Assembly (NCBI GenBank): GCA_019359095.1 | Contig: JAHHHZ010000017.1 | Coordinates: 186,001 to 250,000, forward strand | DNA: 64,000 bases | Direction: 5' to 3' | DNA from: Pleurocapsa minor HA4230-MV1 | GTDB lineage: Bacteria; Cyanobacteriota; Cyanobacteriia; Cyanobacteriales; Xenococcaceae | Translations under genes and position numbers: made by a program | Shown: positions 1 through 64,000 of the stretch, in pieces | Position numbering within the stretch: the stretch's first letter is position 1 | Layout of the letters: every line of letters starts with the position of its first letter | Notes under the pieces: generated by a model | What the model was told of the DNA's origin: nothing | The model's database searches: none | The model's input: the letters and a program-made list of their open reading frames with translations, nothing else

Positions 1-765
1 CAGGAATTAACACGATTAGAAAGTTTGATTAGTATCTGTGGATTAGCTCACGATATGGTGCAGATATTCGAGCCGACTCCACCTAATTTATCTCGCAAAA
101 GGCTGTCAGGCTCTAGTGAAACAGAAACAGCAAACAAACTGTTACGCTACATTCAAAATCTTAATCAGGCTGTGGCAACTGAAAAACTTGATGCTTCTTT
201 TCTGTTTAGCGATCGCGAACAACAAATTATTCGCGATGCCATCATTGCCACGATTTGCGTCCAAGATCCCCAAGGGAGTAAAGCGTCAGCTACTTTTTTT
301 GCCCACTCGATCTATCAACCCTATCTTTACGATTCTCACAGCAAGATCTCAATCGTCGGTAGTATCATTGCTCTAGCGGATTTAGGTGCTTTGGGGATGG
401 ATGGAGTCGAAGCATATATTCAGGATGGAATATTAGTCTTTCTCGAAGATAATCCTCATTTTCAAGAGCTAGTTTTACATTGTCATTACCCTAATTCTGC
501 ACAAGACTCAACTAAAGCCAAATTATTAACCATGAGTCGCTTTATCGTTGATTTGGCTTATGAAAGACAAGCCAGATTTGAGCAAGAGATTGCGGGATTT
601 ATGCCCCAGATGCGTCAGATTTTACGTAACCAAGTATTTATTTATCTAAATCAAGCAAGTATCGATCGGATTACGACTTTGGTACCAAATCAATCAAGCG
701 CTAGCTTTTCGCAGCTAATCAGTTTTTTTTGCTCTAATAAAATTCAAATCATCAATACTCAGTGA
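1..765 (+). CDS. Hypothetical protein, 5' end outside window
   Basis: The frame is open from the first base of the window, so the gene is cut by the left edge. A TTG at 25 could serve as a start, but nothing resembling a ribosome binding site precedes it and the frame continues upstream. The visible 254 residues are mostly helical, with a central stretch (IALADLGALGMDG, GILVFLEDNP) that recalls cyanobacterial HD-domain-like proteins, but I see no complete metal-binding HD motif set. Function unknown. It ends 23 bp before the converging 788-1162 gene. Confidence 0.7.
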   Translation, partial: QELTRLESLISICGLAHDMVQIFEPTPPNLSRKRLSGSSETETANKLLRYIQNLNQAVATEKLDASFLFSDREQQIIRDAIIATICVQDPQGSKASATFFAHSIYQPYLYDSHSKISIVGSIIALADLGALGMDGVEAYIQDGILVFLEDNPHFQELVLHCHYPNSAQDSTKAKLLTMSRFIVDLAYERQARFEQEIAGFMPQMRQILRNQVFIYLNQASIDRITTLVPNQSSASFSQLISFFCSNKIQIINTQ

Positions 766-787
766 ACCAAGTAAATTAATCATCTAT

Positions 788-1162
788 TTAGTTGATTACA
801 GAAGCTCCTACCTGAGAAGCTTGCCACAGCCTATATAGGGAATATTCAATTTCATGATTTAGCTCACAAACAAAGACTCCTTCTTCGCTATTTTTTGTTT
901 CAGCCAGCCAAGTACCGATTAAACTAACCTCTAGGTAATCTTCATCACAAGGAATTAACTCAATCGGCTGATTTTCTGCTAATTTAACTAAACTATGAAT
1001 TCCAGAATTAATTGACAGTACTATATTGGCAATGCTGGACTCTACATAAATACATACTCCAGCACGCACATTAACTAGAATTCGCTCTGCTTTCCAAACT
1101 TCAACAGCTTCTTCTAGATACTCCAAATTAATTCCGTCTTCTAAATATGTAATTTTCAACAT
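788..1162 (-). CDS. Conserved cyanobacterial hypothetical protein (alr0857-like)
   Basis: A 124-residue acidic soluble protein. The N-terminal pattern LEYLEEAVEVWKAERILVNV, followed by a predicted beta-rich half, matches from memory a family of small cyanobacterial proteins of unknown function typified by Nostoc alr0857. There is no signal peptide or membrane segment. It converges on the partial gene ending at 765. The start ATG is followed at once by a hydrophobic beta strand (MLKITYLEDG), which suits a true N-terminus. Function unknown. Confidence 0.7.
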   Translation of the reverse strand: MLKITYLEDGINLEYLEEAVEVWKAERILVNVRAGVCIYVESSIANIVLSINSGIHSLVKLAENQPIELIPCDEDYLEVSLIGTWLAETKNSEEGVFVCELNHEIEYSLYRLWQASQVGASVIN

Positions 1163-1707
1163 AATGATCTTCTGCTCTTCTAAGGTAAGGTTGTCCCTGC
1201 TCTAGATTCAGGTTTGGTCAATATTCATCTGATTGAACTAGTCCATAACTAACTGTTGACTATTTTTTGGGCTTTGGCGTTGATACAGATCACTCAACAA
1301 TTGTTCAGTTTGAGAAAATCACATCAAAAAAACCCACTGAGTATTTTCAATGCTGCGGGGTATATTAAGTTTTGTTAAAATAACCTGTTAATTTACTAGG
1401 TATATTCTGGGCTGTTTTGCCCCGCTATTCAGTTTTTGCAGTAATTCACGAGCAATTTTTAGAGCGTAATTCTTAGTTACAATTTTCTATACGTTATATT
1501 ATTAATAAGTATGCTGAGTTACTTTGTGTTTTAATCAAATAACTCTGCTCTTTGTTTCCCATCAACGCACAATTTTTGGAAACAATATATTAAATATTTT
1601 TAAAAAAGTGATGGAAACAACATTAAATTTGCCAACAAGGGTTTCCAAAACATACTTTTAATACTACAATTATAGCACCGTGTATGTCTAGTATCTAGAG
1701 GAAAAAA
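1163..1707. other. 545-bp AT-rich spacer with a long leader for the next gene
   Basis: No reading frame of note. The left part holds a short GGGC/GCCC hairpin near 1410-1425. The right 150 bp holds four GGAAAC-type boxes in both orientations, listed separately. The spacer lies between divergent genes, so it must contain promoters in both directions; I could not assign -35/-10 boxes with confidence. Confidence 0.5.
1554..1650 (+). promoter_or_regulatory. Cluster of GGAAAC/GTTTCC boxes, possible operator
   Basis: Four copies of a GGAAAC core lie within 97 bp: reverse at 1554-1560, forward at 1578-1583 and 1613-1618, reverse at 1641-1646. The second and fourth extend to TTTTGGAAAC and GTTTCCAAAA, a 10-bp inverted pair. 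They sit 58-154 bp before the start of a ribbon-helix-helix-like gene. Proteins of that fold often bind short repeated sites and repress their own genes, so an autoregulatory operator is plausible but is inference. Confidence 0.35.
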
Positions 1708-2043
1708 ATGCGAACCCTAACTCGCACATCGACAACTGAAATGGAAGTTACCAGTATTCGTTTAGAGCGTAGTCTCAAAGACAAGCTCAAAGAACTTTCG
1801 GGTAATCAAGGTTATCAGGCTTTAATCAGAGATATTTTGTGGAACTATGTCCACCAAAAATCTGGCGACTATCGCCCTCAATTTGCTCGCTCTGATATTC
1901 GTGCCACAGTTGAAGCTACAGCTCGTAAAGATGAAAGCTGCGCTCTAACTGGGAAGCTAATTCAAGAAGACGAACCCATGTTATTGGGATTTACAATCTA
2001 CGGTGATTTGGTTCCTCTGAGCGTCAGTAGCGTAGCCGAATAA
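1708..2043 (+). CDS. Ribbon-helix-helix-like small protein
   Basis: A 111-residue protein. Residues about 12-50 (VTSIRLERSLKDKLKEL..., then NQGYQALIRDILWNYV) have the strand-helix-helix pattern of the CopG/MetJ DNA-binding fold. The C-terminal half (CALTGKLIQEDEPMLLGFTIYGDLVPLSV) looks like a small beta domain and matches from memory a cyanobacteria-specific family. The ATG follows the purine-rich AGAGG at a normal distance. It is monocistronic with a long leader carrying repeated boxes. Likely a transcriptional regulator; targets unknown. Confidence 0.7.
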   Translation: MRTLTRTSTTEMEVTSIRLERSLKDKLKELSGNQGYQALIRDILWNYVHQKSGDYRPQFARSDIRATVEATARKDESCALTGKLIQEDEPMLLGFTIYGDLVPLSVSSVAE

Positions 2044-2336
2044 TATGTTTTCGGGGATCTAGTCAGCTAAATGCTACTTCAACTATAGTTTTTACCATTT
2101 GGCTTACTAATTTCCCCGTTTAATCATTGCTAAGATCTCGACATAAATTTTTAATTCATAACCTGAACAATATTATTGAGTCAAGGTTATTATTTTCCTT
2201 AAATCTAAACAAAGAATCTAAAATATAGAGAAGTGATTAATTTTAGTGCTATGGAAAATCCTGAGAGAGCTACAGTTGCTAAGGATCTTCATGACTAAAT
2301 AATTGATTTTAGATCTTATAGGAGTTATTTAAAAAG

Positions 2337-2693
2337 ATGACAGAATCCACTAAAACAGTAGAAAGAGGAATTCAATTAACCCCAACCGCTTTTAAGCACA
2401 TTAAGATGCTGCAAGAACAGCAGGGAAAAGAACTTTGTCTTCGTGTAGGGGTTCGTCAAGGGGGTTGCTCAGGCATGTCCTACATGATGGATTTTGAAGA
2501 ACCCGATCAGCTTAAGGATAGCGATGAAGTATTTGATTACGATGGGTTTCAGATTGTCTGTGACCCTAAAAGCTTATTATATCTTTATGGTTTAGTCTTA
2601 GACTATAGCAACGCTATGATTGGTGGAGGTTTTGAGTTTACCAACCCAAATGCTGCTCAAACCTGTGGGTGTGGAAAGTCTTTCGGTGTATAG
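2337..2693 (+). CDS. iscA: A-type iron-sulfur carrier protein (IscA/SufA family)
   Basis: A 118-residue A-type carrier that accepts Fe-S clusters from the SUF scaffold and passes them to apo-proteins. The three ligand cysteines of the family are visible: one in [11 protein letters not shown] (about residue 43) and two in the C-terminal TCGCGKSF. Length and sequence closely recall Synechocystis Slr1417. An AGGAG box lies 10 bp before the ATG. It stands alone; a strong palindromic terminator follows. Confidence 0.93.
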
Positions 2694-2762
2694 ATACAGA
2701 TTACAAGGCTTAGTTAAACAATAGACAGTACGGTAAAAATAGTCAGATCGACACTTTTTGTT

Positions 2763-2792
2763 AGCAGGTTAATTATAATTAACCTGCTTTTT
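2763..2792 (+). terminator. Perfect 26-bp palindrome plus T-run after iscA
   Basis: Bases 2763-2788 form a perfect palindrome whose arms read AGCAGGTTAATTA, followed by TTTT. This is a textbook intrinsic terminator about 70 bp after the iscA stop codon. Confidence 0.85.
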
Positions 2793-2898
2793 GCTGTTCT
2801 GAAAGTAAATCAAAATTAGAGACAGTAATTAAGGCAGAAACTCAATTTTTTGTCAGCAGTCAAAGCGATCGCTATGGAACAAGTCAAGACAGCTACTG

Positions 2899-3168
2899 CT
2901 ATGTAAAGGCGACATCGGAATTGTCGTTTAATTGCTCAAAAATAGTCAATTCCCGTGGTTGACAGCGTTTGATCTCAGCCTTGATATCTTCGGCGTTTTC
3001 AGTCTCTAAATCTTCAATAAAACCTGGTAGAGCTAACTTAGCTCCTTTATAAGTTAAAAAAGGGCCAAAGTAATAAACGCAGCTGGGTTTAGCTGTTGTA
3101 ACTTCTATCCAATATTGTTGAACAATATTCTTGAGCAACTTGGTTAAAATTTTTTTTATGGTAATCAT
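2899..3168 (-). CDS. DUF1816 domain protein
   Basis: An 89-residue cyanobacterial protein. The pattern YWIEVTTAKPSCVYYFGPF, then GFIEDLETENAEDI and CQPRELTIF, is the DUF1816 signature. The family is confined to cyanobacteria and sometimes sits near phycobilisome genes, but its role is not known. It reads left, with no partner in the same direction nearby. The start MITIKK is preceded by a weak purine stretch only. Confidence 0.85.
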   Translation of the reverse strand: MITIKKILTKLLKNIVQQYWIEVTTAKPSCVYYFGPFLTYKGAKLALPGFIEDLETENAEDIKAEIKRCQPRELTIFEQLNDNSDVAFT

Positions 3169-3500
3169 GATGGCACAAATTTAGTGTGACTAGAAGATGG
3201 CAATCTACAGAGATATATAAAACATACTTAATTAATAATTAGTAATCTGTTCACGGGAAACGATCGAGCTATCTTTGACTCTCAATGTTCCAAGTCACCA
3301 ATATTAATAATCCACTTATTCTGCTGGTATAGTCAGATACTTTAAATAATTGAAGACTCGCAAGAAAACAAAAAATATCAGACTTTAAAGCGATCGCTGG
3401 TGATCAAAAAAACAAAAAACCGATGGGTAGCAGGAAAGAGATGAAAATAACAGAAAACAATTTTTCTGGCGCTTACCTTGGCTCAAATAACCAAACACTT
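3169..3500. other. 332-bp spacer without recognised features
   Basis: AT-rich spacer between two leftward genes. It contains one HIP1 octamer near 3391 and A-rich runs. No reading frame, repeat or convincing terminator was seen. Confidence 0.5.
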
Positions 3501-4178
3501 TTATTTAACTAGCTCTACATATGTATTTAAGCCAATCTGTTCCTCGCGAGTTTCTAATCCAGCCAAGACTGGATAATTGGATACGCCATATTTTTGAAAA
3601 TTGACTTCACTAAATCCAATATGTTTAGCAACCGTGGTTAATTCTTCTCTGGAGTAAAAATGCATATGTCCCCAGGCGGTATAGGCTTCTTCTTTGGCTA
3701 TTATTACTGTTTCATAATCGACAGTTGAATAATGTTTTTGCAAGACTCCTTCTAAACCAGGAAAAGCTAAACGCAATACACCACCTTTTTTGAAGGTGCG
3801 GAAACATTCACTGAGAAAAATAATTGAATCTACCTGTTGCAGATGTTCCAGAAAATCTTCGGCAAAGCCAAATTCAAAGTGATCATCAGGGAAAGGGTGC
3901 TTAGAAGTGAGATCTACTGAATAATAGATTGTCTTATCTGGCAGAATAAATGAATTTTTGCGATGAAAATCTACGTTTAACCAATCTTGAAGATATTTAC
4001 CACCACAAGCATAGTTAATTTGCTTAATTCCTCGATCATCAAGCAGTTTAATTTTTTTAGTTTTGCCAATAAATTTCTGGCTTTTAAAACTGCTATAGTT
4101 TTGACCGAATTCATAATCTTTAACTAAAGGTAATTTATCCAGTAACTTAAATAACAGGAATGATTTAGTTTTAATCAT
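3501..4178 (-). CDS. Class I SAM-dependent methyltransferase
   Basis: 225 residues. The N-terminal part of the fold shows INYACGGKYLQDWLNVDF (variant SAM-binding motif I at about 55-72), then PFPDDHFEFGFAEDFLEHL and the motif FRTFKKGGVLRLAFPG typical of predicted small-molecule methyltransferases in polysaccharide clusters. A basic N-terminal extension of about 50 residues precedes the fold. It is divergent from a GT2 gene, which suggests methylation of a surface glycan; the substrate is inferred from context only. Confidence 0.8.
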   Translation of the reverse strand: MIKTKSFLLFKLLDKLPLVKDYEFGQNYSSFKSQKFIGKTKKIKLLDDRGIKQINYACGGKYLQDWLNVDFHRKNSFILPDKTIYYSVDLTSKHPFPDDHFEFGFAEDFLEHLQQVDSIIFLSECFRTFKKGGVLRLAFPGLEGVLQKHYSTVDYETVIIAKEEAYTAWGHMHFYSREELTTVAKHIGFSEVNFQKYGVSNYPVLAGLETREEQIGLNTYVELVK

Positions 4179-4606
4179 GTTTGATTATTTCTCCAGACCA
4201 AAGTTTGATTAATATACTATCATCAACTGAGTTGTGTGACCGATCGCAAATTAAGTAAGTAATTATTTAATTTAGTCTAAATCCACTTGGTTTGTACCTC
4301 TAGTTGATTTATCTAGTTAATTTATGCTGCAATGTAGCCTAGATAACAATTAGTCAAGGATACTTATTGAAGTAAGAAATTTATTTCTACCTAGCATCAA
4401 TCAAAATTATGATCGACTTTAAGAATACTGAATCTCAAAACTCTTTTAGCTGCTCAACTAATCAAAAGAGGCAATTATTTTTGGCAGAATCTAACTGCAT
4501 CACACTAATGTAATAAAGCGTAGGTGTATTGATAGAATAATAAATCGTTAGCAAATTTTGAAACAACCCAAAAAAAACAATTTAGTCTATCTTCCGAGCA
4601 AAAACC
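4179..4606. other. 428-bp divergent promoter region
   Basis: Spacer between the leftward methyltransferase and the rightward glycosyltransferase operon, so it carries promoters for both. It is AT-rich, with a short CGATCG palindrome near 4241. No ORF of note and no repeats recognised. Confidence 0.5.
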
Positions 4607-5518
4607 ATGAGCAATATGATTGAATCAGGCTGTGAACCAAGAATAGCAGTTATTATGACCTGCCACAATCGGCACGACACAACTATTGCTTGTTTACAAT
4701 TTCTCGAACAACAAGTTGACCATACAGTATATCTAGTTGATGACGGCAGTTCTGACGGTACTTCCAAAACAGTTAGTCAAGACTATCCAGCAGTAAAGCT
4801 ATTTCAGGGGGATGGCAATCTTTATTGGGCTGGAGGTATGCGCAGAGCATTTGGGGAGGCTTTAAAAGGCAATTATGATTACTATATGTGGTTGAACGAT
4901 GACACGATGCTCAACTCTGGGGCTTTGAGAAAGTTATTGGCTATTCACCATGATTTAATTGAACAGGGTAACTCCGAGGCGATTGTTGTCGGCTCAACCC
5001 AAGATCCTGTTACAGGTAAACCTACCTATGGTGGAGCTATGAAGTCAAAGCGTTGGTATTCCAACAAACTTGAGTTTTTAAAGCCCAGTGACGAGCTTCA
5101 AGAGTGTGACACAATGTATGGTAACTGTGTTTTAATTCCTCGTGCTGTAGCGCAAAAAGTTGGCAATATCGATGAGGCATTTGTCCATTCACTAGGGGAC
5201 ATCGATTATGGTTTGAGGGCGCGTCAGTTAGGCTGTTCGATTTGGGCAGCCCCAGGATTTATTGGGACATGCTCTCAAAATGCAGTGACAGGAAGCTGGA
5301 TCGATCCGCAGCTTTCGATTCCCCAGCGACTTAAAAACGTGGTTCAGGTTAAAAACTTTCCGATTTCACCCTGGACAGCCTTCACGAAGAGACATTCGGG
5401 TTTCTTTTGGTTTTTTTTCTGGTGTTTACCCTACATTAGAGCAATTATTGGCTACAAAGACCTAGATGATTCACCCTCGTTCGCAGCAGATGTCATTCCC
5501 GATGAGCTACCTAAATGA
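4607..5518 (+). CDS. Family 2 glycosyltransferase
   Basis: 303 residues with a GT-A fold: nucleotide-binding VDDGSSDGT at 44-52, the metal-site motif LNDDT at 96-100, and GDIDYGLRARQLG (197-209) in the position of the catalytic-base loop. A hydrophobic stretch at about 262-280 (FFWFFFWCLPYIRAIIG) suggests membrane attachment. It resembles rhamnosyl-/galactofuranosyl-type GT2 enzymes of polysaccharide assembly. Its stop overlaps the next start (ATGA), so the two are translationally coupled. Confidence 0.9.
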   Translation: MSNMIESGCEPRIAVIMTCHNRHDTTIACLQFLEQQVDHTVYLVDDGSSDGTSKTVSQDYPAVKLFQGDGNLYWAGGMRRAFGEALKGNYDYYMWLNDDTMLNSGALRKLLAIHHDLIEQGNSEAIVVGSTQDPVTGKPTYGGAMKSKRWYSNKLEFLKPSDELQECDTMYGNCVLIPRAVAQKVGNIDEAFVHSLGDIDYGLRARQLGCSIWAAPGFIGTCSQNAVTGSWIDPQLSIPQRLKNVVQVKNFPISPWTAFTKRHSGFFWFFFWCLPYIRAIIGYKDLDDSPSFAADVIPDELPK

Positions 5519-6939
5519 ATTGGAATAAGATTAAATGGCGATCGCTTCTGGCAATGGCAATGTTAGCCTTGGCACTAGCTATAGTTGGCATACCAACCTT
5601 AGCTGTAGATCAAAAAATTACTGTTAACGTCGAGCAAGTAGTTGCCGATATTGACTATAATCTAGGAATAGGTTTAAATTTTGTCAGCGATCGCCCTAAC
5701 ATCAGTCAGCCGTTACAAGACATTCAGGCAGGAACACTACGTTACGCCACCAATGAGTATTTTTTGTTCGATCCCCAAAAGCCAAATAATCCTCAAGTAG
5801 CAATTCAAGATCCGAGTATTTGGCAGGTAAAGAGCTTTTCTAAGCCAGATGGGACTTGGTGGAGTCAACTCAATTTCGATCAGTTTATGGAAATCTGCCA
5901 AGCAACCAAAGCAGAACCCTTTATTGTAGTTGGTATAGATGCGATCGCTTATCAGGGAGATGCCCCCCATGTCAGCCCCGAAGCAGTAGTTAGCGCAGCA
6001 GTCGACTGGGTTAAATATGCCAATTTAACTAAGGGATATCAGATTAAATATTGGGAGATCGGCAATGAAAGCAACATCCAGCATCACGAACAGGTTAACT
6101 GGACTCCCGAACAGTACGGTCAAACGGTGGTGCAGTTGGCTCAAGCAATGAAGGCAGTCGATCCGAGTATTAAGGTTGGTGCTAACGGTATGAGAATTAA
6201 GCAGAATGATGATTGGTGGAGTCGAGTTATGCCGATTGTTAAAGATCAGATCGATTTTTTGGTCACCCATCAATATTCTTGGCAAGCAGATTATCCAAGC
6301 TGGAGAGACTCGACTGATAAATATGACTACAATCTTCAGGATGCAGTTAAAGCGATCGCCACTTATCGACCAGAATTAAAGCTCAACGTTACAGAAATTA
6401 GCTCATTTAATCCTAATGTTGCTCATACCAACAATACTTGGAAAATGCTCCACAACTTTGAAATGCTGGGAGAAGCTTTAAGTATCGATCGAGTAGACTA
6501 TACTCACTTTTGGACATCCAGATGGCTAGAGCCAGATCCTTTAACAGAAGATACCAGCGCCTTTAAGACTGATTATCAGCTAACGCCAATGGGCTATGCC
6601 CTAAAGGTTTGGAATCAGTTTCTCAAACCAAAAATGGTTGATGCTACCACAACGGGAACAGTAAGTAGTTGGGCAAGTTACGATCCTGGCGATCGCTCTT
6701 TGAGTATCTTGCTGCTTAATAAGCTGCAAACTCAGCAAAATGTTATTGTTACTCTCAACAACTACAGACCAAAAAGTAACTTTCTCAAACCTTGGGTACT
6801 CCAGGGGGCAACACCCGAATCAACCAATGTTACCTGGAACAGATCGGGTTCGGCTTTTGCCTGGGGTGACAAAATCCAGCTCAAATTAGAGCCATTATCG
6901 GTAACAGCGATCGCGATAGATAGTAGTAAAGTTGACTAA
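5515..6939 (+). CDS. Secreted clan-A-like glycoside hydrolase
   Basis: 474 residues. A signal peptide or anchor is visible (basic start, hydrophobic core at 10-29, LAVDQ). The (beta/alpha)8 hydrolase features are KYWEIGNES at 178-186, with E185 as likely acid/base, and LNVTEIS at 290-296, with E294 as likely nucleophile. A beta-sandwich C-terminal domain follows (about 380-474). The layout recalls GH39/GH51 arabinofuranosidase or xylosidase-like enzymes; the exact family is uncertain. Coupling to a GT2 gene suggests trimming or release of an exopolysaccharide. Confidence 0.8.
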   Translation: MNWNKIKWRSLLAMAMLALALAIVGIPTLAVDQKITVNVEQVVADIDYNLGIGLNFVSDRPNISQPLQDIQAGTLRYATNEYFLFDPQKPNNPQVAIQDPSIWQVKSFSKPDGTWWSQLNFDQFMEICQATKAEPFIVVGIDAIAYQGDAPHVSPEAVVSAAVDWVKYANLTKGYQIKYWEIGNESNIQHHEQVNWTPEQYGQTVVQLAQAMKAVDPSIKVGANGMRIKQNDDWWSRVMPIVKDQIDFLVTHQYSWQADYPSWRDSTDKYDYNLQDAVKAIATYRPELKLNVTEISSFNPNVAHTNNTWKMLHNFEMLGEALSIDRVDYTHFWTSRWLEPDPLTEDTSAFKTDYQLTPMGYALKVWNQFLKPKMVDATTTGTVSSWASYDPGDRSLSILLLNKLQTQQNVIVTLNNYRPKSNFLKPWVLQGATPESTNVTWNRSGSAFAWGDKIQLKLEPLSVTAIAIDSSKVD

Positions 6940-6968
6940 GGTGTAATTTTTGGTAATTTTTTTTCATC

Positions 6969-7163
6969 AGACCTCTTGCATGAATAGCAGATTAATTCTT
7001 CTTACGAAGTTTGCTCAACGGGGGAAACCCCCGCGACGCGAAGCTAGTCCTTTAGGGCAACGCAACTTCGCGCTTTTTCCCTTTTCCACCAAACTATGCG
7101 GTGCAAGCTTTTCCCCTTTTCCCTCTTGGGAAGCTGGTTCATTATGATTTGTGCAAGAAGTCT
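6969..7163. mobile_element. MITE-like element of 195 bp
   Basis: The ends are imperfect 17-bp inverted repeats: AGACCTCTTGCATGAAT at 6969-6985 and the reverse complement of AGACTTCTTGCACAAAT at 7147-7163 (14 of 17 match). The interior is rich in short palindromes, such as CGGGGG/CCCCCG near 7019-7034 and repeated GCGAAG/CTTCGCG, unlike the neighbouring coding DNA. No clear target duplication was found. The apparent frame at 6950-7147 is inside this repeat and is not a gene. Confidence 0.55.
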
Positions 7164-7187
7164 ATTAGCTAGCTCAGGAATATTTCA

Positions 7188-8378
7188 GTGAAAAAACTCG
7201 GTTTTATAGCTGGCGCGCCCAGAATATCCACTAATCCCAATGCCGAAATGTCTGGGCCACGTTCCCGCGTATTAGGTTTGATTCAAGGCTTTGAGTCCCA
7301 AGGGTGGTCAGTTGAAACTTTTATCGTTGGCGATCGCTCTCCCCAAAAATGGTCGGCAAAGGGATCGGGGGCGGCAATTAGTCGAGGATTTATGCGTACT
7401 CTGGCGATCGATCTGGTGCGTCTTGGTTTAGGAGTTTACAATAGCTGGCGTAGCTGGCGCGAGATTGGTAGCAAAGTCGATTGGGTATTTGAATATGCAG
7501 CGACTCTTCAATGTCTAGGCTGGATTTTTCAGCGTCATGGTGTTCTGTGGATTTTACAGGTAGAAGCACTACTTTATTACGAAGCAAAAGCCGAGCGCAA
7601 AGCTTTAATACTTGACGGTATTGCCAAAAAATTAGAATTATGGTCTTATCGCCAATGTGATGTAATTGCCTGCGTTAGCGCTACTTTAAAAGAAATTTTA
7701 GTGACAGAAATCGGCATCGATTCTCATAAGATAGTTCTTGTTCCCAATGGCGTAGATATTCAATTTCTCGACCCACAGCTACATCAACCAAAGAGAGTAT
7801 TTCCTGGCTTTACCATTGGTTTTGTCGGTAGTTTGTATAGCTGGGCAGGATTAGGTCTACTGCTAGAGGCGATCGCCGAACTAAAAACTACAGGCTATGA
7901 TTTATCCTTAATCGTGGTTGGCGATGGGGAAATGAAGTCAACTTGGTCAGCACAAGCACAAGCTTTAGGTTTAGCGCAGCAGGTAGAGTTTGTTGGTCGA
8001 GTACCCTGGCAAGATGTACCCCAATACATAGCAGGTTGTGATGTCGGTTACTCAGGACAAATTCAGCTACAGATGGGCAAAATGTACTTGTCGCCAATGA
8101 AGCTCTATGAATATATGTCGATGGCTAAACCAGTTGTAGCATCTGCATTTGAAGATGCCACTAGATTAGTGACTGAAGGAGAAACAGGTTTTTTATTTGA
8201 GCCAGGAGATAAACAGACCCTCAAACAAGCTTTGATAGCAGCTTATGCAGCCCAAGATCGTCTCTCGTTAATGGGGCAACAAGCACGCAGACAAATAGAG
8301 AATGAACACAGTTGGGCTAATCGAGTCGAGTATTTACTAAAAGAAACAGAGGCTATTGTAAAGCGATCGCCTGTATAG
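7188..8378 (+). CDS. Family 4 glycosyltransferase
   Basis: 396 residues, GT-B fold. The C-terminal nucleotide-sugar domain shows FVGSLYSWAGLGLLLEAIAEL, VGDGEM and SPMKLYEYMSMAKPVVAS, with the conserved acidic E of the GT4 EX7E region. The N-terminal acceptor domain has the substrate-loop pattern GPRSRVLGLIQGFESQGW. The start is GTG at 7188, supported by AGGA 8 bp upstream. It probably belongs to the same surface-glycan pathway as the GT2, but a MITE-like element separates them, so it may have its own promoter. Confidence 0.88.
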   Translation: MKKLGFIAGAPRISTNPNAEMSGPRSRVLGLIQGFESQGWSVETFIVGDRSPQKWSAKGSGAAISRGFMRTLAIDLVRLGLGVYNSWRSWREIGSKVDWVFEYAATLQCLGWIFQRHGVLWILQVEALLYYEAKAERKALILDGIAKKLELWSYRQCDVIACVSATLKEILVTEIGIDSHKIVLVPNGVDIQFLDPQLHQPKRVFPGFTIGFVGSLYSWAGLGLLLEAIAELKTTGYDLSLIVVGDGEMKSTWSAQAQALGLAQQVEFVGRVPWQDVPQYIAGCDVGYSGQIQLQMGKMYLSPMKLYEYMSMAKPVVASAFEDATRLVTEGETGFLFEPGDKQTLKQALIAAYAAQDRLSLMGQQARRQIENEHSWANRVEYLLKETEAIVKRSPV

Positions 8379-8410
8379 CAAAACTATAGGATTCAATCAA
8401 GATCTCAAGT

Positions 8411-9043
8411 TTATTGTTTATTAATCCAGTTTAACTTGACAAAATAGCTTACTTTTCCAGATTTATCCCTGATTTGCGTAATTTTCTGAAGTTTAAGATT
8501 AAAAGGGATGGCAGTGGTGATATATTTTTGGACATAGATACCGAGATCGGGAGCAAGATAGTTAGCCGTGATGGCAGCTAATCCCATGCCCATTATTTGA
8601 TGAAAAGGCGATCGCGGTAAAGCAAAATGTGCCGTAACTGCCATGCCTGCAGTAAGCATCGCTGCCACAGATGAATTTGTCCCACAACGAGGATGCAGTG
8701 CCAGATTCCATTCTCCCTGTTGTAAACGAATCAAGGCTAAATTAACGGCTCTTCTTAATTTCAGGGGGTTGATTTCACCATAGAGATAAAATCCTTTTTC
8801 TGTAGACAACCCACCAATAGTCTCATTGTCGGCAGAGAGATAGCTAGTTGATAATTTGGTCTTTTTCGAGTTGACGGCATCGCCCAACATCCAAACTGTC
8901 GCGTGTTCAAGAGCGTGTACCTGACGAATTACTAAAAACTCTTTTAAGCCAGGAATAAAACCAAACTGTTCTAGTAACTCTGTATCTTGATTAGGATGGA
9001 AGTAACAATCTAATCCTGAGTTGTGGAAGATGGCATCCTGCAT
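8411..9043 (-). CDS. DUF6391-like conserved protein
   Basis: 210 residues. The central section RQVHALEHATVWML, ...FYLYGEI..., and ALHPRCGTN matches from memory a cyanobacterial family annotated DUF6391. His-rich HALEHA and HPRCGTN could bind a metal, but this is not established. A mildly hydrophobic segment (VAAMLTAGMAVTAHFAL, about 128-145) may be membrane-associated. It converges on the GT4 gene. Function unknown. Confidence 0.75.
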   Translation of the reverse strand: MQDAIFHNSGLDCYFHPNQDTELLEQFGFIPGLKEFLVIRQVHALEHATVWMLGDAVNSKKTKLSTSYLSADNETIGGLSTEKGFYLYGEINPLKLRRAVNLALIRLQQGEWNLALHPRCGTNSSVAAMLTAGMAVTAHFALPRSPFHQIMGMGLAAITANYLAPDLGIYVQKYITTAIPFNLKLQKITQIRDKSGKVSYFVKLNWINKQ

Positions 9044-9584
9044 AATTCTGCTTGGCGATCGCTTTAGGGTGTAGTCAGAGTAGAGTAATGTTGACGAAAA
9101 TCGCTACATTGTTTTATCAATGATCAGTGAACATTGAACAATTGATAACGAAGTGTATGCTAAAGCATGTTATACCCTTGTCCTAAAGGATACACCTTCG
9201 GATATGGTACTAGCTTCGCGTCGTCCTTTAGGATTAATCAGGTTTAAGACCTCTTTTCAATGAACATTCCTCACTGTTGAATGCTAGTTGCGTTATTCTA
9301 TCGAGATCAATAGAGCAATTAACCACCTATTTATCTAACTCAAAGTACTACTCTATATAATCCCCGAAGTTTTGTAGCTCATCGCCCAATATTTATTATT
9401 TGTTTGTTATTGACCGCAGAATATTAAGTTAAGTATCAATCAATAATATTAAGAGTCATCTAGTAATGTATTGCAACTGTTTTAATGAGTAGCACGCATA
9501 GAAGTCATCTATTGTCATTAGTTTTTACCTACTACCTATTTGCGAAGCTTATCCTTTAGGACTACCTAATCTCAACCCATCAAT
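9044..9584. repeat. 541-bp spacer with dispersed palindromic repeats
   Basis: No gene. At 9181-9189 and 9226-9234 the words CCTAAAGGA and TCCTTTAGG form an inverted pair around a GC-richer core with CTTCGG and GCTTCGCG; the TCCTTTAGGA word returns at 9552-9561. The same words occur at 7050-7060 and 18831-18840, so this is a dispersed repeat family. The remaining 300 bp is plain AT-rich DNA. Confidence 0.5.
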
Positions 9585-10232
9585 TCAAACTTGACGATTT
9601 ACTAAAGTCACCGCTAATTTATCCGCAATCCCTTCAATCCATTGTTCGTCTTTTTTGGTGTAGCTACGGGGGGCATTAGCACCCAAAATTAATACTCCTT
9701 GTTGACCAATAGGCTGACAGATTACACCCTGGGTATTTTCTGGCAAATAATCGAACTCTAATTTACCAGGATAAAGACTGAGATTCACTAAATATACAGG
9801 CTTGCCTTTAGCTATAACCCGCTCTAAGATAGCCCCAGGCTTTACTTGGGGATTTTTACCCAATACACCCCTGCGCAAGATAGTCTTGCCATCATAGTAA
9901 ACCAAGAGCGATCGCGTTACGGTGTTAGTAAGCAACAAATGAGATGCCCAAGCCAACTCGGTTTTGGCTGATTCGCAGAGGGATTCATCTAGTTCTAAAC
10001 CTGTTTCCCCAATCAGATCTACTGTATCGGGAGTTCGCCCCTGAATTTGTTGCCAAAGCAAACCAACTAAAATTAGCACTGCTCCTTCAATTACCCCTAG
10101 AGCATCGGAACGTGCCTGAGAATCGGTAATTTGTGCTGTCAAAAGACGATTTACTAACAGCAGCAAACCGCCCAATCCCCCAACGAAAAAAGGTAGTAAT
10201 CTTAGTATGCGATTGGCATCGTATTTATTCAT
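9585..10232 (-). CDS. Cofactor assembly of complex C subunit B (CCB-type protein)
   Basis: 215 residues. Two N-terminal membrane helices (about 10-30 and 45-62) precede a soluble GAF-like domain (ETGLELDESLCESAKTELAWAS..., QGVLILGANAPRSYTKKDEQWIEGIADKLAVTLV). This is the layout of the CCB family, known from chloroplasts and cyanobacteria to help attach heme ci to cytochrome b6 of the b6f complex. It acts at the thylakoid membrane. It lies downstream of rpaB in the same direction with only 55 bp between, so read-through is possible. Confidence 0.82.
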   Translation of the reverse strand: MNKYDANRILRLLPFFVGGLGGLLLLVNRLLTAQITDSQARSDALGVIEGAVLILVGLLWQQIQGRTPDTVDLIGETGLELDESLCESAKTELAWASHLLLTNTVTRSLLVYYDGKTILRRGVLGKNPQVKPGAILERVIAKGKPVYLVNLSLYPGKLEFDYLPENTQGVICQPIGQQGVLILGANAPRSYTKKDEQWIEGIADKLAVTLVNRQV

Positions 10233-10238
10233 TTTTCA

Positions 10239-10259
10239 AGCTCTAAGCTCTAAGCTAAG
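10239..10259. repeat. Tandem heptamer AGCTCTA
   Basis: Two exact AGCTCTA units and a degenerate third unit between rpaB and the CCB gene. One of several short tandem heptamers in this window. Confidence 0.6.
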
Positions 10260-10287
10260 TAACTTTAAAATTCTTAGATTTTGGTTT

Positions 10288-11016
10288 TTATTCTTCTCCT
10301 GCTTCTAAGATACGTTGAAACAAGTAACCTGTACCTCTAGCAGTTAGGATCAATTCAGGATTACTCGGATCATCTTCTAGCTTGGCGCGTAGACGAGAAA
10401 TATGGACATCTACTACGCGGGTATCCACATGACGTTCAGGAGTATAGCCCCAAACTTCTTGTAAAATCTCAGAACGAGAAAATGGTTCCCCAGAACGACT
10501 GACTAATAACTCTAACAAGCTAAATTCCATACCTGTCAGACGGATACGCTCGTCACCTTTATATACCTGGCGTTTATTTGTATCAATCTTAATTGAGCCA
10601 ACGTGAATTACTCCCGAACTAGGAATACCAGGCGCACCATTTTTCTCAACTCGGCGCAGCACGGAGCGAATTCTTGCTTCTAGTTCTTTGGGGGAAAAAG
10701 GTTTAACTACGTAATCATCAGCACCTAATTCTAAACCAGTGATGCGATCGGCAACGTCCCCCAAAGCAGTTAACATAATGATAGGGATATCAGATTCTTT
10801 GCGTAGTTCTTGACACACACCATAACCGTCTAGCTTAGGCATCATTACATCTAAAACTACTAAACTTGGTTCGGCAGTCCTAAAAGTTTCTAAAGCTTCT
10901 TCGCCATCAGCAGCCGTTACTACGTCATAACCAATCATTGACAGACGGGTTTCTAAAATGCGACGAATGCTAGCTTCATCATCTACTACTAAAATTTTCT
11001 CTTTATTAGTTTCCAA
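10288..11016 (-). CDS. rpaB: OmpR-family response regulator RpaB (Ycf27)
   Basis: 242 residues. The receiver domain (1-120) has the acidic pocket VVDDE, phospho-acceptor D56 in LVVLDVMMP, and a TALG/VVKPF signature. The winged-helix output domain (about 140-235) carries VDVHISRLRAKLEDDP and ARGTGYLF. The sequence matches RpaB, the essential cyanobacterial regulator of photosystem and high-light genes, normally paired with the kinase NblS, which is not in this window. A good AAGGAG lies before the ATG. Divergent from radA. Confidence 0.96.
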   Translation of the reverse strand: METNKEKILVVDDEASIRRILETRLSMIGYDVVTAADGEEALETFRTAEPSLVVLDVMMPKLDGYGVCQELRKESDIPIIMLTALGDVADRITGLELGADDYVVKPFSPKELEARIRSVLRRVEKNGAPGIPSSGVIHVGSIKIDTNKRQVYKGDERIRLTGMEFSLLELLVSRSGEPFSRSEILQEVWGYTPERHVDTRVVDVHISRLRAKLEDDPSNPELILTARGTGYLFQRILEAGEE

Positions 11017-11288
11017 GTTTCAACCTGCTCCTTTTTTAAGTAAGATTACTGATATTTAAGTTTAATTTTTACTGACTGGCAGCATAATTTGCTTAATTAA
11101 CTTTTGCATAATAGCTCTAATGGTCTATTCTACGGCGATTATCCGAACTATTCTCACAATTGGGGAGTTTTTTCAGATTTAATTTATCTTTGAGGCTTTT
11201 AAAGTTTCTTAAGATTGATCTTAGATTCTCCATAAAAGTGTATTACTTATCTTTTTATTTCTTCAAATCTCCAATTTTTCTTAATGAA

Positions 11289-12788
11289 ATGGTTAAAGTT
11301 AAACAGATATATATTTGCAATAATTGTGCCGCCGAATATAGCCAATGGTTTGGACTATGTAAGGAGTGCAACGAGTTTGGGACGATTTCTGAAGAACCCG
11401 TAGATGTATCTTCTGGGGGAGGAACTAGTCGTGGAGGATGGCAGTCGGGGACTCGCTCTAACAATAAGGTATCGGGCGCAGCTAAACCCAGGGTATCTTT
11501 GAAATTTTCGGAAATTAACAACGACGTTCAAGAAAGATTTCCTTCGGGTTATGGAGAATTCGATCGCGTCTTGGGTGGTGGGATAGTTCCTGGTTCTCTA
11601 GTGCTAATTGGTGGCGATCCTGGCATTGGTAAATCAACCCTGTTATTACAGGTGGCAAATAAGTTGTCATATACTCTGCCACGTATTCTTTATGTTTCCG
11701 CCGAGGAGTCGGGACAACAGGTAAAACTTAGAGCCTCCCGTTTAGATGTAGCAGATACGAAGACAGCAGCAGCCAACGGCAAGGAGAACGGCAAAGTACA
11801 CAAGAAAGATAATAACCTGTATGTCATGCCAGAAACGGATTTGGAAGAGATCTTGCGGGAACTGGAATCTTTAAAACCCCAAGTTGCCGTTATTGATAGT
11901 ATTCAAACATTACATTTTGCTGCCTTAACTTCTTCTCCTGGTTCTGTGGCACAGGTACGAGAGTGTACTTCAGCCTTAATGCAGGTGGGTAAAAGAGAAA
12001 ATATTACCCTGTTAATTGTCGGTCACGTTACTAAAGAAGGTGCGATCGCTGGGCCCAGAGTCTTGGAACATCTAGTCGATACAGTACTCTATTTTGAAGG
12101 CGATCGCTATGCCTCCCATCGTCTCTTACGTTCGGTCAAAAATCGTTTTGGGGCAACCCACGAAATAGGTATCTTTGAGATGGCAGAAGGGGGTTTAGTG
12201 GAGGTTGATAACCCCTCTGAGCTGTTTTTAGGTAATCGGGATGAAGCCTCTCCTGGTACTTCTGTAGTAGTCGCCTGTGAGGGAACTCGTCCAATTGTGG
12301 TTGAGATCCAGGCTTTAGTTAGTCCCACTAGCTATACTTCTCCTCGTCGCTCTACAACAGGCATTGATTATAATCGTCTTCAGCAAATTCTGGCAGTCTT
12401 AGAAAAAAGAGTGGGTGTACCTCTCTCTAAACTTGATGCCTATGTCGCTTCCGTTGGCGGTTTAGGCGTGGGTGAACCTGCTGCGGATTTAGGAGTGGCG
12501 ATCGCTATTGTGGCAAGTTTTCGCGATCGCGTCGTCGATCCACGCACTGTTTTAATCGGTGAGGTTGGCTTAGGGGGACAGGTGCGTCTAGTTTCGCAAA
12601 TGGAATTACGGCTGAAAGAAGCTGCTAAATTGGGGTTTAAAAAGGCGATCGTGCCTAAAGGTCAAAGTTTACCCGACGATCTTGGTTTAGAAGTTATTCC
12701 GATTTCTAAAGTCATTGATGCGATTATTGCTGCAATTCCCTCAGAGCGCTCGGGCGATTTTTCTGCCATGCCTGAAGAGGATGATTAA
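11289..12788 (+). CDS. radA: DNA repair protein RadA
   Basis: 500 residues from the ATG at 11289; an upstream in-frame TTG at 11160 would add a 43-residue non-homologous tail and was rejected. Domains in order: zinc finger CNNCAAEYSQWFGLCKEC, RecA-type core with Walker A GGDPGIGKST, the RadA-specific KNRFG motif, and a C-terminal Lon-like domain. RadA drives branch migration in recombinational repair. A Lys/Asn-rich loop (KENGKVHKKDNN) lies in the core. Its last quarter is copied in broken form at 13602-13776. Confidence 0.96.
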   Translation: MVKVKQIYICNNCAAEYSQWFGLCKECNEFGTISEEPVDVSSGGGTSRGGWQSGTRSNNKVSGAAKPRVSLKFSEINNDVQERFPSGYGEFDRVLGGGIVPGSLVLIGGDPGIGKSTLLLQVANKLSYTLPRILYVSAEESGQQVKLRASRLDVADTKTAAANGKENGKVHKKDNNLYVMPETDLEEILRELESLKPQVAVIDSIQTLHFAALTSSPGSVAQVRECTSALMQVGKRENITLLIVGHVTKEGAIAGPRVLEHLVDTVLYFEGDRYASHRLLRSVKNRFGATHEIGIFEMAEGGLVEVDNPSELFLGNRDEASPGTSVVVACEGTRPIVVEIQALVSPTSYTSPRRSTTGIDYNRLQQILAVLEKRVGVPLSKLDAYVASVGGLGVGEPAADLGVAIAIVASFRDRVVDPRTVLIGEVGLGGQVRLVSQMELRLKEAAKLGFKKAIVPKGQSLPDDLGLEVIPISKVIDAIIAAIPSERSGDFSAMPEEDD

Positions 12789-12862
12789 ACAAACGTAAAT
12801 ATTGATTACTGAGGGAAGCTTATAATTGTTGTACAGTCGATGTTTTCAGATCGATCTTGCAG

Positions 12863-13279
12863 ATGTCTAGAAAAGATACGTTTCACGATATTGTTCGCCA
12901 TGCTCTCGAAAAAAATGGCTGGACAATTACTCACGATCCACTGATACTCCGATATGAATTAGGCAATTTGTATATCGACTTAGGAGCTGAAAAAGTATTC
13001 GCAGCAGAACGAGCAGGGCAAAAAATTGCTGTCGAAGTCAAAAGCTTTTTAAAAAACTCTGCCGTCTCAGAATTTCATACTGCCCTTGGACAATTCATTA
13101 GCTATCGTGTTCTCTTAGCAGAGCAATACCCTGAATATGTTCTTTATCTAGCGGTGCCAATGGATGCTTATACTTCTTTCTTTGCCACCCAACTTGTCCA
13201 AGGTATCATCCATAGTCAACAATTAAAGTTAATTGTCTATAAACCCGAACAAGAGGTCATCGAGCAATGGCTGACTTAA
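12863..13279 (+). CDS. xisH: XisH family protein (element excision controlling factor)
   Basis: 138 residues from the ATG at 12863; a TTG two codons upstream is less likely. XisH was named for control of fdxN-element excision in Anabaena, but copies are scattered through cyanobacterial genomes without such an element. The fold is nuclease-like: YIDLGAEKVFAAE...KIAVEVKSF (about 36-62) has the D...ExK pattern of PD-(D/E)XK enzymes. It overlaps xisI by 13 bp, so the two are coupled. There is no fdxN element or recombinase beside it here. Confidence 0.92.
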   Translation: MSRKDTFHDIVRHALEKNGWTITHDPLILRYELGNLYIDLGAEKVFAAERAGQKIAVEVKSFLKNSAVSEFHTALGQFISYRVLLAEQYPEYVLYLAVPMDAYTSFFATQLVQGIIHSQQLKLIVYKPEQEVIEQWLT

Positions 13280-13602
13280 TTAAATATTCCGAAATCGTCC
13301 AGAAACTTCTTCAAGATTATGCTGCTTTGAGTGGTGACGATCCAACAGTTGAAACCGAGCTGATTTTTGATACGGTTAGAGATCGTTATCAATTAGTGCA
13401 TGTTGGTTGGCAGGGCGATCGCCGCATCTATGGTTGTATTTTACATCTCGATATCAGAGATGGGAAAATTTGGCTCCAACATAATGGCACGGAGAATGAT
13501 ATTGCAGCAGAACTGGTGGAAATGGGAGTTGCTAAGACCGATATTGTAATTGGTTTTCACTCTCCTTTTAAGCGTCAATTTACTGAATATGCAGTTGGTT
13601 AG
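13267..13602 (+). CDS. xisI: XisI family protein
   Basis: 111 residues, usual length for XisI. Core motifs: YAALSGDDPTVETELIFDTVRDRYQLVHVGW, RIYGCILHLDIRDGKIWLQHNGTE, and GFHSPFKRQFTEYAVG. XisI partners XisH; the joint role is not settled. The stop codon runs directly into a HIP1 octamer at 13602, and from that point the DNA is a copy of the radA 3' end. A broken second copy of this gene lies at 15415-15588. Confidence 0.93.
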   Translation: MADLIKYSEIVQKLLQDYAALSGDDPTVETELIFDTVRDRYQLVHVGWQGDRRIYGCILHLDIRDGKIWLQHNGTENDIAAELVEMGVAKTDIVIGFHSPFKRQFTEYAVG

Positions 13603-13776
13603 CGATCGCGTCGTCGATCCACGCACTGTCTTAATTGGTGAAGGGCGATCTTGGCTTGGAAGTTATTCCCATCTCTAAACTCATTGATGCGATTATTGCT
13701 GCAATTCTCTCAGAGCGATCGGGCAATTTTTCTGCTATGCCTGATGAGGATGATTAAACAAAAGTAATTATTGATT
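13602..13776 (+). pseudogene. Truncated duplicate of the radA 3' end
   Basis: Bases 13602-13644 repeat radA 12523-12565, and 13646-13776 repeat radA 12677-12808 including the stop codon and 3' flank, with a few substitutions. About 111 bp of radA are missing between the two parts. The copy cannot encode protein. xisHI is therefore bracketed by the true radA end on one side and this relic on the other. Confidence 0.88.
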
Positions 13777-13823
13777 GTTGAAGACCAACAGCATAAAAAA
13801 ACACAAGTTACTCATAAATAATG

Positions 13824-15413
13824 CTATTGTGCTAACGCCATTCCATCAGCACGAGGTTCTGACGCAGCCACAAATCCTCCAGCTTGCGACAAAATTATTT
13901 GACCTTTGCCAAACATCGTATATGGAGCAATTTGAATATTGTGACCCCGATCGCGCAGTTCCTGCACAATCCCAGGTGAAACTCCTGACTCAACTAACAC
14001 CTGATTGTCACTAATAAACCGCCAGCGAGGAGCATCAAGCGCTGCTTGAGGATTCATCCCATAGTCTGTTAAATTGAGAACCATCTGTAAGTGTCCTTGA
14101 GGCTGCATAGGGGCTCCCATTACCCCAAATGGCCCTAACGGGCGATCTCCTTCGGTAATAAATCCAGGAATAATTGTATGGAAAGGACGTTTAGAAGGCG
14201 CTACCTGATTTGGATGACTCTCTAACGTAAAGCCAGCACCGCGATTGTGAAGCGCAATTCCCGTCCCAGGAACCAGGATACCGCACCCGAAGCCCCTGTA
14301 GTTGGACTGAATTAAAGAAACCATCAGTTCTTGGTCAGCCGTTGCTAGATAGACAGTTCCTCCTGAAGCCAACCCAGGTTTTGCTAAGGAAAATGCTTGA
14401 TGTTCGATCGACTGTCTGCGCTTGGTAGCATAGGCTTTATCTAAAAGCTGTTCGCAAGATACTTCCATAAATCCTGGATCGCCAACGTGGCGGTATACAT
14501 CGGCAAAAGCTAGCTTCATCGCTTCGATTTGTTGGTGGTAGCTATAGGAAGACTCACGAGGAACAGAAGCGAGATCGAATCCTTCAAGAATATTGAGCGC
14601 CATTAACGCTGCAATTCCTTGAGTGTTGGGGGGAATCTCCCAGATCCGATATTGACGATATTGTGTAGAAATTGGATTTACCCAAAGCGATTCGTGATTA
14701 GCCAAATCGGTAGCGTTAAGTAAACCGCCTGTCTCTGTAGCAAACTCGACGATCTCTTCTGCCAGTCTGCCACGATAAAAACTTTCTCCATTGCTATCAG
14801 CAATTTCTTCGAGGGTTTGAGCATGGATAGGACTGCTCCAGACTTCGCCAGGATTGGGGGCGTGTCCTCGGGAAAAAAAGACCTGTTTAAATGGGACAAA
14901 TTGAGGAGCATCGAGTGATAAATAAATGTTTTCGGCTCGTTTCCAAGCTGCTGCAGTTACTGGAGACACAAGAAACCCCTCTTTAGCGTAGCGAATAGCT
15001 GGAGCAAATAACTGTTCAAACCGCAGCTTTCCCCAACGTTTCCATAGAGTCTGCCAAGCCGAAACTGCTCCTGGTACAGTCACTGCAAGCCAACTTAATT
15101 CGGGTACAGACTTTAACCCAGTAAAAGTCTCCAAGCTCATGGCTTGAGGACTTTTGCCTGAACCATTGAGTCCGTGTAGCTTACCATCCCAAACCAAAGC
15201 AAAAGCATCACCGCCAATACCGTTGGAGGTCGGTTCGACAACAGTCAGCGCGATTGCCGAGGCGATCGCAGCATCCACTGCATTACCGCCTGCCCAAAAC
15301 ATCTCTATTCCCGCTAGTGTCGCTAGAGACTGGCTAGTGGCTACAGCATAATGTTTTCCAAGTACGACTCGACGCTGAGAAGGGTAGGGATACTGAGTAA
15401 GATTGTATTTCAT
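13824..15413 (-). CDS. ggt: Gamma-glutamyltransferase family protein
   Basis: 529 residues, Ntn-hydrolase superfamily. The N-terminal part shows FWAGGNAVDAAIASAIALTVVEPTSNGIGGDAFALVW, typical of the family. The self-processing site is the GGTVYLATAD region, with its Thr as nucleophile. The late GAPMQPQGHLQMVLNLTDYGMNPQAALDAPRW motif is also present. Such enzymes act on glutathione or other gamma-glutamyl compounds; this one resembles the YwrD-like branch and no signal peptide is evident. The gene is bracketed by xisI and a broken xisI copy, and its leader lies in the latter. Confidence 0.9.
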   Translation of the reverse strand: MKYNLTQYPYPSQRRVVLGKHYAVATSQSLATLAGIEMFWAGGNAVDAAIASAIALTVVEPTSNGIGGDAFALVWDGKLHGLNGSGKSPQAMSLETFTGLKSVPELSWLAVTVPGAVSAWQTLWKRWGKLRFEQLFAPAIRYAKEGFLVSPVTAAAWKRAENIYLSLDAPQFVPFKQVFFSRGHAPNPGEVWSSPIHAQTLEEIADSNGESFYRGRLAEEIVEFATETGGLLNATDLANHESLWVNPISTQYRQYRIWEIPPNTQGIAALMALNILEGFDLASVPRESSYSYHQQIEAMKLAFADVYRHVGDPGFMEVSCEQLLDKAYATKRRQSIEHQAFSLAKPGLASGGTVYLATADQELMVSLIQSNYRGFGCGILVPGTGIALHNRGAGFTLESHPNQVAPSKRPFHTIIPGFITEGDRPLGPFGVMGAPMQPQGHLQMVLNLTDYGMNPQAALDAPRWRFISDNQVLVESGVSPGIVQELRDRGHNIQIAPYTMFGKGQIILSQAGGFVAASEPRADGMALAQ

Positions 15414-15414
15414 A

Positions 15415-15588
15415 TATAAACCTGAATTAAGAGGTCATCGAGCAATGGCTGACTTAATTAAATATTCCGAATGGTACGGAGAATGATATTGCAGCAGAAC
15501 TGGTAGAAATGGGAGTTGCTAAGACCGAATTGTAATTGGTTTTCACTCTCCTTTTAAGCGTCAATTTACCGAATATGTAGTTGGTTAG
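15415..15588 (+). pseudogene. Broken second copy of xisH end and xisI
   Basis: The sequence repeats the last codons of xisH and the xisI start (compare 13242-13293), then jumps to the equivalent of 13483-13602, ending at the same stop codon and HIP1 octamer. About 190 bp are deleted inside, and a 1-nt deletion near 15526 shifts the frame. The copy is dead. With 13242-13602 it forms a direct repeat around the radA relic and ggt. Confidence 0.88.
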
Positions 15589-15991
15589 CGATCGCCAGGA
15601 AGATGTAGTTAAAATGATGAAGCGAATCAGCATCAAAATGTGAAATATGTCTTTCACTAACTGAGGTCACAGACTCTCCCAATGCCAAAGACAGCTTTTG
15701 ATTAATTAGAGAATTATTTCCTCTTATTTTACGTCCGTCGGGGAATGTAACTACCAGGATATCTCCATCATATTCTGCTTGAAAATTAAATAAACCTTCA
15801 ATCTTGCAAAATCTGCGAGTGTTTTTTCCCCCACCAAATTTTCCTTGATTATTTTCAATTGCAAACTAGCGATCGCCAATAACTCCGCGTTTATTTACAG
15901 ACAATTCTCTACAAGATTCACCAAGCAAAGATTTGACAGGATAACGCCATAATCGCTTAATTTTTCCCTCAACTCCATTTTGGATGTTCAT
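15588..15991 (-). pseudogene. Decayed MOSC N-terminal domain protein
   Basis: Reading left from ATG 15991, the first 41 residues (GKIKRLWRYPVKSLLGE..., VNKRGVIGDR) are a clear MOSC N-terminal beta-barrel start. An in-frame TAG follows at 15866-15868. The same frame then continues with FAIENNQGKFGGGKNT, FPDGRKIRG and ISHFDADS, also MOSC-like, until it is cut at the HIP1 octamer 15588-15595 where the xisI relic begins. So there is a premature stop and loss of the C-terminal half. MOSC proteins handle sulfur in molybdenum-cofactor pathways; this one is not functional. Confidence 0.8.
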
Positions 15992-16209
15992 TTTATTTTG
16001 CCTTGCAATACTAGACAATCTTAGGACGTTTTTTTACTAATATCCTCTGTTTCATCAGATTAATGATTAAAAAGCTTGCCGCCTCTTCCTAGAGATCTCA
16101 AATGAATTCTATATTGGGATGCATTTTCTTGCTGATACATTCTAGTGGCAATAAAATACAGATATATAGTACTAAATATTAATGACTAACTAGTAGGTAA
16201 ATTAGACAA

Positions 16210-17280
16210 ATGAGTGAACGTAAGGTAGCTTTAATCACGGGTATCACAGGTCAAGACGGTTCATATTTAAGCGAATTTTTATTGGATCAAGGTTATGAAG
16301 TCCATGGCGTTATTCGTCGTACTTCTACCTTCAATACCGATCGCATCGATCATATTTATATCGATCCTCATAGTCCTGAAGCGAAATTATTTCTACACTA
16401 TGGTGATTTAACTGATGGCACTACCCTCAGAAGAATTCTCGAACAGGTTAAGCCCATCGAAATTTACAATTTGGGCGCTCAATCTCATGTTCGTGTTAGT
16501 TTTGATTCTCCCGAATATACTGTCGACTCTGTGGCGATGGGTGCTTTACGTATCCTAGAAGCGGTTAGAGACTATCAGCAACGAACTGGGATTGAAGTAA
16601 GATTTTATCAAGCTGGCTCATCAGAAATGTTTGGTAAAGTCATTGAAGTTCCCCAAACAGAGAATACTCCTTTTTATCCTCGTAGTCCTTATTCCTGCGC
16701 TAAAGTTTATGCCCACTGGCAGACAATTAACTATCGTGAATCTTACGATCTCTTTGCCTGTAACGGTATTTTATTTAACCATGAATCTCCTCGTCGAGGT
16801 GAAACCTTTGTTACCCGCAAGATTACTAGAGCGATCGCTCGTATTGTCGAAGGTACGCAAAAGAAACTTTACTTGGGTAATTTAGACTCTAAAAGAGATT
16901 GGGGCTACGCTAAAGATTACGTCAGAGCGATGTGGCTGATGCTGCAACAAGACCAACCCGATGATTATGTTGTAGCCACAGGGGAAACTTACGAAATCAA
17001 AGAATTTCTCGATATTGCCTTTGGTCACGTTAATTTAGACTGGCACGATTATGTCGCTTTTGACCCACGCTATCTTCGTCCAGCAGAAGTAGATCTTTTA
17101 ATTGGCGATCCGACTAAAGCCAAAGAAAAACTCGGTTGGGCCCCATCAGTTACCTTTGAAGAGCTGGTCAAACTGATGGTTAATGCTGATTTGATTAACC
17201 TCAATCTACCAACTCCCGATGGCAGTAAGGGGGTCGATAGCACTTTAAATCGTCGTAATTTTGCCAGCATTGTCGATTAA
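16210..17280 (+). CDS. gmd: GDP-mannose 4,6-dehydratase
   Basis: 356 residues, extended SDR enzyme converting GDP-mannose to GDP-4-keto-6-deoxymannose. The NADP-binding glycine motif [14 protein letters not shown] lies at 9-22, and the catalytic Tyr-Lys pair is in [14 protein letters not shown] (about 156-170). Also diagnostic are [16 protein letters not shown] and [12 protein letters not shown]. It is followed 73 bp later by fcl in the same direction, a standard GDP-fucose operon feeding the surface-glycan transferases. Confidence 0.97.
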
Positions 17281-17353
17281 GTAACACTTTCGTGATTTGA
17301 ACCGATTCGCGACTTAATACTTAAAATACTTACGTATCCAATCTTAATTAGCA

Positions 17354-18301
17354 ATGTTAAGTTTACAAGACAAAAATATCCTGGTAACAGGTGGCAATGG
17401 TTTTCTAGGTAAGCAGGTAGTCAATCAGCTATGTCAAGCTGGGGCTAGCATCGACAGAATTAGCACACCGCGATCGCGTGAATTAGACCTGTGTAAGTGG
17501 GAAAATTGCCAACAGGCAGTTAAACAACAGGAAATAGTGATTCATCTAGCTGCTCACGTAGGTGGTATTGGTCTAAACCGAGAAAAGCCCGCTGAATTGT
17601 TTTATGACAACCTGATGATGGGGACACAGTTAATTCATGCTGCCTATCAAGAAGGGGTGTCCAAGTTTGTCTGCGTCGGCACAATTTGCGCCTATCCTAA
17701 ATTTACACCCGTACCGTTTAAGGAAGATGACCTGTGGAATGGTTATCCTGAAGAAACTAATGCTCCCTATGGGATCGCCAAGAAAGCTCTCTTGGTTCAG
17801 CTAGAAGCCTATCGTCAGCAGTACGGTTTTAACGGCATTTATCTTTTGCCCGTTAATCTTTATGGGCCTGAAGATAATTTCGATCACCGTAGCTCCCACG
17901 TAATTCCTGCGTTGATTCGTAAGGTTTATGAGGCACAGGAGCGAGGAGATAGAGAGTTACTTGCTTGGGGTGATGGTAGTCCCACTCGCGAATTTCTTTA
18001 TTCTACTGATGCTGCGCGAGGTATTGTCATGGCGACTCAAAGCTATGATGAAGCTGCTCCAGTGAATCTTGGCACAAATCAGGAAGTAAAGATTAAAGAT
18101 CTAGTCGAAACTATTTGTGAGCTAATGGGTTTTGAGGGAGAAATTGTCTGGCAAACCGATCAGCCTAATGGACAACCCCGTCGTTGTTTAGATACTCAAA
18201 GAGCTAAAGAAAAGTTTGGCTTCGTGGCGGAAACTGAATTTCGCCAAGGCTTGAAAAACACGATTGAATGGTATCGTCAACATGCTGTAATTTCAGTTTA
18301 A
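17354..18301 (+). CDS. fcl: GDP-L-fucose synthase
   Basis: 315 residues, SDR epimerase-reductase that turns the product of Gmd into GDP-L-fucose. Visible are [12 protein letters not shown] (NADP site), [29 protein letters not shown] and the catalytic YGIAKKA (Y-x3-K). [25 protein letters not shown] is the typical substrate-binding loop. The gene directly follows gmd. Confidence 0.97.
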
Positions 18302-18468
18302 TGTTGATAAGTTAGCTATTTTGCCGATCGCTTTGAGAGGATAAGTTGCTCCTACTCTTGGCGATCGCTGGTTATTGATGTAGTTCTTTTGATAGAATTA
18401 TCTTTTCCAAAGTGAAGATGTAATTATTTTTGCTTTGAGGTAACCATAAAAACTGGAGCAGTCAAAAA

Positions 18469-18678
18469 ATGACCATGAACAATTCTCAAAAAGCAGCCAC
18501 CAAAGCGATCGCTTTGTTTCTTTCTCTAGGTATGATGTCCTCTCTGGCAGGGTGTGAGGCACCTAACACTGATAGTGACGATGGGGATGACACTTCGATT
18601 GAGCAACCTGCTACCCAAGGCGAAGATGTTGAAGGTGGTGAAGATGCTGAAGGTGGCGAAGGTGGTGAAGACGGTTAA
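18469..18678 (+). CDS. Small acidic lipoprotein
   Basis: 69 residues. The basic start and hydrophobic stretch lead to a lipobox SLAGC with Cys29, so signal peptidase II cleavage and lipid anchoring are likely. The mature 40 residues are very acidic and glycine-rich (repeats of EGGE/GGED). No known domain. A second ATG at 18475 is also possible. Similar tiny lipoproteins occur in other cyanobacteria; function unknown. Confidence 0.7.
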   Translation: MTMNNSQKAATKAIALFLSLGMMSSLAGCEAPNTDSDDGDDTSIEQPATQGEDVEGGEDAEGGEGGEDG

Positions 18679-19060
18679 CTTAGATCAAGGTTAACCTTTA
18701 CCCATACTGAACACCATTCTTTCAAAATCAAACTTTCAAAATCAAAGTTATGGTAGTAGTTATTTAAACAGATTGTCCCCTCGCCTAACAGGACAAGGTT
18801 CATTAAGTTAAGGGGACTTTAAAGTTTTTGCCCTAAAGGATTCCCTACGGTCACGGAGTTTTTTATTAGAAGTTAAAAGCTAAAAGCTAATAAATCAAAG
18901 CTAATTCATTTCAGGCATTAATAAGCTTTCATTTATTTTATACTTTAACTTTTAGTAAATTATGTTGAAAAAATGAGATAAATATGATAACTAAAAAAGT
19001 CTCTAAAGAATTATAATAGGCAAGAGTTTAACAATATTTAGCGTTGCTAAATTATAATTA
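18679..19060. other. 382-bp spacer with hairpin and repeats before mntP
   Basis: It contains a direct repeat of CTTTCAAAATCAAA (about 18719-18747), a possible hairpin with GTCCCCT at 18775-18781 and AGGGGAC at 18811-18817, a copy of the dispersed CCTAAAGGA word near 18832, and a heptamer repeat TAAAAGC at 18874-18890. I looked for a yybP-ykoY manganese riboswitch and could not identify one. Confidence 0.5.
18874..18890. repeat. Tandem heptamer TAAAAGC
   Basis: Two exact units and a partial third in the spacer before mntP; part of the window-wide heptamer pattern. Confidence 0.5.
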
Positions 19061-19621
19061 ATGAATTTTTTATCAACAGCTTTTTTGGCTTTAGGGCTAG
19101 CTGCCGACGCTTTTACCGTTTCTCTTTCCTGTGGATTATTGATCAAAAGAATCAAAATCAATAAGGCTTTAAAAATAGCTTTATTTTTTGGTTTTTTTCA
19201 ATTTTTGATGCCTTTAATTGGTTGGTTAGTAGGGATTAATTTTAGTGACCTTATTGCCAACTACGATCATTGGATTGCTTTTAGCTTATTAAGCTTGATT
19301 GGTGGAAAGATGATCTATGAATCATTCCAATTAGAGCATGAATCTAAAAAATTTAATCCTCTAGATTCATCCACTCTCTTAGTTTTAGCGATCGCGACCA
19401 GTATTGATGCTTTAGCTGCGGGTTTAGGATTATCTTTATTAAAGATATCTATTACTTCAACAGCAGTTTTAATTGGCGCAATTACTTTTAGTTTATCTTT
19501 TATTGGAGTTTTTATTGGTCATAGAATTGGTAATAAATTCAGTAATAAAATAGAAATTATCGGGGGATTAATTTTAATCTTTATTGGCAGCAAAATTTTA
19601 TGTGAACATTTAATCTCTTAA
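19061..19621 (+). CDS. mntP: Manganese efflux pump MntP
   Basis: 186 residues, six predicted membrane helices. The two family repeats are visible: LGLAADAFTVSLSCGL near the start and AIATSIDALAAGLGLSLL near residue 108, each with the conserved Asp used for metal transport. Length is usual for MntP (YebN). It probably exports excess Mn2+, relevant where photosystem II needs much manganese. Monocistronic. Confidence 0.92.
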   Translation: MNFLSTAFLALGLAADAFTVSLSCGLLIKRIKINKALKIALFFGFFQFLMPLIGWLVGINFSDLIANYDHWIAFSLLSLIGGKMIYESFQLEHESKKFNPLDSSTLLVLAIATSIDALAAGLGLSLLKISITSTAVLIGAITFSLSFIGVFIGHRIGNKFSNKIEIIGGLILIFIGSKILCEHLIS

Positions 19622-19726
19622 ATTATTAAATTATTATTATCAATCAATAAAAAAAACTTAAAAGGCGATCGCGTTCTGGCAAAACCTCTTGACTATATAA
19701 GTACGTAAACAGTAGCATGATAATTA

Positions 19727-19891
19727 AGTAACCTTTCAATACTTCTCGTTTAAGCTTTGTTATTGATTAGTTAAGTAGTAGGTAGTAGGTAGTAGGTAGT
19801 AGGTAGCGTTACTTGTTACTTGTTACTCGTTACTTTTCTAGCCTCATAGATTAATCCGCATTTGTTAAACGAGAAGTATTGAGTAACCTTT
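19727..19891. mobile_element. 145-bp MITE with 10-bp target duplication
   Basis: The element spans 19737-19881. Its ends are perfect 17-bp inverted repeats: CAATACTTCTCGTTTAA at 19737-19753 and the reverse complement at 19865-19881. Immediately outside, AGTAACCTTT occurs directly repeated at 19727-19736 and 19882-19891, as expected for a target-site duplication. No transposase is encoded; the interior holds two sets of heptamer repeats. A 10-bp duplication would fit an IS4-like parent, but that is inference. It ends 26 bp before the yefM start. Confidence 0.85.
19777..19836. repeat. Tandem heptamers AGTAGGT and TTACTTG inside the MITE
   Basis: Four AGTAGGT units at 19777-19804 are followed by four TTACTTG-type units (with substitutions) at about 19809-19836. 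Both sets lie within the MITE. Confidence 0.8.
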
Positions 19892-19907
19892 TTACTTACT
19901 ATCGATT

Positions 19908-20162
19908 ATGGATGCAATTACTTATACTCAAGCTCGGAAAAACTTTTCAGCGGTAATGAATCAAGTATGTGATGACCATGCACCAGTAATTATTACTCGA
20001 CAGTCAGAACGCCCTGTGGTAATGATGTCTTTAGAAGACTACAGCGCGCTCGAAGAAACTATGTACCTGCTCAAAAGTCCTGCTAATGCTCAACGTCTTT
20101 ATCAAGCATTGGAAAAGCTAAAAGGAAAAAATTATCAAAAGCATGAACTAATTGAAGAGTAA
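19908..20162 (+). CDS. yefM: Type II antitoxin, Phd/YefM family
   Basis: 84 residues. The N-terminal DNA-binding part MDAITYTQARKNFSAVMNQVCDDHAPVIITRQ...PVVMMSLEDYSALEETMYLL is diagnostic of YefM; the C-terminal tail would wrap the toxin. It represses its own promoter in known systems. The gene is followed directly by yoeB. A MITE sits just upstream, so the promoter may lie partly in the mobile element. Confidence 0.95.
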   Translation: MDAITYTQARKNFSAVMNQVCDDHAPVIITRQSERPVVMMSLEDYSALEETMYLLKSPANAQRLYQALEKLKGKNYQKHELIEE

Positions 20163-20169
20163 TGCTCAG

Positions 20170-20424
20170 ATGGACATCATGTTTTTAGATGATGCTTGGC
20201 AGGATTATTTGTATTGGCAAAAAATTGACAAGCAAGTATTTAAACGAATTAACCAATTGATTAAAGATATCCAGAGAAATCCTTTTGAGGGCTTAGGAAA
20301 ACCTGAACCTTTGAAGTTTGATCTGTCTGGTTTATGGTCACGCAGAATCAATCAAGAACATCGGCTTATCTATCAGATTAAGGACGATTGCATTGTTATT
20401 GTTCAATGCCGTTATCATTACTAA
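20170..20424 (+). CDS. yoeB: Type II toxin YoeB (ribosome-dependent mRNase)
   Basis: 84 residues from ATG 20170; an upstream TTG at 20152 overlapping yefM adds six residues and is a less likely start. RelE-fold toxin: FLDDAWQDYLYWQ, KRINQLIKDIQRNPFEGLGKPEPLK, LSGLWSRRINQEHRLIYQ, and the terminal CRYHY with catalytic-type His and Tyr. It cleaves mRNA in the ribosomal A site in characterised members and is neutralised by YefM. All key residues look intact. Confidence 0.94.
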   Translation: MDIMFLDDAWQDYLYWQKIDKQVFKRINQLIKDIQRNPFEGLGKPEPLKFDLSGLWSRRINQEHRLIYQIKDDCIVIVQCRYHY

Positions 20425-20512
20425 AAAAATCATTTTTGAGTTAAAGATTACTGATTGCGATCGCATTATTGATCAAATAAATTGAGCAAATAAATGTTTT
20501 CGAGATCTAGCC

Positions 20513-20540
20513 AAAAAAAAGATGCCCAGGGTAGGACATC
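20513..20540 (-). terminator. Intrinsic terminator of glgP
   Basis: On the minus strand, GATGTCC and GGGCATC form a 7-bp stem (one G-T pair) with a 6-nt loop, followed by eight T. It lies about 25 bp after the glgP stop. Confidence 0.85.
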
Positions 20541-20566
20541 TAATTTAAGTACAAGAAGCGTTGAGC

Positions 20567-23110
20567 CTAACGAGTGTAAGCATCTAAACTAATTTCAACG
20601 GGTTCGATATCCCAGATTTGTTCACAGTATTCTTTAATAGTGCGATCGCTAGAAAATTTACCCATCCGTGCCGAATTTAAGATCGACATTTTTGTCCATG
20701 TTTGCTGATCTTTATAAGTCTCAGAAACTTTCTCTTGACAGTCGATATAGTCTTGATAATCAGCTAATAGCATGTAGGGATCATCATAGAGTAGAGAATC
20801 GACGATCGGCTTAAATAGTTTAGTGTCACCATGACTAAAATCACCGTGAGCAATGCGATCGATGACCTCTTTAAGTTCTTCGTTAGCGTTATAAAAAGCA
20901 ATGGGATCGTAGCCATCTGCTTTCATTTGATACACTTCTTCAGCAGTAAGACCAAACAAGAAAAAGTTTTCTGCTCCCGCCTCTTCACGGATTTCAATAT
21001 TAGCGCCATCGAGGGTGCCGATAGTTAAAGCACCATTCATCGCAAACTTCATGTTACCAGTCCCAGAAGCTTCTTTCCCTGCTGTAGAAATCTGTTCTGA
21101 TAGATCGGCAGCAGGATAGATTTTTTGTCCGAGAGAGACGTTAAAGTTGGGTAAAAACACCACTTTTAAACGATTTCTAACGTCAGGATCTTTATTAACT
21201 ACTTCCCCTACCGCGTTAGCAAACTTGATAATTAGCTTTGCCATAAAGTAGCCAGGAGCAGCTTTGCCACCAAAGATAAAAGTACGAGGTACGATCTCGA
21301 TATTAGGATTGTGCTTAATGCGGTTATAGAGAGTAATAATATGCAACACCATCAAGTGTTGGCGTTTATACTCGTGAATTCTTTTAACTAGGACATCAAA
21401 GATCGAATCAACGTTAACATCGACGTTACTCAACTTTTTAATTTGAGCCGCTAGAGTAATTTTGTTCTGACGCTTAATATCTCGCCACTGTTCACGGAAT
21501 TGGGCATCATCAATATACTTTTCCAGCACCCTCATCTCATCGAGGTTTTTGAGCCAACTATCGCTTTGAGTTCGTTCCGTTATTAGCTTGGCTAATCTAG
21601 GGTTGCTTAACAAGATCCAGCGACGAGGAGTTACGCCGTTAGTTTTATTAAAAAACTTCTCTGGCCACAACTTCGCAAAACCTTGGAGAGTATATTTTTG
21701 GAGTAATTGAGTGTGTAAAGCTGCTACACCGTTAATCGCATGGCTACCAACACAGGCAAGATTTGCCATGCGCACTTTTTGCTCTGCGCCTTCTTCAATG
21801 ATCGACAACTCTGATGCTAGTTCTTCGTCATTAGGAAACCAGGTACGAATATCTTCGAGAAAACGGTGATTGATTTCATAGATGATTTCAATATGTCTGG
21901 GAAGCATCCGACTAAAGAGACTAACTGACCATCTTTCTAAAGCTTCTGGGAGTAAGGTGTGGTTAGTATATGCCAGGGTTTGTTGAGTAATATCCCAAGC
22001 CCGATCCCAATCCATATCGTGTTCATCGATCAACAGACGCATTAACTCAGCAACTGCTACTGCGGGGTGAGTATCATTGAGCTGAATTGCTGCTCTTGAG
22101 TGAAAGTTGCTTAGATCGGGATGAACGTGAAGGTGAATCTTAATTAGATCCTGAAGTGAAGCAGAAACAAAGAAATACTGCTGTGCTAAACGTAATTCTT
22201 TACCCTGGGGTGTATTGTCGTTGGGATAAAGTACTTTAGAGATAGTTTCCGAACTCATCTTTTCCGCCACAGCGCGGTCATAATTACCTGCGTTAAAAGC
22301 TTCAAAGTTAAACTGTTCACTGGCTTCCGCTTTCCAGAGTCGCAAAGAGTTGACGGTGTTGGTGCGATATCCAGCGACAGGAGTATCGTAGGGGACGGCT
22401 TTTACTTTGCGATCGCAAATCCAGGAAGTACGATTATGTCCTTGGGGATCGCGATAGGTTTCGGTATGTCCCCCCAGCTTGACTTCCACGGAATCTTCGG
22501 GACGAGCAATTTCCCAAGGATTTTTGAACATCAGCCAATTATCTGGAATTTCTGCTTGCCAACCATCTCTCAATGCTTGGTGGAAGATGCCGAACTCATA
22601 ACGGATACCATAACCAATTGCAGGCATTTCCAGGTTAGCTAAAGAGTCCAGAAAGCAGGCTGCAAGTCTTCCCAAGCCACCATTCCCCAAACCAGGATCT
22701 GGTTCTTCTTCCACTAAATCTTCAAGATTGAGGTTAAATTCTCTAACCACCTCGCGCATTTTCTCGTAGATCCCCAGAGAAATCAGATTATTCTCTAAAT
22801 GACGACCCATTAAAAACTCGGCAGAAAGATAGGAAACTACTTTAACGTTTTCTTCGTAGTAGGTACGACTTGTCTTAATAAAGCGACGTAGTAGGCGATC
22901 GCGCACTGTAAAGGCTAGTGCTTGATAATAATCATGGAGAGTAGCATTAGATTCGTCTTTGCCCTGAATATAAAACAGATTATCCGCAAAGGCTCGTTTA
23001 AGAGTATCCACACTCATTCCCGTGCGATCGTCTTCTATCTGAATATTACGATTAGTCAAATTACTAGCAGTAACTGTTTGACCAAGCTGTCGATCGGTTT
23101 TTGAGTCCAT
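20567..23110 (-). CDS. glgP: Glycogen phosphorylase
   Basis: 847 residues, full length. It releases glucose-1-phosphate from glycogen using pyridoxal phosphate. Visible are EEEPDPGLGNGGLGRLAACFLDS, QLNDTHPAVAVAELMRLL, and the cofactor region EASGTGNMKFAMNGALTIGTLDGANIEI with the lysine that binds PLP. It is the last of three leftward genes (gap1, eno, glgP) that together link glycogen breakdown to glycolysis; each has its own spacer of 180-245 bp. Confidence 0.97.
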   Translation of the reverse strand: MDSKTDRQLGQTVTASNLTNRNIQIEDDRTGMSVDTLKRAFADNLFYIQGKDESNATLHDYYQALAFTVRDRLLRRFIKTSRTYYEENVKVVSYLSAEFLMGRHLENNLISLGIYEKMREVVREFNLNLEDLVEEEPDPGLGNGGLGRLAACFLDSLANLEMPAIGYGIRYEFGIFHQALRDGWQAEIPDNWLMFKNPWEIARPEDSVEVKLGGHTETYRDPQGHNRTSWICDRKVKAVPYDTPVAGYRTNTVNSLRLWKAEASEQFNFEAFNAGNYDRAVAEKMSSETISKVLYPNDNTPQGKELRLAQQYFFVSASLQDLIKIHLHVHPDLSNFHSRAAIQLNDTHPAVAVAELMRLLIDEHDMDWDRAWDITQQTLAYTNHTLLPEALERWSVSLFSRMLPRHIEIIYEINHRFLEDIRTWFPNDEELASELSIIEEGAEQKVRMANLACVGSHAINGVAALHTQLLQKYTLQGFAKLWPEKFFNKTNGVTPRRWILLSNPRLAKLITERTQSDSWLKNLDEMRVLEKYIDDAQFREQWRDIKRQNKITLAAQIKKLSNVDVNVDSIFDVLVKRIHEYKRQHLMVLHIITLYNRIKHNPNIEIVPRTFIFGGKAAPGYFMAKLIIKFANAVGEVVNKDPDVRNRLKVVFLPNFNVSLGQKIYPAADLSEQISTAGKEASGTGNMKFAMNGALTIGTLDGANIEIREEAGAENFFLFGLTAEEVYQMKADGYDPIAFYNANEELKEVIDRIAHGDFSHGDTKLFKPIVDSLLYDDPYMLLADYQDYIDCQEKVSETYKDQQTWTKMSILNSARMGKFSSDRTIKEYCEQIWDIEPVEISLDAYTR

Positions 23111-23354
23111 ATTTCCCTAAAGATAACGTTGATATAAAGGATTGCTTAAGGCATAAACAGATAATCTGCTTTTAAAATCGACAATACCAGCGATCGTCAC
23201 GATAACGTGAACATCGCTGCCTAAATGATTTTGTATAGCTCGCTTCTATGTTGCCACGTCAAATGCGATTTAACTGTTTATAGATTACTACTAGATTTAA
23301 GCTTAAAGGCTGAGCAAGACCCAACCCTTAATCTTTGGTTGAGAAACTAAGCAT

Positions 23355-24653
<1,299 letters not shown>

Positions 24654-24831
24654 CTATTCTCCTGATTAAAATTTGAGACATCTCGACAAAGATGCAAGCG
24701 CAAATTAATATATCGTTTTTTGTGACCATAACGTTAATTCACAACGCAACCCACAAGATTTATTGGGGCGAAAGTCCCTCACCCTTACCGAGAGTAAAAG
24801 TATTCTTTCCTAGTTAATATCTGGTTAATAT

Positions 24832-26194
<1,363 letters not shown>

Positions 26195-26989
26195 ATGAGT
26201 AATAAATCAGAAGCCAAAGGCGATCTCAAGCAGTTATTAATTAATAAAGCTGCCGAAACAGCGATCGCTGCTTCAGTAGAATCCGCCGACAATATTGATG
26301 TAAACCTAGACAGTAATATCCCTCAACTACTTCAAGGAGAAACAACTTCTCTCAAAATAGTGGGAGAAAAAATTATTGCTGTTAAAGATATTCACCTAGA
26401 AAAAATAGATATCACTTCCCAAGATCTATCTCTCAATTTAACCCAGGCGATTTTGGGTAAAATAGCTTTTGAACAGCCAGGTAACTTCCAGGTCAAACTA
26501 GTCTTTACCCAGTCAGATTGCGATCGCCTCTTGAATTCAGCACATGTCAGGACTCTCTTACAAAATTTAGCTTTAACAATCGCTCAAGACTCAGCAAGTT
26601 TTCATCTTCAGGAGTCTGAATGTAAATTAGAGCAAGATGGAAAGTTGTTTTTAATCACCACAATTGTTTTAAATCGAGAACAACAGATTAAGACTGTGAG
26701 ATTTAAAATCGCCTTGCAGTTTTACCAAGCTGGTTTGGGGATTAAATTTATTGGGAGTAGCTATCTTGGGGATCAAACTTTTGATTTAGACGAAATAATA
26801 GCGATTATGAATAAAGTTCGTGACTTGCTTTATCTGCGACACTTTGCTAATGACGATTTAGCCTTCAATCTTACGAGCATTCAAATCGAAGACCAACAGC
26901 TAATGCTCAAAGGCGATACCCAAATCAAAAGATTACCCGACTCCATTTCTCAATCAATAAAATCTGTCACCTCCAAACTAAATGATTAG
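26195..26989 (+). CDS. DUF2993 domain protein
   Basis: 264 residues, no signal peptide. The region from about 40 to 250 (LLQGETTSLKIVGEKIIAVKDIHLEKIDITSQDLSLN... and FTQSDCDRLLNS) matches the DUF2993 family, related to mycobacterial LmeA and thought to bind lipids or glycolipids. Cyanobacteria carry several copies of unknown role. It stands alone; a heptamer repeat overlaps its 3' edge. Confidence 0.85.
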   Translation: MSNKSEAKGDLKQLLINKAAETAIAASVESADNIDVNLDSNIPQLLQGETTSLKIVGEKIIAVKDIHLEKIDITSQDLSLNLTQAILGKIAFEQPGNFQVKLVFTQSDCDRLLNSAHVRTLLQNLALTIAQDSASFHLQESECKLEQDGKLFLITTIVLNREQQIKTVRFKIALQFYQAGLGIKFIGSSYLGDQTFDLDEIIAIMNKVRDLLYLRHFANDDLAFNLTSIQIEDQQLMLKGDTQIKRLPDSISQSIKSVTSKLND

Positions 26990-27018
26990 TAATCAGTAAT
27001 CAGTAATCAGTAATTACT
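26988..27018. repeat. Tandem heptamer AATCAGT
   Basis: Three exact AATCAGT units (26991-27011) plus a degenerate fourth, starting at the stop codon of the DUF2993 gene. The same motif returns at 61665-61684. Confidence 0.8.
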
Positions 27019-27093
27019 GACTGTTCATTGCTCACCTAAAATCTTAAAATAGAGTAATAGACTACTAAAAAACTACGTTAGGAGTGTTAGGAA

Positions 27094-27597
27094 TTGATAG
27101 ATCGAGAACAGCAAGCTCCTCAGCTACCTAAACTACCAACTTCCGCAATTGAGACAGAGGAGGGTTTACAGGCAAACACCCAAAGCTGGTTTGAATATCC
27201 AGTTAAAGCCCAGCCTCATCACACCGACTATGCGGGGATTGTTTGGCATGGTACATATCTAACTTGGATGGAAGAAGCCAGGGTAGAATATTTAAGATCG
27301 ATTGGAATCGAGTTTGCCGATTTAGTGGCAATGGGTTGCGATCTACCAGTAGTTGAACTTTCCCTGCGCTATCATCTGCCAATTCAGTTGGGGGTATCTG
27401 CCATAGTCAAGGCTCGCTTAGTAGAAACCAAGGGAGTCAGCATTAATTGGGACTATGAAATACAGTCCTACGATCGACAAGAAATATTTTTAACAGGGAA
27501 GGTTGTATTAGTCGGGGTAGATCGAGAAAAAGGTAAGATTATGCGTCAGCTCCCATCTAAAGTCCAAGAAGCCCTAGTCAAGCACACTACAGCCTAA
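27094..27597 (+). CDS. Hotdog-fold thioesterase (YbgC/FadM-like)
   Basis: 167 residues with a 4HBT hotdog fold: PVKAQPHHTDYAGIVWHGTYLTWMEEARVEYLRSIG, where the Asp in TDYAG is the usual catalytic residue, and VVELSLRYHLPIQLGVSAIVKARL. The start is a TTG preceded by AGGAG at 9 bp; no later Met leaves an intact fold. About 37 N-terminal residues precede the domain. Substrate unknown, probably an acyl-CoA. Its last 11 bp overlap the 3' end of surE. Confidence 0.85.
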   Translation: MIDREQQAPQLPKLPTSAIETEEGLQANTQSWFEYPVKAQPHHTDYAGIVWHGTYLTWMEEARVEYLRSIGIEFADLVAMGCDLPVVELSLRYHLPIQLGVSAIVKARLVETKGVSINWDYEIQSYDRQEIFLTGKVVLVGVDREKGKIMRQLPSKVQEALVKHTTA

Positions 27598-28264
27598 TTA
27601 AAGTGACGGCAATGTTGCCGCCGAAACAAATATCCACATCAGTTCCCACGGTGCGATCGCGTTTGGCATATTCTCCTTGATAGTAATAAGTATCCCCTTC
27701 AACTCTGTAATCAACAGGTAAAGGGGCAATACTTGGTTCACACAAAATAATCTTAGGTTCAGGCTGATCTGCTTCTAGGTGCGGTAAATTAACGTTCCAA
27801 AAGCTGCCAGGAGGCAAAGGACGAGGTAGTAGATCCTTAAGTACTTTACTTGTCCAATCAGCTGCCACCGACCAATCAATTACCAGGGGATTTTTAATCC
27901 AGTGAGAAATAGCAATACCAGGAATACCATGAATTGCTGCTTCTCTTACCGCCGCTACTGTACCTGAAATATAAACATCTGTACCAAGATTGCCTCCTGC
28001 ATTGATCCCCGACAAAACTAATTTGGTATTGGTAGCTATTTTAGTAATAGCTATACGAGTGCAGTCAACAGGAGTTCCCTCTATGGCATATTCATTTGGA
28101 GACCTTTTTTCTAGCTTGATACCTTGGTTAGTTGTGACCTGATGTCCACAGCCAGAATGTGGTTGTTTCGTAGCAACTATGATGCTTTCTCCTGTTACAG
28201 CCTGTTGCAAAGCTCGAAGCCCAGGGGCATCAATGCCATCGTCGTTAGTTAAGATAATTGTCAT
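27587..28264 (-). CDS. surE: 5'/3'-nucleotidase SurE
   Basis: 225 residues. The metal-binding start ILTNDDGIDAPGLRAL, PHSGCGHQVTTN, YAIEGTPVDCTRIA and VLSGINAGGNLGTDVYISGTVAAVREAA are diagnostic. SurE hydrolyses nucleoside monophosphates and short polyphosphates. Its ATG overlaps the TAA of the inactivated frame upstream (TAATG), so it was once translationally coupled to that gene. Confidence 0.95.
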   Translation of the reverse strand: MTIILTNDDGIDAPGLRALQQAVTGESIIVATKQPHSGCGHQVTTNQGIKLEKRSPNEYAIEGTPVDCTRIAITKIATNTKLVLSGINAGGNLGTDVYISGTVAAVREAAIHGIPGIAISHWIKNPLVIDWSVAADWTSKVLKDLLPRPLPPGSFWNVNLPHLEADQPEPKIILCEPSIAPLPVDYRVEGDTYYYQGEYAKRDRTVGTDVDICFGGNIAVTLIRL

Positions 28265-28520
28265 TAGTTGCTGAGAACTCTGGTAAATAGAAATACATCA
28301 TCCTGTGGAAACTTAAGTTTAAATGCTGATTCTTGCTTTAGTTTAGCTAATAGAGTCTTGGCTATTTCAGCCGAACTTCCTCAATCAGGATGGCGCAAAT
28401 TAAGCAGGTTATCGGCAAATTTTCCTAATTCTTTATAATTTAAGTCCTCAACTGAGCGCTTATAACCGATAAATGTAGATCGATGTAGATGTGTCAGGGC
28501 AAACCGCCGTCCGCAAAAAT
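28264..28520 (-). pseudogene. Remnant of an unidentified gene between livG-like gene and surE
   Basis: Reading left, an open frame gives LTHLHRSTFIGYKRSVEDLN, YKELGKFADNLLNLRHPD, then TGA at 28381-28383, then GSSAEIAKTLLAKLKQES, AFKLKFPQDDVFLFTRVLSN and a TAA that overlaps the surE ATG. The sense is protein-like on both sides of the TGA, so I read it as the C-terminal part of a gene with a nonsense mutation and no start. I do not recognise the family. Confidence 0.55.
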
Positions 28521-29297
28521 TTACTGACCTAGATAGGCTTCTAAGACCAAATCATTACTTTGAATTTCTGCTGGGGTGCCTGATGCGAGATTAGTTCCTT
28601 CGGCTAAAACCCAAACGCGATCGCACAAACTCATAATCACGTCCATGTTATGTTCAATAATTAAAAAGGAAATTCCCTGCTGATTCCAGTTAACAATATG
28701 TTCGCAAATCTGATTAATTAAGGTTGGGTTGACCCCCGCTGCTGGTTCATCCAGCAAAATGAGTTTGGGATTAGTCATCAAAGTTCGAGCCATCTCTAAA
28801 AGCTTCCTCTGTCCCCCAGATAATGCTCCTGCGTAGTCGTGAGCTTTGGCAGCCAAGCCGACAGATTCTAAAATATCCATTGCTTTTGCTTTATTAGCCC
28901 GTTCCTCGACTCTTAATTTTTTTTGTTGCCACCAAACCTGAAAAAAATTTTCTCCCGTCTGATTTGGCGTAGCTAAGAGCATATTTTCTAATACTGACAA
29001 GCGAGATAGTACTCTGGCTACTTGAAAAGTACGGATAAATCCTAGTTGTGCAATTTTATGGGATGGTAAATGATGAATTGGCTGATGATCGAACAAGATC
29101 TCGCCCCGATCTGCCTCAATAAAGTTAGCCAGCAAATTAAACAAAGTTGTTTTTCCTGCTCCATTAGGGCCAATTAATCCCGTAATACTACCTTTTCTCA
29201 CCTCCAAACAAGCATTATTCACCGCCTTGATCCCACCAAAGCTTTTCGATAAATTTGTTGCCTGGAGTAAAAACTCCGTTGATGAATCTAACTGCAC
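28521..29297 (-). CDS. ABC transporter ATPase, LivG/NatA branched-chain or neutral amino acid type
   Basis: 258 residues. Walker A GPNGAGKTT, signature LSGGQRKLLEMAR, Walker B LILLDEPAAGVNP, switch His in IIEHNMDVIMSLCDRV. The insert VWWQQKKLRVEERANKAKAMDILESVGL is typical of LivG-like subunits of hydrophobic amino acid or urea importers. No permease or binding protein lies nearby, which is common in cyanobacteria where nat genes are scattered. The substrate is inferred from family only. Confidence 0.88.
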   Translation of the reverse strand: MQLDSSTEFLLQATNLSKSFGGIKAVNNACLEVRKGSITGLIGPNGAGKTTLFNLLANFIEADRGEILFDHQPIHHLPSHKIAQLGFIRTFQVARVLSRLSVLENMLLATPNQTGENFFQVWWQQKKLRVEERANKAKAMDILESVGLAAKAHDYAGALSGGQRKLLEMARTLMTNPKLILLDEPAAGVNPTLINQICEHIVNWNQQGISFLIIEHNMDVIMSLCDRVWVLAEGTNLASGTPAEIQSNDLVLEAYLGQ

Positions 29298-29488
29298 GTG
29301 ACTTCCTCAACAATAAATAATATTCGTTGCGCGATAATTTTATTTAAAAGGGTATCAAAAGTTTTCTAAATTAGCTCTAAATCTTGATTTTACAGAATGA
29401 CAACTCAGTAAGTGTCCAGTATTTAAAACAGATCTGATTAAAGAAAAATTAAGGTAGTAAATAGAGTGGAGCAAATTGTAATTCATTA

Positions 29489-30199
29489 ATGACTCAGTTA
29501 AAATCGCCGCACAATTCAACTAATTTAAACCCCGAGAAAACTGATGAATTAAATTCGCGTATATCTCCTTGGTTAGCGAAACTACTTTATCCTCTTGGAT
29601 GTTATCTGGTTATACCAGGTTTTTTTGGCAAAATAGAAATTTTTGGTCAAGAACATATTCCCCGACAAGGCCCCGTGATCGTTGCCCCAACACATCGTTC
29701 TCGCTGGGACGCTTTTATTGTGCCTTATGCTCTTGGTCGATTAGTCAGTGGTCGCGACTTACGGTTTATGGTTTCTGTTAATGAAGTAAAAGGCATTCAA
29801 GGTTGGGTAATCCGCCACATGGGTGGTTTTCCTGTGGATACCGAGCGCCCTCAGCTAAATAGCGTACGCCATAGCATTGAACTATTACAGTCGAATCAGG
29901 AAATGCTGGTAATTTTTCCCGAAGGCGGTATTTTTAATGATTATCAAATCCATCCCCTTAAAAGAGGCGTAGCGGCGATCGCTCTTCAAGCAGAAACAGA
30001 CAAATTGACCAGAGGGGTTAAAATATTACCTGTAGGCATTCGCTATAGTCAGCCCTATCCCACCTGGGGATCGGACGTTAGAGTAGATATTGGTGTTCCT
30101 TTAACAGTAAAAAAATATTACGGTAAATCATTACGGCAAAGTTCCCAGAAGCTAACAGCAGCCCTACAAGAAAGTTTGGAAAAACTGTATGAGACTTAA
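29489..30199 (+). CDS. plsC: 1-acyl-sn-glycerol-3-phosphate acyltransferase (PlsC family)
   Basis: 236 residues. The acyltransferase HX4D motif is in APTHRSRWDAF, and VIFPEGGIFND gives the glycerophosphate-binding block. It makes phosphatidic acid for membrane lipids; an N-terminal hydrophobic stretch suggests membrane association. Other PlsC-like paralogues exist in cyanobacteria, so the exact acceptor is not certain. A terminator hairpin overlaps its stop codon. Confidence 0.88.
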   Translation: MTQLKSPHNSTNLNPEKTDELNSRISPWLAKLLYPLGCYLVIPGFFGKIEIFGQEHIPRQGPVIVAPTHRSRWDAFIVPYALGRLVSGRDLRFMVSVNEVKGIQGWVIRHMGGFPVDTERPQLNSVRHSIELLQSNQEMLVIFPEGGIFNDYQIHPLKRGVAAIALQAETDKLTRGVKILPVGIRYSQPYPTWGSDVRVDIGVPLTVKKYYGKSLRQSSQKLTAALQESLEKLYET

Positions 30200-30215
30200 A
30201 ACAGTCTCATCTTTT
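30189..30215 (+). terminator. Hairpin terminator overlapping the plsC stop
   Basis: ATGAGACT and AGTCTCAT form an 8-bp stem with a 6-nt loop, followed by CTTTTC. The stem includes the last codons and the stop codon. Confidence 0.65.
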
Positions 30216-30547
30216 CAGCTATTTTGCTCAAAAACTAACACAAATAAAATTTCTAATTTACTATGGAGAAATCTTAAATGCTATGTAGTTTGACAAAATA
30301 AATTGATTACTGAGTTTATAATATCAGCTTGAGAGTTACAGAATACTTATTATATGAATCCACTGTTTTTATTAACCAGCATTAACTTACGAAAAACCTC
30401 ACGAGGTTGAATTCTGTCTTCACTAAATGTTGCTCGATTAATTTCCAACTCCCTAAGTTACTAGTTAAAAACCGCTGTGGCGTCTGCTAGCTAGAGAAAT
30501 CTTTAACTCCGATCTACTCGGAGGATGCTCAATAGTTTAAAACATCC
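30200..30547. other. 348-bp spacer, nothing recognised beyond the terminator
   Basis: AT-rich spacer between two rightward genes. Apart from the plsC terminator at its start I see no reading frame, repeat or clear motif; the promoter of the phosphatase gene must lie here. Confidence 0.4.
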
Positions 30548-32458
30548 ATGTCACATCCTGAGCCCCAAATTGAATGCTCGAACCCTCAATGTCTAGCCTC
30601 TAATGATTTAGAAGCGAGTATTTGTGATCGATGTAGCACCCCCATAATCAGACGCTATTTATGGAGTAGTGAGCGGGCGATCGCGACCGAGCAAAAGCAG
30701 ACCCTGATTAATGAACGATATTTAGCCTTAACTGAGCAAATATTTCTGGATACTCAACCTAGCAAAGCGCCTCTTACCCCTGAAGAAGTTCCCCCTGAAA
30801 TAGTAGTTTATCTCCAGCTTTTTGCTTACTATCCTCATATTCCTCAACCTTATGGTTTGTTAAACGATCGACGGACGTGGCTATTCGATTATGGCACTGT
30901 CCCCACTAGTTCGACGGGAGAACTAACTTATCCTCAAGAGTTAACCCCCAAAGTTCAAGATTTATGGTTCGGCGCAACACCTCTACAACAGTTAAACTGG
31001 CTTTGGCAAATTGCCAAACTGTGGCATCCTCTTTCTCTTAAGGGAGTCGCAGCTACTTTATTAGAACCTGAGCTGATCAGAATTAACGGGCAGATCCTCC
31101 AGTTAAGGCAGCTACAGATAGATGGCGATCGGCGCGCCAATCTTCAAGATTTAGGCAATTTATGGTCTCAATGGGCAGAACATGCCCATCCTAATATTAA
31201 GGAAGTAGTTCTCAAGCTGGCTGCTAATTTAAAGACAGGCGTTATTGCTCAAGCTAGCCAGCTACTTGGATTGCTAGATCGGGCGATCGCTCTTTATTGT
31301 CAAACTCAGCAGTATTCTTACCAAACATATGCCCTGAGCGATTCTGGGCCGAGTCGCAGTAACAACGAAGATGCAGCTTATCCGCTTTACTCGCGTCCCG
31401 AAGATATTACCTCTACCAACAATAGTCTGGCAATTGTTTGTGATGGTGTAGGCGGTCATGATGGTGGAGAAATTGCTTCAGGGGAGACAATTAAGTATTT
31501 ACAAGGTAAAATTTCTGTCCTGAAGCTAGATGAACTAAAACCACACAAGATTTTCAACAAGCTAGTAAAATATATCAAAGGTGCAAACGATCTAATTAAT
31601 CAGCGCAATGACACCGAGCAGCGTCAGGAAAGACAGCGCATGGGTACAACTCTAGTGATGGCTCTTGCTCACGCTCAAGAAATGTATCTTAGCCATATTG
31701 GTGATTCCCGCATTTATTGGATCACTCATAATAGTTGTCACCAAATGACTGTTGACGATGATTTAGCTTCTAGAGAAGTTCGTTTAGGCTATGCCCTATA
31801 TCGAGATTCTTTACAATATCCTTCAGCAGGGGCATTGATTCAAGCTTTGGGCATGAGAGGTTCAGCAGCGCTCCATCCTAATTTACAACGCTATATTATC
31901 GATCGTGAATGCGTTTTCTTGCTTTGCACCGATGGTTTAAGCGATTTTGACCGTATAGAACAGCAGTGGAAACAAAATATCTTGCCACTTTTAGAAGGGA
32001 AGCAAGACCTTGCCAGTGCAGTCAAAGATTTGATTGCTTTAGCCAATGAGAAAAATGGTCACGATAACGTGACGGTGGCGCTAGTTCACTGTCAAGTAAA
32101 CCCTTTGCCAGGTAGCTCACAAGCTATAGTCTCTTGGTCGGATTTAGAGACTGTTTTGGCAGAATCTGCTAATTGGTCAGATCACGAGCAATTTGACTCT
32201 AATTGGTCAGATTTTTCCCCAAGTGAAGCATCCCTACCAGCAGCAGCTATTTCAGAAACCCAGATCACCGAACCGATCGGCGACGGCGAATCTATACCAA
32301 TTAGCAAACCATCAAAATGGATTAAACCCTTGATTTTTGCCCTAGTCCTGTCGGCAATTATCGGTCTATTTACTTATAAACTGCTACAAGATACCTCAAC
32401 CGATCGTGACTCTACACCACCTTTGCCCAGACCTTCAGAAACGGATACTCAACCATAA
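30548..32458 (+). CDS. PP2C-family protein phosphatase with zinc ribbon and C-terminal membrane anchor
   Basis: 636 residues. An N-terminal zinc ribbon has C10, C15, C26 and C29. A divergent helical region (40-260) follows, then a PP2C domain (about 262-515): DSGPSRSNNEDAAYP, VCDGVGGHDGGEIASGE, GTTLVMALAH, HIGDSRIYWI, LLCTDGLSD and NGHDNVTVALV, with all metal-binding Asp residues present. A single membrane helix lies near 595-615. It probably dephosphorylates Ser/Thr proteins in a kinase-phosphatase signalling pair; no kinase is adjacent. Confidence 0.9.
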   Translation: MSHPEPQIECSNPQCLASNDLEASICDRCSTPIIRRYLWSSERAIATEQKQTLINERYLALTEQIFLDTQPSKAPLTPEEVPPEIVVYLQLFAYYPHIPQPYGLLNDRRTWLFDYGTVPTSSTGELTYPQELTPKVQDLWFGATPLQQLNWLWQIAKLWHPLSLKGVAATLLEPELIRINGQILQLRQLQIDGDRRANLQDLGNLWSQWAEHAHPNIKEVVLKLAANLKTGVIAQASQLLGLLDRAIALYCQTQQYSYQTYALSDSGPSRSNNEDAAYPLYSRPEDITSTNNSLAIVCDGVGGHDGGEIASGETIKYLQGKISVLKLDELKPHKIFNKLVKYIKGANDLINQRNDTEQRQERQRMGTTLVMALAHAQEMYLSHIGDSRIYWITHNSCHQMTVDDDLASREVRLGYALYRDSLQYPSAGALIQALGMRGSAALHPNLQRYIIDRECVFLLCTDGLSDFDRIEQQWKQNILPLLEGKQDLASAVKDLIALANEKNGHDNVTVALVHCQVNPLPGSSQAIVSWSDLETVLAESANWSDHEQFDSNWSDFSPSEASLPAAAISETQITEPIGDGESIPISKPSKWIKPLIFALVLSAIIGLFTYKLLQDTSTDRDSTPPLPRPSETDTQP

Positions 32459-32519
32459 ATGCAAAGCAAAATCTAAAATATAGTGACACTGAATCTATGG
32501 TTGATATAGGACGCACAAA

Positions 32520-33281
32520 ATGTTTTGGTATGACCGCAAGCTGATTGATGCTCCACAGTTACATTTAGATCTTAATGATCCAGGATTATGTTACGGAGCC
32601 ACTAGCTTCACCACAATGCGGGTTTATAACAAGTCCCTAGATCATTCTTTGACTAGCTGGCAGGCTCATTGCGATCGCCTACAAACATCTTTATTAGCAT
32701 TTGGTTGGCAGCAACCTGATTGGCAGCAGCTAAAACAAGGTGCCGAGATCCTAGCGGAATCTTTTCCTGTTCTACGCATGGCAATATTTCCCGATGGTAG
32801 AGAGTGGATCACTGGACGCAGCTTACCTTCTAACTTAGAAAAACTTTATGCGGATGGCATCACCGCTTGGGTAGCTGAAGATTCTTTATATCGTCGAGAT
32901 TTACCCCAATATAAAACAGGTAATTATCTTTCTACCTATTTAGCTCGTAATCAAGCACTGAGTTTTAAAGCTCAAGAAGCAATCTTGATTGATACTCAGG
33001 GTAACTGGCTAGAAACTAGTACGGGTAATCTTTGGGGGTGGAAAAATGGTTGCTGGTATACTCCTAGTTTAGAATCAGGGATTTTAGCAGGTATTGCACG
33101 AGCGCGCTGGCTCCATTTCTTCCAGAGTAGAAAGATTAAAGTGAGCGAAAATATTTGGAGTCCCGAATTCATCTCCACACTCGAAGCGATCGCCTACAGT
33201 AATTGTGTCGTAAATTGGATGCCGATCAAAACAGTTTTGGACAGAGAGCAAAAAATCAACTATAGCCTCAAGCAACCTTAA
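32520..33281 (+). CDS. pabC: Class IV aminotransferase, 4-amino-4-deoxychorismate lyase-like
   Basis: 253 residues, fold type IV PLP enzyme. DPGLCYGATSFTTMRVYN marks the N-terminal domain, YKTGNYLSTYLARN holds the PLP lysine, and DTQGNWLETSTGNLWGWKNG plus SLESGILAGIARA are family motifs. In folate synthesis PabC releases pyruvate to give p-aminobenzoate. Branched-chain or D-amino acid aminotransferases share this fold, so the assignment rests on size and motif style. It lies 61 bp after the phosphatase gene. Confidence 0.75.
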   Translation: MFWYDRKLIDAPQLHLDLNDPGLCYGATSFTTMRVYNKSLDHSLTSWQAHCDRLQTSLLAFGWQQPDWQQLKQGAEILAESFPVLRMAIFPDGREWITGRSLPSNLEKLYADGITAWVAEDSLYRRDLPQYKTGNYLSTYLARNQALSFKAQEAILIDTQGNWLETSTGNLWGWKNGCWYTPSLESGILAGIARARWLHFFQSRKIKVSENIWSPEFISTLEAIAYSNCVVNWMPIKTVLDREQKINYSLKQP

Positions 33282-33388
33282 ATTACTGAAGACTACTTTG
33301 CTTTCAACTCCGTATAATCCTGATGGTAGTAGCAAGTGAAAAATAACTATCTCAGTTATAAACGCAAAATAATCGCTCGAGCCACCAT

Positions 33389-35110
33389 TTAAACAGCTGT
33401 TAATTGGGTAATTATCTGCTCAATCTTGCTTAAGGCTGCACCAGGATTACTGGCTTCGCTATCAACCAGCAGCTTTTCCATTTCAGCAACTTGGTGATTA
33501 ATCTGATCTAGATTATCCTGCAAAGGCTGTAGCTGATGTTGATAAAAATCTATCTGTGACTGCATTGCTGCTGCCTGAAGATTTAACCCATGCCATTTAT
33601 CCTGTAGTTGAGTAATCTCCTGTTCAAGCTGGCTTTGCTGGCTTCTTTGCTGCTCCAACTTGACTATCAATTCTTGAATATTCAATTTTATCTGAGTTAC
33701 TTCTGCTCCTAAACTTTCTTGCTGTTGTTGTAGTTGCTGCTGCTGCTGTTCTAAAGTTTGTTTGATCGGAGTTAAATCAATATCTTGAATTGCTGACTCA
33801 AAATCAAAATCAACAATTCCCTGACGGCGTTTTAAGACTCTCGAATGTTGCAGCAAAACTTGGTGTCTTTCTTTAAGAGAGCGTCGTTGACCAACCAAAG
33901 TTTGGTCTAGCATCTTTTTCGCTTCTTTCTCATCAGCCAATTCTTGTTCCAAAGTCAAGCGCTCAAAATCGTTAGCTTGAGACATTTTGACTTCCAATTC
34001 CTCAACTGCTTTACATTGCCAGCCTAATTCTTCTTCCTGATCGTTGACAAATCTAGCTACTTTCTCTAAATCTTTTTTCAGGTTCTCTACCATCGCCTCT
34101 AGGCTAGGCAGGGGAATATTTTCCAGTTTTTCGAGATTGATTCTTGCCGTACCTTCAGCATCCGTTTCTGAACCTCCCAAAATCTCTAGCATCTGGTTTT
34201 GAGTTTCTAACTGAAGGTTTAAAAACTGAGCTAGCTCATGCTTAACCTCTAAAGATTTTTGTTCGATGCCCAATTGATCTTCCGCTGTGGCGATCGCTTC
34301 TTGTAAAGATTTAACCTGTACTTTTTTTTCGGTTAATTCTGTAGTCATACCTTCAAGCTCTTGTCGCTTAATACCAATCTCGGTTATGTTCTGAGTCAAA
34401 TTGTGCCAGTGAGATTGCATTACCTGTTGTTGAGTTGCTGCTGCTGACTCGGCTTGTTTAAGCTTACTGCGCAAAGCATTAACAGCTTCATTCATACTAG
34501 TAACAATTTCTAGCTGCTGCTTAAGTTCGTTAGCTTGATTCTGGTCTAGTACGTTAGCCTGCTTTAACTGTTCATTCAAGCTATTTTGCTGACCTCGTAA
34601 TTGCGCCCAAGCTCCCTCTAGTTCAGCGCTTTTTGCCTCAAATTCTGCTCTAAGATTGGCGGTTTCTGCCTGAGCCTGAGCAATGTCTGCTTTTTGTTGT
34701 TCAAACTGCTTAAATTCTTCTTCCATCTGCTCAACCTGTTCGAGGCGAGTTTCCATTTCAATTTCTCGGCGACTCAGTTCTTCACTTTGAAATGCCAACG
34801 ACTCTTTCCACTGATTGATTTCTTGCTCCTGTTCCTGGTTTTTTTCGACCAAGCGAGAGAAATTTTTTAAAATGGCAATAATTTTGGCTGAAGCTAACTC
34901 TATTTTCCCCTGGACTTGTCGATTAGCGCCTAGATTGACCACAATTAAAGCGCCATCACCAAAATCATTTGCCTCTTCGACAGTAATTGATTCATTACCA
35001 ACTACGCCCCAACTTTGATCGTTGCGCTGACAGGCTATGAGCTTAAGCCTGGTTTCTACACCACTCATGAACCCTTTACTTTGTTTTTGTATTTCTGCCA
35101 GATATAGCAC
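33389..35110 (-). CDS. hmpF: Pilus motility taxis protein HmpF
   Basis: 573 residues. The N-terminal 75 residues (MLYLAEIQKQSKGFMSGVETRLKLIACQRNDQSW..., EANDFGDGALIVVNLGANRQVQGKIE) match HmpF, a cyanobacterial protein needed for type IV pilus motility in Nostoc hormogonia. Residues 80-560 are a nearly continuous Gln/Glu-rich coiled coil. It starts at GTG with a strong AAGAGGAAGG upstream. Divergent from a CheY-CheW-MCP operon, as expected for a phototaxis/hormogonium motility locus. Confidence 0.9.
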   Translation of the reverse strand: MLYLAEIQKQSKGFMSGVETRLKLIACQRNDQSWGVVGNESITVEEANDFGDGALIVVNLGANRQVQGKIELASAKIIAILKNFSRLVEKNQEQEQEINQWKESLAFQSEELSRREIEMETRLEQVEQMEEEFKQFEQQKADIAQAQAETANLRAEFEAKSAELEGAWAQLRGQQNSLNEQLKQANVLDQNQANELKQQLEIVTSMNEAVNALRSKLKQAESAAATQQQVMQSHWHNLTQNITEIGIKRQELEGMTTELTEKKVQVKSLQEAIATAEDQLGIEQKSLEVKHELAQFLNLQLETQNQMLEILGGSETDAEGTARINLEKLENIPLPSLEAMVENLKKDLEKVARFVNDQEEELGWQCKAVEELEVKMSQANDFERLTLEQELADEKEAKKMLDQTLVGQRRSLKERHQVLLQHSRVLKRRQGIVDFDFESAIQDIDLTPIKQTLEQQQQQLQQQQESLGAEVTQIKLNIQELIVKLEQQRSQQSQLEQEITQLQDKWHGLNLQAAAMQSQIDFYQHQLQPLQDNLDQINHQVAEMEKLLVDSEASNPGAALSKIEQIITQLTAV

Positions 35111-35773
35111 TGTGCGCCTTCCTCTTGATTTCTTCTGTGCAGGAACTCAGAAAAATTAAGCTTTTCCAGTTTACTGCTGATTTATTAAAACAACCAGACT
35201 AAATTAAATTTGAACTTGTAATTTGACGGTAAAATTCGAGCAGATTGAATATCTGTTACACAATAAGCATCTATTGTTATTTATCAAGCTCATATTGCCA
35301 AGTTTTTTTGAGCTAAATCAAGAACAATGAGTCATAGCTAACTAATTTTATCTTGAATGAATAATCGGCAGAACCCTGCCAATTAATTTTAAAAATAAAC
35401 TTAATTTCAATTAAACTGTTGTGACTAAAAAAAGCCCTTAGATGGTGTTAGACCAAAAATGGTTTCATAATTTTTTCAACAGCTAGATTTACCAATGAAT
35501 AACATATATTTAGACTAGTTGGGCAACAAAACATTTATGGTTCAATTAGATTAAACCTAAAGCAGCTTAACTAAAAAATAAACTTGCCCAAGATTATATT
35601 GCTAATGACGTGGCGATTGGGTAAAAAGTAGAGTATATTCTGAAGCGGAGAGGTTACTAACCAAGTAATTTTATTAATAATAAGTGAATTTAAGTACAGG
35701 TTTAGCTTCTATTAATTTAATGATTTGCCAAGTAGACTTAAGAAAGAGTGTGACTTTTCGTAGATAGCATGTT
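35111..35773. other. 663-bp divergent regulatory region of the taxis locus
   Basis: The longest spacer without a gene in this half of the window. It separates hmpF from the CheY operon and must hold both promoters. AT-rich with many T- and A-runs; no reading frame above 40 codons looked protein-like and I could not assign promoter boxes. Confidence 0.5.
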
Positions 35774-36139
35774 ATGAGCAAAGTTCTAATCGTAGAAGAT
35801 AGTCTGGCGCAGAGACAAATGATTTCAGATCTCCTCAAAGATAGCGGTCTTAAAGTAACGGTTGCTTGTGATGGGGTAGAAGCTTTAGAGCATCTAGAAA
35901 CATTCAGTCCTGACATAGTGGTCATGGACATTGTTATGCCTAGAATGAACGGCTATGAATTATGTCGTCGCCTAAAATCTGATCCTAAAACGCAAAATGT
36001 TCCCGTGGTAATGTGTTCTTCTAAAGGTGAGGAGTTCGATCGCTACTGGGGGATGAAGCAAGGTGCAGACGCGTATATAGCTAAACCTTTTCAACCAGTT
36101 GAACTGATTGGGACGGTTAAGCAGTTGCTTCGAGCTTAG
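35774..36139 (+). CDS. CheY-like response regulator (PilH/PixH/HmpB type)
   Basis: 121 residues, a single receiver domain. Acidic pair in VEDS, phospho-acceptor D52 in IVVMDIVMPRMNG, CSSKGEEFDRYWGMKQGADAYIAKPF with the conserved Ser and Lys. The extended loop EEFDRYWGMKQGAD is typical of PilH-type receivers acting on type IV pili. First gene of an operon with CheW and an MCP. Confidence 0.93.
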   Translation: MSKVLIVEDSLAQRQMISDLLKDSGLKVTVACDGVEALEHLETFSPDIVVMDIVMPRMNGYELCRRLKSDPKTQNVPVVMCSSKGEEFDRYWGMKQGADAYIAKPFQPVELIGTVKQLLRA

Positions 36140-36199
36140 ATCGAGATTAATTTTTAGGTTATATGGCTAGCAGTCTGTAAATGGTATTTACAAAATTTT

Positions 36200-36730
36200 A
36201 TGGTTAATAATCCAGAATTATATACTGAAAGTGGTCTAGATCTATCTCTAGACATTAAACCCCTAGAAAATCCAGATGGGGAACTGCATCTGCGCTTTTA
36301 TTTAGCGTCAGGAGAAGCCTGTGCTTTTCCTGCTACGGGTATAGCAGAAGTAATGCAGCAAACTCCCGATCAGATAGCGCCAATTCCCAACGCCTCTCCT
36401 TTGCTATTGGGAACTATAAATCTAAGAGGTAGAGTGATTTGGGTTGCCGATTTAGGACAGCTTTTGGGGGATAGCGTAGCCTTGAAAACCGATCGACCTA
36501 CAATTCCTGTAATTGCCATTGAAGATCAAGAACAGATTATTGGCTTGGCAATTGATAGCATTGGCGAGATGGACTGGCTGGATGTCGAACAATTAGAAAT
36601 TCAGCAGTCTCCCTCCGACAGTATGGCTCCTTTTGTTCAAGCTCAATGGCAAACTGATGATGAAAGCAAAATCCTGATTAATTTATTAGATCCAGTCAGA
36701 ATTTTACGCTCAGCACGATGGGCTGCCTGA
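36200..36730 (+). CDS. CheW-like adaptor (PixI/HmpC type)
   Basis: 176 residues. CheW domain: LRFYLASGEACAFPATGIAEVMQ, LLLGTINLRGRVIWVADLGQLLG, and GLAIDSIGEMDWLDVEQLEI. It couples the MCP to a CheA kinase. It lies 60 bp after the receiver gene and 186 bp before the MCP gene. Confidence 0.92.
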   Translation: MVNNPELYTESGLDLSLDIKPLENPDGELHLRFYLASGEACAFPATGIAEVMQQTPDQIAPIPNASPLLLGTINLRGRVIWVADLGQLLGDSVALKTDRPTIPVIAIEDQEQIIGLAIDSIGEMDWLDVEQLEIQQSPSDSMAPFVQAQWQTDDESKILINLLDPVRILRSARWAA

Positions 36731-36916
36731 TAACAGGATAATTAATCTCGATCTTAAGTTAAAACTTACACTTATTGAGCATTATTTTGAGAAAACAGCA
36801 CATGTTGCTTTTCTTTTTACTTATATAAACTTAGAGTCATCGCAGGGTCAGAAGCTTAAAGTAAGAACTCGTCAGCACAAGCAATAAAAATTTAGATTTA
36901 ATTGGCAAAAAGCATC

Positions 36917-39373
36917 ATGGCATCAGGAACTAATTATTCTCAGGAATACGGACAAGCAGAAAAAGCCTATTTAGAAAGTAATTTTGCTCAAGCAGCAGAA
37001 ATCATCGATCATTTAGCCGATGAATTTCCCAATGATCCAAATGTTTTGTTGCTGCGGGGTCATATCTATTGCTATGGTTTTCAAAACTACGACGTGGCAA
37101 AACAGCAGTATGAAAATGTTTTGAGCTTAAGTGATTCAGAAGATCTACTCGATTTTGCTCGTAGCGGTATTGAACAGATAGAACAGCTTCAGTCACAGTC
37201 AGAATTAGCCGATCACTCATTTAATGATGTATCTTTTGCTGGGGAAGATTTGGGAGATGAAGGTGATTTGAGACACCTGGATCTTTCTGATGAACAAGCT
37301 TATGAAGAAGGTTTTGCCAGCGATGTTGCTGCTCACCAAGATTATGAAGTGGACTTAGAAAATGCCGATCATAATCCTTTTAACCAGCGATCGCAGCTTG
37401 AATCAGAACCAACTCCTTCTTCATTGGCAGAGCCTTTTTCAGAAATAGAGCAGCCCAGCTCTAATCCTAGTTCTACTTTTATAGTGAATAATGATAACAA
37501 TAATCTTAATCTGCCTGACTACACAGAAGAAGATTTTGCCGTCAGCCAAAATGATTACGACAATGACTACGATGATAGCTCGGAACTAGAAATTGATACC
37601 GTTTTAACTGAACCCTTTTCAATGAGAAATGAGAAAAATTACGGTATGGAAGACATTCCCGAACAAGACGGAGTGGATTACCAAGACGAGCTAGAATTTG
37701 ATGAAATTGATAGTAGTTTTTTCGATCTTGAAGAATTAGAACAAGGACTTCCCGATACTGGGTTGTTTAACGTAGTAGAAGATCCAAGTAGTGGCAGTAC
37801 AAATTTTTCGAGCAACTTGGTCGCTGAATCGGATTCAATAGAGCCTGATGAAATCGCTATTAGTGAAGTTACTCCTAGTACCACAAAGTCTTTTATCAAT
37901 TCCAAAGAAGAATCAGAAATTGAAGTTAAACAAGGCGCTCTAGCTAGCTTTATTAATGCTCCGATGCGACAAAAGCAGCTAACTACGGCTGGTATTACGG
38001 GATTAGTCTCGGCGATCGCCGTTTTGAGTATTGGGTTAATTGGCTCTAGTATTGCTGCGCGTAATTCCCAACGAACCATACAACAATCTATACCAGGTAA
38101 TCTTTTATTAGCTTTGGTGGCGGGATTATCTAGTGCGGGAACAGCTGCTGCGATCGGCAATATTACCACCAAACATGTTACTAAAACCAGTCAAGATTTA
38201 CAAAGTCAGTTTGATGATGTTTATCAAGGTAATCTCAATGCTAAAGCTACGGTATATTCTCAAGATGAGTTTGGACAGTTAGCATCAGGCTTTAACCGCA
38301 TGACGAGAGTAATCTTAACTACCACCCAGGAAGCCCAACGAAGAGCGGAAGAAACCGAGCAGGCAAAGGAAGATTTGCAGCGTCAGGTAATTCGACTACT
38401 AGATGATGTGGAAGGTGCAGCTAGAGGAGATTTAACCGTACAGGCGACCGTTACCGCCGACGTTTTAGGGGCAGTTGCTGACGCTTTTAACTTGACTATT
38501 CAAAGTTTACGAGAAATTGTACGTCAGGTAAAAGAAGCTGCCGAACAAGTAAACCAAGGTTCAACTGATAGTGAATTGTTTGCGCGTAATCAATCTAGTG
38601 AAGCGTTGCGGATGGCAGAAGAATTGGCAGTCACCTTAAATTCAGTCCAGATGATGACTGAATCGATTGAAAGGGTAGCTGAAAATGCCCGTGAAGCCGA
38701 GGAAGTTGCCCGTTCGTCATCGGTAACTGCTCTCAAAGGTGGTAAGGCGGTAGAACGTACTGTATCGGGGATTTTCCAGATTAGAGAAACGGTATCAGAA
38801 ACGGCTCGTAAGGTAAAACGACTAGCGGAAGCATCGCAAGAAATCTCCAAAATTGTACTGTTAATCTCCCAAATTGCCGAAAGAACTAACCAGCTAGCCT
38901 TAAATGCCTCAATTCAAGCAGCAAAAGCGGGTGAAGCAGGTCGAGGTTTTGCGGTGGTTGCGGATGAAGTTAGACAGCTTGCCGATCGCTCTGGTAAATC
39001 TTTGAAAGAAATTGAGCAAATTGTACTGCAAATTCAAAGTGAAACGGGGTCGGTAATGACTGCTATGGAAGAAGGGATTCAGGAGGTAATCGACGTAACC
39101 GAAAGAGCGGAACAGGCGAAAACTGCCCTAGAAGATATTATTCAGGTATCAAATCGCATTGATACTTTAGTACGTTCTATTACTGCTGATACTGTCGAAC
39201 AAAGAGAAAACTCGCGAGCAGTAGCGCAGGTAATGCAGTCGGTAGAATTGACTGCTCAAGCTACCTCTCATGAGTCACAAAGGGTTGGTGGTGCGCTACA
39301 AAGTCTTGTAGGTATTGCTCGTGGTTTACTTTCTTCTGTGGAAAGATTTAGGATTGATAAGGGAGAATCTTAA
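36917..39373 (+). CDS. Methyl-accepting chemotaxis protein (PilJ/PixJ/HmpD type)
   Basis: 818 residues from ATG 36917 (a TTG five codons upstream is possible). Order: helical TPR-like start (about 5-90), a long very acidic linker (about 95-335), two close hydrophobic segments (about 355-415), a HAMP domain, and an MCP signalling domain whose hairpin tip reads [20 protein letters not shown] and [16 protein letters not shown]. There is almost no extracytoplasmic part, so input is probably cytoplasmic or lateral. It probably steers type IV pilus motility. No CheA follows. Confidence 0.92.
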
Positions 39374-39394
39374 ATTAGACCTGCTCTATAAAAA

Positions 39395-39625
39395 TCAATT
39401 AATTTTAACTATAGCTGCCACAAGTAGAGCGATCTCTTTACTTAGAGACTTTGATAATTCTTCATCTGCGACAATTTCCTCTGCATTTAAACCTCTACCT
39501 GCAAGGTTGATTAAGTTAGCTGGTTCAACAATTTGAGCCGACATGGTGATTAATATTTCTGTAAGCGAATTTAAAGCAATAGTTGCTCTGGGGTTGGTAT
39601 TAATTAACGCTACGAGTTTGCCAGA
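39395..39625 (-). pseudogene. C-terminal remnant of an NADPH-dependent FMN reductase
   Basis: Reading left, the frame gives FSGKLVALINTNPRATIALN, SLTEILITMSAQIVEPANLI, NLAGRGLNAEEIVADEELSK and a short helical end, followed by TGA. This is the C-terminal third of a flavodoxin-like FMN/chromate reductase. A TGA precedes the fragment and the flavin-binding N-terminal two thirds are absent. It converges on the MCP gene. Confidence 0.7.
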
Positions 39626-39800
39626 AAAAATATTTCAGAAATGCTAAAAACCAATAAACATCATGCGATCGCCATTTACTAAAGCTTAAGTAACTACCAT
39701 GATGAAACAAAGTACAATAATACGAGTAAACCTAACTTATCTCTACACATAACTTAGATAAGTTAACCTGCTATCTCTCAAATAATTTTGAACCAGCTTT

Positions 39801-40040
39801 ATGGATGCTTTTGCCCTAGTTCCGCCAGAATGGACAAAATCCGCAGGTCATGCACTCAATTTTTGTTGTCCCAATTGTCAAACTGAACCTGCAAAGGCGC
39901 AAAATGTTTGGTTAAATCGTCGCACTCCTGTAAGTGTCGCCAATAAGCGCAAATATCAAGAGTTTTATCAGTGTGAGTGCGGTACTGCTTGGTGGGGTTG
40001 GAGTGACGATCGCCCACCCTCGAAATTGAGCGATACTTAA
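39801..40040 (+). CDS. Small zinc-ribbon-like hypothetical protein
   Basis: 79 residues with cysteines in two clusters, CCPNC (22-26) and CEC (about 53-55), probably binding zinc. The pattern NVWLNRRTPVSVANKRKYQEFYQCECGTAWWGWSDDRPPS looks conserved in cyanobacteria from memory. It lies 66 bp before accC in the same direction and may be cotranscribed. Function unknown. Confidence 0.72.
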   Translation: MDAFALVPPEWTKSAGHALNFCCPNCQTEPAKAQNVWLNRRTPVSVANKRKYQEFYQCECGTAWWGWSDDRPPSKLSDT

Positions 40041-40106
40041 GCTTGGCTTTTTTAGTACCCAAAAAGGCTCTATTCTAAGATATGACTTTAGTTACCTACT
40101 CAAAGA

Positions 40107-41453
40107 ATGCAGTTTGACAAAATTCTGATCGCCAATCGAGGAGAGATTGCTCTACGCATTTTACACACCTGTGCCGAAATGGGTATTGCTACTGTAGCCG
40201 TACACTCTACTATCGATCGCCAAGCTCTCCACGTTCAGTTGGCAGATGAAAGCGTCTGTATTGGCCCTCCTCCATCGGGCAAAAGTTATCTTAATATTCC
40301 CAATATCATTGCTGCTGCTTTAACTCGTAATGCGACGGCAATTCATCCTGGTTATGGATTTCTGGCAGAAAATGCTCGCTTTGTAGAAATCTGCAACGAT
40401 CACCAACTAACTTTTATTGGCCCTTCAAAAGAGGCGATGTTAGCGATGGGTGACAAATCAACCGCTAAGAAAACGATGCAGCAGGCAAAAGTACCTACTG
40501 TTCCTGGGAGTAATGGTCTACTGCGGGATGAGTCAGAAGCCAAAGCGATCGCCGATCAAATTGGCTATCCTGTGATGATCAAAGCTACAGCAGGTGGTGG
40601 TGGTCGAGGAATGCGTCTGGTACGAGAAGAAGCGGAACTAATAAGAATGTTTCAAGCTGCTCAGGGTGAGGCGGAGGCTGCTTTTGGCAACGGAGGGGTT
40701 TATCTAGAAAAGTTTGTCGAAAATCCACGACATATTGAGTTTCAAATTATTGCTGACAGTCATGGCAATGTCGTTCACCTGGGAGAGCGGGATTGTTCGA
40801 TCCAACGTCGTCACCAAAAACTCCTGGAAGAAGCTCCCAGTGCTGTATTAAGCGCCGAATTACGCCAGAAAATGGGAGACGCTGCGGTTAGAGCCGCTAA
40901 ATCAATTAATTATGTCGGTGCAGGGACAATTGAGTTTTTACTCGACAAATCAGGTAATTTCTACTTTATGGAAATGAATACCCGTATTCAGGTAGAACAT
41001 CCTGTAACAGAAATGGTGACAAACATAGACTTGATTGCTGAACAAATTCGGGTAGCCCAGGGAGAAAAACTAAGATTTACCCAAGAGCAAGTACAGCTTC
41101 GTGGTCATGCGATCGAATGTCGAATTAATGCTGAAGATCCTAAGCACAATTTCCGTCCCCATCCAGGAAGAATCAGCGCCTATTTACCACCAGGAGGCCC
41201 AGGAGTAAGAATGGATTCTCATGTTTATACTGACTATGAGATTCCTGCATATTATGACTCTTTGATTGGGAAACTAATTGTCTGGGGTGAAAACCGCGAT
41301 TTGGCAATTAAGCGGATGAGACGAGCTTTAAGAGAATGTGCCATTACAGGAGTTCCTACTACCATTGAGTTTCATCAACGAATTTTAGAAACTCCTGCCT
41401 TTTTAAATGGGGAAATTTACACTAATTTTATTGCCGAACATCTAAGCGATTGA
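40107..41453 (+). CDS. accC: Biotin carboxylase subunit of acetyl-CoA carboxylase
   Basis: 448 residues, full length. It carboxylates the biotin of AccB with bicarbonate and ATP, the first step of fatty acid synthesis. Motifs: [17 protein letters not shown]-grasp loop [30 protein letters not shown], and [18 protein letters not shown] with the catalytic region. Other acc genes are not adjacent, as usual in cyanobacteria. Confidence 0.97.
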
Positions 41454-41533
41454 TTCTATCTTTAATCTAGATTTGTTAGCAGGCGATCGCCCTAAATGCG
41501 ATCGCGCGAATATCGTCTCTAAGACGGATTGAA

Positions 41534-41821
41534 TTAATGATTGAGCGCCATCGTAATTAATCCTTGCTGACCAACTAAAATCTCTCTCAAGAGAGTACAC
41601 ACCCCAACTAAAATAATTGGTGTAATATCAACGCCCCCAATCGGCGAAACAAGCTTACGTAAGGGCTTAAGCACAGGCTCGGTCGGCAAAACTACCAGAC
41701 TAAAGGGAAACTTAGTCAATTCCGCTTGAGGATACCAAGTAAGGACAATTCTAAAAATAAACAAGATTGTCATTAATCCTAGTAGCAGGTTAATGCCGAT
41801 AGTGCCGATAGTTAAATTCAT
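41534..41821 (-). CDS. YggT family (Ycf19-like) membrane protein
   Basis: 95 residues, two membrane helices. FRIVLTWYPQ and PTEPVLKPLRKLVSPIGGVDITPIILV are the YggT signature. Homologues (Ycf19 in plastids, CcmB-type factors) are linked to membrane organisation and cytochrome b6f or nucleoid placement, but the role is not settled. It converges on accC. Confidence 0.88.
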   Translation of the reverse strand: MNLTIGTIGINLLLGLMTILFIFRIVLTWYPQAELTKFPFSLVVLPTEPVLKPLRKLVSPIGGVDITPIILVGVCTLLREILVGQQGLITMALNH

Positions 41822-41973
41822 ATTTATGACTAAATGTTAAATGTCAGATCAAATCACTTAATGTAAACATATATTATGTATTTTACGGTTATTTCAGAAC
41901 CTCGATGCCCTTAAGGCAAAATAAATTTCCCGAAAATAAATAATTAAATAAGCAACATCATAATAAACTTTAG

Positions 41974-42034
41974 TTTTGGTTAAAAAACTTTTAGAATTAT
42001 AAAACAACGTAAACTATTAAAGTTAAAACCAAAA
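41974..42034 (+). promoter_or_regulatory. Inverted repeat upstream of psbX
   Basis: TTTTGGTT at 41974-41981 and AACCAAAA at 42027-42034 form an 8-bp inverted pair ending 19 bp before the psbX ATG. It may fold in the leader or serve as a protein site; AT-rich context makes chance occurrence possible. Confidence 0.3.
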
Positions 42035-42053
42035 TATAGTCAGGACAAAAATT

Positions 42054-42173
42054 ATGACCCCTTCTCTATTCAATTTCCTTTTAAGTATCGGTCTTGGTGC
42101 AGTAATCGTAGTTATTCCCGCAACCATTGCTTTAATCGTCCTTAGTCAAAGCGACAAAATCGAACGAGGATAA
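42054..42173 (+). CDS. psbX: Photosystem II protein PsbX
   Basis: 39 residues: MTPSLFNFLLSIGLG, then VIPATIALIVLSQSDKIERG. A single membrane helix with the IALIVLSQSDKIER end is characteristic of PsbX, a small subunit near cytochrome b559 and the QB site. An AGGAC box precedes the ATG. It lies 264 bp before ycf66; this neighbour order is common in cyanobacteria. Confidence 0.95.
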   Translation: MTPSLFNFLLSIGLGAVIVVIPATIALIVLSQSDKIERG

Positions 42174-42437
42174 AGACGGCTGGCTGATTCTAGCTACCAA
42201 AATATAAGCAATTAAACGGCGGAATCATCTCTAGAGTGGAGAAACGGTATTGTTACTGTTACAAAGGTTTCGTCGTTATTTTTTAGGTTTAAATTGCAGT
42301 CGATCGATGCTAGTCTTAAATTCCAAATTAAATATCTAAAAAATCCTAGGTAGAAAGAGAAGATACACTACTTAAGATGAGGTATGGATAGAATAGGTGT
42401 TAGTTAAAACCAAGAGAATTAGATTGGGAGAGTATTC

Positions 42438-43577
42438 ATGGTCAATGTAGGGGGCGGCCCAGCTTTTATATTGGGTCTGTTTTTAGCCATAGCAGGAGCA
42501 GGATTTTTTTTCCTGCGGTCAGTTCGCCCAGAGTTGGCAAGGGATTATGATGTTTTCTTTGCTGCTGTAGGTTTACTCTGTGGCATTATTTTAATTTTCT
42601 ATGGTTGGCGGCTTGAGCCAGTTTTACAGTTTAGTCAATTTTTACTTACGGGAACGGCAGTTTTCTTTGCCTTTGAGAGTGTCAGAATGCGCGGTGTCTC
42701 AACAGAACAAGCTAGACGCAACACAGCCACAGTCGATCGCGATCGCCCCGTGAGTCGTACCAGGGTTTATACCGAGGCGGAATTAGATAAAATTGACCCC
42801 TATGACAATGTTTACGAAGGGGCTGAACCTAACTATAGTAGTCCTAGATTGAGGGGGTATGAAGACCCGCAACCCCGCTCTAGTCGTCGTCCTGCTAGCA
42901 GAAATAGAACTACACCAGCACCATCAGTTGATATTCGGGATGAACCTCGACGAAGACCAACTCGCAACCGTCCTGAAACGAGAGATTCGGTAGTTCGAGA
43001 ACCTCAAAATGATTACCCGAGCGGTACACCTCGCGATCGCTATGGTTACGAAGAACCCAATAGTCGTCCTCCCCGTCGCCGTCCAGCTACGCCAGCTAGG
43101 GATGCCTATGATGAATGGGATGATGCTCCCAAATCTGCTTCGCGTCCTCGTCGTCCTGCTACTCCCGCTGTAGATAGTTACGATCAACGAAATAATAACT
43201 CTGTTCGAGAGGATCGTTATGCTTCTCCCGCTCAATCTCCTGAACCTAGACGTAGACCAAACCCAGCGGATTTAGGTAGAAGCTATGAACCAGAAGCTGA
43301 TTACCCTGAAAATGATTTAGGCAGTAGCTACGATAATTCTGACTCAGGCAGAAGTTATGATGATGAACAAAAGCCGATTCCTGGAGATTATGTTGTCGAT
43401 TATCAGCCTCTAGAAGATGTGGGGACTGGTTATTCAGATGATTATGATGACTCTGAAGGAAATAATTATGATGATTACGATGAGTCAGAAAGTGACTCTG
43501 AGCAAGACGGCTACAACGACTATGACGATCGGCCAGAGCGTCGTAAACCAATCAACTTGAATAACGATTACGACTAA
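42438..43577 (+). CDS. ycf66: Ycf66 family protein
   Basis: 379 residues. The first 90 residues hold three or so membrane helices and match Ycf66 (FLRSVRPELARDYDVFFAAVGLLCGIILIFYGWRLEPVLQFSQFLLTGTAVFFAFES). The rest is a long disordered tail rich in Arg, Pro, Asp, Tyr and Ser, with repeated PRRRPATPA-like and DDYD-like runs. Function unknown; found in cyanobacteria and some plastids, so probably thylakoid-related. Confidence 0.92.
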   Translation: MVNVGGGPAFILGLFLAIAGAGFFFLRSVRPELARDYDVFFAAVGLLCGIILIFYGWRLEPVLQFSQFLLTGTAVFFAFESVRMRGVSTEQARRNTATVDRDRPVSRTRVYTEAELDKIDPYDNVYEGAEPNYSSPRLRGYEDPQPRSSRRPASRNRTTPAPSVDIRDEPRRRPTRNRPETRDSVVREPQNDYPSGTPRDRYGYEEPNSRPPRRRPATPARDAYDEWDDAPKSASRPRRPATPAVDSYDQRNNNSVREDRYASPAQSPEPRRRPNPADLGRSYEPEADYPENDLGSSYDNSDSGRSYDDEQKPIPGDYVVDYQPLEDVGTGYSDDYDDSEGNNYDDYDESESDSEQDGYNDYDDRPERRKPINLNNDYD

Positions 43578-43611
43578 TCGATCATTCGTTACAAGTTAAA
43601 AACTACTACAG

Positions 43612-45466
43612 CTAAATTTGATAAGCTTGAGCTTGCATTTGCCAAAGATAAGCATATTCTTCTTGCTGCTGTAACAATTGTTGATGAGTTCCTTGTTCTA
43701 TTAGTTTGCCTGCTTTTAAAACTATAATCCGATCGCACATAGAGACAGAAGCCAGACGATGAGTAACTAAAATTGCTGTTTTACCTCTGACTAATTCTGA
43801 GAAACGGCTGTAGATTTCGTATTCACTGCGAGGATTTAAAGCTGCCGTCGGTTCATCTAAGACTAGTAGCTGCGCTTGTTGTTCACGGATAAAAGCTCTG
43901 GCGATCCGTAGGGTACACCCATTCGGGTGCAAGCGCTTGGAGCGTAATCGCAATTTTTTGCCATTCTCCTCCAGAAAGTTCTGTGCCATCAAATTGCTTC
44001 CCTAACAAGGTTTGGTATTGGTGTTCTAGGCGATCGATCTTGTCGGCAATTCCCGCTTTTGTGGCAGCTAGTTTGAGTTTAGGTAGTTTTTCTAAAGCGG
44101 TTAAATCTCCCAAGGCAATATTTTCGCCAACGGTTAAACTATAGCGACAGAAATCTTGAAACACTACTGCTATTTGTTGTCGCCACCGAGCTAAATCTAG
44201 CTGTTTGAGGTCGATTCCATCTACTAAAATTCTGCCTCTACTAGGATCGTAAAGTCGAGCTAAAAGTTTAATAATGGTGGTTTTTCCTGCGCCATTTTCC
44301 CCCACTAAAGCTAATGTTTCACCTGCTCTAAGAGTAAAAGAAACTTGCTCTAATGCTAGTCTGCCATCGGGATAAGCAAAAGATACATTATCAAAGACAA
44401 TTGCTGAGGCGATCGGGTTGGGGACATTTTTATCACTAACAGTAAGATCCATAGTCGGTTGACTGCCTAAAAACTTATACAAACGCTCCATAAAAATTAG
44501 AGATTGTTGCAAATTCAAAAATTCCGCAACTAAAACCTGCAAGCTGGTTTGAATCGAATTTAAAGCTTGAATGAATAGTAAAACATTTCCTGCGGTGATC
44601 TGTTTATTTACTGCTCGTATGATAACTCGATAAAAGGCGATCGCACTACCCCCAACACTTAAAATTTCCCAAATGCTCAAACTCAAAGCCTTTTTACCTC
44701 GTATCTTACGCATCGCTTGATATTTATCGTCAAAAGCTTCTTGATAGCGTTGCTTAAATAATGAACCTAATCCAAATAGACGAACTTCTTTGGCATAAGT
44801 ATCGGTTAAAAGTACGGAAGAATAATATTTCATCCTGCGAGATTGAGAGCTTTTTGATGACATTGTTGTCCAAAGATCCCATTGAACCTTAAAAGTGAAA
44901 TAAACCTGGGGGAATGATGTAGCTAAAAGTAAGAGTGGAATCCACCAAGCAAGAGGAAATAGTAAAACCAACATCGTAATGAGATTGAGCAAATATTGAC
45001 AGCCATGACCAAAAAATAGAATTAGATTAAAGGGCTGTTGATCTACTTCTTCTTCAATTAATTGAATTTCATTATAAAAATTAGCGTCCTCAAAATAAAT
45101 CAAATCGACAAAACTATTAGCTTTATTAAGAATTGATAGATTAATATGTGCCGTAAGTTTTTCAATAGTATTTCTCAGACTAGCATCATAAAATGGCTCT
45201 AGAAGACTTTGTACTAAAATTGCTGTGACCCAAGCAATAACTAGAGAAAACAAACTCTGATAATTGTCCAGCTGCTGAGAGCTTAAACCACCTGCTACGG
45301 CATCAACTATTTGTTTACTAATCCAGATACTAATCCCAGGAGAGACTCCTCGTACCAACATAGTAAAAGTTATCAAAGCAACTTCTTTGGGAGCAGCTTG
45401 CCAAATTAATGGCAAAGAACGAAGCAAAATTTGGCTGTATTTAGCGAATAAATTGAGATATTGCAT
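43612..45466 (-). pseudogene. ABC exporter (permease-ATPase) frameshifted by a 43-bp insertion
   Basis: The gene starts at ATG 45466 with a six-helix ABC membrane domain, then an ATPase domain with Walker A VGENGAGKTT and signature LSGGEWQKIAI. At 43906-43948 a 43-bp palindromic sequence interrupts what would be a HIP1 octamer; the frame then runs to a stop at 43883. The rest (ARAFIREQQAQLLVLDEPTAALNPRSE..., LVTHRLASVSMC) continues to 43612 in another frame. Removing 43 bp leaves 1812 bp, exactly 604 codons. Walker B and the switch His are therefore lost in the protein. Confidence 0.92.
43906..43948. mobile_element. 43-bp palindromic insertion inside the ABC exporter gene
   Basis: The insert splits GGCGATCGC, leaving GGCGAT on one side and CGC on the other, with a 3-bp GAT/ATC duplication at its edges, so the unit itself is about 40 bp. 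It has a hairpin core ACACCC-ATTC-GGGTGC (one G-T pair) and a second AAGCGCTT palindrome. The CCGTAGGG word at one edge recurs, inverted, in the mntP spacer at 18843-18850. No coding capacity. Confidence 0.8.
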
Positions 45467-45823
45467 TTATTTTAAACTTTAAAACTCAAACTCGATTCCG
45501 CAATTAGATACAAAATAGATCTCTTTCAGCTTTAATATCTACGTCTTTTTGTAACTAATAAATATTTAAATATTAGAGGGGTGCAGGAGCTACTTTATGG
45601 CTGCAATATTGTACTTAATGAACCTATAAATGTAAATTACTAACAGTCACAATATTATTTTTGCGAGTAAGTGGTAACTTGCTCCGTTTTTTTGGCTGGA
45701 TTAGCAATTTATTATGTATTTGCGTAACATGGATGTCAAAATTGCTAAAAAAACTTAAGATAATGTTTTTTAACCAAAACTTTGCTGTAAACCTAAACAA
45801 TAAGCAGAATTTTGGTATTTTTT
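45467..45823. other. 357-bp divergent promoter region
   Basis: Spacer between the broken ABC exporter and glpK. Two tiny frames begin with ATG (about 45597 and 45714) but are under 15 codons and lack ribosome binding sites. No repeat recognised. Confidence 0.4.
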
Positions 45824-47317
45824 ATGACCGATAGTAAATATATTCTCGCTCTCGATCTCGGTACTACAGGCAATCGAGCTATTTTATTTAATCGCCAGGC
45901 GGATGTTGTTGGTCAGGCGTATCAGGAATTAACGCAATATTATCCCCAACCAGGGTGGTTAGAACACGATGCAGCTGAAATTTGGCAAGCTGTTAGTAGC
46001 TGTATTCAGCAGGTGATTACCGAGAAAAAAGTAAACCCGCAAGAGATTGCGGCAATTGGTCTAACGGTACAGCGAGAAACCTGCTTACTCTGGGATAAAA
46101 CTACAGGTAAACCGCTACATAAGGCCATTGTCTGGCAGGATCGCCGTACTGCCGATCGCTGCGATCGCCTAAGAGCCGAAGGCAAAGCGGAAATGATCGA
46201 ACAAACTACAGGCTTGGTTTTGGATGCTTATTTTTCGGCGACTAAGTTAGGCTGGCTAATTGATTGGGTTAAGGAGCATCAACCCGATACCAACTGGGAT
46301 AACGTAATGGCTGGAACAGTAGACACTTGGGCATTGTGGAATTTAACAGGTAGAAAAGTTCACGCCACAGACGTAAGTAATGCTAGCCGTACCATGTTAA
46401 TGAATCTCGATACGCAAGACTGGGACGAGTCTTTACTGGAACTATTTAAAATTCCCCGTCAGATTATGCCTGAAATTAAACCTAGTATGGGTATCTTTGG
46501 CAATAGCGATCGCCGTATTTTAGACGTAGAAATTCCGATTACGGCTATCTTTGGCGATCAACAGGCTGCTTTATTTGCCCACGGCTGCGATCGCCCTGGA
46601 CTAGTTAAGTGTACCTATGGCACGGGATGTTTCATCGTGGCGCAGACGGGAACAACCATAACCAGGTCAAATCATCGGCTTCTTTCCACGGTGGCATGGA
46701 GTACTCCAGCACAAACTTACTATGCCCTGGAAGGAGCAATCTTTACTACAGGAGCTTCGATTCAGTGGCTACGAGATGGCTTGCAGTTGATTACAAATGC
46801 TGCGGAGACGGAAATTTTAGCTAATCAGGTAGAAAATACCAACGGAGTCTACTTTGTCCCTGCTCTTAGCGGTTTAGGTGCGCCTCACTGGGATATGAAA
46901 GCCAGGGGAGCTTTTATGGGCATTACAGGTGGTGTGAAACGAGAACATATGGTGCGGGCAGTTCTAGAAGCGATCGCCTATCAGGTAAAAGAAGTGGTTG
47001 ATGCTGTTAATCAAGATAGCGATAGTCCTGTTACCCTACTGAAAATTGACGGTGGAGTAGCGCAAAATAACTTTTTGACTCAGTTCCAGGCAGATGTCTT
47101 AGGAGTGACCCTAGAGCGCCCTAAAATGCTTGATGCTACCGCCCAAGGTGCAGCCTTTGGTGCAGGATTAACCATTAACTTTTGGTCTGACTATCAGCAG
47201 TTAGTTAGCGATCGCCAAGTAGAAAAGATCGAGCCAGGTATCGGACAAGCCCAGGCACAGGAAAACTTTGCTATGTGGTCAAAAGCGGTTGCCAGGGCAA
47301 AAGATTGGATTGAATAA
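45824..47317 (+). CDS. glpK: Glycerol kinase
   Basis: 497 residues from ATG 45824; a TTG four codons upstream is less likely. FGGY kinase: ILALDLGTTGNRAILFN phosphate loop, WLEHDAAEIWQ, GLTVQRETCLLWDKTTGKP, GDQQAALFAHGC and the CTYGTGCF adenosine region, then LKIDGGVAQNNFLTQFQADVLG. It makes glycerol-3-phosphate. The usual Asn of GVTNQRET is Val here (GLTVQRET), an odd substitution near the glycerol site. Confidence 0.93.
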   Translation: MTDSKYILALDLGTTGNRAILFNRQADVVGQAYQELTQYYPQPGWLEHDAAEIWQAVSSCIQQVITEKKVNPQEIAAIGLTVQRETCLLWDKTTGKPLHKAIVWQDRRTADRCDRLRAEGKAEMIEQTTGLVLDAYFSATKLGWLIDWVKEHQPDTNWDNVMAGTVDTWALWNLTGRKVHATDVSNASRTMLMNLDTQDWDESLLELFKIPRQIMPEIKPSMGIFGNSDRRILDVEIPITAIFGDQQAALFAHGCDRPGLVKCTYGTGCFIVAQTGTTITRSNHRLLSTVAWSTPAQTYYALEGAIFTTGASIQWLRDGLQLITNAAETEILANQVENTNGVYFVPALSGLGAPHWDMKARGAFMGITGGVKREHMVRAVLEAIAYQVKEVVDAVNQDSDSPVTLLKIDGGVAQNNFLTQFQADVLGVTLERPKMLDATAQGAAFGAGLTINFWSDYQQLVSDRQVEKIEPGIGQAQAQENFAMWSKAVARAKDWIE

Positions 47318-47326
47318 GCAGGGGCG

Positions 47327-47366
47327 ATTCCCTAATTCCCTAATTCCCTAATTCCCTACTTCCCTA
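47327..47366. repeat. Tandem octamer ATTCCCTA
   Basis: Four exact ATTCCCTA units and one CTTCCCTA unit between the converging glpK and gcvT genes; the last unit supplies the stop codon of gcvT. Confidence 0.85.
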
Positions 47367-48479
47367 CCGATGAGAAGCGCGATAAAAAGGTTTCTTAACT
47401 ACGGTAGCAGGATAGTTTTTACCCCGAATTTCGACTTCTAGAGTCTGTCCTGGTTTGCTAAGAGAGGTAGGAACATAAGCCAGGGCGAGCGCTTTACCCA
47501 CTGTTGGCGCTAAAGTACCACTAGTAACTTCTCCCACGGCTGCCCCATCAAAGATAACCCGATAGCCATGACGAGCGATATATCTACCTGACATTTCTAG
47601 TCCTACTAGACGGCGTTTAACTCCTGTGGCTTTTTGTTGCTCTAATACCGAACGTCCAATAAAATCACCTTTATCCTTGAGGTGTACAACCCAACCTAAG
47701 CCAGCTTCTAGAGGACTAATCGTCTCATTAATTTCGTGTCCATAGAGGCTCATTGCTGCTTCTAAACGCAAAGTATCCCTAGCGCCTAATCCACAGGGAG
47801 TAACTCCTGCTTGCTGTAAAGATCTCCATAGCTGTTGTGCTGCCTCTGGATCTAACATAATTTCAAAGCCATCTTCTCCTGTATAGCCAGTGCGAGCGAT
47901 AAATGCCGATGAACCATTAATAGCTACAGTGCGATGGTCAAATGCTTTTAGGGAAGTAAGATCTGTGGTGGTTAGTTCTTGCAGAATTTGGGCAGCTTTC
48001 GGCCCTTGGAGCGCGATTAAAGCCTGGGATTGAGAAAGATCTTGCATTTCCACCGAACTATCTTTTAGATGACTTAAAATCCAAGCCTTATCTTTATCTT
48101 TTGTCCCCGCATTAACAATTACAGTTGCTTGCTGTTGAGTTCCTGCTGTTCCCTGATAATAAAAGATAATGTCATCAATTATTCCTCCTTGAGGATTTAG
48201 CAGCACTGAATACATTGCTTGACCAGGCTGTAGACGACTTAAATCAGAAGGGACTAAAGTTTGCCAGGCATCAATTAAGCGATCGCCCAGAAAACTAAAT
48301 TTGCCCATGTGAGAAATATCAAACATTCCCGCCCCAGAGCGTACCGCCTCATGTTCTAGCTTCAATCCTGAAAACTGTACAGGCATTTCCCAACCCGAAA
48401 AAGCCGTAAATCTTGCCTTTTGTTCCCAAGCCAATTGGTATAGAGGAGTTCGCAGTAGTTGAAGTGATTGATCCGCCAT
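47364..48479 (-). CDS. gcvT: Aminomethyltransferase (glycine cleavage T protein)
   Basis: 371 residues. Motifs: WEMPVQFSGLKLEHEAVRSGAGMFDISHMGK, YSVLLNPQGGIIDDIIFY, IARTGYTGEDGFEIML, GLGARDTLRLEAAMSLYGHEI and the C-terminal barrel VGEVTSGTLAPTVGKALALAYV. With GcvP, GcvH and Lpd it cleaves glycine during photorespiration. The other genes are not in the window. Divergent from psbI. Confidence 0.96.
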   Translation of the reverse strand: MADQSLQLLRTPLYQLAWEQKARFTAFSGWEMPVQFSGLKLEHEAVRSGAGMFDISHMGKFSFLGDRLIDAWQTLVPSDLSRLQPGQAMYSVLLNPQGGIIDDIIFYYQGTAGTQQQATVIVNAGTKDKDKAWILSHLKDSSVEMQDLSQSQALIALQGPKAAQILQELTTTDLTSLKAFDHRTVAINGSSAFIARTGYTGEDGFEIMLDPEAAQQLWRSLQQAGVTPCGLGARDTLRLEAAMSLYGHEINETISPLEAGLGWVVHLKDKGDFIGRSVLEQQKATGVKRRLVGLEMSGRYIARHGYRVIFDGAAVGEVTSGTLAPTVGKALALAYVPTSLSKPGQTLEVEIRGKNYPATVVKKPFYRASHR

Positions 48480-48772
48480 ATAGATTACTATTACTGAGAG
48501 TTTAGAGTAGTATCACAAATAAAGATTGATATTTATATAGCTTAAAGCCTGGAGCTGATTCCCGAAGAAAAATCGAATTAAAGTATAGCGATCGGGTATG
48601 ATTTAATAATTACGCAATATTTGTTTCAATAAATTTTTGTTCGTTTACGTTTTGCTGTTAGCTAAAGTGGACTACGACCCATAACATTTTCAGTTGCTGG
48701 GCTAAATTTTGAAACATGAACACTCGTTAATATTTTTGTCCATTTATTTAGATTTATCAGGAGCGAATTAAC

Positions 48773-48889
48773 ATGGCTACTCTTAAAATTGTGGTGTACA
48801 TCACCGTCTTTTTCTTTATCGGACTATTTATTTTTGGTTTTCTCTCCAGCGATCCTTCTCGTAATCCTGGCGGTAGCGACTCAGAATAG
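48773..48889 (+). CDS. psbI: Photosystem II protein PsbI
   Basis: 38 residues: [20 protein letters not shown], then [18 protein letters not shown]. The LKI-VY helix and FGFLS-DPSRNP tail are diagnostic. PsbI is one of the first partners of D1 in reaction-centre assembly. AGGAG lies 9 bp before the ATG. Monocistronic with a clear terminator. Confidence 0.97.
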
Positions 48890-48916
48890 TATTGACGATC
48901 TAAAATATCAGAATTA

Positions 48917-48941
48917 GGGGCAGTTTAAAAGCCCCTTTTTT
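48917..48941 (+). terminator. Intrinsic terminator of psbI
   Basis: GGGGC and GCCCC stem with a 9-nt loop followed by six T, 28 bp after the psbI stop. Confidence 0.85.
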
Positions 48942-48972
48942 ATCGCCTTTTTTTATCGCTATTGAGTGGCAA

Positions 48973-49158
48973 ATGAGTACAGCACAGCAATTTTGGTACG
49001 TAATCAAACAAGAAGATGGAACTTGTCAGGTAACGCAGTTTGAGCGCCAACAGACAAAAACCCCAGAGCAAGAACAATGGGGTTCATATAGTAGCCAACA
49101 AGAAGCAATCGCCAAAAAGATTGGTCTAATTCGAGCGGGGAAATGTCAACCTGAGTAG
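48973..49158 (+). CDS. Small conserved hypothetical protein
   Basis: 61 residues, basic and glutamine-rich: FWYVIKQEDGTCQVTQFE, then WGSYSSQQEAIAKKIGLIRAGKCQP. The pattern of an N-terminal beta hairpin followed by a helix is protein-like and, from memory, small cyanobacterial relatives exist. No membrane segment. It lies just after the psbI terminator. Function unknown. Confidence 0.65.
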   Translation: MSTAQQFWYVIKQEDGTCQVTQFERQQTKTPEQEQWGSYSSQQEAIAKKIGLIRAGKCQPE

Positions 49159-49167
49159 TTTATCCGC

Positions 49168-49217
49168 TAATTAAATTATTTTATTATTTAATTAAAAAGC
49201 TTATAGCTTATAGCTCC
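49168..49217. terminator. Convergent AT-rich hairpin plus tandem heptamer GCTTATA
   Basis: TAATTAAAT at 49168-49176 and ATTTAATTA at 49186-49194 form a 9-bp stem with A- or T-rich flanks in both directions, a possible bidirectional terminator. Two GCTTATA heptamers and a partial third follow at 49199-49217. Confidence 0.4.
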
Positions 49218-49218
49218 T

Positions 49219-50508
49219 TTATTTAACGGCTTGAGGTTCAGCTGATTGTTGCGCCTGAATATTTTTATTTAAAACATCAAGTGCTTTGACAAATTGTATA
49301 TCTTCCTTAGTACCAAAGCGATCGCTACCATAAAGTTTCTGTAGCTGAGCTGGATCTAACTTAACCACCACATCAGGAGGAATACCCGCTTTATTAATAT
49401 CTGTACCATTAGGAGTAAGATATTTAGCGATCGTTACTGCTAACCCTGAACCATCACCTAAAGGACGAACTGACTGGACTAAACCTTTACCAAAAGTTTT
49501 TGTACCTAACAATGTTGCCCGTTTATTATCTTTGAGCGCACCTGAGAGAATTTCGCTGGCACTAGCCGAACCACCATCGATTAAAACCACTAATGGCTTA
49601 TCAGTTAAAGCTTTGTTAGTCGCAGATTCGCGATCGCTAATTCCCTGGCGATCTACGGTGGAAACAATCGTACCTCGATCGATCCACATCCGCGCAATAT
49701 CGATACTGGAATAAAGCAAACCACCAGGATTCGAGCGCAGATCTAAAATATAACCAACTACATTTGCCTGTTCTTGTTGTTTGATTGCCTTCTGCATATC
49801 TCTAGCAGCATATTCGTTAAAGGTAGTGAGGCGAATATAGCCAACTTTACCTAATTCTGTATCCTTAAGGCTCGCTTTAACAGGATGAATTTCAATTTTT
49901 TCGCGAATGATGTCATAATCTCGTTCTTGACCATTGCGCTCAATCGTTAAAGTAACCTGGCTGCCTTGCTCCCCTCTAATTAGATCCACAGCATCATTGA
50001 CGTTCATCCCTTTTGTATCTTTGCCATCAATCTTTAGGATTAAATCCTGAGCTACAATTCCCGCCTCAGCAGCAGGAGTATCCTCGATGGGCGAGATCAC
50101 GATTAATCGACCTGTTTTTTTATCTTCAGAGATTTGAATCCCTACCCCAACTAATTCTCCTGAAGTATCAATTTGCATATTTTTAAACTCTTCAGGATTC
50201 ATAAAGCGCGTGTAGGGGTCTTCCAACTTGCCCAACATTTCACGAATTGCTTTATAAGCATCTTCCTGACCTTGGTAAGAAGCATTTTTGATATATTGTT
50301 GTCTAACTTTTGACCAGTCGATATTGTTAAAAGTCTTATCTACATACTGATAGTTAATAATTTGCCATACTTCATCAATTGTCTCTTTCGGGCCACTCTG
50401 AATCAAAGCTTGACTTTGAGACAAATGAATTCCTGCACCAGTAACTGCTACTGTCGATAGAGCTACCGCCGTGGTTCCCAAAATCAGTCCTCTTTTTGTC
50501 ATTACCAT
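49219..50508 (-). CDS. Carboxyl-terminal processing protease (S41 family)
   Basis: 429 residues. Signal peptide or anchor (about 4-33), a PDZ domain (about 95-185: GELVGVGIQISEDKKTGRLIVISPIEDTPAAEAGI), then the S41 protease core with catalytic Ser in DGGSASASEILSGAL and Lys in GTKTFGKGLVQ. Cyanobacteria have several Ctp enzymes; CtpA matures the D1 protein, while this one looks closer to the CtpB/CtpC group, so I give no symbol. Acts in the lumen or periplasm. Divergent from ftsQ. Confidence 0.9.
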   Translation of the reverse strand: MVMTKRGLILGTTAVALSTVAVTGAGIHLSQSQALIQSGPKETIDEVWQIINYQYVDKTFNNIDWSKVRQQYIKNASYQGQEDAYKAIREMLGKLEDPYTRFMNPEEFKNMQIDTSGELVGVGIQISEDKKTGRLIVISPIEDTPAAEAGIVAQDLILKIDGKDTKGMNVNDAVDLIRGEQGSQVTLTIERNGQERDYDIIREKIEIHPVKASLKDTELGKVGYIRLTTFNEYAARDMQKAIKQQEQANVVGYILDLRSNPGGLLYSSIDIARMWIDRGTIVSTVDRQGISDRESATNKALTDKPLVVLIDGGSASASEILSGALKDNKRATLLGTKTFGKGLVQSVRPLGDGSGLAVTIAKYLTPNGTDINKAGIPPDVVVKLDPAQLQKLYGSDRFGTKEDIQFVKALDVLNKNIQAQQSAEPQAVK

Positions 50509-50939
50509 ACGTTAAAAATATAATAAATGTAGCCAAAATTACTCCTAAAACGGCAAAGCTTAACCTAAACGTTAGCAGAGATAATAATGTGAGCAAAAAT
50601 TTTTATTAATTAGAAGTCTAATTTACCACAGGTAAACTAAAAGTTTGGTGAATTCAGGGGAGACATCACTAATCAGGGAGCAACTAGAATTTAGAATTTG
50701 GGCGATCGCATTTTAAATCACATTTAAATCTACATTTTAATTTACATTTAACAATCTTAAGCTGGCGATAATATCTTGTACCGATCTTCCCCACCCGATC
50801 CATTCCTCAATTTAGCTTACTAGCATATTTTAGATATAGCAGTTAATATAATTGCTAATTAAATCAATTAAACCATTAATATCTTAGCTCAATCATCAGA
50901 GATTACCCCAGTGCTGTTTCCAACTATGGTTTCTTTCTC
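50509..50939. other. 431-bp divergent promoter region
   Basis: Spacer between the Ctp protease and ftsQ. It contains one HIP1-like octamer near 50702 and AT-rich stretches, including a direct repeat of short ACATTTAAAT-like words at 50720-50750. No reading frame supported. Confidence 0.45.
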
Positions 50940-51710
50940 ATGAGTGTATTTCCTCCGCCACAGCTACAGTCTAAGCTTGCTCTAGTAAAACTTCAGCAGC
51001 GTCGGTTAACTCAGCTTTCGCTCTGGCGTTCTTGCTGCCTAATTTTTTGCACTATGGGTCTTGGTCTAGCAGCAATTTTACCAAATTCGCAAATTAAAGC
51101 ATCAAATCAAGTTAGAGTAAATGGTAAAACGTTAGTCAGTGAAGAGGCAATTTATCAAGCTTTAAAATTAAGCTATCCCCAGTATATTTGGTCGATCAAT
51201 GGTTTAGAATTAGCCCAAAAAATTGAATCTATTCCCTCAGTTGAAGCTGCAAAAGTTAACAAGCAAATTATTCCTCCTTTAATTACTATTTCTCTTCAAG
51301 AAAAGACTCCCGTGGCTTTGGCTACATCTCAAGGGGAAGTAGGATTTTTAAATTCTCAAGGAGAATGGATCGCGCAAAAATTTTATAGTAGTATAAAAGC
51401 CGATTTTCCTTTACCAAATCTTAAAGTAACTAACTATCAAATAGAGTGGTCACAAACTTGGCAGCAAATATATCAATTAATTTTTCTTTATCCTGAACTA
51501 GAAGTCTCCGAGGTCGACTGGCAGGCTTCAGGGGGGATATTTTTAGATACGAAAATAGGACGAGTTTTTCTGGGTTCAGAGTCCTCTTACTTGGAACAAC
51601 AGTTTAAAATTATTTCAAAATTAAAGAATTTGCCAAAACAGCTTAAAAAGAGCGAAATTGCTTACATTGACTTAAGTAATCCTGAAGTAAATTCAATTCA
51701 AAAGTACTAA
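50940..51710 (+). CDS. ftsQ: Cell division protein FtsQ/DivIB
   Basis: 256 residues. One N-terminal membrane helix (about 28-48), then a POTRA domain (VRVNGKTLVSEEAIYQAL..., IESIPSVEAAKVNKQIIPPLITISLQEKTPVALA) and the FtsQ beta domain. It links FtsZ-ring factors to septal wall synthesis. Position 228 bp before ftsZ supports the call; sequence similarity in this family is always low. Confidence 0.88.
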   Translation: MSVFPPPQLQSKLALVKLQQRRLTQLSLWRSCCLIFCTMGLGLAAILPNSQIKASNQVRVNGKTLVSEEAIYQALKLSYPQYIWSINGLELAQKIESIPSVEAAKVNKQIIPPLITISLQEKTPVALATSQGEVGFLNSQGEWIAQKFYSSIKADFPLPNLKVTNYQIEWSQTWQQIYQLIFLYPELEVSEVDWQASGGIFLDTKIGRVFLGSESSYLEQQFKIISKLKNLPKQLKKSEIAYIDLSNPEVNSIQKY

Positions 51711-51938
51711 CTTTAAGTAAAATCTTTTGACAAGATAAGTATATACACGGATACTTTAAGTAATTTTTATTTTATCTTCCGTAATTTCTTGGATGATACT
51801 TAATCAAATCTGTTTAATAATTACGAAAACTTTAATATTATTCCTAGAATAAAATACCCAGATGATAATAAATTGAGTTAAGCTACCAAATTGAATTCTG
51901 GATTAGAAAACTAAGCGCGGAAACCTGGATGTACGCCC

Positions 51939-53204
51939 ATGTCTTTAAACAAAAAAAACGTTAATACTCTCAATAATGAAATTAACTACAACCGTTCCGA
52001 TTTACCCACCGCTTTAGGAAACAACTCTTTAGGTAGCAGTATGGGAATACCTTTCAAGGGTCATAATAGTTCTCAGATTCCCAAAGAAGAAATTAGGAGT
52101 AATAAAATAGTGCCGAGTAATGTCGCTAAGATTAAAGTCATGGGCGTGGGCGGTGGTGGCTGCAATGCCGTAAACCGCATGATTGAAAGTCAGGTGTCGG
52201 GGATCGAGTTTTGGGCAATAAATACGGATGCTCAAGCTCTAGATAATGCCATGGCGCCTCAAAAACTACAGATTGGGCAAAAAATCACTAGAGGCTTGGG
52301 TGCTGGCGGAAATCCTGCGATTGGACAAAAAGCAGCTGAAGAGTCAAGAGATGAAATAGCTCATGCGCTGGAAAATACAGATTTAGTCTTTATTACCGCT
52401 GGCATGGGCGGTGGTACAGGAACAGGAGCAGCACCAATTGCTGCTGAAGTAGCGAAAGAAATGGGTTGTCTTACTGTGGGAGTGGTAACTCGACCCTTTA
52501 CCTTTGAAGGTAGAAGACGCACTAAACAGGCAGAAAAAGGTATTGATGCTTTTCGGAGTCGAGTGGATACTCTAATTGTGATTCCCAATAATCAATTACT
52601 GTCAGTTATTTCGCCTGAAACGCCAGTGCAGGAAGCTTTTGGTGTAGCAGATGATGTTTTGCGCCAAGGTGTACAGGGTATTTCCGATATTATTACCATT
52701 CCTGGTTTAATCAATGTCGATTTTGCCGATGTAAGAGCAATTATGGCCGATGCAGGTTCAGCCTTGATGGGTATTGGTTTAGGCTCTGGCAAATCCCGTG
52801 CTAGGGAAGCTGCGGTGGCTGCGGTTTCTTCTCCTTTGTTAGAAGCATCGATTCATGGCGCTAAGGGAGTGGTAATTAATATTACTGGGGGATATGATTT
52901 GACTCTCCATGAAGTGAATGCTGCTGCTGATAGCATTTATGAAGTAGTTGATGAAGACGCCAACATTATCTTTGGTGCAGTAATTGATGACACCATGGAA
53001 GGAGAAGTAAGAATTACCGTGATTGCCACAGGATTCGATGGTGAAACCCAAGAACTTGATTTAGAAGAACCGCAAGCAGAATCAAACAACGTTTTTCAGG
53101 GTATACCAGCAGCATCACAGCCCGATCGCAATCGGTTAAATAGAGATAGCGGTAAAATCGAAATTCCTGATTTCTTGAAACGGAAACAGTTTCCTAAAAA
53201 TTAA
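51939..53204 (+). CDS. ftsZ: Cell division protein FtsZ
   Basis: 421 residues. A 60-residue N-terminal extension rich in Asn and Ser precedes the core: [31 protein letters not shown] (GTP-binding tubulin signature), [11 protein letters not shown], and [20 protein letters not shown]. The C-terminal tail [12 protein letters not shown] is the partner-binding peptide. Forms the division ring. Long N-terminal extensions are known in cyanobacterial FtsZ. Confidence 0.98.
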
Positions 53205-53287
53205 GCTAGTTCTTAGAGTAATGAGAGCTGCACTTTAAGCTCTTGTCCACTTTCAAGCTGAAGCTCATTTCCCAGGTAAGGAAAATC

Positions 53288-54088
53288 TTGACTAAAGTAG
53301 CTTTAACGATCGCTGGTTCGGATAGTAGTGGCGGAGCGGGGATTCAGGCAGATCTGAAAACCTTCGCCATGCACTGTGTTCATGGTGCTAGTGTGGTAAC
53401 TTGTGTCACGGCACAAAACACGATTGGGGTAACCCAGGTGGCCCAGATGAGTGAGTCCTTAATTACGGCTCAAATAGATGCTGTAGGGAGCGATTTAGCA
53501 GTAAGTGCAGTCAAGACTGGAATGTTGTTAAATTCGACAATTATCACGACGATCGCCCAGCAGATTGAACAGCAAAACTGGCAGCAGTTAGTTGTCGATC
53601 CTGTCATGGTTTCCCGCACAGGAGTAAAGTTGATTGACGATCTGGCGATCGCCTCTTTACAAGAGTTAGTCATTCCCCAGGCTTTAATCGTTACTCCTAA
53701 TCGTTATGAAGCAGAGATTCTCAGCGGTTTGACTGTCAATAATCTGGATGAACTTAAACAGGCAGCGATCGCCATTTATCAGGCTAGTAAAACAGTAGTT
53801 TTGGCTAAAGGTGGTGCTTTGTCAGGGGATGAGCAAGGGGTGGATGTTTGGTATGATGGCCAAGGAATTAAAACCCTATTTAATCAAACTGTAGTCACTA
53901 AAAATACTAATGGTGCAGGCTGTACTCTCTCCGCAGCAATCTGTGCTAACTTAGCTTTGGGCGAAAATCTGTGGCAATCGGTAGTTAAGGCCAAAAATTA
54001 TGTCACTAATGCTTTAGAACATTCTTTAGATATTGGTGGAGGTAATGGCCCTGTTGGTCATTTTTTCCCTTTGATAAAATCTGATTGA
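53288..54088 (+). CDS. thiD: Hydroxymethylpyrimidine/phosphomethylpyrimidine kinase
   Basis: 266 residues from TTG 53288, chosen because AAGGAAAA lies just upstream and the sequence then starts TKVALTIAGSDSSGGAGIQADLK as in the family; an upstream TTG at 53243 adds 15 non-conserved residues. Motifs include VDPVMVSRTGVKLI, VTPNRYEAEILSG and the catalytic NTNGAGCTLSAAI. It phosphorylates HMP and HMP-P for thiamine synthesis. The final motif has NGAGC where GTGC is usual. Confidence 0.93.
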   Translation: MTKVALTIAGSDSSGGAGIQADLKTFAMHCVHGASVVTCVTAQNTIGVTQVAQMSESLITAQIDAVGSDLAVSAVKTGMLLNSTIITTIAQQIEQQNWQQLVVDPVMVSRTGVKLIDDLAIASLQELVIPQALIVTPNRYEAEILSGLTVNNLDELKQAAIAIYQASKTVVLAKGGALSGDEQGVDVWYDGQGIKTLFNQTVVTKNTNGAGCTLSAAICANLALGENLWQSVVKAKNYVTNALEHSLDIGGGNGPVGHFFPLIKSD

Positions 54089-54119
54089 GCAAAACATTCT
54101 TTCATCCCCAGCCAAGATC

Positions 54120-54617
54120 ATGAAACTATCTACCAAAATCGAAGCGATTATCTATATTAAAAGCAGACCCCTTTCAATTGAGGAAATACACGCTTGTCTT
54201 CACGAAAAAGAGGGTGAAAGTAAAATATCCGAAAGCGATCGCGAATTGATTGAAGATGGCATCATTGAACTGATGAATGACTATGCCCATCGAGATAGTG
54301 CTTTAGAAATTATTGAAACCGAAGCAGGCTATAGTTTACAGCTTAAAGATGATTATGCCTATCTGCTGCAAGAATTAGTTCCCGCTGAACTAGGCAAAGG
54401 AGCCTTGAGAACTTTAGCCGCAGTAGCCTTAAGAAACCCAATTTTGCAGACTGAATTAATCGATCTACGGGGTAGCAGCGCCTATCAACAGGTAGCTGAG
54501 TTAGTACAGTTAGGGTTTGTGCGTAAACGAGAACAGGCTGATGGTCGCTCTTATTGGCTCGAAGTGACTAATAAATTCCACCAATACTTTGAAATTAACA
54601 ATCTGGCTATCTCCTAG
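54120..54617 (+). CDS. scpB: Segregation and condensation protein B
   Basis: 165 residues, two winged-helix domains: KIEAIIYIKSRPLSIEEIHACL and TLAAVALRNPILQTELIDLRGSSAYQQVAELVQLGFVRKRE. ScpB is an accessory subunit of the SMC condensin complex. Somewhat shorter than typical bacterial ScpB, as usual in cyanobacteria. It follows thiD by 31 bp. Confidence 0.9.
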   Translation: MKLSTKIEAIIYIKSRPLSIEEIHACLHEKEGESKISESDRELIEDGIIELMNDYAHRDSALEIIETEAGYSLQLKDDYAYLLQELVPAELGKGALRTLAAVALRNPILQTELIDLRGSSAYQQVAELVQLGFVRKREQADGRSYWLEVTNKFHQYFEINNLAIS

Positions 54618-54703
54618 CTGTTTTTAACCTTCTGCTCTACTAGCGGATGCCCCTGGTACTGTGTCAAAGTATAAGTAACGTACATCCATTATCTGGGTAA
54701 CGA

Positions 54704-55048
54704 ATGATATTTAATTTTGATTTTCTTAATTCTGAAACGCAAGAACACAGTTACAACACTCTGATGCAGTACTTGCGTCAGCAACACCCTGAAGTTCTCG
54801 CTCAAATTGCTGCCTCTGCCAGTCCAGACGTTAAACAAATTATTTCTCAAAACGTCCAAGGATTAGTGGGTATGTTGCCTTCTGGAGACTTCAACGTCAA
54901 AATCACTACCGATCGAGAAAATCTAGCTCACTTGCTAGCTTCAGCAATGATGACAGGCTACTTTTTGTGTCAGATGGAAAAGAGAATGAATTTGGAAGCA
55001 AGTCTGACTAATCTGCCTAACCACTCTTTAAGTGATGAATCTCAGTAA
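54704..55048 (+). CDS. DUF760 domain protein
   Basis: 114 residues. YNTLMQYLRQQHPEVLAQIAASASPDVKQIISQNVQGLVGMLPSGDFNVKITTDRENLAHLLASAMMTGYFL is the DUF760 signature, found in cyanobacteria and plants. Function unknown; a plastid-related role is suggested by its distribution. Confidence 0.88.
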   Translation: MIFNFDFLNSETQEHSYNTLMQYLRQQHPEVLAQIAASASPDVKQIISQNVQGLVGMLPSGDFNVKITTDRENLAHLLASAMMTGYFLCQMEKRMNLEASLTNLPNHSLSDESQ

Positions 55049-55187
55049 CTAGATTACATCTTGGTTGTTGATTTGACTTGACGGCGATCGCCCATTAGCC
55101 TAACTCGGTGTCAGACTTAAAAGCTGACGACAGATTTCTCATGTCAAATTAACGATTAAATTCACTTCTTAAATCCACTGTGCAAGA

Positions 55188-55283
55188 TTAACCACCTTTG
55201 GCAAAAGTGAGCATCAGCAATACAGATAAGGCCATGCCAGGACTAAGCAGCAAAACTAAGGTGAGAAATTCGTGGGATGTCAT
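55188..55283 (-). CDS. Possible 31-residue single-helix membrane protein
   Basis: A short frame on the minus strand gives MTSHEFLTLVLLLSPGMALS and then VLLMLTFAKGG. One hydrophobic helix with a charged end looks like the small subunits of photosynthetic or NDH complexes, but it is not PetN, PetM, PsaM, PsbM or PsbI as I know them. No clear ribosome binding site. It may be a real lineage gene or chance. Confidence 0.4.
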   Translation of the reverse strand: MTSHEFLTLVLLLSPGMALSVLLMLTFAKGG

Positions 55284-55715
55284 GAAATAATTATTCTACG
55301 CTTAAGTGAATCAAAATACTAACTTCTATAGATTAGCTATGAATCTTCATCAAAGTAGCTGGGCTAAATATTTTATTAATATTTGATGACTATTGCTACG
55401 GCTTTTTACTATTTCAACTGCTCGATCGCCAGAAAACACTAGTTTTTCAGCTTAATTTTTTGTCACAAAATATACTAAAATACGTACTGAACGGCGAAAA
55501 CTCATTATTTCTTAAAAGTCATTTAACGTCATTGTAAAATTTTGCCTTGTTGTAAATTACAAACCAACAAGATTTTTGAGATGAACACTGAAGCTATATT
55601 CAGAGCTTATTAAAAATTAATAATTATTAGAGAGATACCTCTCTCTGGTAGACTTTGGACTTGAGAGATCGCTATTTAACAAAAATTTAACAACAAGCAA
55701 ATAGGGAGGAAAACC
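55284..55715. other. 432-bp upstream region of glpX
   Basis: AT-rich. Near 55628-55645 an AGAGAG-ATAC-CTCTCT hairpin stands about 70 bp before the glpX start, a candidate leader structure. The strong AGGGAGGAAAA ribosome binding site ends the region. No reading frame supported. Confidence 0.45.
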
Positions 55716-56756
55716 TTGCTGGAAACAACCCTCGGTTTAGAAATTATTGAGGTAGTAGAACAAGCTGCTATCGCCTCTGCCAAGTGGATGGGTAAGGGAG
55801 AAAAAGATACTGCCGATCAAGTAGCAGTGGAAGCAATGCGTGAGCGCATGAACAAAATTAACATGCGTGGTCGAATTGTGATCGGGGAAGGAGAACGAGA
55901 TGATGCGCCGATGCTTTATATCGGTGAGGAAGTAGGTATTTGTACTCGTCCCGATGCGAAGAACTTTTGTAATCCCGATGAGTTAATTGAGATTGACATC
56001 GCCGTGGATCCTTGCGAGGGAACTAACCTCGTTGCTTATGGACAGAATGGTTCGATGGCAGTTTTAGCCATTGCGGAGAAAGGCGGATTATTCGCTGCAC
56101 CTGATTTTTACATGAGAAAGCTGGCTGCACCTCCATTAGCTAGAGGTCATGTAGATATTAACAAATCTGCTACAGAAAACCTCAAGATTCTTTCAGACTG
56201 CCTCAATCGTTCAATTGAAGATTTAGTGGTAGTGGTGATGGATCGTTCTCGCCATGAAAGTTTAATTAAAGAAATTAGAGATGCTGGGGCAAGAGTTAGA
56301 TTAATTGCCGATGGTGATGTTTCTGCTGCTATTTCCTGTGCTTTCTCTGGCTCAAATATTCATGCTTTGATGGGTATTGGTGCTGCACCTGAAGGAGTAA
56401 TTTCAGCGGCGGCAATGCGCTGTTTAGGTGGACACTTCCAAGGACAGTTAATCTACGATCCTAGTGTAGTAAAAACTGGTCTGATTGGTGAAAGCAAAGA
56501 AAGTAACCTAGAGCGACTAAGTTCAATGGGTATCAATGACCCAGATAAAGTTTATGGTGCGGAAGAACTTGCTAGCGGTGAAACAGTACTGTTTGCTGCT
56601 TGTGGTATTACTCCTGGTACTTTAATGAACGGCGTGCGCTTCTTTAAAGATGGTGCGAGAACTCAGAGCTTAGTTATCTCATCTCAGTCAAAAACTGCTC
56701 GTTTTGTAGATACAGTACACATGCTTAACCAGCCAAAATCTCTACAATTGAGATAA
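55716..56756 (+). CDS. glpX: Class II fructose-1,6-/sedoheptulose-1,7-bisphosphatase
   Basis: 346 residues from TTG 55716 behind AGGGAGGAAAA. The sequence ([78 protein letters not shown]) matches the dual FBPase/SBPase of cyanobacteria, a Calvin-cycle control enzyme. Metal ligands in GEGERD and DPCEGT are present. hemA follows after a terminator; this neighbour pair is common in cyanobacteria. Confidence 0.97.
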
Positions 56757-56877
56757 TCAGCTAGCTAATTTTAGTCAGTATCTTAAAGTCATGATTTAAA
56801 TAATAGCTAAAGATATGTAAACCCTGATTAAAAAAGCAGATACTTGACATGGTAAACAGGGTATAAATTGATTAGGT

Positions 56878-56921
56878 AAAAGGCAATTAGTAAAAGAGAT
56901 ATCTTCTGCTGTTGCCTTTTT
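56878..56921 (+). terminator. Terminator after glpX
   Basis: AAAGGCAA at 56878-56885 pairs with TTGCCTTT at 56912-56919, followed by further T residues. It lies 120 bp after the glpX stop and before hemA, so hemA probably has its own promoter. Confidence 0.6.
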
Positions 56922-57039
56922 CGTACCTACTTTCCGCCTAATAAAACTTAATAAAAAAAATCGTTAGATATAAACAATAATTTTGCTTTGATTTTCCCCG
57001 TTTGATAACTGAATTAAAGCAAAATTTGCAAAAAACATA

Positions 57040-58326
57040 ATGAACATTGTAGTTGTTGGTTTAAGTCATAAAACTGCCTCCGTAGAAGTCCGCGAAAAAC
57101 TCAGCATTCCCGAAGCACAGATTGAAGAAGCGATCGCCCTGCTCAAAAGCTATCCCCATATTCAAGAAATAGCGATTATCAGTACCTGTAACCGTCTAGA
57201 AATATATGGTGTAGCGCTAGATCTAGAGCAAGGTGTCCGAGAAATTAGCCAGTTTTTAGCAGATAAAGCTAAAATTTCCCTCAGAGAATTACGCCCTAAT
57301 CTGTTTACGCTCCTAAGAGAAGATGCTCTGCGCCACCTCATGCGTGTCTCAGCAGGCTTAGAGAGTTTGGTATTAGGGGAAGGACAAATACTAGCTCAGG
57401 TCAAAAAAACTTACAAGCTGGGGCAAAAATATAAAGGTTTAGGTCGGTTATTAGATCGCTTATTTAAACAGGCAATTTCTACAGGCAAAAGAGTTCGCAG
57501 CGAGACTAGCATCGGTACAGGAGCAGTTTCAATTAGCTCGGCAGCAGTAGAATTAGTCCATACCAAAGTTGACAATTTGCCTGACTACAGCGTGACGATT
57601 GTTGGTGCGGGAAAAATGGCTCATCTGCTGGTAAAACATCTGTTATCCAAAGGTGTCACTAAGATTGCGATTGTCAATCGTTCCCATCGTCGAGCGCAAG
57701 AACTTTGTAGTCAATTTTCCCAAGTAGAAATTCAGATCTATCCCCTAGGAGAAATGATGCAGGCGATCGCCACTGCCGATCTAGTATTTACTAGTACAGG
57801 AGCAACTCAGCCAATCTTAGACCGCGCTAAGTTAGAGGATCATCTAACTCTGGATAAAGATTTGATGCTGGTAGATATTTCCGTTCCCCGTAACATAGAT
57901 GCTAATGTTAAAGAAGTTGGCTGTGTTAGCGCCTATAATGTTGACGATCTAAAAGCCGTAGTGGCAGCTAATCAAGAAACTCGTCGCCAGATGGCACAGG
58001 AAGCCGAAGTGATTATCGAACAGGAAGTGGCTAACTATCTTCTCTGGTGGCGATCGCTAGAAACTGTGCCAACTATTAGCTGTTTACGTAACAAAGTCGA
58101 AAGTATCCGCGAACAGGAAATGGAGAAAGCTTTGTCTCGTTTAGGTTCAGAGTTTGGCGAGAAGCACCAAGAAGTAATTGAGGCTTTAACCAGAGGTATT
58201 GTGAATAAGATTCTGCATGAGCCGATGGTACAACTAAAAGCGCAACAGGATATTGAAGCTCGTCGTCACTGTTTACGTTCTTTGCAAATGCTGTTTGATT
58301 TAGATACAGAAGAACAGTACAGCTAA
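57040..58326 (+). CDS. hemA: Glutamyl-tRNA reductase
   Basis: 428 residues. Catalytic C50 in [50 protein letters not shown], and NADPH domain [15 protein letters not shown]. It makes glutamate-1-semialdehyde from Glu-tRNA, the entry to heme, chlorophyll and bilins. A hairpin terminator follows. Confidence 0.98.
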
Positions 58327-58363
58327 ATAGTAACTAGTAATTATCTATCCAACAACTTACAAC

Positions 58364-58399
58364 CGCGATCTAAATCTTTACTAGGTCGCGTTTTTTTTT
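58364..58399 (+). terminator. Terminator of hemA
   Basis: CGCGATCTA and TAGGTCGCG form a 9-bp stem (one G-T pair) with a 9-nt loop, followed by nine T. Confidence 0.9.
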
Positions 58400-58465
58400 C
58401 TGCAAATACGTTAACCGAAGGATTAAATGGCGTTAGTAATTGAATGTATGATTTACAAAGTGTTT

Positions 58466-58545
58466 CGGTTCGCAGCTTTCAGCGCGGAAGCGGAGCTTCC
58501 CAGCCTCCTAGAGGCGGTCTGCGCTACGCGCTGCGCTATTAGCTT
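58466..58545. repeat. GC-rich palindromic intergenic repeat
   Basis: An 80-bp block of GC-rich short palindromes (GCGGAAGCGGAGCTTCC, GCGCTACGCGCTGCGC) stands out from the AT-rich surroundings between hemA and the beta-lactamase gene. It resembles dispersed cyanobacterial repeats also glimpsed at 7019-7080 and 9205-9235. Confidence 0.5.
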
Positions 58546-58618
58546 TTAGCTCTTTTGATTTAACTAGCTTGCAGCCAAATTAAAAATCCTACCTCTATTT
58601 ACCAATGCCGATTAAATC

Positions 58619-59461
58619 TTAAAGTAGCCCTAAATCCTGTAAACACGATTTAGTAACTTCTAACCGTGCTGCTAAATCTTCGTCGGTGACAACATCAATA
58701 TTGGTCGCAAAAAAATAAACATTATTATTTTGTTCTAAATAACCCACGTACCAACCTATTTGGGGTGTGACAGAATCAACTATTCCAGTTTTAACCCGCA
58801 GTACATAGTTAGATGTCTGTTCGGCGATCGCAATATCTTTAACTAGATCGATATTTTTTTGAGCAAAAGGCAGCTCATTTTGCTGGAGACGACGGAGAAA
58901 ATCAATTTGCTGTCGAGGTGTAATGCGTAATTCTCCCTCCAACCAAAACTTATCGATATCCTCTTTGCCACCAATATTTTGATTTCCGTATTGAATTTTG
59001 GTCACAAAATCCTGCATCCTTTGATGACCAATTTTACGAGCCAGAACTTGATAAAACCAAATAGCCGAATATTTAAAAGCTAGACGCATGTTCAAATCTT
59101 GATTCCATTCGTCAATAAGAGTATCGCCTAAACCTCTTTCAATCCCATCCCAAGTCAGAACATCAACATCATTTTGGATTACTCCAGTCTCTAGAGCAAT
59201 TAAAGAATTAGGAATTTTATAAGTGGAAGCGGGAAGAAAAGGAGTTTCATTGCGATCGCGATTATGTTGATAGAAACGATCTTGATTGAGATCGTAAATC
59301 ATAATTGAGCCGTTCACGCCCAGGCTTTCAAAGTGCTGTTGAAAATCCGCTTGCTGCTCTATATTTGGTTCGGTTTGCGAATAAACTGGATGTTCTGTCA
59401 CCAGATAACTACCAACTGTCGCTAAAAACAATAGCAAGAGCAAATTAATTATTTTTTTCAC
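58619..59461 (-). CDS. Class D (OXA-type) beta-lactamase
   Basis: 280 residues with a signal peptide (about 1-29). Active-site S79-T-Y-K82, S132-A-I134 in place of the usual S-x-V, YGN at 158-160, W173 in DKFWLEG, and K224-T-G. These are all class D landmarks in the correct order and spacing. Chromosomal class D homologues are known in cyanobacteria and may hydrolyse beta-lactams or act in wall metabolism; activity here is inferred. No mobile element flanks it closely. Confidence 0.92.
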   Translation of the reverse strand: MKKIINLLLLLFLATVGSYLVTEHPVYSQTEPNIEQQADFQQHFESLGVNGSIMIYDLNQDRFYQHNRDRNETPFLPASTYKIPNSLIALETGVIQNDVDVLTWDGIERGLGDTLIDEWNQDLNMRLAFKYSAIWFYQVLARKIGHQRMQDFVTKIQYGNQNIGGKEDIDKFWLEGELRITPRQQIDFLRRLQQNELPFAQKNIDLVKDIAIAEQTSNYVLRVKTGIVDSVTPQIGWYVGYLEQNNNVYFFATNIDVVTDEDLAARLEVTKSCLQDLGLL

Positions 59462-59576
59462 AATTTTTCTCTTTGCGCTAGTTTATCTATAAAACTGTTT
59501 CAATTGAATCAGAGCCTGAATAGCATGTCAAAAAATGGCGATCGCTCTCACAACATAATTTTGCTGATTTAAAAAA

Positions 59577-60362
59577 ATGTTAAACGTCAGAAAAGCCAGA
59601 ACCCTCGTGTTAACTCACTATGCTTATATGCTGGAGTACCGAGCCGAAATATTTCTGTGGGCATTATCTAACTCTTTGCCCATTATTCTGATGGGAGTAT
59701 GGATTCAAGCCTCAAGTAAAGGGAATTTTGATTTTACACCTCAAGAGTTTGCGCGCTATTTCTTTAGTGTCTTTATCGTGCGCCAGCTTACGACTGTCTG
59801 GGTAATTTGGGAATTTGAACGAGAAGTACTTGAAGGACAACTATCACTACGTCTACTCCAACCTATAGATCCTGTCTGGCATCATGTCGCCAGACACATA
59901 GCCGAAAAAATGACTCGTATTCCTCTAATTGCTTTATTCTGCGGATTGTTTTTTGTTCTCTATCCTGATGCAGCTTGGATTCCCCAACTGTCTAATATCT
60001 TCTTAGGTATTATGGCGATCGCTCTATCTTTTATGTTGTCCTTTGTAATTCAATATACTTTTGCTATGCTGGCTTTTTGGACAGAGAGAGCCAGTGCGAT
60101 CCAGCAATTCTGGTTTCTGTTTTATATCTTTCTTTCAGGCACGATCGCCCCTTTGGAAGTCTTTCCTGCTGGCGTGAGGCAGGTTGTAGAATGGACTCCT
60201 TTCCCCTACATGATGCATTTCCCTGCCGTATTACTGATGGGATTACCAGTAGAATTTGGTAAGAGTGTTCTCATTATGCTGAGTTGGGCGATCGCTTTTT
60301 TAATTGTTAATCGCTGGCTGTGGCGTAAAGGATTAAAACAATATTCAGGGATGGGTGCTTAA
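59577..60362 (+). CDS. ABC-2 type permease
   Basis: 261 residues with six predicted membrane helices. LTHYAYMLEYRAEIFLWALSNSLPIILMGVW, YFFSVFIVRQLTTVWVIWEFEREVLEGQLSLRLLQPIDP and FLSGTIAPLEVFPAGVRQVVEWTPFPYMMHFPA match the ABC-2_6 (DUF990-like) permeases. In many cyanobacteria it works with a partner permease and an ATPase; neither is adjacent in this window. Substrate unknown. Confidence 0.88.
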   Translation: MLNVRKARTLVLTHYAYMLEYRAEIFLWALSNSLPIILMGVWIQASSKGNFDFTPQEFARYFFSVFIVRQLTTVWVIWEFEREVLEGQLSLRLLQPIDPVWHHVARHIAEKMTRIPLIALFCGLFFVLYPDAAWIPQLSNIFLGIMAIALSFMLSFVIQYTFAMLAFWTERASAIQQFWFLFYIFLSGTIAPLEVFPAGVRQVVEWTPFPYMMHFPAVLLMGLPVEFGKSVLIMLSWAIAFLIVNRWLWRKGLKQYSGMGA

Positions 60363-60386
60363 GCAGAATAGAAGGATAAAAGATGA

Positions 60387-60448
60387 GGAGATAAAGATAT
60401 AATAAATGCTTGTTGCATCTCCTTAACTTATCTCCCATTTTTTTTACA
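60387..60448 (+). terminator. Possible terminator after the ABC-2 permease
   Basis: GGAGATAA at 60387-60394 can pair with TTATCTCC at 60428-60435, followed by a run of eight T after CA. An alternative pairing with ATCTCC at 60417-60422 makes the fold uncertain. Confidence 0.45.
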
Positions 60449-60772
60449 CTAACTGGCGTTCACAGTTTCTGAGTTGGTTGCTTGAGCATTAGGGCCAACA
60501 ACAGTTCGGCGACTAAATAATTCTTCTTCCATCGGCACAAACTCAATTCGATTGAGTAAGGTTGTCACAAAGGCAAACAGCAAGAAAGGCAAAGATAAAA
60601 CTAAAACAATACCCACAGTTGCTAAAGCATAAATCTGTCTCGTGCTGCTCCATAAAGCTAAAGTGGTTGCCAAGCTAACAAAAATTACAATTAGCCAGAT
60701 AATTATCTGACCATAGATATCACCAAATTTTAAAGTGCAGATCATTTTATATTTATGCAGTGCATTATCCAT
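60449..60772 (-). CDS. Conserved two-helix membrane protein
   Basis: 107 residues with two hydrophobic helices (about 22-42 and 49-75) and a soluble acidic C-terminal tail (IEFVPMEEELFSRRTVVG...). Not recognised beyond a likely cyanobacterial conserved hypothetical. It converges on the ABC-2 permease and is divergent from the VWA gene. Confidence 0.65.
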   Translation of the reverse strand: MDNALHKYKMICTLKFGDIYGQIIIWLIVIFVSLATTLALWSSTRQIYALATVGIVLVLSLPFLLFAFVTTLLNRIEFVPMEEELFSRRTVVGPNAQATNSETVNAS

Positions 60773-61040
60773 CTAAAAATCTCCTAAAGGTATATATGTT
60801 GAGCTTTCAATTACCTACAATTATCGCGGAGGTTTCTGAGATTAAGTAGAATATTCAACTATTTTTCCCAGGCTTGCAATATCTGTTTACAATTAACTTA
60901 TAAAATTGAGTATATGTACTTAATTTTATTTTCAGTTGTGGGTATTAAGTAAATCTGTGAAAATTTTTGATTTTACACAGTTAAGTTCAAGCTTGTAATA
61001 GGCTGTAGGTTGAAACTGGAACCAAATAAATTGTGACATC

Positions 61041-61661
61041 ATGGCGGATAGTTCTATTGTTGAAGATCGCGACTATACATTAATTATTGATAAAAGTGGC
61101 AGTATGTCGATTAACGATCGCCCTGGAGGCAAGACTCGTTGGGAATCTGCCCAAGAATCTACTTTTGCTCTAGCTCAAGAATGTGAAAAAGTAGACCCAG
61201 ACGGGATTACGGTTTATTTATTCTCTGGTCGTTTTCGTCGCTACGATAATGTTACCGCTGACAAGGTGGCGAAGATCTATCTGGAAAACGATCCTATGGG
61301 GCGGACAGATTTAGCTAGCGTCTTGGCAGATGCGGTAAATAACTATTTTGACCGTAAAGTAGCGGGAAAAGCAAAGGCTAATGGGGAAACAATTGTGGTT
61401 GTGACCGATGGTGAACCTGATGATTATAAAGCCGTAATGAGGGTAATTATTGATGCTTCCCGTCAAATTGAGCATGATGAGGAGTTAGCTATTTCGCTGA
61501 TTCAGGTGGGCAAAGACCGTAAAGCAACTCAGTTTCTCAAGGCTCTAGACAATCAGTTAGAATCTGCTGGAGCTAAATTTGATATTGTCGATACCATTAC
61601 CATTGAAGATATGCAGGGCTTGACTTTAGCTGAAGTTTTATTAAATGCCGTTACAGGGTGA
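61041..61661 (+). CDS. VWA domain protein
   Basis: 206 residues, almost entirely a von Willebrand A domain. The MIDAS metal site is complete: D17-K-S-G-S in LIIDKSGSMS, the Thr in MGRTDLASVL, and VVTDGEPDD. The ending QLESAGAKFDIVDTITIEDMQG resembles VWA proteins of the TerY-like kind, though no ter genes are near. No signal peptide, so cytoplasmic. Probably mediates metal-dependent protein binding. Confidence 0.88.
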   Translation: MADSSIVEDRDYTLIIDKSGSMSINDRPGGKTRWESAQESTFALAQECEKVDPDGITVYLFSGRFRRYDNVTADKVAKIYLENDPMGRTDLASVLADAVNNYFDRKVAGKAKANGETIVVVTDGEPDDYKAVMRVIIDASRQIEHDEELAISLIQVGKDRKATQFLKALDNQLESAGAKFDIVDTITIEDMQGLTLAEVLLNAVTG

Positions 61662-61664
61662 GTT

Positions 61665-61684
61665 CAGTAATCAGTAATTACTAA
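61665..61684. repeat. Tandem heptamer CAGTAAT
   Basis: Two CAGTAAT units and a degenerate third directly after the VWA gene; same motif as at 26988-27018. Confidence 0.6.
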
Positions 61685-61774
61685 TGTAAGAGAGAATAAC
61701 TTGGGATAGAGAATTAGGAGCTTTGAAAAAATTCCTAACACTAATGATTGACAAACTATTACGATGTAAGAGTG

Positions 61775-62851
61775 ATGCAATCCTATCCCTTACATTCCTT
61801 AAAAGAGGGTAGCTGGTTCAAGTTAATTTGTGGAGCTAGCTACCAACATCTCCCTGCTGTTCGCAGTTTGGCTATAGCTTATAGTTTGGCTGGTGCGGAC
61901 TGTATTGATGTAGCTGCCGATCCTGCGGTAATTGCTGCTGCTCAGGATGGAATTACCGTAGCCAAAGAAGAGTTAAAGTGTAAATTACCTGACAAATCAC
62001 CGTGGTTGATGGTTAGCGTTAATGATGCGGAAGATCCTCATTTTCGTAAAGCCAAGTTTGATGTGACTCAATGTCCAACAGATTGTCCTCAACCATGCGT
62101 GAAGGTATGTCCTGCGGATGCAATTGATTTAAATAGAGGAGGGGTGATCGATAGCCTGTGTTATGGCTGTGGACGTTGTGAGCCGATTTGCCCTCAAAGT
62201 TTAGTTACAACCCATTCCCATATATCTTGTTTGCCAGAGGTGATACCCTTAATCAAATCTTTAGGAGTAGACGCGATCGAGATTCATACTCAGGTAGGAC
62301 ATTATGATGATTTTAAACGGGCTTGGCAGAATATTTTACCGATCATCGACAACCTGAAACTATTGGCAATTAGCTGTACTGATGCACCTAATGTAATTGA
62401 ATATTTGCGATCGCTTTATGAGTTAATTAGTCCTTTACCCTGTCCCCTAATTTGGCAGACGGATGGACGCTCAATGAGTGGAGATATTGGCAAAGGAACG
62501 ACCCACGCAGCAATTTCCTTGGCTCAAAAAGTTTTACAGGCACAACTACCTGGATATATTCAGTTGGCGGGAGGAACGAATGATTATACAGTAAGCAAAC
62601 TCAAACAGGCAAACATGCTGGGTACGATATCCAGCCTAGCGGGAATTGGCTACGGCAGCTATGCCAGAGCAATTTTAGCACCGACTATCGCTCAGTTAGA
62701 AACTGCACTGCAATTAAATCAAGTTAAATCAATTAAAAATAAACCGATGAATCAGCTTAATTTAAAGCTCGAACACAACAGAGAGTTATTAGAACAAGCA
62801 GTAGACACTGCTAAAGGACTAGTTAGCCAGATTAAAACGGCTAAAAGTTAG
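61775..62851 (+). CDS. ldpA: Light-dependent period protein LdpA
   Basis: 358 residues from ATG 61775; a TTG at 61748 would add nine residues. SLKEGSWFKLICGASYQHLPAVRSLAIAYSLAGADCIDVAADPAVI matches LdpA. The Fe-S region has CPTDCPQPCVKVCP and CYGCGRCEPICP, enough cysteines for two 4Fe-4S clusters. In Synechococcus LdpA tells the circadian clock about cell redox state. kai genes are not in the window. The next gene follows by 51 bp. Confidence 0.93.
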   Translation: MQSYPLHSLKEGSWFKLICGASYQHLPAVRSLAIAYSLAGADCIDVAADPAVIAAAQDGITVAKEELKCKLPDKSPWLMVSVNDAEDPHFRKAKFDVTQCPTDCPQPCVKVCPADAIDLNRGGVIDSLCYGCGRCEPICPQSLVTTHSHISCLPEVIPLIKSLGVDAIEIHTQVGHYDDFKRAWQNILPIIDNLKLLAISCTDAPNVIEYLRSLYELISPLPCPLIWQTDGRSMSGDIGKGTTHAAISLAQKVLQAQLPGYIQLAGGTNDYTVSKLKQANMLGTISSLAGIGYGSYARAILAPTIAQLETALQLNQVKSIKNKPMNQLNLKLEHNRELLEQAVDTAKGLVSQIKTAKS

Positions 62852-62902
62852 TCTCTGTTCTACCAAATTTATTCATTTTTTATTACCAAATATACTTTCA
62901 TA

Positions 62903-64000
62903 ATGCAGTCAGATATAGCTTCCCATCGGATGCAAGTGACCGACAACCTAGACAAATTACTTTCTATTTTTCCTGACTCGATTCGTGCCAATTTAGATGA
63001 GCAAATCGAGTCAGACAACGATAATTTAATTGAAGTGGTTTTAGATTTAGGCAGATTACCCGAAGCTCGTTTTAGCGATCGCGCGGTCTATATTCGCGAT
63101 CAGCCAGTAACTCAAGATGAGATCCAACACTGTATCGAACGGGTTGGTATGTTCAGTAGCGATAATCGTGCGGGCATTGAAAGAACTCTGCACCGCATTA
63201 GCGCCATTCGTAACCGTACTGGAGACATCATTGGTTTAACCTGTCGGATTGGTCGGGCAATCTTCGGGACAATTGTGATGATTCGCGATCTAGTAGAAAC
63301 AGGACAGTCTATTCTCTTGCTGGGTCGACCTGGGGTGGGCAAAACTACGGCTTTAAGAGAAATTGCCAGAGTCCTAGCCGATGACTTTGGCAAACGAGTC
63401 GTGATTATTGATACTTCCAATGAGATTGCTGGAGATGGTGATGTGCCTCATCCCGCCATTGGTCGCGCCCGTCGGATGCAGGTAGCTCGCCCTGAGTTGC
63501 AGCATCAGGTAATGATTGAAGCGGTGGAGAATCATATGCCTGAAGTAATTGTCATCGATGAAATTGGGACTGAACTAGAAGCCTTAGCAGCCAGAACTAT
63601 TGCTGAAAGAGGGGTGCAATTAGTGGGGACGGCTCACGGTAATAGTGTCGAGAACTTAATTAAAAATCCGACTCTATCAGATCTCGTTGGCGGGATTCAA
63701 AGTGTTACCCTGGGTGACGATGAAGCCCGTCGTCGCCGAACTCAAAAGACCGTTTTAGAACGAAAAGCACCTCCCACCTTTGCGATCGCCATCGAGATGT
63801 TAGAACGGCAGCGCTGGGTCGTCCACGATGATGTATCCGCTACTATTGATACCCTCTTGCGGGGTATTGAACCCCCTGCTCAAGTCCGAACCGTTGATGA
63901 TAGTGGGGAGGTGACCATTATTCATGAAGAATCTTCTTCGCCATTTAAACCACTGCCTGCTAGAAACACTAATGGGGTGACACCTTTGCATCCTCAAGGA
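62903..64000 (+). CDS. Ycf45-type AAA ATPase, 3' end outside window
   Basis: 366 residues are visible and the frame is open at the right edge. An N-terminal part with [13 protein letters not shown] and [16 protein letters not shown] leads to Walker [15 protein letters not shown], Walker [11 protein letters not shown] and [16 protein letters not shown]. This is the SpoIIIAA-like ATPase called Ycf45 in plastids; the family usually ends in an R3H nucleic-acid-binding domain, which would lie beyond the window. Start ATG 62903. Probably cotranscribed with ldpA. Confidence 0.92.

Follow-up and report, generated by a model that had tools for sequence, protein, structure and literature searches.

Probable recent insertion of a hairpin-built small dispersed repeat into a HIP1 octamer of a cyanobacterial ABC exporter gene

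Related small repeats and their targets

Among the short repeats of cyanobacteria, those closest to the element considered here are the SDRs of Nostoc punctiforme and its relatives, which by the account of Elhai et al. are reportedly 21-27 nt long, carry compensatory changes in their hairpins and show nesting; their families are said to be essentially confined to one subgroup, and SDR5 to be found only within HIP1. REPs are mostly extragenic, and we know of none that targets HIP1. One article describes SDR5 as a very small repeat whose insertion point in HIP1 lies precisely between nucleotides 3 and 4 (PMC4390886, citing Elhai 2008, Genome Res 18:1484). SDRs are mentioned beside REP-like repeats in passages of three other articles (PMC3116915, PMC2884548, PMC3733652), and a passage of the last of these gives MITEs, naming Nezha, a length of 70-300 bp and terminal inverted repeats of 15-30 bp.

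In what follows, the window is the whole stretch of 64,000 nucleotides from Pleurocapsa minor HA4230-MV1 that was analysed. The element found in it shares with SDR5 an insertion exactly between nucleotides 3 and 4 of HIP1 and hairpins with compensatory changes (reportedly, on the SDR5 side), recent mobility being supported here by empty sites. It differs in length, measuring 41 nt and, in its modular copies, as much as about 200 nt against the 21-27 nt reported for SDRs, and in distribution, as its family occurs in Hyellaceae-type cyanobacteria whereas SDRs reportedly belong essentially to one subgroup. Its behaviour is that of SDR5, with a greater length and growth through added modules, and we regard it as a longer, modular variant belonging to Hyellaceae-type cyanobacteria; we keep it apart from SDR5 because of the misfit in length, the comparison with SDR5 being one of description and not of sequence. 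With REPINs, and with REPs and their RAYTs, the element has in common that it is short, palindromic, non-autonomous, dispersed and probably moved in trans, but the inserted block is without an inverted REP doublet with a GTAG-type tag: by reading, GTAG occurs in it once (43908-43911, plus strand), with no inverted doublet. Cyanobacterial MITEs such as Nezha are likewise non-autonomous, dispersed and devoid of coding capacity; in contrast to their terminal repeats of 15-30 bp, no terminal inverted repeat was read in the window element beyond the split octamer, where only the target's GCGAT/ATCGC is inverted.

Among the matches listed in searches of open papers, none described the window element or HIP1-targeted repeats in Hyellaceae. 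The element is among the smallest mobile DNA described and makes a good natural example: a definite insertion, orthologues in which the site is empty, the disruption of a gene and, elsewhere, a different element in that octamer of the same gene render target choice and mechanism testable. The case also suggests that, within genes, a high density of HIP1 comes at a mutational cost.

The split octamer of the exporter gene and its empty counterparts

On the plus strand at 43900-43951, GGCGAT (43900-43905) and CGC (43949-43951) are separated by 43 bp (43906-43948), as the original prediction had read them, and this block splits a HIP1 octamer, GCGATCGC, within a minus-strand ABC exporter gene recognised by its matches to Pfam PF00664 and PF00005. 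The gene is open as two pieces (Table 1), which align with four orthologues of 603 residues (L002-L005), the first over residues 1-506 and the second over 507-603, with 0 gaps, and are identical to the closest of these, in genome G005, at 454/506 and 91/97 positions. Because of this gapless collinearity the block is an insertion that shifts the frame and therefore splits the exporter ATPase. The 506-codon piece carries what we take to be Walker A and the LSGGE signature, and the 97-codon piece presumably holds Walker B and the H-loop; since the former are cut off from the latter, the exporter is, from its sequence, most likely inactive. HIP1 octamers are dense in the window, at 80 against 0.49 expected, and the probability of a random break exactly between nucleotides 3 and 4 of an octamer is 0.00125.

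Table 1. Positions of the inserted element, its hairpins, the halves of its target and the exporter pieces in the window
Feature	Position	Strand	Basis
Inserted block (41-nt hairpin element plus AT)	43906..43948	-	absent, flanks abutting, in 5/9 loci; pieces collinear with four orthologues
41-nt element proper, between two AT copies	43906..43946	-	boundary inferred from comparison of right ends
Hairpin 1, CGCT-CCA-AGCG	43934..43944	-	other copies GGCT/AGCC, CGC/GCG, CCC/GGG
Hairpin 2, CACCC-GAAT-GGGTG	43916..43929	-	other copies TACCC/GGGTA
Possible hairpin 3, CC-TAC-GG, abutting ATCGC	43906..43912	-	inspection; clear in other copies: CGC/GCG, CCC/GGG, GCC/GGC
GCGAT, one side of the split HIP1 octamer	43901..43905	.	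sequence; octamer intact in relatives
ATCGC, other side of the split HIP1 octamer	43947..43951	.	sequence; octamer intact in relatives
5' piece of the broken ABC exporter gene, 506 codons	43949..45466	-	PF00664, PF00005; orthologue alignment
Out-of-frame 3' piece of the exporter gene, 97 codons and stop	43612..43905	-	orthologue alignment

A comparison with orthologous exporters, set beforehand as the check for an empty site, found the block in frame in none and the octamer empty in five relatives. In these five of nine loci (L002 in G005, L003 in G019, L004 in G003, L005 in G017 and L007 in G004) the flanks of the block, each side taken separately, abut without a gap over an intact GCGATCGC, so that the claim that its removal restores both octamer and frame is borne out by these relatives and by the collinear 603-residue orthologues. 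As for the other four loci, L006 has another insert, L039 is collinear without the octamer, L042, a weak match, shows no insert and no octamer, and no alignment was obtained for L047. The insert is derived, since the site is empty in three genomes of the same genus (G003, G004, G005) as well as in genomes of two further genera (G017, G019). The exporter gene is open in four of the five, the match in G004 falling in two frames for another cause. In the window, the exporter pieces show no lesion besides the insert and have dN/dS values of 0.17 and 0.11 against G005, which makes the insertion young relative to the divergence from that genome.

Genome G014, of another genus, has in the same octamer of the orthologous exporter (L006) a different insert of 25 bp, made up by reading of two hairpins, CTCGC-GAA-GCGAG and CAC-TGC-GTG, which likewise shifts the frame after residue 506; this exporter is a pseudogene, as it has a further frameshift near residue 205. 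Because genomes whose exporter is closer to that of the window are empty at the site, the two different elements most likely entered the octamer independently.

On these alignments the block is very probably a small dispersed repeat, non-autonomous and built of hairpins, which targets the HIP1 octamer and was inserted recently; this micro-element insertion is real, recent and HIP1-specific, and the evidence for it is unusually clean. The original prediction had gone further in calling the block direct evidence of mobility. Mobility finds support in the dispersed copies, in two further empty sites and in the different element of G014, but it is inferred from comparison.

Hairpins, forms and junctions of the repeat family

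Several changes in the stems preserve pairing among copies: CGCT/AGCG is replaced by GGCT/AGCC and CCC/GGG, CACCC/GGGTG by TACCC/GGGTA, and CGC/GCG by CCC/GGG and GCC/GGC. Because such variants keep their pairing, these changes, judged by inspection, support selection acting on hairpin shape; the stems are broken in some copies (L072, L081, L132). The predicted fold of the window copy stands out moderately against shuffled sequences (z -2.8 as RNA of the minus strand, -1.1 for the plus strand). Its third hairpin is weak, lying outside the predicted fold, with a stem scan picking a different pairing, and in L062 this hairpin is not formed. Rfam families gave 0 matches at gathering score in 43500-45600, and an RNA gene is rejected on that ground as the identity of the block.

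The original prediction had proposed a search of the unit in the same genome and its relatives, and copies were indeed recovered. With no flank in the pattern and one mismatch allowed, the left end TASGCTCCAAGCSCTTG gave 18 matches in 27 family genomes (13 of the genus and 14 others), all of them in this genus and none in the 14 genomes outside it, and a reversed-pattern control gave 0. One match (G009) is a stray, and the other 17 are spread over 6 of the 13 genus genomes. These left ends are preceded by GAT in 16/17 cases and by the full GCGAT in 10/17, GAT preceding 2.1% of random positions; the counts treat copies as independent, and because some copies are related to each other (L218/L221 and L222/L231), binomial figures overstate the case. 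Earlier searches with the flank in the pattern found 17 left ends and 4 right ends; two of the searches of this kind gave one reversed-pattern control match each in this genome. Copy number is low: the genome of the window has three left ends and at least eight HIP1-ended elements once variants are counted, the best other match of the block in it reaching 89% identity over 55 bp. An exact left-end scan of genome contigs added four stretches in two MAGs, Myxosarcina sp. and Hyellaceae CSU_1_1, and a plasmid search with the window element returned one record, Chondrocystis sp. NIES-4102, with a 22-base match.

Five compact copies, with 42-44 bp inserted, are known: that of the window, G000:C6, and three that came to light as variants, namely G004:C377 and a pair in G010. 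Their layout is GCGAT, TA, a hairpin, CTTG, a hairpin, TA, a third small hairpin and ATCGC. This third hairpin is clear in G000:C6 and in one copy of G010, and weak in the copies of the window and of G004; the other copy of G010 has none. The 42-bp copy G002:C99 has a different middle. Longer copies, with up to 198 bp inserted, keep the same ends and have extra hairpin modules between them, for example CCTAAAGGA. In G000, G002 and G012 such inner modules occur far more often, mostly with other ends; HIP1 ends were found in four of 20 module stretches read in the genome of the window (L131, L132, L135 and L150), L150 being among the 20 as a stretch chosen from an earlier match. L150 itself (G000:C5:29350-29900) is a HIP1-bounded element of 134 bp, apparently inside a recombinase-like reading frame. 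In L133 and L145-L148 (G000), the CCTAAAGGA hairpin modules sit within short repeats of the CAATGA(A/G) type; SDRs of Nostoc are similarly placed in heptamer arrays. Two similar genes of G012 (L084 on C28 and L086 on C79) have elements at the same place with differing inner modules, which points either to duplication of one insert that was later altered internally or to two separate hits on the site.

Shorter HIP1-bounded inserts of 25-27 bp with two hairpins were found in L044, L234 (a Nostocales plasmid of Sphaerospermopsis), L236 (Chondrocystis), L197 and L006, a plasmid search with the short form L044 giving seven records, of which three were read. They share with the window family the octamer, the junctions and the hairpin-hairpin layout, and all except L006 likewise start with TACGCT or TGCGCT. 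They differ from the window element in being shorter and in having two hairpins, and their comparison with empty sites covers L006 only. These inserts may be SDR5 itself.

The ends of the block carry a GAT repeat, which the original prediction had taken for a 3-bp target duplication. The repeat is there, but a length of 3 bp is doubtful, and the repeat is better read as a duplication of probably 2 bp (AT) at most. In 5/26 tabulated copies, C or A instead of G precedes the right ATCGC, which counters a firm 3-bp GAT duplication; the 26 are the copies whose right end can be read (that of a 27th, L131, is decayed), with ends located by motifs entered copy by copy, and do not form an unbiased sample, as the set of 17 left ends does. 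Short forms of 25-27 bp account for three of the five, and long forms (L079 and L081) for the other two. In four of them the base in question pairs within the terminal hairpin, GCC-GAA-GGC three times and TGGC-TTC-GCCA once, and the fifth, L081, looks decayed. Because the non-G base mostly pairs in this way, the third base (ATC/GAT) is probably part of the last hairpin of the element, with at most AT duplicated. An AT that was duplicated and an AT borne by the element both fit, since every target read here has AT.

Further insertion sites and mode of insertion

Insertion sites were compared at six places, two of them exact (the window gene and G012:C28), and the comparisons show that elements of this kind have also gone into further HIP1 or near-HIP1 sites within the genus. 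For the 147-bp element of G012:C28, the empty site in G008 is ACGATCGC (CGATCGC), with 7/8 octamer bases, the G012 copy also differing from G008 by a second small insertion downstream. The 91-bp element of G000:C35 has an octamer at the homologous place in G005 and G002, where the bases just to the right have diverged. In a gene of G012 which we take to be PPK2-like (L082 about 1455-1522, G012:C96), the paralogue has the octamer and the copy with the element is without about 225 bp beside it; judged against the paralogue, the missing stretch lies between two GCGAT-type sites. G000:C6 has no alignable empty site in G002 or G005. The octamer is absent from the empty copies of a G012 gene that is presumably of IS1 type; at L085, where GCAAT on the left faces GATCGC on the right, a difference that might have favoured a mechanism without duplication, the empty site is not reconstructable from IS1-type copies.

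Comparison places the element's point of entry into GCGATCGC between nucleotides 3 and 4, or equivalently 5 and 6, with AT left on both sides. As it contains no gene, an enzyme supplied in trans would recognise its hairpins, with single-stranded DNA or an RNA copy as the probable substrate, and would cut at or near GATC inside HIP1; the longer copies would probably have arisen by nested insertion or by expansion of hairpin modules between fixed ends. We tentatively extend this to a broader proposal, possible though not favoured, in which hairpin-bounded micro-elements of about 23 to 200 nt, a broad class as yet without a name, would share HIP1 octamers as their landing site across several cyanobacterial orders. 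A single conserved enzyme, belonging to the host or itself mobile, would recognise hairpin-bounded DNA or RNA and insert it at the GATC core, with the result that different elements hit even the same octamer of one gene in different genera.

Two readings would remove the insertion altogether, and both appear very improbable. An error of sequencing or assembly, a concern that the original prediction itself had raised, is at odds with a block that bears the end sequences of a family present in other assemblies, that has just the 89% match over 55 bp as its best counterpart in its own genome, and that lies exactly inside an octamer which is empty in relatives; we reject it on the family ends and the exact placement. 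That the block is ancestral and was lost from the relatives by precise excision might be suggested by the insert of G014 at the same place, but this insert is unlike it in length and sequence, and five exact losses, in G003, G004, G005, G017 and G019, four of them with an open gene, are less economical than one gain. The five empty relatives and the dissimilar G014 insert lead us to set aside such a loss as scarcely credible.

Insertion of the repeat thus being preferred, the remaining readings concern how it was achieved. On one reading a Y1 (HUH) transposase, of IS200/IS605 or RAYT type, would move a single-stranded element and insert it 3' of GCGAT; the target would not be duplicated, and the GAT/AT on the right would be the end of the element itself. 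This competes with other enzymes and not with the insertion itself, and we regard it as a plausible candidate held with some reserve. It accords with the small hairpins near the element ends, with the constancy of the left GAT (16/17), with REPINs and a RAYT reported for Nostoc punctiforme in a passage of PMC3116915, and with a single case in Sphaerospermopsis in which a HIP1-bounded short insert adjoins an annotated IS200-family transposase. Among the copies read, which come from no systematic search, none has a transposase gene between these ends, however, and the symmetric AT on both sides equally fits a 2-bp staggered cut. Less likely, in our judgement, is that HIP1 octamers are hot spots of breakage whose repair takes up hairpin DNA or RNA, the repeat having no transposition machinery of its own. 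The element at the junction of the PPK2-like copy, with about 225 bp missing beside the octamer, would suit such repair, as would the use of HIP1 by quite different hairpin modules, but fixed ends and exact AT junctions at sites free of loss look like a directed reaction.

Two genes of G010 that we take to be of IS1 type (L189 and L197, the latter overlapped by L216) have a 27-bp two-hairpin HIP1 insert in frame, which adds nine residues to 133-codon open frames; since two such genes of one genome bear the in-frame insert, the element may have been carried along inside the transposase gene. Elsewhere in the window, nearby duplications lie within 12520-15595, pairing 12520-12562 with 13599-13641, 12677-12812 with 13646-13781, 13251-13293 with 15429-15471 and 13483-13609 with 15470-15595; the duplicated pieces are presumably a radA-like 3' end and an xisH/xisI-like pair.
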